NCBI GenBank assembly: GCA_001592805.2
Contig: CP051143.1
Span: forward strand, 1,364,001 to 1,428,000
Source: Peltaster fructicola
Lineage: Eukaryota; Ascomycota; Dothideomycetes
Direction of reading: 5' to 3'
DNA: 64,000 bases
Shown here: positions 1 through 64,000 of the stretch, in pieces
Position numbering within the stretch: position 1 is the first letter of the stretch
Layout: each line of letters begins with the position of its first letter
Position numbers and translations under genes: made by a program
The notes under the pieces: generated by a model
Told to the model about the DNA's origin: nothing
Databases searched by the model: none
The model's input: the letters and a program-made list of their open reading frames with translations, nothing else

Positions 1-84
1 CTACATGACATCCTGGGATGATATCATGCTTCACTTCTTCATATTCTTATCCCAGGAGTGGGAGCACAAGGCAAACAGTGGATC

Positions 85-2036
85 ATGGCGGCAACAACAG
101 TTGAACTCAATGACACTCCAATCAGTCAGAATGACCTGAGTCGGCAGCAGACAGCCACATCAATAAGCAGCAATGGTCCTTCCTCAACCTCACCTCGCGC
201 TCAAGCTGGCTCTGACAACGACAATGCCGATAAGACAAAGAGAAAACGTCAGCCACGCAATAGTGCTTGTCAGAGCTGTGCTGCCCTCAAAATGAAGTGC
301 ATCGCAACAACAACTCCTGGTGTTTGCGAGAGGTAAGACATTGCATGCATAACTTTTTCCATGCAGGGCACTGACAACACAGATGTGCCCGCATGAACAG
401 GGACTGCATACCTGCCGTGCCTAAGCCTAGGAAACGACGAGCAACAGACAGCTTCGAACCCAAAGGCGTACCACTTGCTGATCTTATCGATCACCAGTCT
501 CCACGACTCGACACTTTCCGATCTCCTCGAAGCTACACCAATGGTGATCATGTGCCGTTGGCACAACCTGACCTGGACTTCGACAATAGATCATTCACTC
601 GACTGTTCGCTCAAGGTCTGGCCATTGACGAGAGGTCTTGTGACTACCTGCTGCACGGCATCGACCACAGCTATGTGAGGCTTTGCTGTACACGATTCAC
701 TTACATGACAGCATGCTTTCCCTTCGTCAGTGTGCCATTCGCTGATGCCAAGGCCATGGTCACACGCCGGCCGGTGACCACAGCAGCCATTTGCACTGTT
801 GCTTCGGCATCGCAGCCCGAGATACAGTCACGCATGAGCGAGGCTTTTCGACATGCTCTGGCGATGCGGTGCATCATGGAGGGCGAGCGCAGCATCGACC
901 TGATGGTTGGTCTGCTGATCTATATTGCATGGCACCATCAGTACTACAAGAAGCAGCAGATCTATCAAAACTTGTGTCTGCTGGCAGGCATGGCCACTGA
1001 TCTCGGCATACAGAAAATACCATCCTTAGGTGAACAGGCCCGCGGTGCGCTGGACGCAGAATCCCAGAGGGCCTTCATCGGTGTCTACTATGTTACGACA
1101 TCTCTTTCTCTGATGGGCTTTAGCAAGCCTGCTCCTCTCAGCTGGTGCTCTTCCTTGGATCACTTCGCTTCGTCGCTCTATTCTACCTCTTCACGAGAAC
1201 TCAACCTCCAACCTTATATCGACCTCGCACATCTCCTGGAGGACCATGCGCAACTCATGGCCGCTGCGCCTCCGGTTCAATCAGCAGCCTACTACGACCT
1301 AGCTACCAAGTCAGCACTCTCCAGCCTGAAGACACTGAAGCGGATTCACCCGACAGCCTCGTCCATTACTGCTGTTGCTGCAGCTGCCATTCATATCAAT
1401 GCTCGATCATTGACGGAGTCCTCATCATCGAACCTGCCTGGATCGGCATTGATGCAGACTGCCGTGGCTCTGAAGGAGTATCTTGACGAATTGCTTCTCC
1501 GACCGCCATCGACACTTCATCACCTTGCAGTTGTAGACTGGACCAATCTGCTGGAGGTGCTCATCTTGACGACAAGATTGTCATCACCGCAGTTCTTGTC
1601 CAGCATATCTAGGGTCGCAGGAGGTGGGTTAGGTTGGGAGTCGAGTGCACTTGCATCCATGCTGCAGCCAGATGCCGTGCTGGATGCCGTATGTGCACAT
1701 ATGGCTGCAGCTACTGATCAGAGTGTACGTCATGAAGGCCTACTCACCTGGCTGCGTGGGACATGTGACAGCATCAAACGGCGTATGCAACATGATCGCA
1801 ATGGTGATGAGTCGTACTTCGACGCTGTCAGCAGCCTGGATCGAGCGAGGAAGAGCAGTAATGCAGGACATGACGAAGGACGATTTAGAGCTGTCAACGC
1901 TGAGCCGACCCCAGCAGTGCACCGCGCTCCACCGACCTGGTCACCACGAACCGACTTCTCATTCGATCTGTTCGCGGGAGGAGGATTGCTTGATGAAAGT
2001 TTTTGGGCAGCATATGGCGAGTTTGGAAGCCGTTAG
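85..2036 (+). CDS. Zn2Cys6 fungal transcription factor
   Basis: Two exons, 85-332 and 383-2036, with a 50-nt GTAAGA...CAG intron that splits the zinc cluster between its fourth and fifth cysteines. The 633-residue product has a Ser/Gln-rich N terminus, a basic KRKRQPR patch and a Zn2Cys6 domain (C62, C65, C72, C81, C84, C91; spacing 2-6-8-2-6). The remaining ~530 residues are helical and resemble the middle region of such regulators. The family binds DNA in the nucleus, usually as dimers; the target genes cannot be told. The start chosen is the first ATG in frame. The open frame extends upstream only through a GTG codon, so a further 5' exon outside the window is possible. Convergent with the next regulator. 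Confidence 0.85.
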
Positions 2037-2228
2037 GGAACGGCTTGATGGCATGCAACGAAGATGATGAGATACCAATGTGCGAGGGGGAATAACAAGT
2101 GCCTGAATAATTGCATGATGCTTCATTTCGGATCGTCAATAGTGCTACATAAGCATAATGTACAATAACGTGTATGATACAGGGTATCTCTGTGAGTAGG
2201 ACGTGGTGTAGGCAGTAATTTGGCCGGC

Positions 2229-4403
2229 CTACTCGCCTGGCAGCAGCAGTCCTGCGATGAGCTTGCCATGCCAGTAGGTAGGGTCATCGTCAAGCCATGA
2301 TCTCACCTCGGCGGCACTGATGTTGCATGCTGAAAGCCAGGCTGATAGTGCTGTTCGTCGTTGCTCGTCCAAGGCACGTAGTTGATCTTCTGAGGCTGAC
2401 CCATTGAGCTTTGTGAGTCTTCCAGGGGCATCGAATTGAACGGCAAGTTTGCCTTCTTCGTTCTCGTAGGTTCGAGGCGGCAACCCTCGCATGCGCAGGA
2501 TCATGGTTAGTAAATTGGCAAATGACGGTCCTTGCAGCCAAAGAGAGCGAGGCACAGCTTCGACTGGCCACTCAACTGTATCGCCAACCTCTAGCGACTG
2601 ATAGAGGGCTGACATGCGCTCGACGCTATTCAGAAGGAGGACGGCTGCGATAAAAGTCGCGAAGCCGCTGACTTGCTGCCGTTGGAGAAGTCTTCGCTCC
2701 ATATCGTTGAGAACCTTCTTGCTCAATCGCGACGCTCTGACCTCGATTGCAGCAAGCAACTGCGCCTGTATGATCTCTTGGTCGTGCTGCTTAATGCTTG
2801 CATCTGGGGACAAGGTTGAGCGGATCACAAATCGTGAGGAGTTCGTGAGGCAAGTTGTGAGCATCCATAGCTCGATGGTATCGTGAGTCAGGGAGCTGAT
2901 GATGCTGTAGCAAGACCTGGTCTCTGCTCTCGTATCTAGCTTTAGTGTACTGGCGAGTTGCTGCTGAGATTCCTGACTGACTAGCTCGATGGCTTGGTGC
3001 AAGGTTGTGCGTATGAAGGCATGCGGTTCTGCGTCAACCGCATGCTTGAGCACATCGACTGACATACAGTACGCCGAGAGCTTATCAGCGACGCCATCGC
3101 TGTCCTCGAGTATAAGTGCCATAGCCGCTGTGCGTGAAGGATCAACAATCAGTAGAGGTTGTATGCCTGAATTGGCAAAGATCCTAGCATTGAGCGCCAT
3201 GCCAGGGCCTTGATCGAAGTTCAGTCTGATGTGAACAGCACCAGGGACACGACGATTAAACTCAGATATTACCGGGTTGGTGCGAAGCTTGCTGACGGCC
3301 AAGAAATAGCCGGAACTCCAGGCGGTGAACTCGTCGACGAGGCGAGTTCTCAGACATTTGCCCTTCCACAAACGTGCAGTATCGACATTTGCGCAAGTGT
3401 TGCATGGTGTTCCTTCCGAGCATGGCTTCTTGAGCATCCGGCATCGTATGCAGGCGCCTTTCTTGCGAATCTCCTGCACTTGCTTGCGTCTTGCATCTGT
3501 GAACCGACCTCGTTGCTTCGTGCGAAGTGCCCTGGAGTTGTCGAGCTCTTGTGGATCATCGGGCTGTGCTGGCCAGCGAAAAGGCCTGCAGACAGGTTGT
3601 GATTGTTCTTGCGGGACACCATCTGTGATTAGCTGGTCCATTCCATCGAACGATTGTGAGATGTTGAGTTGCGGGTCTATTGTAGTAAGTTCGCCCTGCG
3701 TTGTCTGTTGCACTGCTGGTGCGAAGTCGGCTGCTGTGAAGGGTTGGTCGAGTATTGGCTCTTGCAAAGGCATCTGGAGGTCGTACTCATTACCTGGCTG
3801 GGTTGACATCTCCATGTTGTGCTGCTGCAGTTGCGCCCACAGTGCCTGCTCAGCGAGAGCCTGGTCCGAATCCTGCAGTAGCACGTTCTGCTCAAAGGCG
3901 GCATCTCGTTGAGAGGAATAGTCAAGATGACGCCGCGAGACTTCCGCCAGTGTGTCGAGCGCAGACTGCTCTCGGTCCAAGGTGATTGGCAGCCCAAGCA
4001 TGGCATCTGCAGGATGTGAGACTGGCTTGTCATCTTTCTTGCTTGGTGCCTGCTGCATATGAAGTACAATCAACTCGCGATCTTCTTGAGTGGCATGCGG
4101 ACATCGTTTCAAGATATGGTTGATCAGGTTATCAACCCTTCCCTTCGGAAACTATCTACATCAGTACGGCCGTCCAGCAACTCTCTGAACACTCACGAGC
4201 TCGCCGCATCTGCGACATGTGTGCTGGTATCTGTTACTAGAGTCTTCGAGCTTTGCGCCGCGCTCGAAAACTCTGCGACGATAACATTTGGGCGACGACC
4301 CATCGTCAAAAGTGCCGCCCAGGCCGGGTGTCCTCAATGAAGAGTCCGGTGGAAAGAGGAAGGTCTGGTCGTCAATCGGCAGTATGTCATATATGTCGTG
4401 GGC
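2229..4403 (-). CDS. Dual zinc-finger regulator (C2HC-like finger plus Zn2Cys6)
   Basis: The main exon runs from 4151 down to 2229. A 45-nt intron (4152-4196, GTGAGT...TACTGAT...ATAG) joins it to a 5' exon reaching at least 4403. The spliced N terminus carries CRRCGELFPKGRVDNL followed by HILKRC, a C-x2-C...H-x3-C finger. A Gln-rich linker and a zinc cluster (ACIRCRMLKKPC...PCNTC...KGKC) follow, then a long helical region. I recognise this pairing and the RLWK-type last spacer from a family of filamentous-fungal regulators; no target is known. No ATG is in frame at the 5' end. Either an upstream exon is missed or a base is missing: one extra G after the ATG at 4395-4397 would give ATG-GAC-ATA-CTG. 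The 5' limit is therefore approximate. Confidence 0.75.
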
Positions 4404-4470
4404 GGTGAGTGTTGTGGAAGTGTGTGCAGGTTGCAGGTGCGTTTGTTTTGCCCCACGTCACTGAATCAAG

Positions 4471-4494
4471 ATGGCAGCCACTCTCATCCACTAA
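4471..4494 (+). promoter_or_regulatory. 7-codon upstream ORF overlapping the VPS37 start
   Basis: ATG at 4471 opens seven codons (M-A-A-T-L-I-H) and stops at TAA 4492-4494. The last A is also the first base of the VPS37 ATG (TAATG). If the transcript starts upstream, ribosomes must terminate and reinitiate or leaky-scan. The transcription start is unknown. Confidence 0.4.
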
Positions 4495-5183
4495 TGTCAT
4501 ACTCGTCACCGGCATACCCGCAACACAATCAGCCTCCTGCGCCGCCGCCGAAAGGCGCATCCTTCGAACGAGGTCCTCCGCTTCCACCGCCTCCTAGCTT
4601 TGGAGTATCAGAACTCCCGGCAGAGCCAGCACATGCTCAAGCTGCGCCTATAGAACCATCATGGATACCTGAGTCGCTGAAAGAGAAGTCTACACAGGAC
4701 CTGTACGATGTGTTGAAGGATCCATCAATGCAAGCAGCACTGCTCAATAACCCAGCGACCGGACATGCTGCAGTCTTCGCCTCGGAAGCAGAGTTGGTGC
4801 CGATACTCGAAGCCAATGTCAAACTGGCCACATCACTCGAGGCATTAGGAGATCGACTGGCTTCACAACGTGCGGCCACACAATCTAGACTGCTGGCACT
4901 TCGAGCTTTAGAGCAGCAGTATCGCGCGAAGATCACCGAGACTGAAGCCGCTCTGCGTGCGTTTAGTCCTATGGCGCAGTATCAAAGGCTCAATGCTAGT
5001 GCTACGGAGCAGCAGCAACTCCTGAAAGGCATTGAGGAGAGCTGGATCGATGAGCCTGGTCAGGCTAACGAGCGAGAGATCAATGACTGGGTGAAGAGAG
5101 TGAAAGATGCTAGTCGTGTGGCTTTCATTCGGAAGGAAAGAAAGGCTCGATGGGACGAAGGAAGAGTCAGTGGGTGGAAGTGA
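4494..5183 (+). CDS. VPS37: ESCRT-I subunit VPS37 (Mod(r) domain)
   Basis: Intronless, 229 residues. The first ~55 residues are Pro-rich (Q-P-P-A-P-P-P and L-P-P-P-P-S runs). A Mod(r)/VPS37 helical hairpin follows from about residue 65: STQDLYDVLKDP, then long coiled-coil stretches with regular Leu/Ala/Glu spacing, ending in a basic tail. VPS37 bridges VPS23 and VPS28 in ESCRT-I, which sorts ubiquitinated membrane cargo into multivesicular bodies. The start is the first ATG giving a family-like N terminus; the frame is open upstream without another ATG. A tiny upstream ORF (4471-4494) ends with a TAA that overlaps this ATG. The neighbouring regulator on the minus strand begins about 90 bp away, so the two share a compact divergent promoter. 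Confidence 0.83.
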   Translation: MSYSSPAYPQHNQPPAPPPKGASFERGPPLPPPPSFGVSELPAEPAHAQAAPIEPSWIPESLKEKSTQDLYDVLKDPSMQAALLNNPATGHAAVFASEAELVPILEANVKLATSLEALGDRLASQRAATQSRLLALRALEQQYRAKITETEAALRAFSPMAQYQRLNASATEQQQLLKGIEESWIDEPGQANEREINDWVKRVKDASRVAFIRKERKARWDEGRVSGWK

Positions 5184-5624
5184 GCTAGGATGAGCCTGAT
5201 AATGAGAATCGATCTGATGGCAGTGCATATGCCTTCGATTGCTCGACAACATGGCGCTATTCCTCACGTTTTTCTGTATCTTCTTGTGCTGAGGTACTGA
5301 AATCATATTGCACGATCAGCTGTGCGCATTCCATCAATGACATAATTCACGTCAGGGCCGTCTCGGAATATGATACTTCTGCAACAACAACATCGTCGTC
5401 CTCTTGTAATCTCATTGCGTAGTGTTGTCATCAAGCGGGCATGCAAGCACTTTGCACGCGACAGGAACGCGTCTTCGCTCATGCACAATTTCATGACCGC
5501 AGCACCAACCTTGTGAGAACTTCGACTCGATCCGTGACCATCATCGGCTTTCAACACCTACAAGCAAGGACACAGAGGCTTGTCTGTCTTCGATCGCGCA
5601 GGTCTGCAAGCACAGTCGCCTGCA
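5184..5624. other. Intergenic, VPS37 to DPB4
   Basis: About 440 bp between two same-strand genes. I see only the VPS37 3' flank and the DPB4 promoter; the open frames here are short and resemble nothing. Confidence 0.6.
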
Positions 5625-6488
5625 ATGGCGCCACGAAAGAGCACCGCCAGCCTTGTGTCTAACGGCGCCGGCGACGACACGAACATCGATCACACTCCTG
5701 CAAAGCAAACAAAAGACGGTGTGGGCATAGATGTGAGTCCGCTCATTGTGCCACAATCAAGTCTGACCAAGTATCAGGACCTCAGCCTGCCGAAGTCGAT
5801 GATCGCAAGACTGGCTAAAGGAGTGCTCCCAGCAAATACACAGATACACAAAGATGCACTCTTAGCACTTCACAAGAGTGCTACGGTCTTCGTTAGCTAC
5901 ATAGCTAGCAAGTAAGTATATCTGACTTATTGCACCCGTTGCTAACACGCCAGTGCAAATGAACTGGCCCAAGCTGGTGGCAAGAAGACTATAGCGCCAC
6001 AAGATGTCATGGCATCAATCAAAGATGCCGAACTGGAAAGCTTTATTCCAAGGCTAGAGCAGGAATTGAAGAGTAAGTTGGCGTGTCTGATGTTGGCCTG
6101 TCTAATGCTTGCAGAATACAACGAGACACAGTGTGACAAGCGAAACTCCTACCGACACCGAGTCAAACAGGAGAAAGCTGCCGCCGCTACAACGACAGAA
6201 CCCAATGGCAATGCTATGGACGAGGACAGACCCCAGAAGAAGCAGAAAGGTCCTGAAGGCGACGCTATATTGTTATCCGACGATGGTCCATACGATGGTC
6301 CAGATGACGGTCCGGACGATGACGAACTCATTGATGCTCAGCTCAACGCTGAAGAGGCTGCTGACGACTCTGAAGAGGACATTGAAGATGATGTCGTTGA
6401 CGATGTGGAAGAGGACGAGGAAGTTGAGGAACCTCTCGAGCGAGGTCCTGTCAGGGACGAAGCACTGGACGAGCCCGACAGCGACTGA
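5625..6488 (+). CDS. DPB4: DNA polymerase epsilon subunit D (Dpb4), histone fold
   Basis: Three exons, 5625-5911, 5954-6072 and 6115-6488, with two 42-nt introns (GTAAGT...GCTAAC...CAG and GTAAGT...TCTAAT...CAG). The 259-residue product has a short N tail and a CBFD/NF-YB-type histone fold at about residues 45-130 (DLSLPKSMIARLAKG, then IHKDALLALHKSATVFV, then KTIAPQDVMASI). An acidic, repetitive tail of D-G-P-D-D and Asp/Glu runs follows. Dpb4 pairs with Dpb3 in the polymerase epsilon holoenzyme and also serves in ISW2/CHRAC-type remodelling complexes, in the nucleus. The in-frame ATG at 5625 is the first one. Intron 2 is a multiple of three with no stop, so its retention would insert 14 residues just after the histone fold. 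Confidence 0.9.
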
Positions 6489-6789
6489 TACAACGCTTGT
6501 ATGCACCGTCGTTGACTGCAATGTTCTGCGTCGTGATGGAGACACCGATTGTGTGCCTCAGCGCTAGCATCATCTCCTCTCGACAGGATTTCTGAGGTGA
6601 TGCTCGTTGTGATTACTCCTCCCGACCGAGCTTCAATGCTCTGCAGCACTACTCGGCCTCAACACCATCTCAGTTCAGCGATAGTTGAGGTGTACAACGG
6701 ATTGACTGGATTGGCGAGTGCAATAACAGAAATTGTAACTACATAATGCTTTTGCCGATCCTGCGGCATACTGCTTTGCGGGTTCCCAG
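6489..6789. other. Intergenic, DPB4 to tRNA
   Basis: DPB4 3' flank and tRNA 5' flank. Nothing else is recognised. Confidence 0.6.
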
Positions 6790-6796
6790 GGCCCTG

Positions 6797-6807
6797 TGGC
6801 GCAATGG
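6797..6807 (+). promoter_or_regulatory. Pol III A box of the tRNA gene
   Basis: TGGCGCAATGG fits the TRGYNNARNGG consensus at every position and spans tRNA positions 8-19. Confidence 0.85.
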
Positions 6808-6856
6808 TTAGCGCATCGGACTTCTATGAGTAGAGTCTGCCATCCGAAGGCTGTGG

Positions 6857-6909
6857 GTATGTAGAAATCTTCGCCTCATGGTTGGATTTTGTGTTGACTC
6901 AAAGATCAG
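6857..6909 (+). other. 53-nt GT-AG (spliceosomal-type) insert in the tRNA T stem
   Basis: The insert begins GTATGT and ends GATCAG. A TTGAC branch-like motif lies at 6899-6900 flanking positions, with its A about a dozen nt before the terminal AG. These are the signals of the protein-gene introns in this window, and the length (53 nt) matches them. Removal joins GTGG to GTTCGAAT and rebuilds a perfect 5-bp T stem. A weak internal ATCTT/AAGAT complementarity exists, but I do not see a bulge-helix-bulge. Splicing by the spliceosome is inferred from sequence alone. Confidence 0.75.
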
Positions 6910-6919
6910 GTTCGAATCC
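6909..6919 (+). promoter_or_regulatory. Pol III B box of the tRNA gene
   Basis: GGTTCGAATCC is a perfect B box. Its first G is the last base of the T-stem insert, so the box is intact in the DNA as well as in the spliced RNA. Confidence 0.85.
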
Positions 6920-6930
6920 CACCAGGGTCA

Positions 6931-7402
6931 CATTTTTGCCTGTAGCGGCATTGAACACAGTCTCGCATGTTTGGGAGACCTTTTCGATCACCATCGTGGT
7001 CTGCCAGGATGCGTGGTAGTCTAATTTTGGTCCCCTGCCTGAAAGTTCGGACGAAAACCGCTTGATGGCGCACAGATTCCTCTTTGCGTACGGACCGCGA
7101 CTGCGACACCATTGGCTGCGGAGGTCTGATGTAGGATCCCAAGAATCGTCGACTGGCCACAGGGTACCTACAAAATCATGCGATAGCTGGTACATAACAC
7201 AGCAGATAAAGTCCAGACGAAAGTCGAAGTTTGCGACGCTCTCCGGTGTGACTCAACAGCTAACAGAGCTCAACTACCAGTCGTGGGCCAACAGTACAGC
7301 TTGACGAGCACATCGAAGTCAGCGATCATGACAAGTCACACATTGACAGGTCTTTGAACATTCGTCATATAGAGCTGACCCGCTCCCACTACAAGATGTC
7401 TC
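6931..7402. other. Intergenic, tRNA to DUF3638 gene
   Basis: About 470 bp holding the tRNA terminator and the 3' flank of the giant minus-strand gene. Minus-strand open frames here start or end inside the antisense of the tRNA and are not genes. Confidence 0.6.
6933..6937 (+). terminator. Pol III T5 terminator
   Basis: TTTTT begins three bases after the tRNA discriminator base, as expected for a Pol III gene. Confidence 0.8.
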
Positions 7403-10400
7403 TTACGAGGTCTTCTCGCCCTCTTCGTCCTTGCAGACCACATGAAACTCCTCCTCGGACAGAATATGTCCTTGTAAGATCCTGCCTATGTGCGTCTTGG
7501 TGATAGCCTCACCATTCCTCCGAATGTCTGATACCAGGAAGTTCAGGAACGGTACAGGACTGCTTGTGAGGCCCGATTGACCACCACACCGTCCAGAGAC
7601 GCGGTCTCGCATGAAGCCATCAGGATCAGCACCACCAGTTGCAAGGTCACTTGAGAGACCCAGCATGCTGCACAACTCGCGATAGTCGTCATACGAAGTG
7701 AAGTATAACTGTCCAGCAAAGAGTGCTAGTCGCAGCGCAAGCTTACGAGGCATGACAGCAGGTGTAGCTCTAGCTGTGATGTTGCAGAAGGTCAAGTCGT
7801 CGATGGACGGATGACCAATGTTGCAGCGCGGTCTGAAGACGTGCATCGTCGTAACTGTTGAGCGCTTCACGATGTCATAGAGCTGGTTGGCTTCGAATGG
7901 ACTGATAATCACGGCATCCTGCACTAGGTTACTGTTATCGGCACAGCTTGTGAGAATCCATTGCACGCTTCTCTCGAACATATCCGTGTGTGAGCATGCT
8001 GCCAACTTGACTGTGTTAGCGAAGTCCTGCGTGACCCAGAGGTGGTTGTCATTCAAATTCGACACATGAAACTTAGATCCTTTGCTGGTTCGTTGAAGGG
8101 CAGTGAAGGCCGGTGAGAAAGCATTGGCGAATTGCTTATGACGGGTTTGTAAAACACCAGTCATTGCAAATTGTCTGACGAGCTCGGACAGGGCGCGCTG
8201 TATTGCCTCCACGCGCGGTGGTCGTTGTATCTGTACCTCCTGCTCGTGTTCTGGTGCAAGCTCTCGTTCTTGTTCTTCTTGCAGCGATGTCAGGCTGAAG
8301 TAGTGATTCTCAACGTCTTGACACTTAAATGCAATCTGGCGAATCTTGGGATTCGGGCTCCTCTCCAAGCGCTGCAAGAGAGATCGAGGCCGTGCAGTTG
8401 GCTGATACCGGTCAGCGATTGTCTGAGCTTCCGGCTCAAGGAACGCCTTGGACAGTTCTTCGTTCAGCGAGGTCACGCCATCCTTTCGACTGTTCGCCCA
8501 CTCGATCTCTTGCTTGTAGTATCGTTCTCCCTGTGTTGCCCATAGGGGCCGGTGACGACGGTACTCGTTGCAGGACTCTGACATCGCCCAGATTAGAACG
8601 CTCTGCACATCGATTTCGCTCATCGATGTGACCTCCCGGATCTTGCGCTGTATCTCCTCGGGAATGCAGAAGACCACCGTCTGCCCTTCACCTAATTGTC
8701 TCATGCGCATACAAGCTTGTACGAGGCGATCTTTGGTCAAGTGAGCTCCGAGCGTCACTGCAGCTCGGTAATTCAGCGGTAGCTTCAGATCTATGCCTCG
8801 AGTATGTGCTTCGTCAAGGTAGATGAGACATTCAGAGAGTCTCGTCGCAAAGGGAGAGGCCTCGAACGAAGAGACATGACCAAGGCGATCAACGATACTC
8901 AGATCGTCATCCTCATTGACGAAGACAACAGCTTCTTTGTCCCCATATGCTTTTAGCCAAGCTTTAGCTAGATCTAAGCTCGTCCATTCGATGATAAGAG
9001 CTCCAACATCCAAGATGACATGGACAGGAGGCTGCAGAGACAGGACAGTGGCAATCAGATGCTCTGCATCCGTCTTGTGAACAGGGTTGGCCATCAAGTA
9101 AGTTGTGTTCTCTGGCTGCAGGAGATGATCCAGTACAAGTGCCGCGGTATGTCTTGTCTCATCAAGGTCAGCATGCTGTATCATATTTGGTAGGAGGTGC
9201 CGAGAGTCATTGGTACCCGAGAAGCCTGTTGTGAGACAGCTTTTTGGCTTGGCAAGGTCCCAACCTGACGCTGAAAGCTTATAGGGGAACTCTTTCATCT
9301 CCCTGGGAAAGACGAGCTTGCCTAGGAAATAGTCGATTGTGCACTTGTTATATCGCAGAGCCGGGAAAATTCGAGCAAGGCACTGTGGTTTGTCCTTTAG
9401 GTTGATGCCTTGTAGCTCATGAAACTCTTCTGGAAGAGCGTCAGCATCCTTGACCCACATGCTGTACTCGGCATTCGCTCCGTCTGACTTGACAAGATGC
9501 CGAAATGTGTCGAACATGTCGTTATCACACAGTCCTTCGTAGTAGTAGGATAGCGTAGTCAGCAGGATGATCACATCCGGATGGCTGAACTCCGACCTGG
9601 GCGACGGACAGTCCTTTGCACAGTATGGAACAGCCAGCCTTGTCGGAGGTGAACGACAAGCAGTGCCATATTGCACTCGCCAACGCTTGGAACTGAACAC
9701 AAATGATAGCAATCCTCTTGCAAGCAGACCTCGCAGAAGCAGCAGGTCATGCATCGTTGACTCTGTCCAGAAGTCGCTCTGCTCTACAGCCTCAATGTCT
9801 TCGCCTGCGAGTTCGCTCTTTGTCAAGAAGTCAGACACGACCTTCTTAATAGGCATCGGTTGCTTTGAGATCGAGAGCAGCTCGCGATCGTGATAGCAGA
9901 TGTGCTCTCCAAGCAATTCGATCAGCTTTGCAGCAGCAGAGTCCGAGAGTAAGCGAGTTCGAGGGAAGGAGCCACGTGGGCCTTGCCTGACTTCGATGTC
10001 GTCTGGCAAGTCCTTAGCCATGGTCAGGCAGAAGTCTTGCACAAGCTTCAGCACAGCTTGTATCAGATTCCAACGGCGCACGCCTCCATCAACAAGCTTC
10101 TGATCGCCAATGGAATAGATCAGCTCGAACTTGACGCTGAAGTTCTCATCGCACTCGTCCACAGTGTCTCGAGAACGATTATCGAAACAGTCTTGCACTC
10201 CAGACAGCAGCTGACCAACTTCGTGATTGTCATTGAGATGACTTTCAGGTGCCATCAACTGGAAGGAAAGTATATGCTCCGGCTGAAGAAGCATGACGCC
10301 GCCAGTAGCTCTGCACTCGTCGATCATGCTCTGCACAGCTCGTATTGCTCTACTGTCGAGCTGTAGGGAGCGAGAGAACGGCATGAAGTACACCCTCCGA

Positions 10401-13400
10401 TCAATCAACCCTCCAAGCTTAGACCTCAGCATATGGGCCATCTGCTTGGACTGTGGCTTGCCCGCAATGACTCGAGCAAGCTGCAAGCCATTGGCAACAT
10501 CGATGGCAACAATTGGTATGATGATGGTGGATTTTCCTTGGCCCATATTCAACTGTACTGTTGTGTTCAGCTCACTGGTCGGCTGTAACATCTGTTTCGC
10601 GATGCTGGTCTGCACTTCGCGTATCAGTATGTCGTTCTCGATCTCGATCAGTAGGGCTTCCGGACTTTCCATCGGGTCCCAATTGGTATGACCAGGATTC
10701 GCAAGCTCTATGTTCAGAGACTCGCCACAATCGTATAACCTCAGCAACCTTTTCGCGCGCTGTAGCGTGGTGATTGCAAGACCGAACGAAACCAGCATCT
10801 TTTTCCATTCTTGCCCTAGACTGGTCCATCTCGTCTTTGTGAGCATGCTGAGGAATAGAGCGGCTGATAGTCGTATTCCATGCTGCATGGCAAAGATCGC
10901 CGTGCCATGTTCTGGAAGATACACGCACGAGACCAACATCTTATAACAGTGATCGAAATGTTGTGAGCATTCCACTAGATGCTGTTGCAGCTCACGGGAT
11001 GTGACCAGCAGTGTGCTGCGATTCTGCTGTAAAGTCGACAAGGCTGCCACACTGGCATGAAGATCTGCAATGTAGCTCTTTTCCAAGCCAGCGTTAGGGC
11101 ATCCTTCCATACTCGCCAGCAAGCGGGCAAGTCGGCGGGACGAGTGAGAGGTCGCCGGTTCGAAAGTACCAGTAGACAGGCTTGTCTGATGCTCCTGGTC
11201 AGGGTCCACGGGCATCGTCTTCTTCGTCTGAAGCTGGCCCTTATCATGCTGCATGGTACCCGATAAGTGTAGCTTGGGCAATGCCGTGGCCATCTCCAAT
11301 CCGCGCCCATAATCAAAATTGTCTCTCATTGTAAACATGTGCTGGTCAGTGAGCATAACCATGGACTCTGAGTAGCGAGAACGTGGTGATGCTATAAGCT
11401 CAAGCTTGGGTAAGTCGAATGTAGGACATGGACGCAGTGCTGTGATCTGCTTGCTGATTTGACCCAGGTAACCCCAGGCTTTGAGATTACTATGCCATTG
11501 CTCGAAGAGGCGTTTGAGGTCAATGCTAACAAGGTCGATATCGATATGAGACTCGAGCGCATGAGCAGAGTCCGGGAGCGTGAACGACATTGGCCAAATG
11601 GCTTTCGTGATGTTGACGAGCTTTGCCGCAGCTAGTGTTCGTGCATCTATCCAGATCTTGTGCTGCCTCACCTCATACTCGTCTGTCGTTTCGTAGGCCT
11701 CCCTCGGAAGCTGCGCTTCTGGGCAGTCCCAGAGTATCTTGAGATGCGTGTTGGCGGCATTCTCGAGGGCGAGTCGATCAACAGTAGTGCCGAGCTGAGC
11801 ATCGAAGCTGGAGACGTCTGACACTTCGACAACCAATGCGCCAGTAGTCCTGACGCACAACACAAGCACTTGAAGGAGCTTAAGGTCCGCATCCCGCGAG
11901 TATGCCAGTGCAGCCAGCCACATGAGTATCGCGTACTTAAGCTCGGTTCTACGCTGGCGAAAGCTATCAAGCAGCGCGAAGAAATGCGGAACGACAATCT
12001 TCGCGGAAGCGCCTTCGGCCAGGAGCTCAGCACTGTAAGGCGGCTTAGTATTTGGCAAGTGATTTCCGCCATGGGAAACCTGCTTGCTGTCGATGAACCT
12101 AGACCACAGTACGTCTGGTTGAAGCGCATCGAAAGGCCGTGAGTTGCTATCGTTACGATACAGTGCTGCTATCGTCGCGCAACTTCCGGCGCGGGCTGCG
12201 TTGGCAAAGCATCTCGTCCTGAAGGTCCTATCTGAAGCATCTGTATGCTCTTCGGCACCAAACATCGGCGTCCTGAACGATGCAGTCCGTATGGTGTCTC
12301 GCGCAGTTAAATGAGCGTCGCAGTCATCTCGTTCAGTATACTCCATGACAGCTGTCGGGTAGAAGATCATGCGAGCCCGATAATGTTGAACCACAGCATG
12401 TACATGGCTTGCGAATTGGTTGTGCTGTGCTAACATGCCAAGGTTGGGGTTCCAATCGACTGTTTGCATAGCTTTGATGTTGCGAGGATAAAATCGGCGT
12501 GCTGGACTCAGTGATGCTATGCACTGGAGAATGTTGATGTCGTTTGTAGTGAGATGCTCAAACGAGAGCACTAATTGCGACTTTAGAATGGCCAGAGCCG
12601 CCTCTGTGCCAGTCATAGACGTCAATGAGTCTGGCAGACATGAAGAGCTCAGGGCGTGAAGATATGCCAGCCAAAGCTGTGAACTGAGCTCGCCGGTGTT
12701 CCTCAGCCTGCCCAGCAGCTTGTCAACGCTGTAGGTATGCATCGGGTTCTTGCCGCCTTTGCTGATCTGTATTGTGGTGTAGTTGTTGTTGCGGTTAAGA
12801 GTGACGCCGGATTGTGGTATTAGAACGAGTCGTCCTGATTTGCTGTCCTCAAGAACGAGTCTGCTGACAAGTCCAGTCAAAGTCCCGATGGTCTGATCGG
12901 ATGCCACATGCATTGAGACATGATCTCTGGATCGGAGCTTTGAGGTGCCAGGGAGTAGTCGAAAACCAAGGGAAAGCTTGACCAGATCAACATCAAGCCT
13001 CTGCGCCTTAACATCGAATTCGAGATGCATATCATCCGCATTAGTCATGGATCTTAACAATCTCGCAATCGTGGTTGAACTCTTGCTCTTCAAACCGAGA
13101 AGCACGCTGTTTCCCTTGCACATCCGCCACTGCCTGTCAATGACCGACGCAAGGGTCCAGCAGGATGATTGGTTCCATGGATCATCACACGAACGCAGCT
13201 CAATGTTTCCGGTGGTGAAGTTGTACCAATGAACATAGTCTTCTTGAAAGTGACTTGGATAACAGTGTTCAAGAACTGAGCTCGGCAGTGTCTCGATTGT
13301 CTCAATATTGTTGCTGGCCTGCACAATGAGTTCGCCTGTGCTTGACATGCCAAGCTGTACTTCATAGCCTGCAAACTTCTTCTGAGATCCGAATGTGAAA

Positions 13401-16400
13401 CCTTTTACGCTGGCAGACATAACCTTGACGACGGCTTTACCAAACAAGGTGGCGTACAAAGACTGCTTCTGATATTCCGCAGGAGGCTGATCAAGAGGGA
13501 GTCCATCGACTAGGAGTTGACCCGTGAGAATGTCCAAGTGTACGATGTGTGCCGGTCTGTCCTTGGATCCAGCTGTGCGTGTCGTCAGCCATCGCCCGTA
13601 CGTACCAGGTAAGACTATCCAGCTTTCAGTATCTGGTTCGTAGTTTGGCCAGATGCATGCTATTGCATCATCAAGGCCTGCAAAATTGTTGGCGATGCCG
13701 ACAGAGCTTCGACACAGGAGTCGTGTGCCGCGTAGCCTCAGGAACTGGCACAGTGGCTCATCGGTAGACACTGCCTGAGATCCTTCGTATACAACGATGC
13801 TCATTCGGACCAAGTGTGCGACATTGCTTGTGCATTCTAGCAGGTCGTGCAAATGGCCATCTTCGACATCCAACGTGGCCATGCAGACTAGTGCCGCATG
13901 TACGCTCCTCGCAATGAATATTGTACGGTCCGCATGAGCTTGTGCGCTGTCTGCCTTTGAGCCAAGCAAGGTCACCCAGTCCGCAGTGATTGCGCGTATC
14001 TCTCCAAGCAAGACCAAGGACTTCGCTGCCATGTTATCATTTAGAGCAAGAACACGAGTGCATATAGCTGCAAAGAGACCGAAGGCCCAGATGGACTCCC
14101 AATTACCTCGTAGTCGGTGTAACGAGGCACGGACACTGGCGAGGACTTCCATGGCAGTCGAGTCAGTAAGAAGCACGTCATGTGCAGCTCGAGGTGTGGT
14201 GCCATTTGACGGACCTGCCTGATGTATACACTGTAGGATGATGAGTATAGCGTCGGAGTCTTTGAGGTTGATTGACGGCAGCAACAGTTGTGAGGCAATA
14301 TTGCACCATTGAATCCGATGACCGAGTGGAATCGTTGCTAGGTCTTTGAACTCCTCCAACGACATCCGTGGAGGGCAAGTGTCCTGCTGGGCGAGGACTG
14401 TGTTCGGGTGTGGACCGTTTGGTTGAGTGCATGGCCGGAAGATGAATGGATTGAGAGCTGTCGAAGTGAGGTTGTAAGTGCACTTTCGCTGCAGCTTCTC
14501 ATTATAGGTGACAGCGATAGGATAGGTCGATGTGGACGAGTCAAAGTATCGATAACGAAGACCGTTTGGAACGCACACCTGAGCCGGCGTCGCACTCAGT
14601 AGGGACTTGTGCTTGTAGTGGGTAGCGCTGGCTGGTTTGGTGTCTGAAAGCAAGCCGATCCATGGATCAGTGTATGATGGACGGTGATGCCGCGCGAGAT
14701 GTGGGTCAGAGTGAAGACAATACCTAGTATCAGATTGGCTGTGTGGATAGACTCCGCCAAGCACGTTTTGTGTGAGGAAGGCCCTGCTGTCTCGCCAATG
14801 TCCAACGTGTGCCGGAACCAGTAGCTCAAAAGCGATCGTTTTGCATGCTGCTACATCAGTCGGAAGGGGCCATTCGAATATGACGATGTCAATTGCGTCT
14901 CTCTCCCGCTGGTAATGGCACTTCTTGCATCCTCGTACACATTTGGTCACAACCCGTGGGTAATTGCTATTACGATTGACGATGACCTCGCGGGTTTCGT
15001 GTCCCACAGAACTCCATAGTTGGTCGAGTCTAGCGTAGTCCGCTTGCTTCGAACGCAATTCCTGTTCTTTCCTGCTGCGTGAAGCATGTGCTTCACGGTT
15101 GATTCTTGTCAGCAGATCATTGTGCTCCTCTGACCCGTCCACGTAGACTGCTGCGAAGCTCGAGCGATCTCCAACAACAAACAAACCATTCCTCAGCTGC
15201 TGGTCGTTTCGATGCTGCAAATAGCTTTCAATCTTGAGCAGCTGCTCCATCAAAGCTCTCGTGGGAAGTAGCAGTGTCTCGAAGACATGCAAGGAGATGT
15301 CTGCAGTATATTCGGCAAGTAGAGGACAGCAGTATACTGTGCATCGATCGCAATCTACCCAGATGCTGAAAAGTGTTATCACCATTAGTGAGATAGCCTC
15401 AGGGTTGTTCGCATAGCACGAGGCCGCATGCTCATAGTACGATGCCATGAGATTGTGAAGTTTCCTTGGTGTTGACTCAATCAAGTTGTGCGAAGTCCAT
15501 GCTGAAAGATGGTTTCTCACCCACGCTTCGAAGCCATACAGTATTGAAATCTGCTCGGCGCACGTGTATTTGACATTGTCAAAATTGAGTACAGGGAGAT
15601 CGTCAGCTGGAAACATACACAGTCTGGACATTGGCGTGAACTTGCGGCCGGTCGTGTTATGTGCTCGTGTCTTTAGATTCGCGAGATAGCTATCGAGCTC
15701 AGGACGAGCCACGTAGCTATCAGCTTGGAAATCGAGTCCGATCAGGGTAGACATGTCGATGTGGTTCACTGTAGCATCTCGCTGCTGTATAGCGAGCCAG
15801 CTTCCAGCCAGGTGCTGATGTGAACGTGTGACTGTGGAGTGTACATATGCAGCCGGATGGTTGTTGTCGCCTAACTTCCACAACCTGCGGCTGATCTTAG
15901 CTTCCATGATGTATACCATGTCCGTAGAGAGGTCGTTTGTATGAGCCATTTCCAAAAGGTAAGCCATGATGCCAAGCATGATTTGCTTGTACAACGCCCG
16001 GGTGCCTTGATCACTGCGCTCGATGACCAGCTGTAGAGTTACCCGGAGTAGCAGCCACATCGGAGATCGTCGCCACGGCAGCGCAGCAGATTTGTAGCGA
16101 ACCTCTTCTCTTGTGTGTTTGGTAATGGCAGAAGTCGACGAAGTGATACCCAAGCTAGACAGCATGGCGAAGAATGCACCAGAGACTGCAGAGGGATCTG
16201 TAGTGTCTCTAGTTTCGTCATGCTTGACACCACTCTTGCTACTCTTAGGCTGCATCTCTGCAACTCTTTGGCAGGACATCTTGGCCAGGGTTGAGCTGAC
16301 CATGTCTGCGAAGTCGGCATCGTACGTCTTATCTGCATCGATGGCTATGCCCACGGACGGGACGGTGCGTATTAGCCTGCCTTTAGTGCCCATGACATCT

Positions 16401-16766
16401 TCGTTGCCTGGTAAGAGCTCGAAGCACTCAAAGACAAGGTGCTTAGCAGATCTGGTGATGATCACGCCAGCGTTCTGCTCAGAAACTTGCATGGCTAGCA
16501 TCTTGCCGACAGGAAGTTGAGTAAGATGGCGTCGCAATTCGACCTCGTCGATGTGAATAGCACTGTTAATGTTGCAGACGGTGTCAACTGCATCGATGGC
16601 ATTTTGTAGGATGGCGGGTGGGGAGTCTTTCCTTCAGAGACTGCAGAGCATCTCGAATGATAATGGGAAGACAGACTTCGCTTGTGAGGTCATGACTCTC
16701 AGGTAGCAATGGTGGCAGGAAGATGTGATTGACGATGCCTCGAAACTCGTCTTTGGATAAAGACAT
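7403..16766 (-). CDS. Giant DUF6606/DUF3638/DUF3645 P-loop protein, one internal frame break
   Basis: About 3,120 residues. The N-terminal frame (from ATG 16766) gives a DUF6606 start, NHIFLPPLLPES. After a single-base frame change near 16,610-16,636 the frame stays open to 7403. Around two-thirds along lies the DUF3638 core: VQLNMGQGKSTIIIP (Walker-A-like, near 10,550), LLQPEHILSF and RRVYFMPFSR. The DUF3645 segment RYNKCTIDYFLGKLVFP is near 9,340. A C-x2-C pair (GCKKC) lies near 14,930. These proteins are widespread in filamentous fungi and are often auto-named ubiquitinyl hydrolases. I see no OTU or other protease triad and would not use that name; the role is unknown. The break looks like one extra C in a CCCC run (CTCCCCACCC on the gene strand): dropping it gives an unbroken, family-like ...ERLPPAILQ.... 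Confidence 0.85.
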
Positions 16767-17982
16767 CTTGATATGGTGATGCTGGTCACACAGCTTGGGT
16801 AGAGTCTTATGAGAGCGAAGAGTCTAAGCGTCAGAGCTCGAGAGTCGTGGCGGTGAGCTGTGCTGAGATTGCGATCGAGTTGGGGATACGCAGCTAAAAT
16901 GAAATGCAAGTAGAGTGATGTGGTGATACGAGGGATGCTTGCGGTGGAAAGGTGTTTGGCTGAGTTATTATAGAACTCTCGAAGTGATCGAAGGAAAAGG
17001 TGAGGCTGTTGGAATGAAAGCTGTAGAATAATTGTTGTTGTGGCGACAGTGGTGGAACGAGCAGGCCTGCGCGTATGACGCATTATCCTGCCACTTGGTG
17101 TGTATCTGAGGTTCGCGTGCATAAGTCTGTGGCACAAGCTTCACTGTTTTCCAAGCTCTTTGGGAAGTTTATGAGTGTGCATGCATCATCCAATGACAAC
17201 TTCGACGTCCTCGAATGGCTCGACGCTTTTCACTCTAGTGCCAGCTCATACATATCACATCTGGAGCCTGCTGCGTATCAGCTCGTCGAACGACTTAAAC
17301 TGCACAAACCCATATCATGCCGCGACCCATCGACCCGGGAAACGGGTACCCGAGCTCTCACAATCTGAGGTCTGCTCAACATTTTGCGGCATGTGGCTGG
17401 CCACGTAGTAGTTAGATTGCTGCAGTGTTCTACGCTGGCAGGCAGCATGCTCATCGCATCGCTCGATCAATGGTGCTATGCCTGGAGAGCACGAGACAAA
17501 GCTACGCGTCGAAACGCGAATGACTGTCGACATAATGTTGCAGCTTTGTGCAAGACCTTGAGGAGTCTATCGAGTATGAGCCATGGCCTACACAATGCAG
17601 GATCTGAAGCAAGAAAGGGAAGCAGTGACGAACAGGGGCATATACCAAGGAGGTCGAGAGGAAGTGAAGTTGGGACGAGGAAGAAATTCGACGCGCGATG
17701 GCAACCAATCGTCTCACACACCGGATCCATTACGTGAGCACATTGCGGCTCTGCATGTTCGTACAACTAAACACTTAGTACTGAGCCAGCAACAAACGGC
17801 ACTGAAGGAGACTTAACCCTTGTCGCTCAAGAAGCGAAATGATGTTCGTACAGCATAGCTGTGTCGAATATCCGAGTGACAAGACATGTGCATTGTCATA
17901 ATCGTGTCGGTTCATGCTCTGGCTGCAAATGCTAATGATAACGCTCTATAACTGGCGTGAAAACGCCGTACGGCAATTTGAC
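16767..17982. other. 1.2-kb intergenic stretch
   Basis: This lies between the start of the giant gene and the end of the transporter gene, both on the minus strand. It holds the giant gene's promoter. Short frames such as 17075-17368 (+) have no recognisable content, and I could not link any of them by plausible introns. Confidence 0.55.
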
Positions 17983-20146
17983 TCATGTCTCCCCCTCTCC
18001 ACCGAACATCTCACCAGCCTCGCGACAATAGCGTGCCTCACCGCGGCCCCCGGCTGTTTCTGAGGCCCAGCATACCACGGTAGCATCCAATATACCACTA
18101 ACGACATTCTCCACTGCTCCGAGCACAGCAAAGCCTATCGTTCCGGCTATCAACGCAACGACGTAGGCATACAAGCTGCCTCTGATGCCAGCTGTGCCTT
18201 CAGCAGATGATAGCTCGAGCTGATGTGCTGTGCGCACCCAGCCACCGAAGCCGAGAGCGAAAGACATCAGCCAGCGCGTCGTCTGTAATAACAGCTTCGA
18301 CAGCCTGTAAGGGACAAGGCCGCCGTCACTCTGAGCAATAGGGTTGAAATTTCGGGGTCCTAGAGTGTTGGAAGGATTGGTGCGTGAGACAAAGTTGAGT
18401 GTCGCCACACCTCTAGCTGCAATACCAAGTGGCTGACTGTGTATGGCCGCGTATGTGAGGGTGAGAGGGTTGGTGAGTGTGGCGAGCGACGTAGGAATCA
18501 ACCAGTAGGCACACATATTGAGGATACCCGAAAGCCTACCCGGAAGAATGATAAGTGGGAGTCTGACAAGCAGTGATAGTAATGTTGACAAGCACACTGT
18601 GCCGGCAAGTGCGCCTGTAGCGTGTAGGAATGACGCCTTGACAACGTCCCTGCTCGACGGCTGTGTTGGCTGAAATCGGTGAAAGTACCATTGAGATACA
18701 GTTGCTGCAGTGGTGGCTCGTTGTACTCCTGCAATGACACCCAGCGTCCAGAGGTATTCCAGGAAGAAGTAGGCTGCAAGCCACCATGCATTGGCATCGA
18801 TGAGGAACTTCTTCGCGCCGTTGAAGTGACCGGACAGGAATAGTCTCTCAAACATCAGCAGCCATATCCATGTCCAGGTCACGTTCGCCGCAAGCGAGAC
18901 GAAGCCAGAAATCATTAGGTATGGCGAAGTAGCTAGAACGCGAGTCGAGAACTCCAGGATACCGATTGACTTATGCAGTGCAAATCGCCATCGATACGCG
19001 GAGAAGACAAAGAATACAGCCATGACGAATGGCACGATAGCCAAGTATCGCATGACCTGATCCTGGAGGGTGACCTCTTTCGTGCTTGGCTGAAAACTGC
19101 TGATGAATGGGTATAGCGAGAAGGTGAAGAGGACGATCGGGAATATGACGATCAAGCTGTACATTAGTGGACGTACGTAGTGCTTGAGTAGTGCCTGCCA
19201 TATCATTGCAACCACTACTGCGAGCACAGTATCCCATAGCAGCATGTATGTGCTCGACCGCAAAGCGCTGTAGACCGTGTCGCCAAGTGGTTGTCCCGAG
19301 GAGGGCGATGGCGTGTGAAACCATATAAGGATGAACGCTGCAAACATAGCGAACAGACTGATCTGGTATAACGATGCGAAGAATGCATCATGCTTTGGTG
19401 GTTCTTGGGTGGGTAAGATCACAGTTGGCGGTGCTGATTCTCTGTCTGGTGAGGGTGGTCTTGGGTGCTGAAGTTGTGCCTCCTCGTCCGTCTCTCTCGG
19501 CAGGAATGAGCTGTACTTCGTCTCCTTGCCGGGCGTGCGAAATGTCTGGAACGGTAGCGGTCGTTCTTCGGGCAGCAGCGCATCGGCTGAGGTTGGCTCA
19601 TCGCCTTCATGGATAGTGCTCGCAAGGTTAACGTCGACCAAGCGAGCCTTACCTCCGGCTTCGCTCTGAGGTCTACTATCTGCCAGTGTCCTGCCTCGAG
19701 TCTCGTCTTGATCATGATCTCGACCATCGTCCATCTCTGAGCTCTCCGTTAAGTTGCTTGGTCCAAACTGTTGTCGACTCTTCTGCAGAGCATAGAAGTC
19801 TGCTACTTCTCGCTCGTGGTCATCGTTGTCATCATCGCGGAAGTCGTCGGTCGCTGAGAAGAACAAAGGTGCTGGTTGGTCCTGTCGTCGGAGCAGTCGC
19901 GAGCCTGCGAATGGGAATCGTGATTGAGATGCCGATGGAGGCTGATATGGACCTGGCATCACTCCTTGACGCTGTACATACCGCGAGCCGCTGGGACGCC
20001 GTCGGTCGAGAGGATGTTGTGAGTCGTCTGGAGATGTGAATCGAGTGTTGGAATGCTGGAGGAAGCGTGAGGCGTCTAATACAGTGTTAGTCACGCGAGT
20101 CTCCCATGCGCATGCTGGCAACTTGTGACTTACATTCTGAGAACAT
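17983..20146 (-). CDS. CTL/SLC44-family (DUF580) membrane transporter
   Basis: Exon 1 is 20146-20134 and encodes only M-F-S-E plus one base. A 58-nt intron (20076-20133, GTAAGT...CTAAC...TTAG) leads to exon 2, 20075-17983. The 701-residue product starts MFSEYASRFL, an N terminus I recognise from filamentous-fungal members of this family. The longer in-frame start MRPFRRP reads into the intron and was rejected. About 250 hydrophilic, acidic residues precede roughly ten membrane segments, beginning SLYQISLFAMFAAFILIWF. The choline-transporter-like domain fills the C-terminal two-thirds. SLC44 proteins move choline or related amines in animals; yeast PNS1 does not clearly do so, so the substrate is open. 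Divergent from the CLPTM1-family gene across ~470 bp. Confidence 0.85.
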
Positions 20147-20613
20147 GGTCGCCTGAACGGGCGCATAGAGAGGTGTCTCGATAGGATATCTCAGGGAACG
20201 AGGATGTGTTGGAGTGTAGATAGCTCTATCTCGCAGCTGTGACACCTGATCGACTGACTCCGCCGAAAGCAGCTTGATGACTATCCACCAGCCACCCCAC
20301 TCCGTATGGTAATAGCACGATGTGTTGTGACAAGTGATGTGATGAAAGCGTGATGACGATGGAAGATCACGAGTAGAAGCTGACAAGATGTGAGGCAAAG
20401 TACCTGGTCGAATGACGAGGAAGCGTTCAGCCCTTGACGTGTTCCTGAGGATGCCTGAGCTCTGACTTCAACATGTGATCCGTCGAATTAAGCTCTCCTA
20501 GTAAAGTCGCAGCTTCGATGACAGATCAGCATTGATCAACTTCATCACACACTCTCTGTGGATTGTCAACAAGCGGAGCATGTCGTTGCCATAGTCTCGT
20601 CACGAAATACACA
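20147..20613. other. Divergent promoter region, CTL transporter / CLPTM1 gene
   Basis: 467 bp between two divergent membrane-protein genes. No clear TATA box or gene is seen. Confidence 0.6.
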
Positions 20614-22563
20614 ATGCCGGACAACGCGCCAGCTGCTCAGAGTGAGCAGAGCTGGGAGAGCAGGTTATGGTCAATTGGAAAACAGGTCGCCTTCTTTATT
20701 GCTATCCAGTTCGCGATCAAGCAGTTCATGGGCGGATCACAACAGAAGGTTGCACCAGCTCCTACAGACTCCACACCCGTCGCAGAAGCAGATTGGAGCC
20801 GTATACCGCAGAATGTCTACCCACTATGGGAGAACAACCAGACCGTGGACATTAGTCTATACATCTCGCCATCAGTCGCCATGCCGCCCCTCACGCAAAT
20901 GAAGAAGGAGAGCTTGATCGTCCACGAGAAGAACTTCTCGTTCACAGGTGACAAGAGAGACATACACAAGAGCTTCAGCGTGCCAAGATCGGTCCAGGAC
21001 AATGGAACACTATGGGCACATCTGTTTATTGGACAACAAGGCGCTGAGCTTGATCCGGCTCTGCCATCTTACAACAGTGCGAAGGCATACAGAATGTCCT
21101 GGCCACTGACGGAATATCTGGCGCAGAAGAAGGTTCGAAAAACTCGCAACCTGTTAGAAGCTCGCGAGGACGAGCAGACAGAGGTAGAGCCCGAGTCTCC
21201 AGGACCCAAGATTGCGTCTTACTATCATCCAAACCTGACCCTGTCATTCATACCATCAACCGGCGCTGCGAGCTTCATGAACTTACATCCTGCCGTCAAG
21301 CAATTCTACGTCCTCGAAGCGACTGGCAAACGTGATGCGTCTGGCAAGAATGGCTGGTATTATCCTGTCGTCTATCCGAACACATTCTTTCAGCTCAAGA
21401 AGGATATGTATGAGCTCAATAAGACCACCCCATCAGTGAGCTGCCAATCAATATACACATCTCCACAATGGCGAACTGGCAATTTCAGATCATGGCTGCA
21501 ATGGACCATGGCATGAAGGAGACCGCGCGGAAGGTCGCCCACGGCGAGACTACCACAGGTGGTGGAGACGGATCAGAGCTGGAAATGATCAAGACCGTCC
21601 TACTGGACTCAAACATCTACTTGCTCGGTACGACTGTCATCGTCACCATTCTGCACACCATCTTTGAGCTGCTCGCCTTTAGCAGTGATGTTGGCCACTG
21701 GCGCAAGAAGAAGGACAATGTTGGTGTCTCGGTGCGTACCATTCTCTCGAACGTGGTCATGCAGACCATAATCTTCCTATACCTATTGGACAACAATGAG
21801 AACACCTCCTGGATGATCCTTTTTGGACAAGGTATCGGTATCGCCATTGAGGCCTGGAAAGTCACAAAGACTGTCGATGTGCGAGTTCGAGAGCCGCAGC
21901 CAGGCACGTTCTTCCATGGCAAGCTGCCATACATCGTGATCTTCGAAGACAAGCACAAGCTCTCGGAGACCGAGGCAAAAACTGAAGAATACGATCAAAT
22001 CGCTTTCAAATACATGGGCATTTTGGCTGTGCCTCTTCTCCTCGCATATGCAGTATACTCCTTGATGTACGAGACGCACAAGAGCTGGTACAGCTTTGTG
22101 ATCACAACACTGGTCGGCTCTGTCTATGCTTATGGCTTCTTGATGATGGTGAGTTCAATATCGTTGTACTGAATACAGCTAATGCTTGCAGGTTCCATCT
22201 CTCTACATCAACTATCGTCTACAATCAGTCGCTCATATGCCTGCGAAGGCGATGACATACAAGTTCTTGAACACCTTTATCGACGACCTGTTTGCCTTCA
22301 CTATCAAGATGCCCATCTTGCACCGTCTGGCAACTTTCCGTGACGACATCATCTTCTTCGTCTACTTATATCAGAGCTGGGCCTACCGCGTGGATTACGA
22401 CCGTGTGAACGAGTTCGGACAAGGTGGAGATGACGAGACTGTTGAAGATAAGAAGGCTGCGAAGCCGTTGACCTCACCGCCCGATGCCAAGAGTGAGGAC
22501 GCTTCTGGGAAGGCTATCGCTTCTGGCAAGGACAACACATCCGCCAAGAAGCGTAAAGCATGA
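20614..22563 (+). CDS. CLPTM1-family ER membrane protein, one frame break
   Basis: The reading frame runs from ATG 20614 to about 21,440, continues in another frame to 22148, and after a 43-nt intron (22149-22191, GTGAGT...GCTAAT...CAG) ends at 22563; about 635 residues. Landmarks are an N-terminal membrane segment (AFFIAIQFAIKQF), a luminal domain with NYPLW-like and YYPVVYPNTFF motifs, the conserved LPINIHISTMANWQF block, then GHWRKKKDNVGVS and four or five C-terminal membrane segments. A basic, Lys-rich tail follows (NTSAKKRKA). CLPTM1 relatives act in the ER on receptor assembly or lipid scrambling; the fungal role is not defined. The break sits at a CCCC run (ACCACCCCATCAG): one more C restores ...TTPISELPIN.... 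A GTGAGC...TTTCAG stretch there could also be spliced in frame, but would delete the conserved block. Confidence 0.85.
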
Positions 22564-23658
22564 GAGCAACCGAGACTGTGTCTCCAAGATTGGTGCATCT
22601 GCATATATCATTGGTTGAATGCAAGAGCACATACACCTTCCTGCACAGCGACAGACTGCGTGAAGAAGGCTTTCCGCAGACGCAACGAGAATATCGCCAC
22701 AAAGTTCACTGAGTACATAAAGTCTTCTGTTTTCTCCAACATGCGTTCAATCACTCATGAAGGAGCTCTTTGTAGACCCCTGTAGCTGTACTGAGGACGT
22801 ATGAGACACCCGCGGCCGAGGAGTATTGGGCTCATAAATTCATCGTTCTTCCCGAGTGTGATATGCTACAGTGTACTTCGTTATAGCAGGCGCTTAGGCG
22901 CCAATCCGAGTCTCCGTTCCAGTTCATTGCAGTCTGTAGATGACCATCCTCGTTCAGATCCGCATATGGTCAGCAAGGTCACAAGCCGGCTACTCAAGTC
23001 GAATAGAACTAGTCCGGTCGGCCCTTGTACAGCGAACAGTTGCCGATCGTATCGCTCGACAGCACGGAGTGAGCACTGTACGCGTTGTAGTAAGCCCTTT
23101 CTTGGACAACGAAACGTATATGACGAAGTCTTGCGTCCACCGCTAGGTGTTTATGCGTCCAGGATCATCCTTATAGCTGTTACGCAATCGGTGGTCAGCG
23201 ATGCCAAGCAAAACGTACAAGCACGTGAGTGGAGCCGCCGACCTACATAGTATATCCTGCGAGCTAACACTTATCGTCTCTACCTCTACTCACTGTCGAA
23301 CAACACATGTGAACGTTGCGGATGCCTCACTCAGGCCTTGATGAACACCGGTCTGATTCGACGTCATTTTTGGAGTGCACAGACATCATAACGAGCATGA
23401 GGCATGACAACTTCCCTTGAAAGGTATGCCTTTGACCCTGCACCCATCACTACTACTACACTCTCGAACTTCCAGCAAGCGCAGTCAAGTCACTCGTTGT
23501 TACTATCCATTCTCAGTCACTCACAAAGATCTCATGAAGAGCAGCAAGCTCCTCATTCATCTTTGCAACCTCCGTCCTTCATACACAACCCCACTCATGA
23601 TTGAGACCTCACCTTACACACTCGTTCATTATTCTAAAGATCGAGCATAAGCTTACCA
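22564..23658. other. 1.1-kb intergenic stretch and UFD4 leader
   Basis: 3' flank of the CLPTM1 gene and promoter/leader of the HECT ligase gene. From 23404 it holds a long upstream ORF candidate; the remaining frames (e.g. 22801-23250) look random. Confidence 0.55.
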
Positions 23659-26600
23659 ATGTCACGAAGAGTGACTCGCTCTGCTGCAGCGAAAGTAGCC
23701 GCTGATCTGCCTCCTAACGACATCGAGCCACCTCGCCAAAGATCACGACACCAACCCACCTCCGAAGACCAAAACCGAGCCACCTCTACACGCAAACGCA
23801 AAGCATCTACCTTCGAACAAACACCACAGAGTCCGAAAGAACAGCGACGTAAGAAGAGAAGCAAAGTTGAACAGAAAGAGGAAGTTGAGGAGCCTGCTCC
23901 GCTGCTCACTAAGCATACCAAACGCAAGTCTGCAACCATGTCTAGCACTGGTCAGTCATCGAGCAATGAAGCAGAGACATCTCCGCAGAACCTGCCACGA
24001 GACTCGGTCAAGAAGAAGAGCCATCGTCGCAATAAGGATGAACAGTCGTCTTCTGCTTCTGCACCACTGTCACGTAAGTCACGACGTGGCTCACGGAAGG
24101 ACCATGACACCATCATGAAAGACTCAGAAGCGGCCAAGGCTGCTGAATCTGCACAAGAGGAAGAAGTTGCCGAACCGCCTAGAAGAGATGCAAATGCTGG
24201 GGCCGATGGACCGGAGGAGAGCTTAAGACGCTTCACAGAGGATGTCATGGGAGGCAGTGGCATGGGTGACCCTTTCTCCGGAGGTTATCTCAGCCGTCTG
24301 GTTGGACATTCCGGACTTGCTGGTCTCTCAGGACATCTGCGTGCTCTCAGTGGCATGTCTTCTGGTGCAGGAGGTCGACTTAGATCTATACTGGAGCAGC
24401 TACGCATGAAGGAGGATCCATCGATGCAGCTTATAGCTCTTCAAGAGCTCTCTGAGCTTCTTCTGGTTTCAAACGAGGACAACCTCGCTGGACAATTCGC
24501 ACCAGATCAATTCGTCAAGGAGCTTGTGTCGCTCATGTCGCCAAATGAGATCACTGGAGAAGAGAATCCGGAGATGATGCTACTCGCTTGTCGCTGCATT
24601 GCGAATCTTATGGAAGCACTTCCTGCTGCGACTGCAAGCGTAGTCTACGGTGGAGCTGTGCCGATTCTGTGCCAGAAGCTGCTTGAGATTCATTTTATCG
24701 ACTTGGCCGAGCAAGCACTAAGCACTCTGGAGAAGATCAGTGTCGAGTTCCCAGCTTCAATTGTCCGAGAGGGTGGTCTGACTGCATGCTTGACTTATCT
24801 GGAGTTCTTCGCTACAAGCACTCAACGTACAGCAGTTACGACAGCAGCAAATTGCTGTCGCAACATCCCAGAGGATTCCTTTCCGACCGTTCGCGATGTT
24901 ATGCCAATCTTACTTCAGACTCTCTCGAGCAACGATCAACGAGTCGTCGAACAGGCTTCGCTCTGTGTCTCACGCATCGTCGACAGCTTCAAGTACACCG
25001 AGTCGAAATTGGAAGAGCTTGTCAGCACAGATCTACTGCAGGCAATCCTGCGTCTCCTGCTTCCAGGTTCTACAAACATGATCAGCCCGCACATTCACAC
25101 CTCGTTCCTCCGAGTACTGTCGATCACTGCACGAGCATCACCACGCCTGAGTGTCGAGCTGCTGAAGATGAGTTTGGTCGACACACTCTATCAGATTCTG
25201 ACCGGTGTTTCACCGCCGTCTGACTCAGAGCTCAACTTGCCAACAAAGATCGACAAGAACGTTATCATGCAGGCCATCATTCGCACGCCTCGCGAGCAGG
25301 TCTTCGAGACTCTCAACGTCATTTGTGAGATACTCCCTGCAGTCTCTCGCGAGGATCTCATGTTCTTGGACGACCTTCAGGATGCTGGCTATACTGGACC
25401 CAATCCAGTCAGCATGTCGACTAGGAGCAAGAAGTCGCCCAACGACAAGCGATTGGAACTGCTGAAAGAATGCCCTGCTGAGGTCAAGCGCTTTACCGTG
25501 ATTCTCTTCCCGACACTGATGCACGCATACACTTCAACGGTCAATCTCGCCGTCCGCCAGAAAGTTCTGACTGCACAATTGAAGATGCTCTCCACTTTTG
25601 ACACCGATATCCTCCTTGAGGCACTCCGAGGTGTGGCGTACTCTTCACACCTTGCGTCGATTCTGTCCCAGCAAGATAATCCCATGCTCATCACATACGC
25701 ACTGCAGGCCGCAGAGCTCCTACTTAAGCGGTTGGAGTCCATCTTCCGTGGCCAATTCTACCGTGAAGGAGTTACAGCAGAGATCGAGAAGTTAGCCAGC
25801 CAACCTTTGACTAGTCCAAGCATAGCGATCAAGGAAAAGGCACTCGAAGCTGAGGAGTCTGTGCAGGTGGCTGTGCCTGTTGAGGACGATGAACAGCACG
25901 ATACCATGGAGCTCGATCCTGCCGCTGCTATGCATGAAACAGGCGGCGACACCGAGCCTGATGACGACGAAGACGACCAAGAAGAGCATGATGAGGACGA
26001 GGAAGAGCATGTCAACGACGAAGACGACGATGATGAGAATGATGAGCACGATGATGACCAGTCAGAAGTCTCTGAACCACAGTCGGACGGCCAGAATGGT
26101 GGACCACGACATACCAACATTCACGATCTCGTCACACTACGTGCGAAACGATTCATGGAAGTGCACCAACCTGAGAGCAATAAAGAGCTTCACACAAAAG
26201 CCGCATCCATTCTCGAGGACCTTCAGAGCCTTGCGGCTGAACTTAGCTCATGCTACCACGCCAGAGAGTCGTCTGGTGTGGCACTTTACCAACGACTGGG
26301 GAAGTACTTTAGCGATGATTCGCTTCAGAGCATAACTAGTTATGAGTTGATGACTTCTGGTGTTGTTGATACACTGCTAGAAGTGCTGAACGGCTCAGAT
26401 ACGGGCGAACAAGCACGCAAGGACTTCATCAAAGTCTTCATGTCTTCGCGAACAGGAGATACTGGTGAGGAAGTCTCAGCTTCTACAGCTTTCTCCATCC
26501 TGCTACGCAAGTTGCAGGAGCTTCTAAGCCGTAACGAGCACTTCGAGGTCATCACCGTCAACCAGAACGCTTTCGAGTCGAACCGTACGGGTGCAGCCTC

Positions 26601-29282
26601 CATGCTCGCCAAGCAACTACGTCTCCAACTTGTTGCCGACGACAGCTCCGGAATACCGAAGACCTATAGACGCATAATAGTGTCTATTCATGCTATCGCA
26701 ACTTTCAAGGCGCTGGACGACTATCTCCGACCACGGCTGTCCATGGTTGAGAAGACCAAGGTTGACGCTCGCGAACAACGCCTGTCGAGTGGTATGGCTG
26801 CTTATACTGCAGCAATGGCAGGTCAGGCTGGATTGCCACCACCTCTCCCGAGTTTCGCAGACGCCTCATCACTTCCGTCGCGCAGCAGCGTGTCCAGAAA
26901 GTCCCGCAAACCTCGCGCCTCTGCTGCAAGCCCAGAGCAGCTACCACAGACTCCAAATGAGGACAAGTCACAACGTCGCCCTTCTAGACGATCTAGTGTT
27001 CCATCCGCAGCTTCTAAACCTTCGGCCACGGACCTGAGCGACAAGACTGCAATGAACGATGCTTCGCAAGATCCCATCGAATGTGCTGATGAAACACACA
27101 TCTCGGACGATGAGCGGCAGGAGATCCAAGCTGAACTGGATGCTATACTTGATGACGGAGAGAGCGCTTATCAGGAGCGCGATGATACTGAAGACCCAAC
27201 TGCCGTCAATCTAGAGATTGGAAACACTGGAAAAGTGCATGCGCGTACCGACGATGGTTCCCGCATTAGCACGCCATCACAGCATGGTACACCAATCCCT
27301 GCCGTGGCTCGCGACCGATTGATGGAAGCTCACGCTCGGTTTGCGGCTGCCCGGGAGTTCTTGGGCACACCATCCGGGGGCCCATCTCGCGCCATGAGCT
27401 ACGCATCTGCATTGCAATCCGTGCCACAAGACTGGCACATCGAATTCAGCATCAACGGTGAGCGCATCACCAACGATACAACGATCTATCGAGCCTGCTA
27501 CTCGAGCTTGAACCAGATCGATGCAGCAGCTAGTCGTGGTATCTGGTCGGCGACACACACTATCTCGTACAAGCGTGTCGATGGACCTCCATCGGCAGAC
27601 AGTTCACTGAGCGCATCTTCGGATAATCTGCGCGTCGATGACAAGAACGATTTGCCTCCGTCCTTGACACAACACCCGATGACAGCTCGCATCTTGCGTC
27701 TGATGAGCATCTTGCACGAGCTCAACGCAAACATCGATGAGATCCTGATGGAGAAGCCTCGCGAGCTCACGGTCGAGCCATTGGCACGATTCGTCAATGC
27801 AAAGCTTACGGCCAAGCTTAATAGGCAACTTGAAGAACCACTCATCGTGGCCAGCAACTGTCTACCTACATGGTCAGAGGATCTGGCGAGATTGTACGGC
27901 TTCCTGTTCCCGTTCGAGACCCGTCACCTGTTCCTCTCAAGCACGTCTTTCGGCTACTCTAGATCTATGACTCGCTGGCAGAACGCTCAGACTGACGAAG
28001 GACGACGAGGCCGCCATCGGGACGAGCGTCCATTCCTTGGTCGACTACAGCGCCAGAAAGTCCGCATCTCCCGTCATCGAATTCTCGAGTCGGCCATAAA
28101 GGTTATGGAGATGTATGGTTCTTCACCTTCTGTGCTCGAAGTCGAGTACTTTGAAGAGGTGGGCACTGGTCTTGGACCAACTCTTGAGTTCTACTCTACG
28201 GTGTCTAAGGAATTCTCGAAGAAGAAGACCAAGCTTTGGCGTGAGAACGAAAGTCAGACGGGCGACTTTGCCTTTGGTCGAAAGGGTCTGTTCCCTGCGC
28301 CAATGACCGAGAAGAGCAGCAAGACTGAGACTGGTCAACGTGTGTTACATCTGTTCAAGATGCTTGGCAAGTTCGTCGCACGATCCATGCTCGATTCTCG
28401 TATCATCGACGTCTCCTTCAATCCAGCTTTCTTCCGCTTTGGAGCCGACAATGCTATTCTCAGCATAGCTGCCGTAGCGTCAGTGGACCAAGACCTGGCG
28501 CGCTCTTTGAAAGCGCTTCAAAGCTTCAGTGATGCGAAGCAGCAAATCGAGCACAGCGGCATCAGTAAAGCTGCGCAGACGCAGAAGGTCGCCAACATTC
28601 GTGTCAATGATGCCAAGCTGGATGACCTGGCGCTGGATTTCACACTTCCCGGTTACGAGAAGCTGGAGCTGATCGAGAACGGCAGCAACATTGCTGTCAC
28701 AATGGACAATCTCGACGACTACATAGAGAAGGTTGTCGACCTGACCCTGGGCAGTGGGATTCGTCGACAAGTCAAGGCCTTCGCTGCAGGCTTCAACCAA
28801 GTCTTCCCATTCGATGCTCTTCAAGCATTCACACCAGATGAACTTGTCATGCTCTTTGGACGCACTAGCGAAGACTGGACGCTCGAGACTCTGATGGACA
28901 GCATCAAGGCTGATCATGGATACAACCTAGACAGCAAGAGTGTACGCAATCTCTTGCATGTCATGAGTGAACTCACAGAAGAGGAGAAACGGGCTTTCTT
29001 GCAATTTGTTACTGGTAGCCCCAAGCTCCCTATCGGTGGTATGTATCGAAACCGCTCGAGCACGACTATTGCTAACATATCACAGGATTCAAATCGCTAA
29101 CTCCAATGTTCACTGTGGTCTGTAAGCCCGCAGAAGCACCATTGACGAGCGATGACTACTTGCCATCAGTCATGACCTGCGTCAACTACCTCAAGATGCC
29201 AGATTACAGCACTATCGAGGTCCTCAAGGCCAAGCTGCACACTGCAGTACATGAAGGACAAGGATCCTTCCATCTTTCTTAA
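23659..29282 (+). CDS. UFD4: HECT E3 ubiquitin ligase, UFD4/TRIP12 type
   Basis: Exon 1 is 23659-29038; a 47-nt intron (GTATGT...GCTAAC...CAG) is followed by exon 2, 29086-29282; 1,858 residues. The N terminus (to ~190) is basic and Ser-rich with KRKAS- and KKRSK-type nuclear signals. Armadillo-like repeats follow (~190-720), then an acidic block of Asp/Glu/His (~745-805) and a variable linker. The HECT domain occupies about the last 380 residues. The catalytic cysteine lies in LPSVMTCVNYLKMP, near residue 1825, in the short second exon; the protein ends FHLS. UFD4 works in the ubiquitin-fusion-degradation and N-degron pathways, adding Lys29-linked chains in yeast. Full length; no damage seen. 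Confidence 0.93.
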
Positions 29283-29544
29283 GCAGCATCCAAGCTGCAA
29301 GGCGTTCTGGGCGAGAGAGGAGTTGGGCGGGGCCATGCAGCATATCCGCGTGAGGTGGTCGATCGGAGAGCACCACCAACGACTTCACGATTGCTTTCAT
29401 CCAAGCACGACTGAACGAGCATGTTTGTTATCATAATTGGAAGCGACAGCAGTCCAGGTCACGAATGGCAGTTCAGCAAAGAAGTAAATGACGATCGCTG
29501 CATCATTCTGGTCCGTGACTGTATACATCGATGACTTCATCTCG

Positions 29545-30279
29545 TCAAGACTTCCATTGTGTCCTACCAAGCTTGATGATCTCTGACTGCTCGACATACC
29601 ACACCTTACGTGTCTCGTTTCCAGCGAGGACCCTCAGACTTGCAGCCACAGCAGCTCTTCCGACGACCTGAACCTCTTGCGCCCAGAAGTCCTGAAGATA
29701 GCCATTGATTGAGTTCATCGCTTTAGCGATGTTCCGAAATACACTCTCCGCTGCTCTGCTGTCGGTGCGCTGACCGATGAGTAGACCAGGACGAACGATG
29801 ATGGTGTGCTCGAAGTCAAGCTTGATGACTTCCTCTTCGAGCTCGCCTTTCATCTTGACATAGCCGAACACAGACTTGCTGTTTGACGAAGCACTAGAAA
29901 TGAGCACATAAACTTTCGTTCCAGCAGCTTTGGCAGCCTTTGCCAGTTCCAAATTGAAATCGAAATCGATCTTACGCTGGTTCTCAAATCCTCCTGCAAG
30001 AGCGCGTGTTGTGCCTAAGCCAGAGTAGAATATGTCGGCATCCTTGGGATACGAAGCTGCCCAGGTGCTTGTGTCTGACGATCTGATCGCGTCGAGCTTC
30101 GCATTCGACTGCAGGTCGCGTCTTGTGTATGCATGGACTTTGCTAAAGACAGAAGAGTCTAGCAATGAGCTCAGGATATTGGCGCCCTTGTCTTGAGTGA
30201 GATGATGTCCTCACTCGCATCAATCTTTAGCATTGCTCACCACAAGTCCAGTGCTACCAACCACACAAGCTGTAGTCAT
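29545..30279 (-). CDS. FMP52: FMP52-like NAD(P)-binding mitochondrial outer-membrane protein
   Basis: Exon 1 (30279-30241) encodes TTACVVGSTGLV, the dinucleotide-binding start. A 54-nt intron (30187-30240, GTGAGC...AAG) interrupts the Gly-rich loop, and exon 2 runs 30186-29545; 226 residues. Conserved points are GSTGLVGANILSSLL, VYVLISSASS and IIVRPGLLIGQR, typical of an atypical short-chain dehydrogenase fold of the TIP30/HTATIP2 type. Yeast Fmp52 is found at the mitochondrial outer membrane; its reaction is unknown. Divergent from BFR2 with a 246-bp shared promoter. Confidence 0.88.
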
Positions 30280-30525
30280 CTCAAAAATAACGCAGCGGGA
30301 CGACTGATGGTCCTCAACTCCTTACCACAGATATGTGCTTGTCCGTGGCAAGCTAGAAATGATTTAGCTATCGTACGCTCTGTTGCCTCTCTAGGATAAG
30401 TGGTCTGCATGATGACAGGCTTGGCACAAGAGAAAGCTGCCGAGCAGAGCCTCAAAAGTTTAAAGATCGGCGCCAACGACATCCGACGAGAAAAGTTCTG
30501 GGTTATTCACTGACATCACAAAAAC

Positions 30526-32008
30526 ATGGCTGGCGCGAAAGGTCGCGATCGCAGTCGCGATTTCGATGTCCTCGCCAACACGGTCGCACAAGGTCCGTAA
30601 TTGCCTAATATTTTCAGTGTAAACTGTGTTGACGCCGATACCAGATTTTGATCCCGAGATCGATGCACCTTCTTCCAGCGACGAGAGCGATCAAGACCTT
30701 CACGACGATGCCGATGCGAAAGACGGACGAGAACACTATGTAGCTGCTGCAAAGAGCAAGCTTCGTAAGCCGAAGGAGATATCATTGGGTCCGCAATATC
30801 GAGGCTCGAAGATCAGCCGAGACGCCGTACTGGACGACAATGACGACGAGGACGATCCATTCAGCAAGAACTTTGACGAGGAGGATAGCGAAGAGGAAGA
30901 GGAAGCGCCTGATGGTCTAGAAGACGCTTCGGGAGACAGCGACGACGATGGATACGAGATGGACGACTCAGCAGACGAGACTGATGATACAGAAGTCAGC
31001 GAAGCTCGAGTAGAGCCGGCCATAGACAGGAGTGAGCTACGAAAGTCGATGGCAGCAGAGCAGACCGCTGTATCTGCTATGATCACCGCAGCAAACAAAG
31101 CAGACGCAGAGAAGGGCAGGGCTGTCCTGCAACAACGAGCAACGTTTGATGCTCTCCTCAACACTCGGATCAAAATGCAGAAGTCTCTGATTGCCACTAA
31201 CTCTCTGGTCGCTCTGAACACTGCGCAGCTTGATGCTCTGCGAGCTAGTCAGATTGATGTCATCGAGCAGGCTGAAACTGCAGCAAATCATCTATGGACG
31301 ACCCTCACCACCTTCCGCGATCAGCTGAACGCTGTGAAGACTGGCGAGAAGCGCAAAGCTCCAGCAAGCACATCACTCGGACGCCTCATGAAGCACCTCA
31401 GGATGCAGGAGGAATCAGTTACAGCACAACGCAATGCAGTTCTGCAGAAGTGGTCGATGAAATCTCGAGGTGTCACAGCTACACCACAACGAGGAAGATT
31501 GAACAACGAACAGCCTGCTACGATTGTCGATGTTCTGAATGAGCACATGTCGAGCAGCGAGCGATTGCTGAAGCGTGCTAGGACGCCTCGTTCTTGTGCG
31601 CCGGTACAGCTAGCCAATCGGATCTCTGAGGATGAACACATCTACGACGATGCGGACTTCTATGGGCTACTACTCAAGGAATTGCTTGAGGCAAAATCGT
31701 CAGCTGCGTCAGCTGCGGCGACAAATGTAGACCTCAGTAACCTTTCAAGCATGCGGCGAGAAGCCAAGACCAGGAAGAATGTCGATACCAAGGCATCAAA
31801 GGGCAGGAAGCTTCGATATACTGTCCATGAGAAGCTACAGAACTATTGTGCGCCGGAAGATCGCACGACATGGGGAGAGAGGCAGGTCGATGAACTGTTC
31901 ACGAGCCTCTTCGGCCAGAACGCTGGCCTCAACGAAGATCAGTACACTGGCAGAGACGGCCACATGGAAGAGGACGAAGATGCCAATCTCATCATGTTCA
32001 ACCCTTGA
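30526..32008 (+). CDS. BFR2: BFR2/AATF ribosome-biogenesis protein
   Basis: Exon 1 is 30526-30592; a 52-nt intron (30593-30644) has an unusual GTCCGT donor and CCAG acceptor; exon 2 is 30645-32008; 476 residues. The order is a short basic N terminus, an acidic tract (D/E-rich to ~residue 140), an AATF leucine-zipper-like helical domain with LRKSMAAEQTAVSAMI, and the C-terminal TRAUB domain (DADFYGLLLKELLE, then GRKLRYTVHEKLQNYCAP). Bfr2 belongs to the small-subunit processome and is needed for early 18S rRNA processing in the nucleolus. The intron's other acceptor (TTTCAG at 30617) would give an immediate stop and was rejected. Confidence 0.88.
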
Positions 32009-32232
32009 TCCTCCGGAAAGATGTAAGTTATAGCCTGGCTTGTCACAAGCTTAGCCATTGTCACTTCTTCTCTTTCACTGCATGAAATGCCGTCATACCA
32101 TTCGATGGTCTTCCATCCACGTGTCGACGGCTATTTGTGGTCTTGGCAGCAGCTCAAGCATTTAAAAAGTTCACCACCTTGGATATCCTCGCTCACTCCA
32201 CTGTCTCTCGCTTCATATCATCCATCGCGAGC

Positions 32233-33318
32233 ATGGCTACGCTTGAAGCTGTGCTACATGACGCGACCTCCGACGTTCAAGTTGCAATCATTGATGGTTA
32301 CCTAAACGATATCGAGGATAACATCGCAAAACTCAGCCAACATGTCAATGCTCTCTCTCTCGACAGCATATTCGCCTTCCGACTCGAGCAGCAGGAGCTG
32401 ACAGTCTTCCGTGCGACTACACATCGCGGTCATCCTCCTGAACGGACTACACACTCTGGAAATTGTCAGGCTTGTGGCGAGCGCTTCGCCAAATCAGCAA
32501 TGCTCGAAGCACCTTGTGGCGATCACTATTGCGGCGACTGCGTAGAGCAACTGGTCCGCAGTTCGATGGTAGATACAACCTTATACCCACCACGTTGCTG
32601 CAAACAACGTATGCCAATCGCTATGCTTCGTACCAAGCTGCCCGAATCGTTAGCACAGTCGTTCGAGGAGAAGATCGAAGAGCTGGAGGACCAGCGTCCG
32701 ACATATTGCCACGTTTGTACCTGTGCCGCATACATCGGTGCGAAACACAAGAAGGAGCACACTGGCACCTGTAAAAGCTGCAAGGCTGAGACTTGTCTGC
32801 TTTGTCGCGAAGCGGCACACTCTGGTGATTGCACAGTCGAGGAAGGCCGAGCACAACTCCTGGCTCTAGCTAATGCGAATCAGTGGAAGGAGTGTCCTAC
32901 ATGTCTGCGTCTGGTCGAGTTGACAGTCGGGTGCAATCATATGACGTGAGTCAAGGCGCAGATCGCACGCTGAAACATTTCTGACCTTAGCAGGTGCCGT
33001 TGCAAAGCTGAGTTCTGCTACGAGTGTCGAGCTAAGTGGAAGAACTGCACTTGCGATGTCTGGGATGAGCGAAGACTTGTCCAACGAGTTCGACAGGAGC
33101 TCATTCGAGAAGGCGCCGATGTTAACGACGCTGGTGTTGTGGCGAATCGTAGACACCGCATCGCACGCAACCATAACTGCATTCATCCTCGTGGATTCGA
33201 CTTCAGCCACGGCGCCGATCGCTGCCATATATGCGAGGAGTACATGCCGGTTTTCACCTTGGAGTGTGCTCGCTGCAGCATGCGTGTCTGTCGACGATGC
33301 CGCGACAATCGTCTCTGA
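32233..33318 (+). CDS. RBR-type (RING-IBR-RING) E3 ubiquitin ligase
   Basis: Exons 32233-32945 and 32994-33318 with a 48-nt intron (GTGAGT...CTGAC...GCAG) that cuts RING2; 345 residues. RING1 spans ~78-123 (CQAC...CGDHYCGDC...CC). The IBR spans ~159-200 (CHVC...CKSC...CLLC...C). RING2 starts at ~221 (CPTC), with the catalytic-type cysteine in VGCNHMTCRC (about C234). A further Cys-rich block near the C terminus (CHIC...CARC...CRRC) could bind more zinc. RBR ligases pass ubiquitin through a RING2 thioester, like a RING/HECT hybrid. The substrate is unknown. The start is the first in-frame ATG; the frame is open upstream only from GTG. Confidence 0.87.
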
Positions 33319-33917
33319 GCCAAATGGCTACATGAGTCAGACAGGAGGCCGTAGTAACACGGACACTTACAACCAGCCGCCTCGTGGCAATGACCATCTT
33401 GGTTTCTCGCAAACATTGTCGAGGAATATGGAGTTCCGCAAAGACCGACCCGTCAGTACGAGCGTCTTGCACTACGGCCTCTATCGGTCAAGTCCACATT
33501 GTGGAAACCAGGATGTTTGCTTAGAGATCAGGAAGGTGTGATCATGACCCAGAGAACGGTCAATAGTTGCTCAATATCGAACCAACAACAATCGTCATTT
33601 TACAGATCCATGCCTTCGCTTGATAGGCATGCGCCATCGATACCGCGGTGCTATTAAGAGCCGACGAATCTGCTTCTTTTGTGCTTCTAGGCAGAAGATC
33701 TTTCCTCAAGCTGCTTCGTGTACTATATGAAAATGCTCTCTGTAAGATCTTCGACGACGTTCCTAGGAAGCACTGCTGTAAGACCCACTTTTCTTGGCTG
33801 TCACAAGCTGATAGCATATCTCACCATGCGGCTCTTCTATACGTCAGGGGACCTTCTCTCCGAGACGAGCTATGATTGTACCACCAAGCTGCAGCTGACA
33901 CCAAGACGACATCGAAG
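33319..33917. other. Intergenic, RBR to BSD gene
   Basis: 600 bp between same-strand genes; 3' flank and promoter only. Confidence 0.6.
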
Positions 33918-35173
33918 ATGGACGCAGCCTACGATCGTATCACTGACGAGGCGCTCGCGCCTGCTGAGGAGAACGAGCAGTCGACAGAGAGCGCAGCCCA
34001 GAAGAAGGCTCCAACACTGAACGCCGAGTTCCAGGAAGCATTCAAAGCCGTGTCTTCGTCACCGTGGGGCGCGACACTTGGTGGATGGTTTGGTGAGGCG
34101 AGGAAGCAAGGTCAGGCTTTCGTGTCCGACCTACAGAAAGAGGCTGTCGAGGCACAAGGCGCAGCAACGAAACGTATCACTGGTCTGCGAGAGGAGATTG
34201 TAAAGAGAACTGGAAATCTGTCCTTCAACACAGAAGCTAGTCCAGGCACTGGTGAGAAAGATGTGGGAGATGGCACCAACGGCGAAAGCAAACCCACCGA
34301 TATCGTCAAAGAGGCTGGCTCTCTTGTCGCCAGCTTACGCACTACGGCTGCGGCACGATTCAAGGATCTCCAGAAGGCGGAAGATGCTGCTGATGAGGCA
34401 CTCCTCAAGTTTGGCACCAACATTCGGGACTTCTTGCGTGAGGCAGTGATTGTCTCAGCACCCACAGATGGACACTCCGGCAAACGTGGCAGGGACGCAG
34501 AAGGCAACGAGGTACTGTTTGAGACTCAAGAGCCCGGCACTGGCAGAAAGATCTTCCACACAACCAGGCTAGATGCACAGCTACATGCCATCCACAGCAA
34601 TCTGGCAGCACTCTCCGCGGACCCGCAAGGCGAGAAGTGGGAGCAATGGCAGAAGGACTTCAACATCGACGACCGCACAATAGCTATATCGGCTGATCTT
34701 GAGCGACACACTGAGCTTCGGAGTGCGATGGAGAAGCTAGTACCAGAGAAGGTTGAGTACAAGGCATTCTGGATGAGGTACTACTTCTTGCGGTCTGCCG
34801 TTGAAGAGGAAGAGAAGCGACGGAAAGAGGTTCTCAAAGGTACCTTGATTATGCACACAATTTGACATCGATACTAACGTTAGTAGGCGCTGCTGTCGAT
34901 GGAGAAGAAGTTGCATGGGACGACGATGATGATGACGAAGGCCAGTCCTCCACACCAAATGCTGACAAGTCTGCATCCACCACGACACTTAATGCACCCA
35001 CAGACAACAACCTGCTGAAGCCAGCACCTCGCAAGAGCCACGACGAAGAGAATAAGAGTGTGGCAGACTCGGAAGCTAGCTACGACATCGTCTCTGGCGC
35101 CACCAGCCGCGCGCCTGGCAGTCCTAAGGAAAAGAAAGCCAATGGCGAAGAGAGCGACGACGATTGGGAGTAA
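33918..35173 (+). CDS. BSD-domain protein
   Basis: Exons 33918-34839 and 34887-35173 with a 47-nt intron (GTACCT...ACTAAC...GTAG); 402 residues. The N-terminal half is rich in Ala/Lys/Glu helices (SSPWGATLGGWFGEARKQG, reminiscent of synapse-associated/DOS2-like BSD proteins). The BSD domain lies at ~220-300: WEQWQKDFNIDD, then LRSAMEKLVPEKVEY and FWMRYYFLRS, with the paired-tryptophan signature. The C terminus is acidic, starting with a D-run after VAW and ending DDDWE. The BSD fold occurs in TFIIH p62 and in DOS2-like cytoplasmic proteins; this layout fits the latter. The exact role is unknown. Confidence 0.85.
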
Positions 35174-35249
35174 TGACTGAAATGAAGCATGACATCGATG
35201 GCGTTCGGCGAGCTCTTTGTAATAGTCGTTCTGTAACCTCGATTGTTCC

Positions 35250-36026
35250 TTACAATGCGGGTGTCATGCCAGATCTTCGTGGTGCGATTGTGCCGGTGCC
35301 GAGACTCTCCCAGAATCTCTTCAGTCCATTGACCCTCTCTTTCTTAGGTTGTTCAGCCTGGCGAGCGCACGCATCCATGCCGGGGTTCAGTCCAAGGCGT
35401 TTGCTGAAGCGCCACACCAAGACACCGACACCTCCATCTCTGTGCCGAGCTGGGATTTCACGAGCCTTCCGCTCCAGCCATACGCGAAGCCCTTCTTTCA
35501 GCCTCTCACGTTCAATCTTACGCTTACGTTCGACAAGAGGACCAGCAACACCATAGCCCCATACGAAGTCGCCAGACCGACGGTCGAATCTACAGCACTC
35601 TTTGGGGAGGATATTTGTCGCAATGAGCGTGGTAAGCTTGGGCCGGCGTGCCAGCGAGCGATTCAGGCGAATACAGACCAGACTCCAGTGGAGGCGTCGT
35701 GCTGCGACATGTGTACGAGTGAGATATATGGTGGAGTTTGGAGGCTGAAGACTATGGAGGGCAGGTCGCTTGGGTAGGAGGTAGTTCACGCGCTCAATCG
35801 AGCTCTTGAGACGCAGACGATGAAGCGGTGGATCAAGTGATAATCCTCGGAGACGTCGACATGTCTGGTAGTGGTCAGATTAGCATGCCTGTGTTCTTGA
35901 AGGAGACAGAATCGTGCAGCCTACCCTCGAGATGACGAGGAGCTCAGGGACGTCGAGGAAGCACAATAACTGGAGTAGTAACTCATCTGGCAACTGCTCC
36001 AGCGATATCGGTGTCGTAGTAGACAT
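35250..36026 (-). CDS. F-box protein
   Basis: Exon 1 is 36026-35925 and exon 2 is 35864-35250, separated by a 60-nt intron (35865-35924, GTAGGC...GCTAAT/CTGAC...CCAG); 238 residues. The join creates an F-box near the N terminus: ISLEQLPDELLLQLLCFLDV, then PELLVISRTCRRLRGL. The rest is basic, with WGYGVAGPLVERKRK and LKEGLRVWLERKAREIP, and shows no repeat domain that I can name. F-box proteins bring substrates to SCF ubiquitin ligases through Skp1. Exon 2 alone has no ATG, which is why the gene is easily missed. Phases agree at the junction. Divergent from the PGK gene across ~170 bp. A plus-strand frame over the same bases looks random. Confidence 0.75.
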
Positions 36027-36160
36027 GAGACGGCGACAACGAGTTGTGGTGTGGTGCGGTGCTGGAGTTATGTTGCTCTACAGGTGTCGTCCATCCGATT
36101 TGCCCCGCGGACGTCACATTTTCTGAGGGGTCACCATTGAGGTAAACATTGAAGCCATTT

Positions 36161-36176
36161 CTTCTTTCTCACTACC
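36161..36176 (+). promoter_or_regulatory. Pyrimidine-rich tract upstream of PGK
   Basis: CTTCTTTCTCACTACC lies about 20 bp before the PGK start codon. CT-rich tracts near the transcription start are common in strongly expressed filamentous-fungal housekeeping genes. The role here is inferred. Confidence 0.4.
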
Positions 36177-36195
36177 AAAACCCAGCACCACAACC

Positions 36196-37502
36196 ATGTC
36201 TCTCTCGAACAAGCTCTCCATTACTGACGTCGACCTCAAGGGCAAGCGTGTCCTGATTCGAGTGAGTAGCAAAGGAGTTTGCAAGCCAGGCAAGACGGCT
36301 CACATCCACAGGTCGACTTCAATGTACCTCTCGACAAGGAGACCAACAGCAAGATCACAAACAACCAGCGTATCGTTGGTGCTCTACCCACAATCAAGTA
36401 TGCTCGCGACAATGGCGCCAAGGCCGTCATCCTCATGTCACACCTTGGACGTCCAGATGGCAAGGTCAACTCCAAGTACAGCTTGAAGCCAGTCGTTGCA
36501 GAGCTCGAGAAGCTTCTTGACACCAAGGTCGCCTTCGTGGACGACTGTGTTGGTCCAGAAGTTGAGAAGGTCGTGAACGGCACAAACAACGGCGGCGTCG
36601 TCTTGCTCGAGAACCTGCGATTCCACATCGAAGAGGAGGGCTCATCGAAGGACAAGGACGGCAACAAGACGAAGGCAGACAAGTCAGATGTTGAGAAGTT
36701 CAGGAAAGGTCTGACTGCACTTGGAGATGTCTACGTCAACGATGCTTTCGGCACTGCTCACCGTGCTCACTCGTCCATGGTCGGTGTCGATCTCCCACAG
36801 AAGGCTTCTGGTTTCCTCATGAAGAAGGAGCTCGACTACTTCGCGCAGGCACTCGAGGACCCAACCCGACCATTCCTGGCTATCCTAGGAGGTGCCAAGG
36901 TCAGCGACAAGATTCAGCTTATTGACAACCTCCTCGACAAGGTCAACTCGCTTATTATCACTGGTGGCATGGCTTTCACATTCAAGAAGACTGACGGCAT
37001 CTCGATCGGCAGCTCGCTCTTCGACGAGGAGGGCTCAAAGAAGGTCCCTGGCATCCTCGAGAAGGCCAAGAAGAACAATGTCGAGATCATCCTGCCAGTC
37101 GACTACGTTACTGCAGACAAGTTCTCTGCGGACGCTAACGTGGGCCACGCCACTGACAAGGAGGGCATCCCAGAGGGATGGATGGGTCTGGACGTTGGCG
37201 AGGAGTCAGTCAAGCTGTACAAGCAGGCAATCGACAAAGCAAAGACTATCCTGTGGAACGGACCACCAGGCGTCTTCGAGATGGACAAGTTCGCCAACGG
37301 CACAAAGAAGACCATGGACGCAGCTGTTCAGGGTGCACAGAGTGGCAAGATTGTGATCATCGGAGGTGGTGACACTGCTACAGTCGCTGCCAAGTACGGC
37401 GTGGAAGATAAGCTCAGCCACGTCAGCACTGGTGGTGGTGCTTCCCTTGAGCTCCTCGAGGGCAAGGACCTGCCAGGTGTCGTCGCTCTGTCAAGCAAAT
37501 GA
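36196..37502 (+). CDS. PGK1: Phosphoglycerate kinase
   Basis: Exons 36196-36261 and 36312-37502 with a 50-nt intron (GTGAGT...CACAG) just before the substrate motif; 418 residues, the usual length. Motifs include VDFNVPLD and SHLGRPDG (3-phosphoglycerate site), LLENLRFH, the hinge-side AKVSDKI, GPPGVFE and the C-terminal GGGDTATV nucleotide loop. It transfers phosphate between 1,3-bisphosphoglycerate and ADP in cytosolic glycolysis. Codons are dominated by C-ending forms (GTC, CTC, AAG), stronger than in neighbours, as expected for a highly expressed gene. Confidence 0.97.
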
Positions 37503-37567
37503 ATCGCGGCAAGCTTGTGATTGTGAATATAGATCAAGCGTGATTTTGTACATGTTGTACACCGCAA

Positions 37568-38830
37568 TCAGAGACTATTAAGCGCCTTGATAGCGTCGGC
37601 CAGCTCGTTCTCGTACACAATGACATGCCCTGCGCGAGCTGTACTCAAGTAGCTCATATTGAACACTTCGTCCACCATGTGTCCTTTCATCCCATCGATC
37701 AGACGACTCGAGAGTCCGCATACAATGCCCGTGCTTTCGAGTGGAAGTCCTCTGAGATCCAGGGTGATTGGAATCTGTCCAGGGCCGTCAGTTCCTAGGA
37801 GGACATCGTCACCGCGGTCAGGGAACAGATCGAGTAATGATCGCTCTATGGTCAGTGAGGCTGAGTCTCTCGTCGTCAGTGTCAGCGAGAAGAATCTCGG
37901 CGGTGATGGCTGTGAAAGGCAGTGCATCAGACCGAGCGTCATCTTCCCGCCAGTGAACTTTGCGATGTAATTCCCATGTGTGTAGTCCTTGATGCCTGCA
38001 CACGTGACCAACTCTGTCGAGTCATCGATGACAGGACTAATGTTGTGCTTCTTCAGTAGTCTGAAGGTACGTTCTTGAAGCTCAGGCACTGTCGAAGGCG
38101 GTGGTGTGCCTGGGAGGCGCGGAAAGTCAAAGGAAGATGCCGAGCTGGTACGATGACGAGGATTCATGACTGGAGAAGCTGGATTGATCATATGGCCTGC
38201 TTCTCCAGGTGTGTCGTCAACCTCAAAGACGAAGCCTCTTTCTTCTAGTGCTCGGATCACAGTGCTCCGCGTGTTGAGAGCAACCAATATAAAGTCGCAA
38301 TGGTAGCTAGTGATGAAGAAGATTGGGCTACTGTGGTTAGCTTCTTTGCTATACACAGAACGTCCGACTCACATCCCTGCAAGAGCTAGAGGACTAGTGA
38401 GGTCAAGTACTCTCTGACCGGCCTCAAGCCCGGATCCAGTGATAACAATGGCAGCAAAGTCCTCCTGACTGATCGATACCCGCTGTTGCAGTGACTCGCT
38501 CAGGCCAGGAATGATAGGTGCAAACAGCTCATCGGCCTGCCGTCGAGGACACACTATCGAGCACTCGTTCGTGGTGACCGAGACGTTGACGAAAGGATGC
38601 CAGTAAGTCCACGGTCGAGATGCTTCGATGGTCTTGCCATCCTCGTCAACGAGAGGGTTGTGAAAGAGGAGCTGGGAGATTGGTAGAACAAAATGCGAGT
38701 ATGCTTCGAGAGGTACATGAATCAGGGCGAGTCGTGTGTCCTGCGAGCCGTCAGCTGTTTCCATTCATATCGAGCAGAGCCCTACCAGGAAGCCGATCTT
38801 GGAGTTCAGTACTGTGTCAGACTCTGCCAT
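37568..38830 (-). CDS. ACT-domain (ACT_7/CASTOR-like) protein
   Basis: Three exons, 38830-38786, 38740-38373 and 38330-37568, with introns of 45 and 42 nt (GTAGGG...GCTGAC...GCAG and GTGAGT...GCTAAC...ACAG); 391 residues. The N terminus begins MAESDTVLNSKIGFL and continues LALIHVPLEAYSHFVLPI. The ACT_7 signature is WHPFVNVSVTTNECSIVC. A second half (ITSYHCDFILV...) repeats the ACT-like pattern. A Pro/Ser-rich loop lies near residue 200. ACT_7 modules sense amino acids in animal CASTOR proteins, which act on TORC1. In fungi the family is uncharacterised, so amino-acid sensing is only an inference. Confidence 0.83.
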
Positions 38831-40197
38831 GATCCATTGATTGTTTCAAGACGAGTGAGCTTAGTACTTTTTGACGAGAGGGCTTTGTTGTGGTATTTCC
38901 AGAGCTATGGCGTTTCCGACGCTCATTATTGCATACTGGACTCGGTCTCTCTGCCCAACCTGCACACCACATATCATGTACAAAGGACGTGGTGAAGACT
39001 TCAGATGATCTGCAGCTCTGGCACAGCTTGTGTTATGCGCTTCCACGTCACTCGTGGGACTGCAATCCTCGAGACACCGACAACATGACGAACATAGATA
39101 GGGAATGGTCTGGGGTCTGGCGTGGGAGACTCATGTGTAGGATTGTGATACTCGTCTGATGGCTGAACGACACATTACTGCTGAATCGTTAGCCCTTGTT
39201 ATGCCGAGCAAGAGGTTGAAGCGTGGGGCCACCACGGACTAAGCCGGAGAGACCATCAGAATAGCGAGTGTAGCACTGTGATGAAGTTCGATAGATAGAA
39301 CTCTTTATAGCTTTTCCATGTGATGCTACGTGCTTGGCAATGCGCGACAGCCTGATGTTCAGCGCTCCTGAGTCTGAAGCTTCTGACGGAATAAGCCGAG
39401 GAGTATGCCGCATCTCACACTCGTCGAGTAGAACACAATCTGTGAATACCTGCATGAACGTGGGCTGCGAAGCTTTTCCTGCCCATCACCCGTATCGTCA
39501 GCAGGTTATGAATGTCGAGATGAGGTCACAGCATGCATGAGGGGTAAAGACACGAGAGATGAGGTCGGAAAGTTGAGGACCATATCAGCAGCGTATTTCG
39601 ACTCTCGCAGACCGTAGTCAAAGACGCAATACGCATACAAGTCGGTCGGAGGAGATCCATAACCAAGTGTTGCAGATGAGCGCAGTGCAATGGACGATGA
39701 GTGAGTCGCGAGACCGTTCAGTATCTTGCTGGACGCACGAAGACTGTTCGTCCTGCGTGGGAGACAACAACAGGTGCGGTTGGTGGCCTGGTGTATGTTC
39801 GGCTTAAGCAGTGGAACCTTATGCTAAGACCATGCAGAGCGGCTTGCGTCCCGGCTGGCTCGTTACTGTATCCAGCCTCGAGAGCGGACATAAGTCCATT
39901 GCGTAGTGAATGGTTTCAGCTCCAGACGCGAGCACTAGATTGTGGCTGCTCGACCAGCACGCTGCTAAACGAGATGGCCACAATGATGCTGATCTCGACC
40001 TTGCACTGACTGTCCGGAGCTATATGCTCGCTGAACGTGGTATATGGCTCAGGTTTGTTCTCGGGTGTCCAAGTGCAGCCACCTGATCGAATCGTTCGTT
40101 CTTAAAGGAGACATGCTCTGCTCTGAAAGAATCTGAGGTCTCGCAGTCATAGAGCGAGCGACAGAGGCTCAAAGGTTGAGACTGATGAGTTGATGAC
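38831..40197. other. 1.4-kb intergenic stretch
   Basis: This lies upstream of the ACT-domain gene and downstream of SEN2, both on the minus strand. Only short random-looking frames (e.g. 39189-39455 minus, 39701-40009 plus) are present. No gene, tRNA or repeat is recognised. Confidence 0.55.
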
Positions 40198-41493
40198 TCA
40201 GTCACGAGACCTGTTCATAAGCCATCGTCTGACGATGAACTCGCGGATTTTGTACCGACTCAAGAGAGCCCGGACAGTAAGCTCCTCATCGGTTGCACAC
40301 GGAGGTGGGATGTCCACAAAGCAGAGCACAAGAGTTTTCTTCACCTGGCTCTGGACTCGATTGATGCAGTGTAACCACCACCAATCTTTCTGGTCCTGCA
40401 TCCTTTTCTTCGACCGACCTTCGCTGGTTGACCAATAAGGATCAGAGTAAGATGGCATGATCAAGATGGCGAACTCTGCATGCGAAAACACTGGTCCACG
40501 GTTGTACAGCAGGTAGTCAACCGAGAATTTGACACCAGGTCGAATGACCCAGCCCAGCGATCGGAAGTGGTGATAGACAACATAGTTGAGAATGAATTGG
40601 TCGTCCATACCCATCGGAGAGGTGTCGAACTTGGATGTATGCCGGAACAGGTCAAAGAGATCGCGGTTGTCTGTGAGCGATACATTGTCAGGTGACCCAT
40701 CTGCATGGATGTCCAGGACCCCGAGTGCGTATTTCAGGAAGAATGCTTCCTCTAGTGTCAATTGCAGATGCTCTTGGTTCTCGATGTCAGGAGCGTATAG
40801 AGCCAGATCTTCGTTTGGCAGCGGTATAGATAGGTCGCCATCGACGGGTTCGATGCTACCAGCAACGCCCGCATCGCTGACAGCTGCAGATATGTGGATG
40901 TCTGCTGCATTATCAAGGAGAGTGTCACCTTCACTGGGCACGTTAGTAACCAGCTTACCTTGCTCCATCAACCGTTGTCTTTCAATGCGCTCACGCTCAA
41001 TCCTTGCTCGCTCGAGCTTGAAAAGACGTCTCTCCTCTCGCCTGGCCTTGGTCACTTCCTCTGCTGTCTGACCACCTTGGCTCCGGGCAGCGATACGAGC
41101 TTTCTCGCGGTCCATCCAGGATGGCTCGCTTCGACTAAGGGTGCCTTTGCCGAAGAAACCTCTCTCCCATAGTGCTCGTACATGTGCTGGCTCCGTGATG
41201 TGGACTGAGCGGCTCTCCTTCGACATGTAGCCCAGGTACTGCTGAGCAGGATGTGAGCTAGGAGGGTAAGCAAGTTGCTTCAGACATGTCCAGATGAGCT
41301 GAAGCACTGATAGAGGGTGAGTCGGATGAAAGGCAGGCAGAGGATACACCTCTAATGGCAGCGCATCCTTGTGAATCTGTGCGAAATTTTGCTTGCGTTT
41401 GGCATTTCGCTTCTTGATGATCGGCTTTGATGCTGTAGTCGCTTGCGCCGCACCCTCGGAGGCTATAGCATCGCCATTGTTGTCGTTGACCAT
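40198..41493 (-). CDS. SEN2: tRNA-splicing endonuclease catalytic subunit Sen2
   Basis: Intronless, 431 residues. The N-terminal part has a basic leader and the Sen2-type LPLEVYPLPAFHPTHPLS. A charged Arg/Glu coiled region (ERRLFKLERARIERERIE) is next, then the endonuclease fold in the last ~170 residues. The catalytic triad is visible: Tyr in FSVDYLLYNRGPVF, His in FSHAEFAILI, Lys in VQSQVKKTLVL. Sen2 cuts the 5' splice site of pre-tRNA introns within the Sen2-15-34-54 complex. The substrate type, a tRNA with a canonical anticodon-loop intron, occurs in this same window at 6.8 kb. Divergent from the scramblase gene. Confidence 0.92.
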   Translation of the reverse strand: MVNDNNGDAIASEGAAQATTASKPIIKKRNAKRKQNFAQIHKDALPLEVYPLPAFHPTHPLSVLQLIWTCLKQLAYPPSSHPAQQYLGYMSKESRSVHITEPAHVRALWERGFFGKGTLSRSEPSWMDREKARIAARSQGGQTAEEVTKARREERRLFKLERARIERERIERQRLMEQGKLVTNVPSEGDTLLDNAADIHISAAVSDAGVAGSIEPVDGDLSIPLPNEDLALYAPDIENQEHLQLTLEEAFFLKYALGVLDIHADGSPDNVSLTDNRDLFDLFRHTSKFDTSPMGMDDQFILNYVVYHHFRSLGWVIRPGVKFSVDYLLYNRGPVFSHAEFAILIMPSYSDPYWSTSEGRSKKRMQDQKDWWWLHCINRVQSQVKKTLVLCFVDIPPPCATDEELTVRALLSRYKIREFIVRRWLMNRSRD

Positions 41494-41853
41494 CAGCGGC
41501 TATGCAATAGCTGCAAGAAGCTTTTTGAACTAGCCAGAGAGTGTTCAAGCCACTGACGAGAAGCTGTGTGCTGTAGCAATAGTGCTGTGATGCTGCTAGA
41601 GATTTGTGTGCTGGTGTCTGAACAAGATTCTATGCGCAACGCACGAGTTCAGGCTCGATCGAAAGGAGCTGCCTTGTTGTGTATATTCTAGGCTACCCAA
41701 GAGTCAGATCACTGTCCTTGGATGTCAACATGTAGGACCACGTCGAGTCAAAAATATGGTACAGACTGACATGTACAATTTTGAGCCGCATCTTGTTCAA
41801 CTCAAGCTTAGAACAGCTTCTACGACGCCATTCTTACCATCAACACATCAGCC
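41494..41853. other. Divergent promoter, SEN2 / scramblase
   Basis: 360 bp between divergent start codons. No gene and no firm motif. Confidence 0.6.
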
Positions 41854-43419
41854 ATGACGAGCCTAGAGCTCAGCATCAACATGGTGCGACAATCTATGAG
41901 AGCTCTTGAACGAGCTCAGACACAGCGAATGCTTGCTGCAATCCAACGAAAACAATTGAGCTCGAGCACTATGCCCCCCATCGCCGGCAGTGCACAGACA
42001 CGTCGTCCTCAATGGACTGCTCCAGCACGCATCAGATGGCAGTCAACGAAGTCCAAACCTATTCAGGACGAACAGGCTCAGCTCGCTTCGACCATAGAAC
42101 GAATACAAGATCCAGATCTCGTCACTGAGGTGAATATGAAGCCAGATCCGTATGGCGTTCTTCCACACGATCACCCAGCTCTCCCTATCCTCGGACAGAG
42201 TAGTCTGATCGTGTCGCGGCAAATCGAAATGCTGAACGTTTTCGTCGGCTACGAGCAGGCGAATCGATACACAATCATGAACGGTGAGAAGGAGATCGTG
42301 GGATATATTGCTGAAGAGGACCATGCGCTTGGGCGAACACTTGCGAGACAGGCGGCACGTGTACATCGCTCGTTCACCGCACATGTCTTTGATAAGGAGC
42401 AAAGAGAAGTTTTGCGCATACACAGACCATTCTCGTACCTTAATACGAAGATCAGGATCTATGATCCTGTCCCTCCGTCTGGTTACGAGCGGTCTGGCAC
42501 TGGGGCTATGTCAGCTGGAGGCAAATTTGACTTCAATGAGCCTGTGAAGGCTGGACACACCTCACCGCTCAAGCTCGAGGACATGCGCATCATTGGAGAA
42601 TGTCAATCGCAATGGACGCCCACTCGCAGAAAGTATAGTCTTTCTACAAACAGACATGGCGATCCCTCCTGTCATGACACAGTAACGCTGAAGTCCACGG
42701 CCGAGGACAAGATAGAGGCACAGATGATGCGGTTCTCGAAGATTGATGAGCCCGCTCTGTCCTTGGATTTTACCGTAAGGGACTCTGACGACTGGATCGT
42801 TGGGAAGGTCTCCAGGTCGTTACAGGGATTTGCTCGCGAGGCTTTTACCGACTCAGGTGTATACCTCTTGAAACTAGATTCCGCGGCTCATATAGCGGCA
42901 TTAGAGGATGCTCAAGGGAAAGAGGTGGCACGCTACGAGGTACCTGGTCTCACGCTTGACCAACGAGCTGTCATGATCGCAACAGCCGTCTCGATCGACT
43001 TCGACTACTTTTCGCTGAAGTCAAGTCAGCTTACACACGCTTTCCCTTTGGCCTACGGGTTAGGAGGTGGTGCTGCAGAGGGAGGTGCTGTGGCAGAAGC
43101 GAGTGCTGGCGCCGTTGGGGCCGCCGGCCGGGGAGTCGCAGGAGCTGGTGCTATGGAAAGTGGTATTGCAGGAGCTGGTACAATCGCTGGCTACGAAGCT
43201 ATGCAGCGTGGTATCTATGGTGACCAGAGCATGGACGACGCGAGTCCACAAGCTGCCCAGCCACCTCCACAGACGTCCAATACACCACAACAATCCAGCG
43301 ACCAATCGGCTGGGGATGTCTGGTCAACTGATCAGGACCCATGGTCTGAAGCGAGCAAAGCTGCCGAAGAAAGCAGTGGGAGCTGGCTCGATACCATCAC
43401 TGACTGGTTCAACTCCTGA
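41854..43419 (+). CDS. Phospholipid scramblase family protein, probably mitochondrial
   Basis: Intronless, 521 residues. The N terminus is Arg/Gln-rich and poor in acids (MVRQSMRALERAQTQRM, later ARIRWQST), which suggests mitochondrial import. The scramblase domain spans ~95-390: LGQSSLIVSRQIEMLNVFVG, HRPFSYLNTKIRIYDP, then VSIDFDYFSLKS at its end. A Gly/Ala-rich low-complexity tail and a Pro/Gln stretch follow, and the protein ends SWLDTITDWFNS. Fungal relatives include yeast Aim25, a mitochondrial protein of unclear activity. The last codons lie in a 37-bp tandem repeat that runs past the stop. Confidence 0.85.
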   Translation: MTSLELSINMVRQSMRALERAQTQRMLAAIQRKQLSSSTMPPIAGSAQTRRPQWTAPARIRWQSTKSKPIQDEQAQLASTIERIQDPDLVTEVNMKPDPYGVLPHDHPALPILGQSSLIVSRQIEMLNVFVGYEQANRYTIMNGEKEIVGYIAEEDHALGRTLARQAARVHRSFTAHVFDKEQREVLRIHRPFSYLNTKIRIYDPVPPSGYERSGTGAMSAGGKFDFNEPVKAGHTSPLKLEDMRIIGECQSQWTPTRRKYSLSTNRHGDPSCHDTVTLKSTAEDKIEAQMMRFSKIDEPALSLDFTVRDSDDWIVGKVSRSLQGFAREAFTDSGVYLLKLDSAAHIAALEDAQGKEVARYEVPGLTLDQRAVMIATAVSIDFDYFSLKSSQLTHAFPLAYGLGGGAAEGGAVAEASAGAVGAAGRGVAGAGAMESGIAGAGTIAGYEAMQRGIYGDQSMDDASPQAAQPPPQTSNTPQQSSDQSAGDVWSTDQDPWSEASKAAEESSGSWLDTITDWFNS

Positions 43420-43480
43420 GCACCTCGGTACCATCACTGACTGGTCCAATTCCAGAGCACCTCGATACGATCACTGACTG
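43387..43480 (+). repeat. 37-bp tandem repeat across the scramblase stop codon
   Basis: Units at 43387-43423 and 43424-43460 differ at a few bases; a partial third unit starts at 43461. Each holds the ACCATCACTGACTGG-type core (third copy ACGATCACTGACTG). The unit length is not a multiple of three, so copy-number change would alter the C terminus or stop. Confidence 0.85.
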
Positions 43481-43495
43481 ACCTCCTGGACACAC

Positions 43496-44749
43496 CTAGA
43501 CTTTAGCAGTATTCCGATGCTGCATAGCCTTACGCAGCAGTGGAGCCGATTGCTTGCGGCTCGCTGCGAGGTTACGCTGTGTCCAGCCATGGCAATAGCC
43601 AAATTGACCTGAAGTCAGTCCCAACTCCTGATCCTCCAGTTGCAATTCCTTGGTGGCTGTGGCCACAAACGCCTTCGCAGTCTGCACTGCCTTGTCATCA
43701 GAGGTAGTAAAGAGAGCCAACTCGCGATGAAAGACGCCCTGCTCATCATTGAAAGCAGTCGTGACAGCCATGACGTTCACGCCTCGCTCTTCCATGAAGC
43801 TCGAGATATCCTTCTCCCAGTCATCAGATCTCGACTTTGCGAAGCTCAATGGCTTGACGATGACGCCAGTACCAAGCTTGATATCGTCTTCGTCCCATTC
43901 CTTATAGTCCTTGCGGAGAAGATCACGGACACTCAACCCGGCGACATCGCTCTTCGCTGCGTCTAGTTCCTTGAAGAAGCTGTCTCGGTCGTAGTCCTTG
44001 CCGACTCGTGGCGCAATGTTAACTAGTGCTTCTAGGTATCGTAGAGCTTTCCGGTCAGTATCTGTGACCTTGTGCTCGTCTGTCATATTGATGGTGTCTA
44101 TCAAGATCGGTCCAATAGCTAGCTTTGCCACGTGGGCAGTCCATGTTGATGCATATGCAGCATCATCGAGCAATCTGCCGTCATCTTGAGCAATAGCAGC
44201 ACCAATGCCTGATGCACGTGAGTTGATCTCATCCCAGGTTGGTCGACTGTAGTTGGCGAGGAGACTACAGCAGCTCCCTGACTTCTCGATCAGTCTTGGC
44301 ACGGCATCCTTGGGGATTCTGTCTTCGTCCTCGTGGTGATCAATCACTCCTCCGATACGCGATGCGAAAGACTTAGCGAGCAGTCCAGTCAAAACATTGT
44401 GGTCGACCAAAGTCCATGCAGTCTGCTCGGAGTCCAGTCCAGCCGCTTTTATGTCGTCAAGGGTGATCAGATGCTCTGGCTTGACATCTGCGTGGGTAAG
44501 TAGTGCTGTAAGCTCCGGCCGCAGAGAGAGATCGGCTGCAGGGATGTTTGTGACAGGTATAACTATATCCTGCGCACTGTGGCTTCGACTGGAGCTCGTC
44601 TGTATATAGCCATAGACAATAGCACATGCTATCGAGTCGAGATCTGCAGATTCGTTTCCAACCACAAACTTTGTGATAGAGCCGCTCTTCTTTGTCGTGT
44701 AGAGGTGCTTCTTCGCCCGTACGAGATAGGTTCGGACTGACGAGCGCAT
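43496..44749 (-). CDS. PPX1: Exopolyphosphatase PPX1 (DHH/DHHA2 family)
   Basis: Intronless, 417 residues, close to yeast Ppx1. The metal-binding motifs of the family II pyrophosphatase/DHH fold are present: GNESADLDSIACA (D36, D38), WTLVDHN (D116, H117) and GGVIDHHEDE (D137-H138-H139). A DHHA2 domain follows in the C-terminal third (FMEERGVNVMAVTTAF, then substrate-binding basic residues). It removes terminal phosphate from inorganic polyphosphate, in the cytosol and mitochondria in yeast. The N terminus is basic. Convergent with the scramblase gene 76 bp away; divergent from SGT1. Confidence 0.92.
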   Translation of the reverse strand: MRSSVRTYLVRAKKHLYTTKKSGSITKFVVGNESADLDSIACAIVYGYIQTSSSRSHSAQDIVIPVTNIPAADLSLRPELTALLTHADVKPEHLITLDDIKAAGLDSEQTAWTLVDHNVLTGLLAKSFASRIGGVIDHHEDEDRIPKDAVPRLIEKSGSCCSLLANYSRPTWDEINSRASGIGAAIAQDDGRLLDDAAYASTWTAHVAKLAIGPILIDTINMTDEHKVTDTDRKALRYLEALVNIAPRVGKDYDRDSFFKELDAAKSDVAGLSVRDLLRKDYKEWDEDDIKLGTGVIVKPLSFAKSRSDDWEKDISSFMEERGVNVMAVTTAFNDEQGVFHRELALFTTSDDKAVQTAKAFVATATKELQLEDQELGLTSGQFGYCHGWTQRNLAASRKQSAPLLRKAMQHRNTAKV

Positions 44750-45055
44750 TGTGTGGTGGTGATTAATGATGATGGAAAACAGAACGAAAGCGACAAAAAG
44801 CTCTTTCTATACTTCAATTGCTTGCAGTCAAGTGAATAGAGGCGCAGAGGCCTGATTGGTCACGCAACTGCCTCCTTAGGTCTAGTTACTGCCATCACTC
44901 TGGCCTTCCAAGGTCACCTTTCGCCTTCTGAGGCACAGTCTTCCTCATCCCACACGAGTGCCCCTTCGTAGCAAAGCTGACTTTATCCACCACATCTCTC
45001 AGAGTACTCACATAGTACGAATTTGCACGTCAACTCTGCGAGCTTTACTGCAACC
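44750..45055. other. Divergent promoter, PPX1 / SGT1
   Basis: 306 bp between divergent start codons; nothing further is recognised. Confidence 0.6.
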
Positions 45056-46204
45056 ATGGCTACGCAGGCAGCACAAGGCAAACAGCTGCTTGCGGAGTCA
45101 AAATATGTCGAAGCGATCGAAAAGTTCACTGCAGCCCTCACCACCTCACCGACATCACCAGACTATCTCATTCAGCGATCGACCGCCCATCAGCGGAACA
45201 AACAATTCTCAGAGGCACTCTCGGACGCAGAGGCCGCCCTCCTGCACGCCCACACTCGTGCTAAGCGAGAGCTGATCGTGCAGGCGCAGCTTCGAAGAGG
45301 CATAGCCCTGTACATGCTTGAGCGATATGGCGACGCGAAATTCGCGCTCGAGCTGGTCAAGAGCAAGGACAAAGACGAGAAGTCTGTGGCTTTGTGGCTG
45401 AATAAGGCCGAGAGCAAGATGAGCAGTCTGGGAGCCGATGACGAGAAGAGCAAGGTCACCATCAAAGAGATGCCAGATCCCAGTGTGATAGCTGCAGTGC
45501 AAGCAGCTGACAAAGAGAGTGTCAGTAGTAAGAAATCTGCGCCTCCCTCAGCCAGCGAGCCTCCGAAGGCCACACCTATGGAGAAGATCCGTCATGAGTG
45601 GTATCAGAACAACAACAGCGTCTTCTTCACTCTTCTAGCTCGAGGTGCTCCTCAGGACAACACCACTGTCGACATCACAGAACATGCTCTCAGCATTTCG
45701 TTCCCTTCAGCCACTGGTTCTACGTTTGACTTCACCATCGATCCACTATACGCCCCAGTCGATCCCACAAAGAGCACCTTTCGTGTTCTAGCTTCGAAGC
45801 TTGAAGTCACCCTGATCAAAGCTACGCCTGGTCAGAAATGGAGCGCTCTAGAAGGCAGTGAGCCGATCGCTGATCAGCCCACTGAGGATAAACCGGCGAT
45901 ACCACAAGCTGTCTTGACTGCCAAAGCTCCTGCATATCCAACGTCTTCTAAAACGGGCCCCAAGAACTGGGACAAGCTTGCTGGTGATGAGCTGGGCAAC
46001 GATGAAGATGGTGATGGAGACGACGCTTCGAAATTCTTCAAGCAGCTCTACAAAGGCGCTTCACCAGAGACGCAGCGAGCTATGATGAAGAGCTATACGG
46101 AGAGCAATGGCACAGCACTGAGCACTGACTGGAACGATGTCGGTAAGCGTAGAATTGAGACTATACCGCCAGATGGTATGGAGGCCAAGAACTGGGAGAA
46201 GTGA
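45056..46204 (+). CDS. SGT1: SGT1 co-chaperone (TPR-CS-SGS)
   Basis: Intronless, 382 residues. TPR repeats occupy ~1-115 (AAQGKQLLAESKYVEAIEKF). The CS domain is at ~180-265 (IRHEWYQNNNSVFFTLLARG, then STFRVLASKLEVTLIK). The SGS domain ends the protein (NWDKLAGDEL, then FFKQLYKGASPETQRAMMKSY and a final MEAKNWEK). SGT1 links Hsp90 to Skp1 for SCF and kinetochore (CBF3) assembly, and to receptor stability. The ATG at 45056 is the first in frame. An F-box protein and the Lys-rich ubiquitin ligases elsewhere in this window belong to the same broad pathway, but no direct link is shown. Confidence 0.93.
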   Translation: MATQAAQGKQLLAESKYVEAIEKFTAALTTSPTSPDYLIQRSTAHQRNKQFSEALSDAEAALLHAHTRAKRELIVQAQLRRGIALYMLERYGDAKFALELVKSKDKDEKSVALWLNKAESKMSSLGADDEKSKVTIKEMPDPSVIAAVQAADKESVSSKKSAPPSASEPPKATPMEKIRHEWYQNNNSVFFTLLARGAPQDNTTVDITEHALSISFPSATGSTFDFTIDPLYAPVDPTKSTFRVLASKLEVTLIKATPGQKWSALEGSEPIADQPTEDKPAIPQAVLTAKAPAYPTSSKTGPKNWDKLAGDELGNDEDGDGDDASKFFKQLYKGASPETQRAMMKSYTESNGTALSTDWNDVGKRRIETIPPDGMEAKNWEK

Positions 46205-47331
46205 GCGAGCAGTCAACAACGACGAAACAACAAACATGTCTACACGACTTCACGACTTGGAGCTATCAGCCATGCACGAACGATTGCTCAAGACACACCA
46301 ATCAAGGATGTCATTACCTGCCATCAACCGTACGAGCTTCCCATACGATAAGGCTTGAGTATGCCTATGCCCGGGCTGGCCGTCTCAATGATCCGTCCTG
46401 CTAGACATAGCGCAAGGCTCAGTTCCGCAAGCACGTCTCCTGTGCGTAGCCAAATGCCACTCCCCGACACCAAAGGCACATCGAAGAGCGCATGCAAAGC
46501 TTTGATATCACCAGCTTGACATTCACAGTTTCTACGATGCCACAGCGACCACCATCGGTGGAGCAAGCAGCTTATCATGGTTTGTCAATGTGTAAAGCTC
46601 ACTCTAATATTGCTTGTAAGCAAATGAAGCTGAAGTAAGTCTCGTTTTTGGCAGACCTTATGAGCACCATGGCTGCCACTATCGTTGAATCGTTCAGTCG
46701 CTTGTGTAATCCCATCTGTCCTGTGTCTCCTATAAGTATCTGCATTATATACACTCTTCTTCATCCCGTACACTCTCCTTTATCCCGTTCTAAAAAGCGC
46801 TTCAGTTCCAGCCAAGTCATCCTCGCAATAGGACAATACTGCAAGTCGTATGAGTAGGGCAAGGTGAGGCTTCTAAATACAAGACTGATTAGCATTGTCT
46901 GAAAGCTCAAGATGCAAATGAGGCTTATGACTCTGCTCGTGAGCAGCATCGCCGACGGCACCATTGATGCTTGCCCAATAGCAGATGCCGGCGAATCCAC
47001 CACCCGAAATATCCGTCCTGTCCTTGGTCAACAATCAATCGGAGTCGGTTGAGCGATTTCCAGCAACCAGAACTACTTCTTAGACGCCATTCGAGCGTCG
47101 ATGTTCGGACATCATGTTACTGGACTGATGATACAGAACTACCAGTGAGGTGGCAAGCACGTAGACTAATGGCGTAACACGACGCATCAACAGTACTGGA
47201 GGGTCACGATATCAGAGACAACGGTGGTGGTGCGAGGCTGAAGGAGAAACCTGCATGGGTGATGTCAATGCAGCGACTGATCAGGCTGGGACACTGCATT
47301 CGTATCTTGTATATCATTATATTTCTTGCAC
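46205..47331. other. 1.1-kb convergent intergenic stretch with unexplained minus-strand open frames
   Basis: This lies between the 3' ends of SGT1 and the C2H2 regulator. On the minus strand short open stretches look protein-like: one near 46,884-47,020 reading SGGGFAGICYWASINGAV, and one at 46324-46578 reading VPLVSGSGIWLRTGDVLAEL. A possible signal-peptide-like start (MRRVTPLVYVLATSLVVL) lies near 47,180. I could not join them with credible introns, so no gene is called. Confidence 0.45.
46751..46788 (+). repeat. 19-bp tandem duplication
   Basis: Two adjacent 19-bp units (ACACTCTTCTTCATCCCGT and a copy with two C/T changes) at 46751-46769 and 46770-46788. Confidence 0.8.
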
Positions 47332-50031
47332 TCAAGTCGTCCTTGATGCCTTTCTCAAACCAGTCATCATGTTTGTAAGATTGTCCACAAGTGGTGGACT
47401 GTGAGCTTGTGCATGATTCTGTCGCATGACGTCCACGATCGCTGCTACAACATCATCCGGACTGCTGACGACTGCTGAGACATGAGGCTGTTCCATGGAA
47501 GAGATTGAGTGGATTGCGGCATTTCCTTTGCCATTCATGATCCATCGCTGTACACCGTGCTCATCAGCACCATCTAGCCAAGCCGTCACTGGCTGGACAT
47601 TATTGTTGACTGATCCTGTTGCGCGTAGGATGATGCCATATGCCCAGAAGGCAAGCGATGCTTGGTAGACTGCGATGGCGGCAAAGTCGCAGATCAACCC
47701 TGGTTGGAGCTCGCGCGCTGCTCTGATAACTTGACCAGCATGCCACAACGCTTGACGAGCTGTACTTGTCTTTGTCCATGAGACTAGAGATGGATATACC
47801 CTGCGAGCCTCTTCTTCACCTTCCACGCCAGCGAAGAGGTGCACATCTTCTAGTGAGAGATGCAGATGCATGAGCAGCAACTCAACTATAAGCGTGACCT
47901 TGGCATCTTCGACTGAGCTGACCCGGAAGCATTGAAGTAGTTTTGTCAGCTCAGAATGTCTCGATGTCATCAGCAAGTTTTGATTGCACCATTGGCTAGT
48001 ACGTTCTTTCATGGAGGATTCAAGCTGTCGGTACTCCCAGATCATGCGCCACGCAGCACCGAGTGTGGCCATACTGGCCTGTCGCCGATCCATGAGGATG
48101 TTGTGCGAGGCAAGCAGGTCGAGATCTTGCACGCAATCAACAAGTGACGGTTGCCGCTCGTGTCGTGGCGAAGAGCTGCGCATGTACCTAGCCTTCCACA
48201 GCTCTGCCGAAGCTGCGTGCCACAGCTCCTCACTTTCCGGAAGTGGTAGGTAGAGCTCAGCATACGAGATGAGTGGACTTGACAATAGTGACGCAGAGGC
48301 CTCCAGATCGTGTCTGAACAAATGTAGTGCAAAGCGCTTTCGCGACTCTTGCTTGACCCACCGTCGCCATTTGGTGTCTAGGAGTTCGCCACGATCATCT
48401 GGAAGAGGCACAATGTGATCGTATGTGCCGCGTCTGAAGATGCCGCTGCGTCTCGCCATAGTGACAAGGACTTGCTGAAAGCCTTCTGCAAGCTCCATCT
48501 TGCGACTGTCGCCACTCCACATGCCAATCTTGAGTTGTAGGAGGGATGCCTGCATGATCTCAAGGTCTCGCATCAATGTGTTGTCCTCTTCGACCTGTAC
48601 CTGCACGGCAGTCCTGATCGCCTCTTGTATAGCATAGCCGACCTTCCTTATTGCAGCATCAGGTGTGAGCACAGCGCCAGCTGCAATGATCGCTGCTAGA
48701 ACTTCTGGTCGAGTCTGTCTGGCAAGGAGTGTTGGTGCATGTATCCAGTGCTTCGCGTGAGAGCCTGGCGCGGTCAAAGAGAACTGGAAGAGACTGTCGA
48801 GAAGGCTGACAGATGGGAAGCATGCAACAGAACGAGGGATATTGTTGGGTTTGCAAGTGCTGAGGATCATAGCTAGTATCTTGTCTCTCGAGACTTGTAG
48901 GATGGGCTCACAAGTGACCCTGCGATCGATGTCCAGGCTCGTGGGCGTGGGTAAGGACAGATTGGCCTGCTCAGCAGACCCAGAGTCCTTTGACAGAGGT
49001 CGGAACCGCCAGACGGAATGCCTGGGTAGGAACGATGTGTCCAGTGGTGGTACTGGTGCTGAAGTGAAGCTTGGCGCCGCAATCTCGGAACCGGCAGCTG
49101 TGAAGCCAATGCTGGGTGTGCGCAGATCGAAAGGATTTGTATTGTTGTATGTGTCGAGGAAGCTGAGATCCATATCGTTGAGCTCCATGTTGGCATCAAC
49201 ACCGAAATCAAAGAGTTCTCTCGGCGTCCACGGACCTGCTTGGTACTCGTTCCGCATCTGAAAGTCGTTCGGGCCGGTCATCTTGTCTCGTAGATAGTCG
49301 AACATCGTTGGATCCGTCGATTGTTGGCGCTGAGGCTCCTGCATCATCATAGGCATTGGTGGCAGTGTACTCTCGATCAGCATGTTCTGTATCGATGCCA
49401 CTGGCGCAACAGGTGGACGCATACTCTGCAGCGGTGTCATGTGCGTTGTCGGTTGAGGCGGCTGCATTACTGGCAACTGATCGAATATCTGACTCTCTCG
49501 ATGGTAGCCATCGTCATAGGCCTGTGCTGACTGTTGTGGCGGAGCTTCCACGGTGGGCGAAAGGGTGGAACTGAAGTTGCAACGGATGTTCTTCTTCGTG
49601 CATCTCTTGCAGGGTTTTTCTTCTTCGCATTTGAGATGGAGCCCAGCACAGGCCTCACAAGCTTGAGATACTCTGCTATGCTGTACGGTAGCTATCTTGC
49701 TCTGCGAAGGATCCTTCGAGTGTCCAAGAGTGTGTCGCTTCAGTAGATCCGCTCGAGCGAAGGCCTTGGTGCATACTTGACACTTGTAGGGCTTCTCCTG
49801 CGTGTGCATGCGAACGTGTCGACTAAGGTGATCCAAACGTGAATACGACTTGGAGCATTTCCCACACGTATAGAGCCGGAGACTCGAGGAGGCCGTGCTG
49901 GACTTGTCATTATTCCCATTGTCAACGTCTGATCTCGCTCGTTTCTGAGCAGGACCTTCGTTGTCGACGGTGTCCAGTTGAGCAACGCCATTATTAAGTG
50001 CTTGCTCAGCGTTCTGTGAGTCTGCCGCCAT
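47332..50031 (-). CDS. Transcription factor with two C2H2 fingers and a Zn2Cys6 cluster
   Basis: Intronless, 899 residues from ATG 50031; an in-frame ATG at 50115 would add 28. Two C2H2 fingers (~54-76 [23 protein letters not shown] and ~84-104 [19 protein letters not shown]) are followed closely by a Zn2Cys6 cluster (C125-C151: CEAC, HLKC, PCKRC, IRC). A Gln/Pro-rich linker and a long fungal-specific regulator domain (~410-880) with [21 protein letters not shown] follow. This architecture is a known filamentous-fungal class; some relatives control carbon or stress responses. The targets are unknown. Confidence 0.87.
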
Positions 50032-50721
50032 ATTGTGTAGGGATGTGGAGGAAAGGAGCTGGAGTTGAGGTGGAGGAAGGACCCTGAACCCGACGAGAAT
50101 ATGTACATCGTTCATCGGTGGGTTATGCTTCTCCGCAAACTGCACCTGATCTGCATAGCTCGTATATAGCGTGGTCTTCTAGAGCTCTTCTAAAACCATA
50201 ACCGAGTGTCCGTATGTGCTCATGTCCAGTAGCCACAGGACGTCAATGAGGTCTGGCAGATTGTTGCTACTAGAATGGGGGATTCAGGCTCGAGCAGACG
50301 AGGTTCCTCGTGGAGTAGATACATCGTGATGGCATTTGCTCGAATACGAGTGGCGTTGCTTGGCAAGGTCCGATTGCGAAAGTCTGACACGTTATCTGAG
50401 CGGTGGCACCCGTGGCTCGTAGCGGCAGCAGTGGTGCGTCGAACCCAGAGCGCATACAGCCCGACTGCTGGCATTAGCAGTGTTGATGGACGCGAGAGCA
50501 AAAAACGCATGGATGCATGGACGCATGGACGCATAGACGCAAGCACGAAAGTAAGTCTCGATGGTCTGAACTCTATCAGGAGAAGAGACTTGTTCATGAT
50601 TCTGTCATTCCATCTTGTGTTTCTTACTTCATATAATACATGCTCTTCGGCATGGCTTGTCGTAGGTGTCGACATGCTAATCCTTACAGCTCTCAGACGA
50701 GATGCTGCTGTTCTTCATCAC
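50032..50721. other. Intergenic, C2H2 regulator promoter and DJ-1 gene 3' flank
   Basis: 690 bp. It holds a short tandem repeat at 50506-50545. The frames on both strands here look like noise. Confidence 0.55.
50506..50545 (+). repeat. 8-bp tandem repeat (about five units)
   Basis: Five successive 8-mers: CGCATGGA, TGCATGGA, CGCATGGA, CGCATAGA and CGCAAGCA. Confidence 0.85.
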
Positions 50722-51716
50722 TTAGACATCAGTGCCGTCAACGACGACACCTTTATTCCACTTATAACACATGTGCCTGGCCACCTCTTCAGCAGCATCA
50801 TCAGACACCAATGCACCCACCATGTACAAAGCTCCGTCAATTCCAGACGTAATGCCACTCGTGGTCAAGACACGCAGACCACCGAGACGCAGGTTGGCGC
50901 GCTTCAACACGCTCTCGCGTCGGTTGTTGCTCATCTTCAAGCTCATGCTGCCCTTGCGAGCACTTGACAGCCTGCGTCCGTTTGTACCATTTGGCTTCTC
51001 CTCGATGGGAGAGATGGCTCCAGCACTGCTCTTGCGACGTTTGTACTCCTTCTTGGTCAAGATGTAGGGGTTCTCGTCTTCGTTCTCGCCCAGATCGAAG
51101 CGAAGGTTGTTGACGACGTAGCGAGCGTCAATGACGTCGCAGCGATCGGACATGTCGCGGACAGCGGCATTGGAGCAGACAATCTCCAGCTTGGCCATAT
51201 AGTCTGGGTGTGTGGTGGCAGACAGACCTGAGAGGATGCCTGTCTCGGCGAGGAAGAGTGAGCCGGAGCAGACGGACATGAGAGTGCGCTCGCGATTTGG
51301 ACTCTTCTTCTGCAGCTCGGCGAAGGCCTTGATCAGCTGCAGTGGCTGGCCCTGGACTTCAACACGTCCTGGGACCTTCCACCAGGGATGACGAGTACAT
51401 CGACCTCAGAAAGGCGAGACATAGCCTCTTCATGGGTCATGTGGCAGCGCAAGCCAGCTCCATTCTCTGCTTGGACGAACTCGCTTGGGCCGCAGAAGAT
51501 GGTACGGAATGCTTTGGTGGCTGCTCGTGTCAGCTATGTCTCTTTTAACAACAACGAAGCAAGCTCACATTGGTCCTGTTTCTCGTGCTGAGCGATGGAA
51601 AAGACCTCCAATGGGCCCATGACGTCCATGCCGTCGACACCTTCGTGTAGGCTGATGAGCACGCGGATGGGTTCAAAAGGACCACTCTCGCCTGCTTCAT
51701 CAGCGATTGCACTCAT
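50722..51716 (-). CDS. DJ-1/PfpI family protein, one frame break
   Basis: Exon 1 is 51716-51569; a 48-nt intron (51521-51568, GTGAGC...GCTGAC...GCAG) is followed by exon 2, 51520-50722. A single-base frame break lies near 51,375-51,385. The ~315-residue product shows VLISLHEGVDGMDVMGPLEVF at the start, FRTIFCGPSEFV, DVLVIPGG, and the nucleophile elbow LMSVCSGSLFLAETG. An Arg/Ser-rich insert (ARKGSMSLKMSNNRRES) precedes TSGITSGIDGALYMV. The family includes glyoxalase-like chaperones, amidases and AraC-type regulator halves; the activity here is open. The break is at GGTGGAAGG on the gene strand: one more A gives PGGKVPGRVEVQG and an unbroken protein. Confidence 0.82.
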
Positions 51717-52744
51717 TTTGCCGGTATGGTAAGTGTTGTGTGTGATTTCTGGTTGTTGTGTAAGTCAATGTAGACCTTGAAGGAAGAGAAAGGTCGAGGA
51801 CTGAGCAAGGATGTTATGCTGACACTGGCTCGGGTCAGGCAAGGAAGGAGGGGTGTGCTACTTTGTGACCCTTTGGTAAGATCACGAGCTGTACAGCCCT
51901 CTGGCATTCATGAAGCTCCGGCAAATGAGCTCACGCGAGCATTGCTGCTCGATGCCGCTTTGAGAAGCACGCTAACCCCCGCATATCTGGGGTAGTTCAT
52001 CAGCCTGCATATACGCAGAGGTGAGCATTACTGCGTAGTGATGTAGTAGCAGACATGCGGTGTTGCTTTCCATTATCATGGCAGCAGAGATTTTGGTGTC
52101 CAGAGCGTGTCTGGCATTGGTCCCACCGTTGATGCTCACAGTTGAGAGAGACTCTTTTAAGAGCCTCTTCATGCTGAAGCCTGCGGCTAAAGTCACGCGG
52201 CCTAGGCGATCTCTGCCACAGTAGCGTACTAACGACCTGTCTTAGGTCTCAGTGAGCTCTGCCTGAAGAAGCCAAGCCATCTGTAGAGGAGAGTGCCGCG
52301 CAAGCAGGTCACGCACGACCTAGCATCATCAAATGATGCAGTAATGCAGACATGAAGCCATGACGAGCAGGGATCTTGCTGACAGGCAGCCCAGTCGAGC
52401 CGATGACCACCAAAGCTAAGTGTGCTGGTGAAGATATGTGCTCGGACTTTGCTATCGTGCTCAAGGACCGTCACGCCAATGCTAAGCAATCTGTCCTGAC
52501 CGTGACAGGCACATCATGACTCGGAGGTGCTTCTTAGTCGATTTTTGATGATATGACCTGTGGTATACATGAGGTTACAAACTGTAATGTCTAGGCTTGG
52601 GCAGTGTTGCCATGTGAGAACCTGCGGCAAAGATACATGTATGCCTCAGGCATCCACATCATCCACCAACTTTCGCTGGTCATTCTTCAAGACTGCCAAT
52701 ACATCACATCATTGATCGATGTGCTGCGTCCCAACAATGGCGTG
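51717..52744. other. 1.0-kb divergent promoter region
   Basis: Between the DJ-1 gene (minus) and a zinc-cluster regulator (plus). No supported gene; short frames only. Confidence 0.55.
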
Positions 52745-54404
52745 ATGAGTCACTCACCAGGCAATGGTAGTTCTCGACGAAGAAGAAAAGCTCACACAAA
52801 CTCTCATTCCGGCTGCCTGACATGCAAGTGAGTGTCTTTCTCGAAATCGCGCTGCTTTGTGAGTCTGCGCTGATTGTAGCAGACAACGACGAGTCAAATG
52901 CGATGAAAGGAGACCTATCTGTCGTCGATGTCAGACAGCTCACAAAGAGTGTCGACAGGACCCAAAACTTGTGCAAGAATCATGGACAGACGGGCAATTG
53001 ACCTTTCCCGTTCGCACTCAGACTGCAACACCAGACCCCAAAGATTACGAGCAGATATGTCTGACACACTTCGAATCTGTAACGCTTCCAGCCTTCAGTT
53101 ACTGCGAGCCAAGTTCGATATGGGGATATATACAGCAAGAGCTGCGGCATAGCAGTAGCATCCGTTCTATGGCTATTGCTCTTGGCCATGAGCATCGCTT
53201 AGCCACCAGTCCTACAGCATCAGTCACACCTGAGACATCAGCGTTATACATTCGAGCTATTCAGTCGTTGCGTCAGACGATTGAGACCGCCGAGACTGAG
53301 AGGGCTCCGGATTCGATATTCAACATTGTCTTCCATTGCTTACTCCTGGTGATCTTGCAATGCTTCCGGAAGTCCTTCGACGAACTGAATATACATCTTC
53401 AGCATGGACTGCGTATAGCAGCACAAGCGGCTGCTGATTGCAGTGCTGCCACAGTGCTGAAGCTGAGAGATGCACATCGCTTGCTCAAGCAATACTCAAT
53501 TGCGGTTGCACTGTTCAATCCTCTCCTACCACAGTCGGCTGTCGCTAGTGGTATAGCCACGGCAACTGCCAATCAAGCATTGAGTCACCCGGAAGATCTT
53601 AAAGAAGCTCTTAGCCTCAACACGATCTCTGACGAACAGGCTCTTGTAGATGAAGAGCAGAACTTGCTACTCGACCTCATTAGCACGACCATTACGCATA
53701 CAAGACCGGAATTGAATGGTCCTGATGGAGAACTGATCTTCGTGCAGCCGCTGGAGATGAGTGTTAAAGTAGCTACCACTGTCAGCTCGTTTCGTGCACG
53801 ACATCTAGCCTTTGGACTTGCACTCCAGCGTGCAAGAGAGAAAGTCAGGATGCAACACATCGAAGTACTTGAAGCGAGATGCATGCTACTGGGCATATAC
53901 CTTCGATGCAGGTGGAGTGGCTATGCATGCAACTACGACATCGAAGCTGAGACATTCCGCCAAATCGTTGACAAGCTCGGAAGTCTACTCGAGCGACAAC
54001 AAGCGATGACGGTGGACAGGGATGCTGCCTTCACAGTCGGTCTAGGCACTGTTGCGCCGCTCTTCTACACTGCTATTATGTGCCGAAATCCTAGCACCCG
54101 TTGGAAGGCTGTGAGTCTCCTCGCAAGCTGTCCTCAGCAAGAAGGCCCTTGGAACACGAAGCTCGCAGAAGTCATCTGCAGAACCATCATCGCTTGCGAA
54201 GAGCAAAAGGCACAAGACGAATGCCCTGGCTATGCTTTGACGGGCTATATACCTGAACATTGCAGGGTAGCATATTACTACTACTACCGTGCGATGGAGC
54301 GCAATGAGGCAGAAACCCTCAGAGTCTTTCGAAGACGAAGATCTAGTCCCGACGTTTTCACACACGAAGATTTGAGTCTGAATCACTCATACTCGGCAGA
54401 CTGA
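52745..54404 (+). CDS. Zn2Cys6 fungal transcription factor
   Basis: Exons 52745-52827 and 52883-54404 with a 55-nt intron (GTGAGT...GCTGAT...AGCAG) that cuts the zinc cluster after its second cysteine; 534 residues. An RRRRKAH basic stretch is followed by the cluster (C24, C27, C34, C41, C44, C51: GCLTCKQRRVKCDERRPICRRC in outline). A long helical region typical of small filamentous-fungal regulators follows, with ALYIRAIQSLRQTIE near 155. An ATG further upstream (52637) is in frame but gives a non-family leader. Downstream lie the secreted peptidase (convergent) and the esterase; co-regulation is possible but unproven. Confidence 0.85.
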
Positions 54405-54516
54405 TGTTTGAGAGTATCTGTATCTCGTGCGACAGAGAGGCAGCTGCTCACGTTCCAGATGCTCATATCACCTGTCATTATAAAACGACCTTTTCTTGTA
54501 CTGACTTTCCAAACGC

Positions 54517-56207
54517 TCAGAAGTAAGTTGCGTTAGGAGTCGTGATAAACTGTGCATTGTCATAGTTGATAGTGATCGTCTTCGCACCAGCGGCACGACG
54601 CTGTCGGAAGAGTGTGTAATTGCCTGCAAGCTCTTGCTTTGAGTACTGAGACAGACTTAAGACAGCATCGCCAATAGCGAGATACTGCATCCTCAGTCGG
54701 TCGTAATCGAGAGCGTCAGATCCGAAGCTGGGAGCCCAGAGACTCCATGGACCAGAGATAAGTGCCATCGATGGAACGAGCGCATTGGTATAATACGTTC
54801 CGAGACCTCCCATGCTTGGGTATGTAGGTACCATATCGGCTGGATTCGCTGGTGGAAAGCCAGGTGAAACGATAGTGTTATCCAGACCACGTTCCTTCAC
54901 GATATTGACGACGTGATCAATGGCTGGCTGAACCTCGCCCACTGACCACAGGATCGCCTCAGGCTTGCCTGTGTACTCTAGCACATTCCCTGGAGTACCG
55001 TTGGTTGCGGGATAGGTTTCAATCTCACGAGTGCCCAGATGCTCGATCGCAATCACAAAGCTGACAGTACCGTTATCGTATGTTGCATCGATAGACTTGG
55101 CCAACAGCTTATCGGAATCTAGCTGGTAGGCGAGATGGCTCGCTTCGAAAGCGAATTCGATCGTCTTGGCTCGAGCTGACATTGGCAAGGATGCAAAGTA
55201 CTTTGCAAGTATAAGTAGTGCTGCGGGCCCATTCTCCTGGACATACGTGACGCCATCGGTGTGCGTCGCTAGGACGATTGTCTCATCAGACATGCCGGGC
55301 AATGTAGCGTGAACTCTCGGTACTCTGACTGTACCGCTCTTTGCATCGATAGAGATTGAGGCTGTAGCGTTTCTGCTTGCCGCTTGACGCAGAGTCTCAT
55401 ACTGCTCAGCGCCGGTGAAGACTCCTGGGACCAGCCAATGGGTACCGGAATGTCCTGAGTAATAGCCTTCGAGCTGCTTTCGAGAGACGTTAAAAGCCGA
55501 TATGTATCCTGCAGCTCCACCCAGACTGGCCGCCAACAAATCTGCATGCGGTGGAGTGACGAAGGGTCTAGTGTATAGCGATGAGTGATTGGCATAGTCC
55601 GGTGTGGCGTAGTAAGCGATGCTTGGAAAGAATGACACGGGAAGGCTCAGGTATGCATAGTCACGCATGATAACCTTTCCTGTGAGGTTGTACTGCTTGA
55701 TATCCGCTCCTGGCGCAAGGTATAGCAACGGTCCTGCATTCTTTAGTGAGACTCCCAGTGCAGACATGCCTACTTACCAGAGATGGCGGTGCCATTTGTG
55801 GGAAGGCTGTAGGCGATCGCGGCTGCAACGTCGACTGTCTCGTCGTCAATCTTCAGTTGAGCTGACTTGTACATCGAGTTCTCTGCTGGCTGCCAGTTCG
55901 CCAGCTCGAAATCACTCTTGGTGACGGTTAGGTCAGGTATAGAGGCTAGCTGCTGCTCGATGTAGTTGACGACCTTTAGGTGTTTCGGACTACCTGGCAA
56001 GCGCAGGCCTTCACCACAAATCTCCTCAACGACCGACCTGATCTCAGCGCTCGAAGCGAACTGGTCAGCATCAACTGCTGTCGGCGGGTCTTCACCACTA
56101 TCATCAGAGCCACAGTCCATCTCGTACTGATCTTCCCATGAAGAGTATTGAGGCTGGCATAGCACCTTCGTCAACAAGGTTGCCAGTATGATTGATAGTG
56201 AATGCAT
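54517..56207 (-). CDS. Secreted M28-like peptidase with PA-type insert
   Basis: Exon 1 is 56207-55778; a 44-nt intron (55734-55777, GTAAGT...TCTCACTAA...GCAG) is followed by exon 2, 55733-54517; 548 residues. A signal peptide (MHSLSIILATLLTKVLCQ) is followed by a propeptide-like part with EEICGEGLRLPGSPKHL. A PA-like region is next, then the M28-type core: VLATHTDGVTYVQENGPAALL, FEASHLAYQ and VIAIEHLGTREIE. Several N-x-S/T sites (NHS, NVS, NAT, NGT, NYT) fit secretion. Some metal ligands of true M28 enzymes are visible (His/Asp in THTDG, His in IEHLG), but I cannot confirm a full set. It is expected to act outside the cell. Confidence 0.82.
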
Positions 56208-56270
56208 CGTCGAGATAGTCTTGATTTGAGGTGCTTGAAAAGATTACGGGCAGCTAAGAGCATACCTCAC

Positions 56271-56277
56271 TTATATA
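56271..56277 (-). promoter_or_regulatory. TATA box of the M28-like peptidase gene
   Basis: TATATAA on the gene strand, about 65 bp before the start codon. Confidence 0.55.
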
Positions 56278-56734
56278 TCTGTGCTTTTTGACCCTCCAAA
56301 GGCTGCACATGCAGAGCTCTCAGCATTGGGACGAGCTCCGGATCTGTACCGGATCATTGTGCCACTCATCGTGGGCTAGGTCTTAGCGATGCTCCTGATT
56401 ATCTTGGCGATGTGTTGCTGCTGATACGCTATGCTCGTAAACCTTGGATGTGCGACGTCAGATTCCAGCATTTACGAGCAAGTGGCAGTGGTTGTGTCAG
56501 GTCTATGTTGCGCACCAATGTGATAGACCGTTGTCGCGTAAATAGCGCCGATCACTAGTTCTAGCTCAAATGCCAAAAGTCGCGGCATCGTAAATATGGC
56601 CCAAAGTGGAAGTTAGCGCGTTCGCCATGTTCTCTTCCCTCCATCACACCTGTTGCGCCGCTCGGAATTGGAAAATCGACTGATCTAGTCGTCCTCTCGG
56701 ATAATTGCGAGACTCAAAACCAGGGAAGTACGAT

Positions 56735-56741
56735 TATAAAA
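56735..56741 (+). promoter_or_regulatory. TATA box of the cutinase-family gene
   Basis: TATAAAA about 100 bp before the start codon. Confidence 0.6.
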
Positions 56742-56841
56742 TGTCAAGATGGTGAACCTTTCTTCTACGACTACAAAATCTATCATTCAAAACACCTCCC
56801 TCATCTGCATGCTCTTTGCCTGATCACGACACTGTTTAACA

Positions 56842-57747
56842 ATGCTGCTCAAGGCACTCGCTACAAGCATCGTGTTGCCTCTTACGCTTGCTGCTGAGGC
56901 CGAATGTCATGACTATGTCTTGATCTCGACCAGAGGAACTTTTGAAGTGCAAGGTCCCAGTCTAGGCTTCGTCCAGATGATCAACACAACTTTCAACACA
57001 CTCTCCAATGGTATCGAGTACGACACTGTCTACCCAGCAGTCGCCAACTTGAGTGGTGTTGTTGCTGGTATAGAGGATATAACTCGATACATCAACAACA
57101 GCGTGCTGGCATGTCCTCAGCAAAAATACGGCCTGCTTGGGTACTCTCAGGGAGCATCAGTCACCGATATCAGTCTGCACAACTTCATAGACCCATCATC
57201 AGCTGCCTATGCTGCCATCAAAGCTGTTGTCGTCATTGGCAATCCTGGACATGTCTACGGGTCTGCCGCGAATGTCGATGAGAACGGCGGCGACGCAACT
57301 CGAAACTTTACTGGATCTTACTACCTTGGGGGTGGTGGAGCGATACCAGACGTGTACTACAACGACGATAAGGTTCTAGACATCTGCTGGCAAGGAGACG
57401 TCGTTTGTGCACTGCCGCCGAATGGAACGTTCGCGATCGAACCAGCCCATCTACTCTACCCCAACTCTGCGAAGGTGCAATCCATGGGAGCAGAGTTTCT
57501 GATCAGTAAGCTCAAGGGCAGCTCGTCTAGCGTAGCATCAACAATCATGCCTACGAGTACTGCAGCTGCATCAGCATCAGCATCAGCATCAGTGTGCTCC
57601 GCACGAAAGACCGCTACCAGCAGCTTATCATATACACAAGCGACGACGACAGCGGCGACATATCAGGGCACAGCCACATCTGGATGGTCATACAACTTCG
57701 AGTTCGTTCTAGGAGCTGCTGCAGCGATCGTAATGTTGATGCTTTGA
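56842..57747 (+). CDS. Cutinase/acetylxylan-esterase family protein, GPI-type
   Basis: Intronless, 301 residues. The signal peptide is MLLKALATSIVLPLTLAAEA. The alpha/beta-hydrolase core has YVLISTRGTFEVQGPS, the nucleophile elbow GLLGYSQGAS, the likely acid in DKVLDICWQGDVVC and the likely base in EPAHLLYP. A Ser/Thr/Ala-rich stalk follows, including an Ala-Ser run coded by GCATCA repeats. The protein ends in a hydrophobic tail (VLGAAAAIVMLML), the pattern of a GPI-anchor signal. It should hydrolyse ester bonds in plant or microbial polymers (cutin or acetylated xylan) at the cell surface; the substrate cannot be fixed from sequence. Confidence 0.87.
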   Translation: MLLKALATSIVLPLTLAAEAECHDYVLISTRGTFEVQGPSLGFVQMINTTFNTLSNGIEYDTVYPAVANLSGVVAGIEDITRYINNSVLACPQQKYGLLGYSQGASVTDISLHNFIDPSSAAYAAIKAVVVIGNPGHVYGSAANVDENGGDATRNFTGSYYLGGGGAIPDVYYNDDKVLDICWQGDVVCALPPNGTFAIEPAHLLYPNSAKVQSMGAEFLISKLKGSSSSVASTIMPTSTAAASASASASVCSARKTATSSLSYTQATTTAATYQGTATSGWSYNFEFVLGAAAAIVMLML

Positions 57748-57837
57748 TATTGAGGCTTCGATCTGTCGAAGGTAGAAGAGAGTATAATGACATGCCATAG
57801 AAGTGGCAGATATTGTACAAAGGCCGTTCCTATACAA

Positions 57838-59264
57838 TCAGCTCTGACGTCGCCTCTCAAAGGCTTGTCTTATAGCGTCCTCCTTTCGCTTGGTCTCAAG
57901 CTGCTTCAGCCTCTTCTCCTTGTTCTCCGCATTATAGTTTTTCACAGTATCAGTTACACTTGAGGTCATCTGGGTGAGCAAACTGGTCTTCTTCGATGTG
58001 GTGTTGGATGACTTCGGTGTGGCCCCCTTGGGCTCCGCTAGGGTCGTATCGATGATCTTCGACTCGTTTTTAGACCTTCGCAGATTGGGAGCTTGATATG
58101 TCGGCCTTGTGTAGCCTTGAGATGGTTGGGGCCCGACGAATGTGTTACCAGTAGGTTGTGCACTCTTCGGCTTCTTGTACACAGGCGGGAGCCCGAAGAT
58201 TCGACGTGTACTGTTGCTTTGTAGTACAAATGTTTGTAGCAAAGCCATGAAGGTCGAAACGCCGAACCACACGCATAAAGCGCCCGGTTGGAAGATTGTG
58301 ACAGCAAAGATGAGCGTAGGCATACCCCAGAACAGAAGTTTCTGCATTGTCGGATTCATGGTTGTGCTGCTGCCTGTTTCACCACCCAGTCGGATCATGA
58401 CATGTGTCGTGATGGCCAAGAAGGTAGGGACAATCAGGAAACCGTCGGGGACGGTCAGGTCAGTCAGCCATGAAAAGCCACCATCTCTGAGTCCAGGGAC
58501 TGGAAGCACACTCATCGCCCTCAAGAGCCTGAAACTGCAAAATCCGACCACTCCTTGTACTACTGCTGGTATGAGCATATCAGTCAGTCCGATACCAGCC
58601 TTCCTTCGCGCTGCCATAAGCTTCTGGGTTTCGGCCTGTGCTGCAGCCATGTTGCCTTCCTTCTGGAACTGTTTCAATCGTTCGTTGATGGGATCGAAGA
58701 TGCTATGCAGAGCGTTCTGCTTCGCAGCGGAATGCGCTGAACGTAAGAACAACGGGAATGTGAGGACTCGGAAAAGCGCTGCTGCTACAGCGATCGATCC
58801 CCACCATGGTAGGCCTGCTGAGATGTGTAGATGTTCTATCGTCCATTCGATGATAGCCGTAGGTCCCCAACCAAAGTCCAAGCCTATCTCTTTGAGGTAT
58901 CCTATGCCTTCTTGTGTTGGTACTCCCGGCGTCGAGAAATCTATGTCATCGAGCGTGAGTGTATCGATATTTGGCAAGGGACTGGTATTGGTGATCGTTT
59001 CCGGCTGTGATGTAGGGGCGGTGGATGCATTGCGACGAAACTTCGCTGATGCTATAGCGGTCGTGGCTATTATTGACGGTTGTGTGATGAATGGGGTCGC
59101 TACTCGCAGTTGTGATCGACTCGGAATCGTTCTTGCTATGGAGATCTAGTAGTGATGAGCATCTTCTGCTTTTACATAGCGTTACGAAACCCTACATTTC
59201 TTGTTTGGATTCGCACATGAGGCGCTATACTCTTGAGAGCATGCAGTCCTCTGCTGGGTATCAT
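57838..59264 (-). CDS. OXA1: Mitochondrial inner-membrane insertase Oxa1
   Basis: Exon 1 is 59264-59196; a 50-nt intron (59146-59195, GTAGGG...ACTAG) is followed by exon 2, 59145-57838; 458 residues. Exon 1 (MIPSRGLHALKSIAPHVRIQ) and the start of exon 2 (ISIARTIPSRSQLRVATPF) form an Arg-rich presequence without acids. The YidC/Oxa1 domain follows: IEWTIEHLHISAGLPWW, LFRVLTFPLFLRS, a helical loop with ERLKQFQKEGNM, and later membrane segments with GLPPVYKKP after them. A basic coiled C-terminal tail fits mitoribosome binding. Oxa1 inserts mitochondrially made and some imported proteins into the inner membrane. Exon 2 has no usable ATG; phase 0 on both sides supports the join. Confidence 0.87.
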
Positions 59265-60149
59265 GGTTGCGTGGAATGAGGAGTTGATGCATGATTATTT
59301 TGATAGCATAGCACGGAGGTCAACTTTCTGATGGTCCGTGCTTTTGTGTGTAATGTCGCATGCTTCTCTACCACTCTCATCCTGACTCCATCACGTCGCC
59401 AATGGGACCACATCACTGATACAGGTGCATCGTGCTCTGCAAACATCATGAGCTTGGTCTCTCCTGCTGAAGGTCAAATGCTGTGTTCTTGCTCGAGCTG
59501 TGGGCAAGTCTGCAGGGCCGCGCCATCGAGATCACGCTGCGTTGAGTATCGCATCGCGCTCCATCATGACTGACTTATAGGCAGCGAATGCTCCTCATAT
59601 AGCGCAGCTGGAGCTCTCTACGTTTCAGCTATTGCCTCCAATGTGTCGATTCCACGCCCATGTGTCGATTACCACGAGACCGCGCATGAGGCTCGCTGCA
59701 TCCTGGGACACCATCGGCACCTCAGCTTGAGAAAGACAGCCAATGTACGCCATCTGGACAGACATGTGTCTAGCATTCGATATGATCGCATCGATCGACA
59801 GAAATCGCTTCGACCATTAGCATCGACTCATACCGAACAATACTGATACTATGACACGCGATCTCAATATCGATCCACTAAACCATTTTGGGTAGACTTT
59901 GCGAAGCTGTTTGTATTGCCTGATGGATTGTCGAGGCTCTCCTTCGCGACAAGCTGCTTTTCAGGCATGTCCTGACGCAGACTATACCACTATCAGTACA
60001 CGTTGCGGGCTGACATCAACACTGATATCGCTAACATTCTGTGGCACGATGTAGTCGTAGGACATGGCATCATACGAGGCCTATGCTCGTGATGGCTACA
60101 TATAGCTGGTCGAGGTAAGTTACATGGCATCTCATCACAGACTTCCACC
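59265..60149. other. Divergent promoter, OXA1 / ferric reductase
   Basis: 885 bp between divergent genes. No GATA-type cluster stands out and no gene is supported. Confidence 0.55.
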
Positions 60150-61980
60150 ATGGCTTCACTCGACGTCGCGAGACTTTCAGCGCTTGTTATACTACTCCTT
60201 GTCTGCGCAGGCTTCACCATTGGCCTCACCTTCGCGCCGTGTTACAGCAGCCTTTGCGTCGAACGATTCTTCCCCTACCAAGCTCGAGTACACCTGGCCG
60301 TGTACTACTCTCTGCTCGCAGGCGTCCTGGCATACATGGTAGCATGTTGTACAATACCAGCACTCGGCAAATTTACCTCTCTCACTTTGACGAGTAAACC
60401 ATTACAATTGATCGGAAAGCGTCTCAGCATCGGAGGCATACTCCTCACTGCCTACCTCTCTGCACTCACGTTCGGCAGCATTGGCTACTGGTACCCAGAA
60501 CTACACAGCTACTGGTACGCAAGGGCAGCTCCGGTCGATTTCACACAGAAGATCTACCGGCTCGTATGGACAGGCGTTACAGGGCACTGGCTCGACATCT
60601 TGATCGGACTGGTCATCCTACCTATTGGACGTAATAGTCTCATTGGTCGGACCTTCAAAATCCCAGGCTCCACGCTGATCCTAATACACAAAATCCTTGG
60701 TTATACACTTTGCGCAGGTGCCTTGGTCCATGGTCTTATCTACTATGTACGTGTACTGGAGATTGGCAGATCAAAACTGATGACCTAGTCCTACCTAGCA
60801 TACTATGTTGACAGAGCAACTGAAGAGCCAGTATTCCAGGAGTTCCTGCCGGACAATCCAACTGTCACGTGGAAGCAATCCGAGGAACAGGGCATATATA
60901 CATGGTTTGTGTTGCCGACAGGAGCGATCACTGGCATTATCATCATCCCTGTGATGGTCGTCACAGCACTTCCAGTACTCAGACGGATCAGTTACAACAC
61001 CTTCTACTTCTTGCACATCACGCTTGCTGCTCTAGCGCTCATCCTTGTTAGTCTGCATGCCAGCACGGATTTCTACTGCCTTCTACCAGGACTGCTCCTT
61101 TGGGTCTACGATTGGGTCTGGAGACTGCGTCACTCGCTTGTGTATAAGGCTGAGATCAGCGTACAAGATGCTGGCAATGGCTGGTATCGGCTGGTCTTGC
61201 CATCCACTGGTGCGAGCACGGAGCTGCAAGTCGAAAAGGCAGAGTCGAGCCATATGGAAGTATCGCCTCTGCAGACCTACTACGTCAACATCAAGGAGAT
61301 AAGTCGGATTGAGAATCATCCGTTCACCGCCGCCGTGGGAGGTACTGCAGCATCAGGCCCTACATTACTCTTGAGGAAGTGTCCCGAGAGAAAGAAGGCG
61401 AAGAGTCGAGACAAGGAGTGGACATGGAAGCTGGCAGCCTTAATGGATAATACAGGCTTGTTGAAGGTCAACACTACGGTCAGTCCTCCAGGAACATGCG
61501 CACACACGGTCTAACAATGTACAGGCTCGAATCGAAGGACCTTACTCACCCCATACACCAGAGCTCTACACTGCAGATCACATCATCGTGCTGGCCGCCG
61601 GCACTGGTGTCACAGGTGCACTTTCGTTGGCGAGATGGTGGGCGATCAGGAACAGGTCAGCACCGCATGGGTCGCTGCGCATTGTGTGGTCAGTACGTGA
61701 CGTGGACATGGCAGAGCTGCAGGAAGTGCAGTACGTTCAAGCCTATGCTGACGAATTTGCCAACATGGAGTTCATCATTCACGACTCCAGTACCAAGGGC
61801 CGCATCAACATGCACCAGGAGATGGGCAGCGCCCTGCAAGCTGGATCGCGCACCTGGGTGTACATTTCCGGACCGGAAACCTTCTCAGCTGACGCTGAAG
61901 CTGCATGCTGGGAGCGTAAGACTAAACTTGGACATGGTCAGGATAGCCTGGCTTGGTACACTGCGAGTTATGCCGTCTGA
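60150..61980 (+). CDS. FRE-type ferric/cupric reductase
   Basis: Exons 60150-60746, 60789-61478 and 61525-61980 with introns of 42 nt (GTACGT...CTGATGAC...CTAG) and 46 nt (GTCAGT...TCTAAC...CAG), all phase 0; 580 residues. Six or seven membrane segments hold the likely haem histidines (TGHWLD, LIHKILGY, LVHGLIYY, FLHITLA, SLHAST). The FAD-binding motif is ENHPFTAA, with EGPY at the start of exon 3. The NAD(P)H site is AAGTGVTGALSL, and the C-terminal YISGPETF motif completes the NADPH lobe. FRE enzymes pass electrons from NADPH across a membrane to ferric or cupric ions before uptake. Whether it sits in the plasma membrane or vacuole cannot be told. Confidence 0.9.
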
Positions 61981-62373
61981 TAGCTGGGTTCATCTAGTGT
62001 TGCTCTGGAGCAAGGAGTTCCGCGGGCATCATAATAAATACTGCGTTGCATGCCATGTACGATCCTATGAACTCAGAGACCATCTACTCCCGAGTGTTGT
62101 TGGCCAAGGGTCATGAACAGAACGCAGACGTAAGTAGACTGTGAGGTCCAAGGACAACAAAGGAAAGACTGACATACGACACAGAGACAGTAGAAGGAAC
62201 AGGCGTCCTGAGTATTACATCATCGATATCGTACGTGCCTCACTCAGCCCTCATAGTTTATCTTCGGGTATCTCTAGTACAGTCAGCATCCATGAGGCAT
62301 ATATCGCCAGGGATCCACTGCTTCGCGCTTCCACCAGAGTCATCATGCTCACCTGTGCCTGCACGCGTATACT
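61981..62373. other. Intergenic, reductase to regulator
   Basis: About 390 bp between two same-strand genes. Nothing is recognised beyond flanking regions. Confidence 0.6.
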
Positions 62374-63861
62374 ATGGTAAACCATGGGAGGAGTACTGGC
62401 TGTCAGATCTGCCGACAACGACGTGTCAAATGTGATCGGGCCAAACCTGCTTGCGGCAACTGTGTCACAAGAGGCGTATCCTGTCCCGGATATCGCGATG
62501 TCAATGGATTCTTCTTTGTCGACAGCTCGCAGCAGATTGCTGAGCGACAGAGTAGGCTCGCAAGTAAGAGTAACATCACCCGGACGAGTCCACCACGCGA
62601 GCTCAGCGTTGACGAGAACGCCGTGGCTCTGGTCTTCTTCTTCTCAGAGTTTGTCCTGAACAGAGATGCACCGTCTATATTGAGCATGACTCACTTTGAC
62701 CATCTCATTCCACTATATCTTGCAGCTGACAGGACATCTCCTCTGGCTCCCGCGACCACTCTCCTGGCTCGCCTAGCACTCAATGCTCATCAAGGCACCA
62801 CAATCAATCCGACAGACTATGCCGCACTAGAGGCAAAGGCATGCCAGAAACTGCGAACAGCAATTGCGAAACCAACTGACAGCGTCCGCGATGAGACGCT
62901 GATGGCGGTGCTGTGTCTGGACTACGCAGCCCATCTATCGTCGACGGAAGGATCACTCGCTGCCTGTCGAGACCACGTCGATGGTGCCGTGGCGCTCGTG
63001 CAACACCGCGGGCCAGAATCATTTGACAGTACTGTTGCTCGATCTTTGTACGCTGCCACAAGAAGCAATGCTTTACTACAGGGATTGTGGTCAAACGACA
63101 AGCGCTCGATCAAGGCTATTGTCAGACTGCCCAAGGTCGAGACTGGAAGTATGAACGTACTTCTAGACCTCCAGCAGAAGCTTGTGGATGGCCTGACGTT
63201 GGAGCAGGAGATCTTGGAGCATGCTCACGATGAGTCGAGGTACCAGAGCATGTCAGGCGAGGCCTTTCAACTCAACGCAGAGCTACAGCTATGGTGGACC
63301 CGCATGCCACCTTCTCTACACTCGATAGTCCAGCAGCCTCGCGTGAACAGCTATTCGGAGGCCTGGTTGGAGGGTGCATCTGTACTTTGCTCCTGGTATT
63401 GCATCAAGGTACTGGTATTGAAGATGATCTACGCAACAACTACGCCTGAACGACGTGACTGCAAAGTCTTTGCTGAGATGACACATATTTTAGCAGGTTT
63501 ATCCTCACTACTCGAGGCAATGCACATGGTCGACGTAACATCCTTCCGTCGTCGCTTCTCACAAAGCATTGTGGATCGCAGGAGCAGCACCAGGCTTGTG
63601 CTCCGTTCGAACGGACCTCCGATCGACGTGAGCGGAGCGACATGGGTCCAGCAGATTCTTTTGAGTGGACTGAGATGGGTGCTGAACGAGCTACAAGACC
63701 TGGGTATGCCGAGAGCTGAGGAATGGGCAGCGCACCATGTAAGCAGCACCCACGTCTTCAAGACCCAGCTAGATGCGCTGCTAGCTTCACTTGAGCAATC
63801 GTCAGATCGGAGAGCCTGCCGAGGAACGACTTGTCTTGCCGGGACAGAAGCTTCGGGATGA
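62374..63861 (+). CDS. Zn2Cys6 fungal transcription factor
   Basis: Intronless as read, 495 residues. The zinc cluster is at the very N terminus (C10, C13, C20, C27, C30, C37: GCQICRQRRVKCDRAKPAC, then GNC...SCPGY). The rest resembles the fungal-specific regulator domain of the type with FFFSEFVLN, LLARLALNAHQG, AVLCLDYAAHL and DHVDGAVALVQHRGPESF. The C terminus (CRGTTCLAGTEASG) looks less ordered and could come from reading past a missed 3' intron. It follows a ferric reductase on the same strand, but a functional link is only a guess. Confidence 0.87.
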   Translation: MVNHGRSTGCQICRQRRVKCDRAKPACGNCVTRGVSCPGYRDVNGFFFVDSSQQIAERQSRLASKSNITRTSPPRELSVDENAVALVFFFSEFVLNRDAPSILSMTHFDHLIPLYLAADRTSPLAPATTLLARLALNAHQGTTINPTDYAALEAKACQKLRTAIAKPTDSVRDETLMAVLCLDYAAHLSSTEGSLAACRDHVDGAVALVQHRGPESFDSTVARSLYAATRSNALLQGLWSNDKRSIKAIVRLPKVETGSMNVLLDLQQKLVDGLTLEQEILEHAHDESRYQSMSGEAFQLNAELQLWWTRMPPSLHSIVQQPRVNSYSEAWLEGASVLCSWYCIKVLVLKMIYATTTPERRDCKVFAEMTHILAGLSSLLEAMHMVDVTSFRRRFSQSIVDRRSSTRLVLRSNGPPIDVSGATWVQQILLSGLRWVLNELQDLGMPRAEEWAAHHVSSTHVFKTQLDALLASLEQSSDRRACRGTTCLAGTEASG

Positions 63862-64000
63862 GCGGAGCTGGAGGTATTTATTGCTGCAAGGAGTGAAGCA
63901 GGCGATTGACACTTCTCCGGCTATGTACAGCTATATACGTATATGGTCAGGATTAGCGCTACTAAGAGGGATAGATGAGAAGCGACATGATGCAACGTTC

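Follow-up and report, generated by a model that had tools for sequence, protein, structure and literature searches.

Putative spliceosomal introns in the single-copy tRNA-Arg(UCU) gene and eight other nuclear tRNA genes of the fungus Peltaster fructicola

A tRNA-Arg(UCU) gene in three pieces

The window, by which we mean the whole 64-kb stretch of DNA analysed here, has a GC content of 51.8% and carries a tRNA-Arg(UCU) gene that is interrupted twice (Table 1). An uninterrupted open reading frame lies beside it, with its end 473 bp past the tRNA gene. At the Rfam gathering threshold, tRNA was the only match in the window, and no group I or group II catalytic core was found at that threshold. 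An insert of 53 nt is in any case too short for an intron of either group.

An earlier note on this DNA had claimed that a 53-nt GT-AG insert splits the T stem of this gene, that removing it together with a 15-nt anticodon intron yields a 73-nt tRNA, and that the anticodon is UCU. Each of these claims was confirmed. The cloverleaf is the minimum-energy structure of the fully spliced 73-mer (-30.6 kcal/mol, z -2.49), and ARAGORN pairs all four of its stems without a gap. With the 53-nt insert removed, ARAGORN reports a tRNA-Arg(tct) with a 15-nt intron, which it places slightly further on than we do, a near-equivalent slid cut; when this intron is retained, the minimum-energy fold deviates in the anticodon arm. 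The unspliced gene was taken by ARAGORN for a false tRNA-Glu, and a tRNA finder at default settings detected nothing.

The two interruptions differ in their location. The 15-nt intron sits at the canonical position 37/38, and the 53-nt insert sits elsewhere, between T-stem positions 52 and 53. None of the 3585 single excisions of 30–120 nt gave a better cloverleaf score than the 53-nt cut; the best score was shared by four cuts, which are this cut slid base by base, and one of the four is GT-AG. The rough combined chance for this insert is 1e-5. In the DNA the insert leaves the B box whole, its last G taking the place of G52. We also considered whether the insert is a repeat or transposon-like, and rejected this, as a 301-base query around the gene matched only itself.

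A gene for SEN2, one of the subunits of the tRNA-splicing endonuclease, lies in the window as well, at a distance of 33 kb from the split tRNA gene. Those homologues that have a name are called Sen2 or tsp-2; the nearest named matches are in Lecanosticta (59% identity), Pseudocercospora (55%), and Zasmidium (57%), and the best match overall has 71% identity.

Table 1 Features of the tRNA-Arg(UCU) locus, in window positions, and of the split tRNA genes
Feature	Position	Strand	Insert site	Remarks
tRNA-Arg(UCU) gene, unspliced, 141 bp	6790..6930	+		Rfam RF00005, 45.1 bits; sole genomic locus found, in three pieces
Exon 1: acceptor 5' strand, D arm, anticodon arm up to position 37	6790..6826	+		
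A box TGGCGCAATGG	6797..6807	+		0 mismatches to TRGYNNARNGG
Canonical SEN-type intron, 15 nt	6827..6841	+	37/38	
Exon 2: position 38 up to T-stem position 52	6842..6856	+		
GT-AG insert, 53 nt, putative spliceosomal intron	6857..6909	+		structure scan; intron score in top 0.06% of controls
5' splice site GTATGT	6857..6862	+		hexamer common to a protein intron (region L090)
TTTT within insert	6887..6890	+		possible weak Pol III stop
Branch-like TTGAC	6894..6898	+		A at 6897, 12 nt before insert end; pentamer also in a protein intron (region L100)
3' splice site CAG	6907..6909	+		
B box GGTTCGAATCC	6909..6919	+		
Exon 3: T-stem position 53 up to discriminator base	6910..6930	+		
TTTTT, Pol III terminator-like	6933..6937	+		at +3
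Open reading frame, 3044 aa	7403-16537	-		
SEN2, 431 aa	40198..41493	-		PF01974, 1.7e-16
tRNA-Arg(UCU)			T stem	insert 53 nt
tRNA-Ile(AAU)	L030		D loop	insert 50 nt
tRNA-Leu(AAG)	L064		D loop	insert 49 nt
tRNA-Pro(AGG)	L065		D stem, 3' strand	insert 49 nt
tRNA-Glu(CUC)	L102		anticodon stem, 5' strand	insert 51 nt
tRNA-Ser(CGA)	L029 1501-1688 (G000:C1:1824027-1824214)	-	anticodon stem, 3' strand	apparently two inserts, of 48 and 49 nt, around a one-nucleotide exon (C)
tRNA-Ser(GCU)	L072		variable arm start	insert 54 nt
tRNA-Gln(UUG)	L068		T stem	insert 51 nt
tRNA-Arg(UCG)	L028 (1501-1623)		T loop	insert 51 nt

Nine of 39 decoded tRNA genes are split

The genome assembly comprises 18,987,130 bases in five contigs, and all four of the contig ends that we fetched (L126-L129) carry TAGGG/CCCTA telomere repeats. 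The genome paper, in the parts of it available, gives 18.99 Mb, five chromosomes, 51.95% GC, and 44 tRNA genes; it calls the TAGGG telomere new for fungi, and those parts do not mention interrupted tRNAs (PMC7181583).

Our tRNA inventory draws on an Rfam search (29 matches, of which 28 passed the cut-off; 63 of 380 candidates scored), a B-box-plus-terminator pattern (120 matches, with tRNAs taken among the matches listed), a second such pattern (40 matches, all inspected), three D-arm patterns, and 44 fetched regions, of which ten held new tRNA genes, one an already known gene, and 33 none that was recognisable. This led to 39 decoded nuclear tRNA genes: 30 ordinary and nine split. The nine hold ten GT-AG inserts of 48–54 nt at non-canonical places (Table 1).

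The Rfam and pattern inventory contained no tRNA for Ala AGC, Val AAC, His, Asn, Cys, or Pro UGG, and is incomplete because these six expected tRNAs are absent from it. The Rfam search missed real genes, such as Val UAC at 47.9 bits. The six may be further split genes or may merely have been missed by the patterns; the 39 decoded genes and the six absent ones together come close to the published 44.

Once spliced, all nine split genes were recognised as tRNAs by ARAGORN, with all four stems paired without a gap in Arg(UCU), Ile(AAU), and Glu(CUC). The unspliced forms, in comparison, gave nothing in four cases, a wrong tRNA in four, and the same anticodon in one (Ser(GCU), with a poor stem). 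For spliced Leu, ARAGORN read TAA and our own scan AAG, and in spliced Ser(CGA) it found a weak stem and left a 10-nt intron unused. This canonical intron is our own reading and comes in addition to the two inserts; ARAGORN places an anticodon-arm intron in Arg(UCU), Leu(AAG), Pro(AGG), Gln(UUG), Ser(GCU), and Glu(CUC) too. We rejected an assignment of the L028 gene to Pro(CGG) and named it Arg(UCG) on the ARAGORN result; by eye, four of its seven acceptor pairs are G-U after splicing.

Two side observations concern the inventory. A gene in another region (L021 1501-1602, minus strand) is by our own reading, made by eye, a tRNA-Ile(UAU) in which positions 31 and 39 form a T-T mismatch; its canonical intron of 30 nt contains CCTATATGG, complementary to the anticodon-loop letters TATA. 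In addition, a first run of at least four T lies within 60 nt downstream of 38 of the 39 genes; the next base is G in 37 of them, and the next two are GC in 24 (for example at 6933-6939 of the window), counts that include some genes found through a pattern requiring TTTTG.

Most inserts carry the signals of protein-gene introns

To place the inserts, we scored all single excisions of each gene by cloverleaf pairing and invariant bases, using a scoring scheme of our own. The GT-AG cut was best or tied best in six of the nine genes. In Glu(CUC) it was the single best of 2765 excisions; ties at the best score numbered 23 of 1919 in Ile, four of 1830 in Arg(UCG), two of 3270 in Gln, and, owing to the variable arm, 129 of 7505 in Ser(GCU). 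Other cuts scored better in Leu(AAG) (4 of 4355) and Pro(AGG) (8 of 10004), by at most about 0.6 units in either gene. For Ser(CGA), the best of 48 pairs of GT-AG cuts removes 48 nt and 49 nt around the single C and leaves a perfect AATGA/TCATT stem; a 107-nt cut that does not begin with GT scores 0.64 higher than this two-intron reading (25.35 versus 24.71). We rejected a single 98-nt GT-AG intron in this gene, since the two-intron reading gives the 81-nt length of Ser(AGA) and the perfect stem.

For the eight genes other than Ser(CGA), the product of the per-gene chances is about 10^-32. This figure is rough, as it takes no account of the way in which the genes were chosen and treats cuts with a better score as ties; we use it solely to conclude that chance is out of the question.

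We then asked how closely the inserts resemble introns of protein genes. Permissive motif counts in the fetched DNA showed no excess over reversed controls (34 versus 32 in the window; 83 versus 87), and stricter patterns showed a weak excess in two cases (26 versus 15; 12 versus 5) and 26 versus 21 in a third. Motif counting alone is thus not evidence, and we therefore built an intron motif score from 11 protein introns of the same genome, which we identified by eye in actin- and CCT-family genes, between exons with HMM matches; the 8829 GT..AG segments of the window served as controls. Nine of the ten inserts fell within the top 1.6% of the controls: Arg(UCU), Pro, and Gln at 0.06%, Glu at 0.07%, Leu, Ile, and the first Ser(CGA) intron at 0.5–0.7%, and Arg(UCG) and Ser(GCU) at 1.4–1.6%. 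The second Ser(CGA) intron ranked lowest, in the top 8.9%. The earlier note had likened the GTATGT, TTGAC, and CAG signals of the Arg(UCU) insert to those of protein-gene introns.

The length of the inserts (48–54 nt) is also close to that of the 11 protein introns (44–50 nt), and the available text of the genome paper gives a median protein intron of 50 bp and 1.36 introns per gene (PMC7181583). Some features set the two groups apart: three of the ten inserts and none of the 11 protein introns end in AAG, and CTRAT branch motifs were seen by eye in four inserts and in none of the 11.

The remaining tRNA introns look different. Among 38 scanned genes, 27 have an intron by ARAGORN, and none of these 27, which span 7–69 nt, is GT-AG as placed by that program, even when slid by two bases. 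ARAGORN misplaced the intron in several ordinary genes, whose anticodons we re-read by hand; none of seven re-read introns, hand-placed after position 37, begins with GT.

Split genes include sole readers of common codons

The earlier note had called for a check on intact tRNA-Arg(UCU) copies elsewhere in the genome. A genome-wide BLAST with the spliced form revealed none, only the one locus in pieces, and the same search with spliced Ile(AAU) likewise found a single locus, in pieces, and no intact copy; these are the two of the nine split genes for which single-copy status was checked by BLAST. Under standard decoding, no tRNA other than Arg(UCU) reads AGA, and AUU and AUC are both left to Ile(AAU). 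In seven conserved open reading frames (SEN2 and six CCT/Hsp60-family stretches; 3412 codons), AGA occurs 32 times, ATT 58 times, and ATC 149 times. Leu(AAG), Pro(AGG), Gln(UUG), and Ser(GCU) would be sole readers too if no other copy exists, judging by the absence of such copies from lists that are incomplete.

The A box matches its consensus fully in eight of the nine split genes; in Ile, the insert cuts the end of the box, which has one mismatch. The B box, scored against its standard consensus, has no mismatch in five genes and two in four; in Arg(UCG), the mismatches arise because the insert cuts the box. A run of at least four T lies within +9 in eight genes and at +29 in Glu. Such retention of the A and B boxes is as expected if transcription had to continue. 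We examined and rejected the TTTT within the Arg(UCU) insert as proof of a dead gene, as the exons of Gln(UUG), Arg(UCG), and Lys(UUU) contain TTTT too.

Discussion

Overall, these results suggest that positions 6857-6909 are very probably a spliceosomal (U2-type, GT-AG) intron, that the nuclear tRNA-Arg(UCU) gene around it very probably works and is single-copy, and that nine tRNA genes together have at least ten introns of this kind. With spliceosomal introns in Pol III tRNA genes, several pre-tRNAs would therefore need both the spliceosome and the SEN complex. The earlier note had raised this possibility for the Arg(UCU) precursor and knew of no described arrangement of the kind; the recurrence of the putative arrangement in eight more tRNA genes supports the idea, and our literature searches, too, returned no earlier report.

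Three other explanations deserve consideration. The inserts could be additional tRNA-type introns that SEN cuts at bulge-helix-bulge (BHB) motifs, as in Cyanidioschyzon merolae, with the GT-AG ends being incidental. Non-canonical introns in the D and T arms are indeed known from C. merolae and from nucleomorphs, according to the portions of the two sources available (PMC4090602; PMC9602550), and the fungus has a SEN2 gene. However, all ten inserts are GT-AG and fall in one narrow length class, as opposed to the 27 other introns with their broad span and no GT-AG member. Moreover, a strict, self-written test for two 3-nt bulges flanking a 4-bp helix found the 4-bp core in none of the ten inserts, either at their borders or at slid equivalents; zero to three of the four pairs formed, as in most random cuts. 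We consider this explanation highly improbable.

We give equally little credence to the idea that the split genes are pseudogenes or freshly broken, with working copies elsewhere or missed by the assembly or the searches. The absence of six expected tRNAs from the inventory and the G-U-rich acceptor stem of Arg(UCG), seen by eye, would fit this idea, but BLAST found no intact copy of either of the two genes checked, Arg(UCU) and Ile(AAU). The exons are also undecayed, with all four stems pairing in spliced Arg(UCU), Ile(AAU), and Glu(CUC), and decay would not be expected to produce GT-AG ends ten times. A tRNA pseudogene is recognised by decayed exons alongside intact paralogues, and Arg(UCU) does not show this combination. 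Finally, the inserts could be real spliceosomal introns with a mainly regulatory role, their retention switching the tRNA off, or the gene could be partly read by Pol II. The TTTT in the Arg(UCU) insert could make full-length Pol III transcription inefficient; yet the split genes include sole readers of common codons, and we find a regulatory role the hardest of the three to credit.

Returning to spliceosomal introns in working tRNA genes, we propose the following course for Arg(UCU). Pol III would transcribe the whole gene, for which the A and B boxes and the T run are in place. The spliceosome would then excise the intron of about 50 nt in the nucleus, guided by the GT, branch, and AG signals seen in the DNA. 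The T stem and the body of the tRNA could now fold, after which SEN and tRNA ligase would remove the 15-nt anticodon intron. We infer that the spliceosome precedes SEN because SEN measures from the tRNA body, a ruler mechanism described in the accessible part of a published source (PMC4090602). As for their origin, the introns may have arisen when existing, spliced introns inserted anew, a route that has been put forward for small RNA genes of other kinds in fungi; this is conjecture, as is the notion that, with about one copy per tRNA, there was no intact sister to repair from and the introns were kept.

If this reading is correct, the tRNAs of P. fructicola likely make its translation dependent on the spliceosome. 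Of about 44 nuclear tRNA genes, at least nine would be split, including the only readers found for AGA and for AUU/AUC, and several precursors would need two unrelated machines in a fixed order, the spliceosome and then SEN. Ser(CGA) would undergo three excisions, with two spliceosomal introns around a one-nucleotide exon. As far as the sequence tells, two splicing pathways would meet on one molecule. This makes several questions testable: whether Pol III transcripts whose structured exons measure 14–21 nt can be processed by the spliceosome, which of the two machines acts first, and by what route introns get into non-coding genes that exist in a single copy. There is also a practical consequence, as software that expects a tRNA intron at 37/38 can overlook such genes or give them a wrong label, which ARAGORN did for eight of the nine unspliced forms.

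Spliceosomal introns as such are well known; what appears to be new is tRNA as the host RNA class. A full-text search, with most subscription papers outside its reach, found no earlier report of spliceosomal introns in tRNA genes. Indeed, the available part of one review states the opposite rule (PMC13149111).

The closest parallels come from other fungal RNAs. Spliceosomal introns reportedly occur in fungal U6 snRNA genes, as is said of the work of Tani and Ohshima in 1989 and of Canzler in 2016. Fungal U6 introns are about 50 nt long and have canonical splice sites. What they share with the inserts is an intron of mRNA type within a small fungal RNA made by Pol III; the difference is that the host is here a tRNA, that nine genes are putatively affected at once, and that several precursors would also need SEN. 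The one P. fructicola U6 match over the cut-off (region L081, G000:C5:1564325-1564425, minus strand) contains no sister intron. By its title, a 1993 paper by Rogers is said to describe an mRNA-type intron in the 18S rDNA of deuteromycetes, again an mRNA-type intron in a fungal non-mRNA gene, although in an rRNA transcribed by Pol I. Compared with canonical tRNA introns at 37/38, which Arg(UCU) and the majority of the tRNA genes here carry as well, the inserts sit elsewhere and bear mRNA splice signals.

Introns in fungal U3 snoRNA genes resemble the inserts in that a non-coding RNA with a defined structure is interrupted and the splice and branch sites are canonical; in the part of the source available, 133 of 138 U3 introns lie in the 5' half of one stem-loop (PMC5832005), whereas the tRNA inserts are spread over the D loop, D stem, anticodon stem, variable arm, T stem, and T loop. 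Lastly, C. merolae and nucleomorphs also have D- and T-arm introns, sometimes together with an anticodon intron. As far as the accessible parts of the two papers go, C. merolae has BHB motifs, and the inserts of a nucleomorph measure 3–24 nt (PMC4090602; PMC9602550). The inserts of P. fructicola, by contrast, are without a BHB core, measure 48–54 nt, and begin with GT and end with AG.
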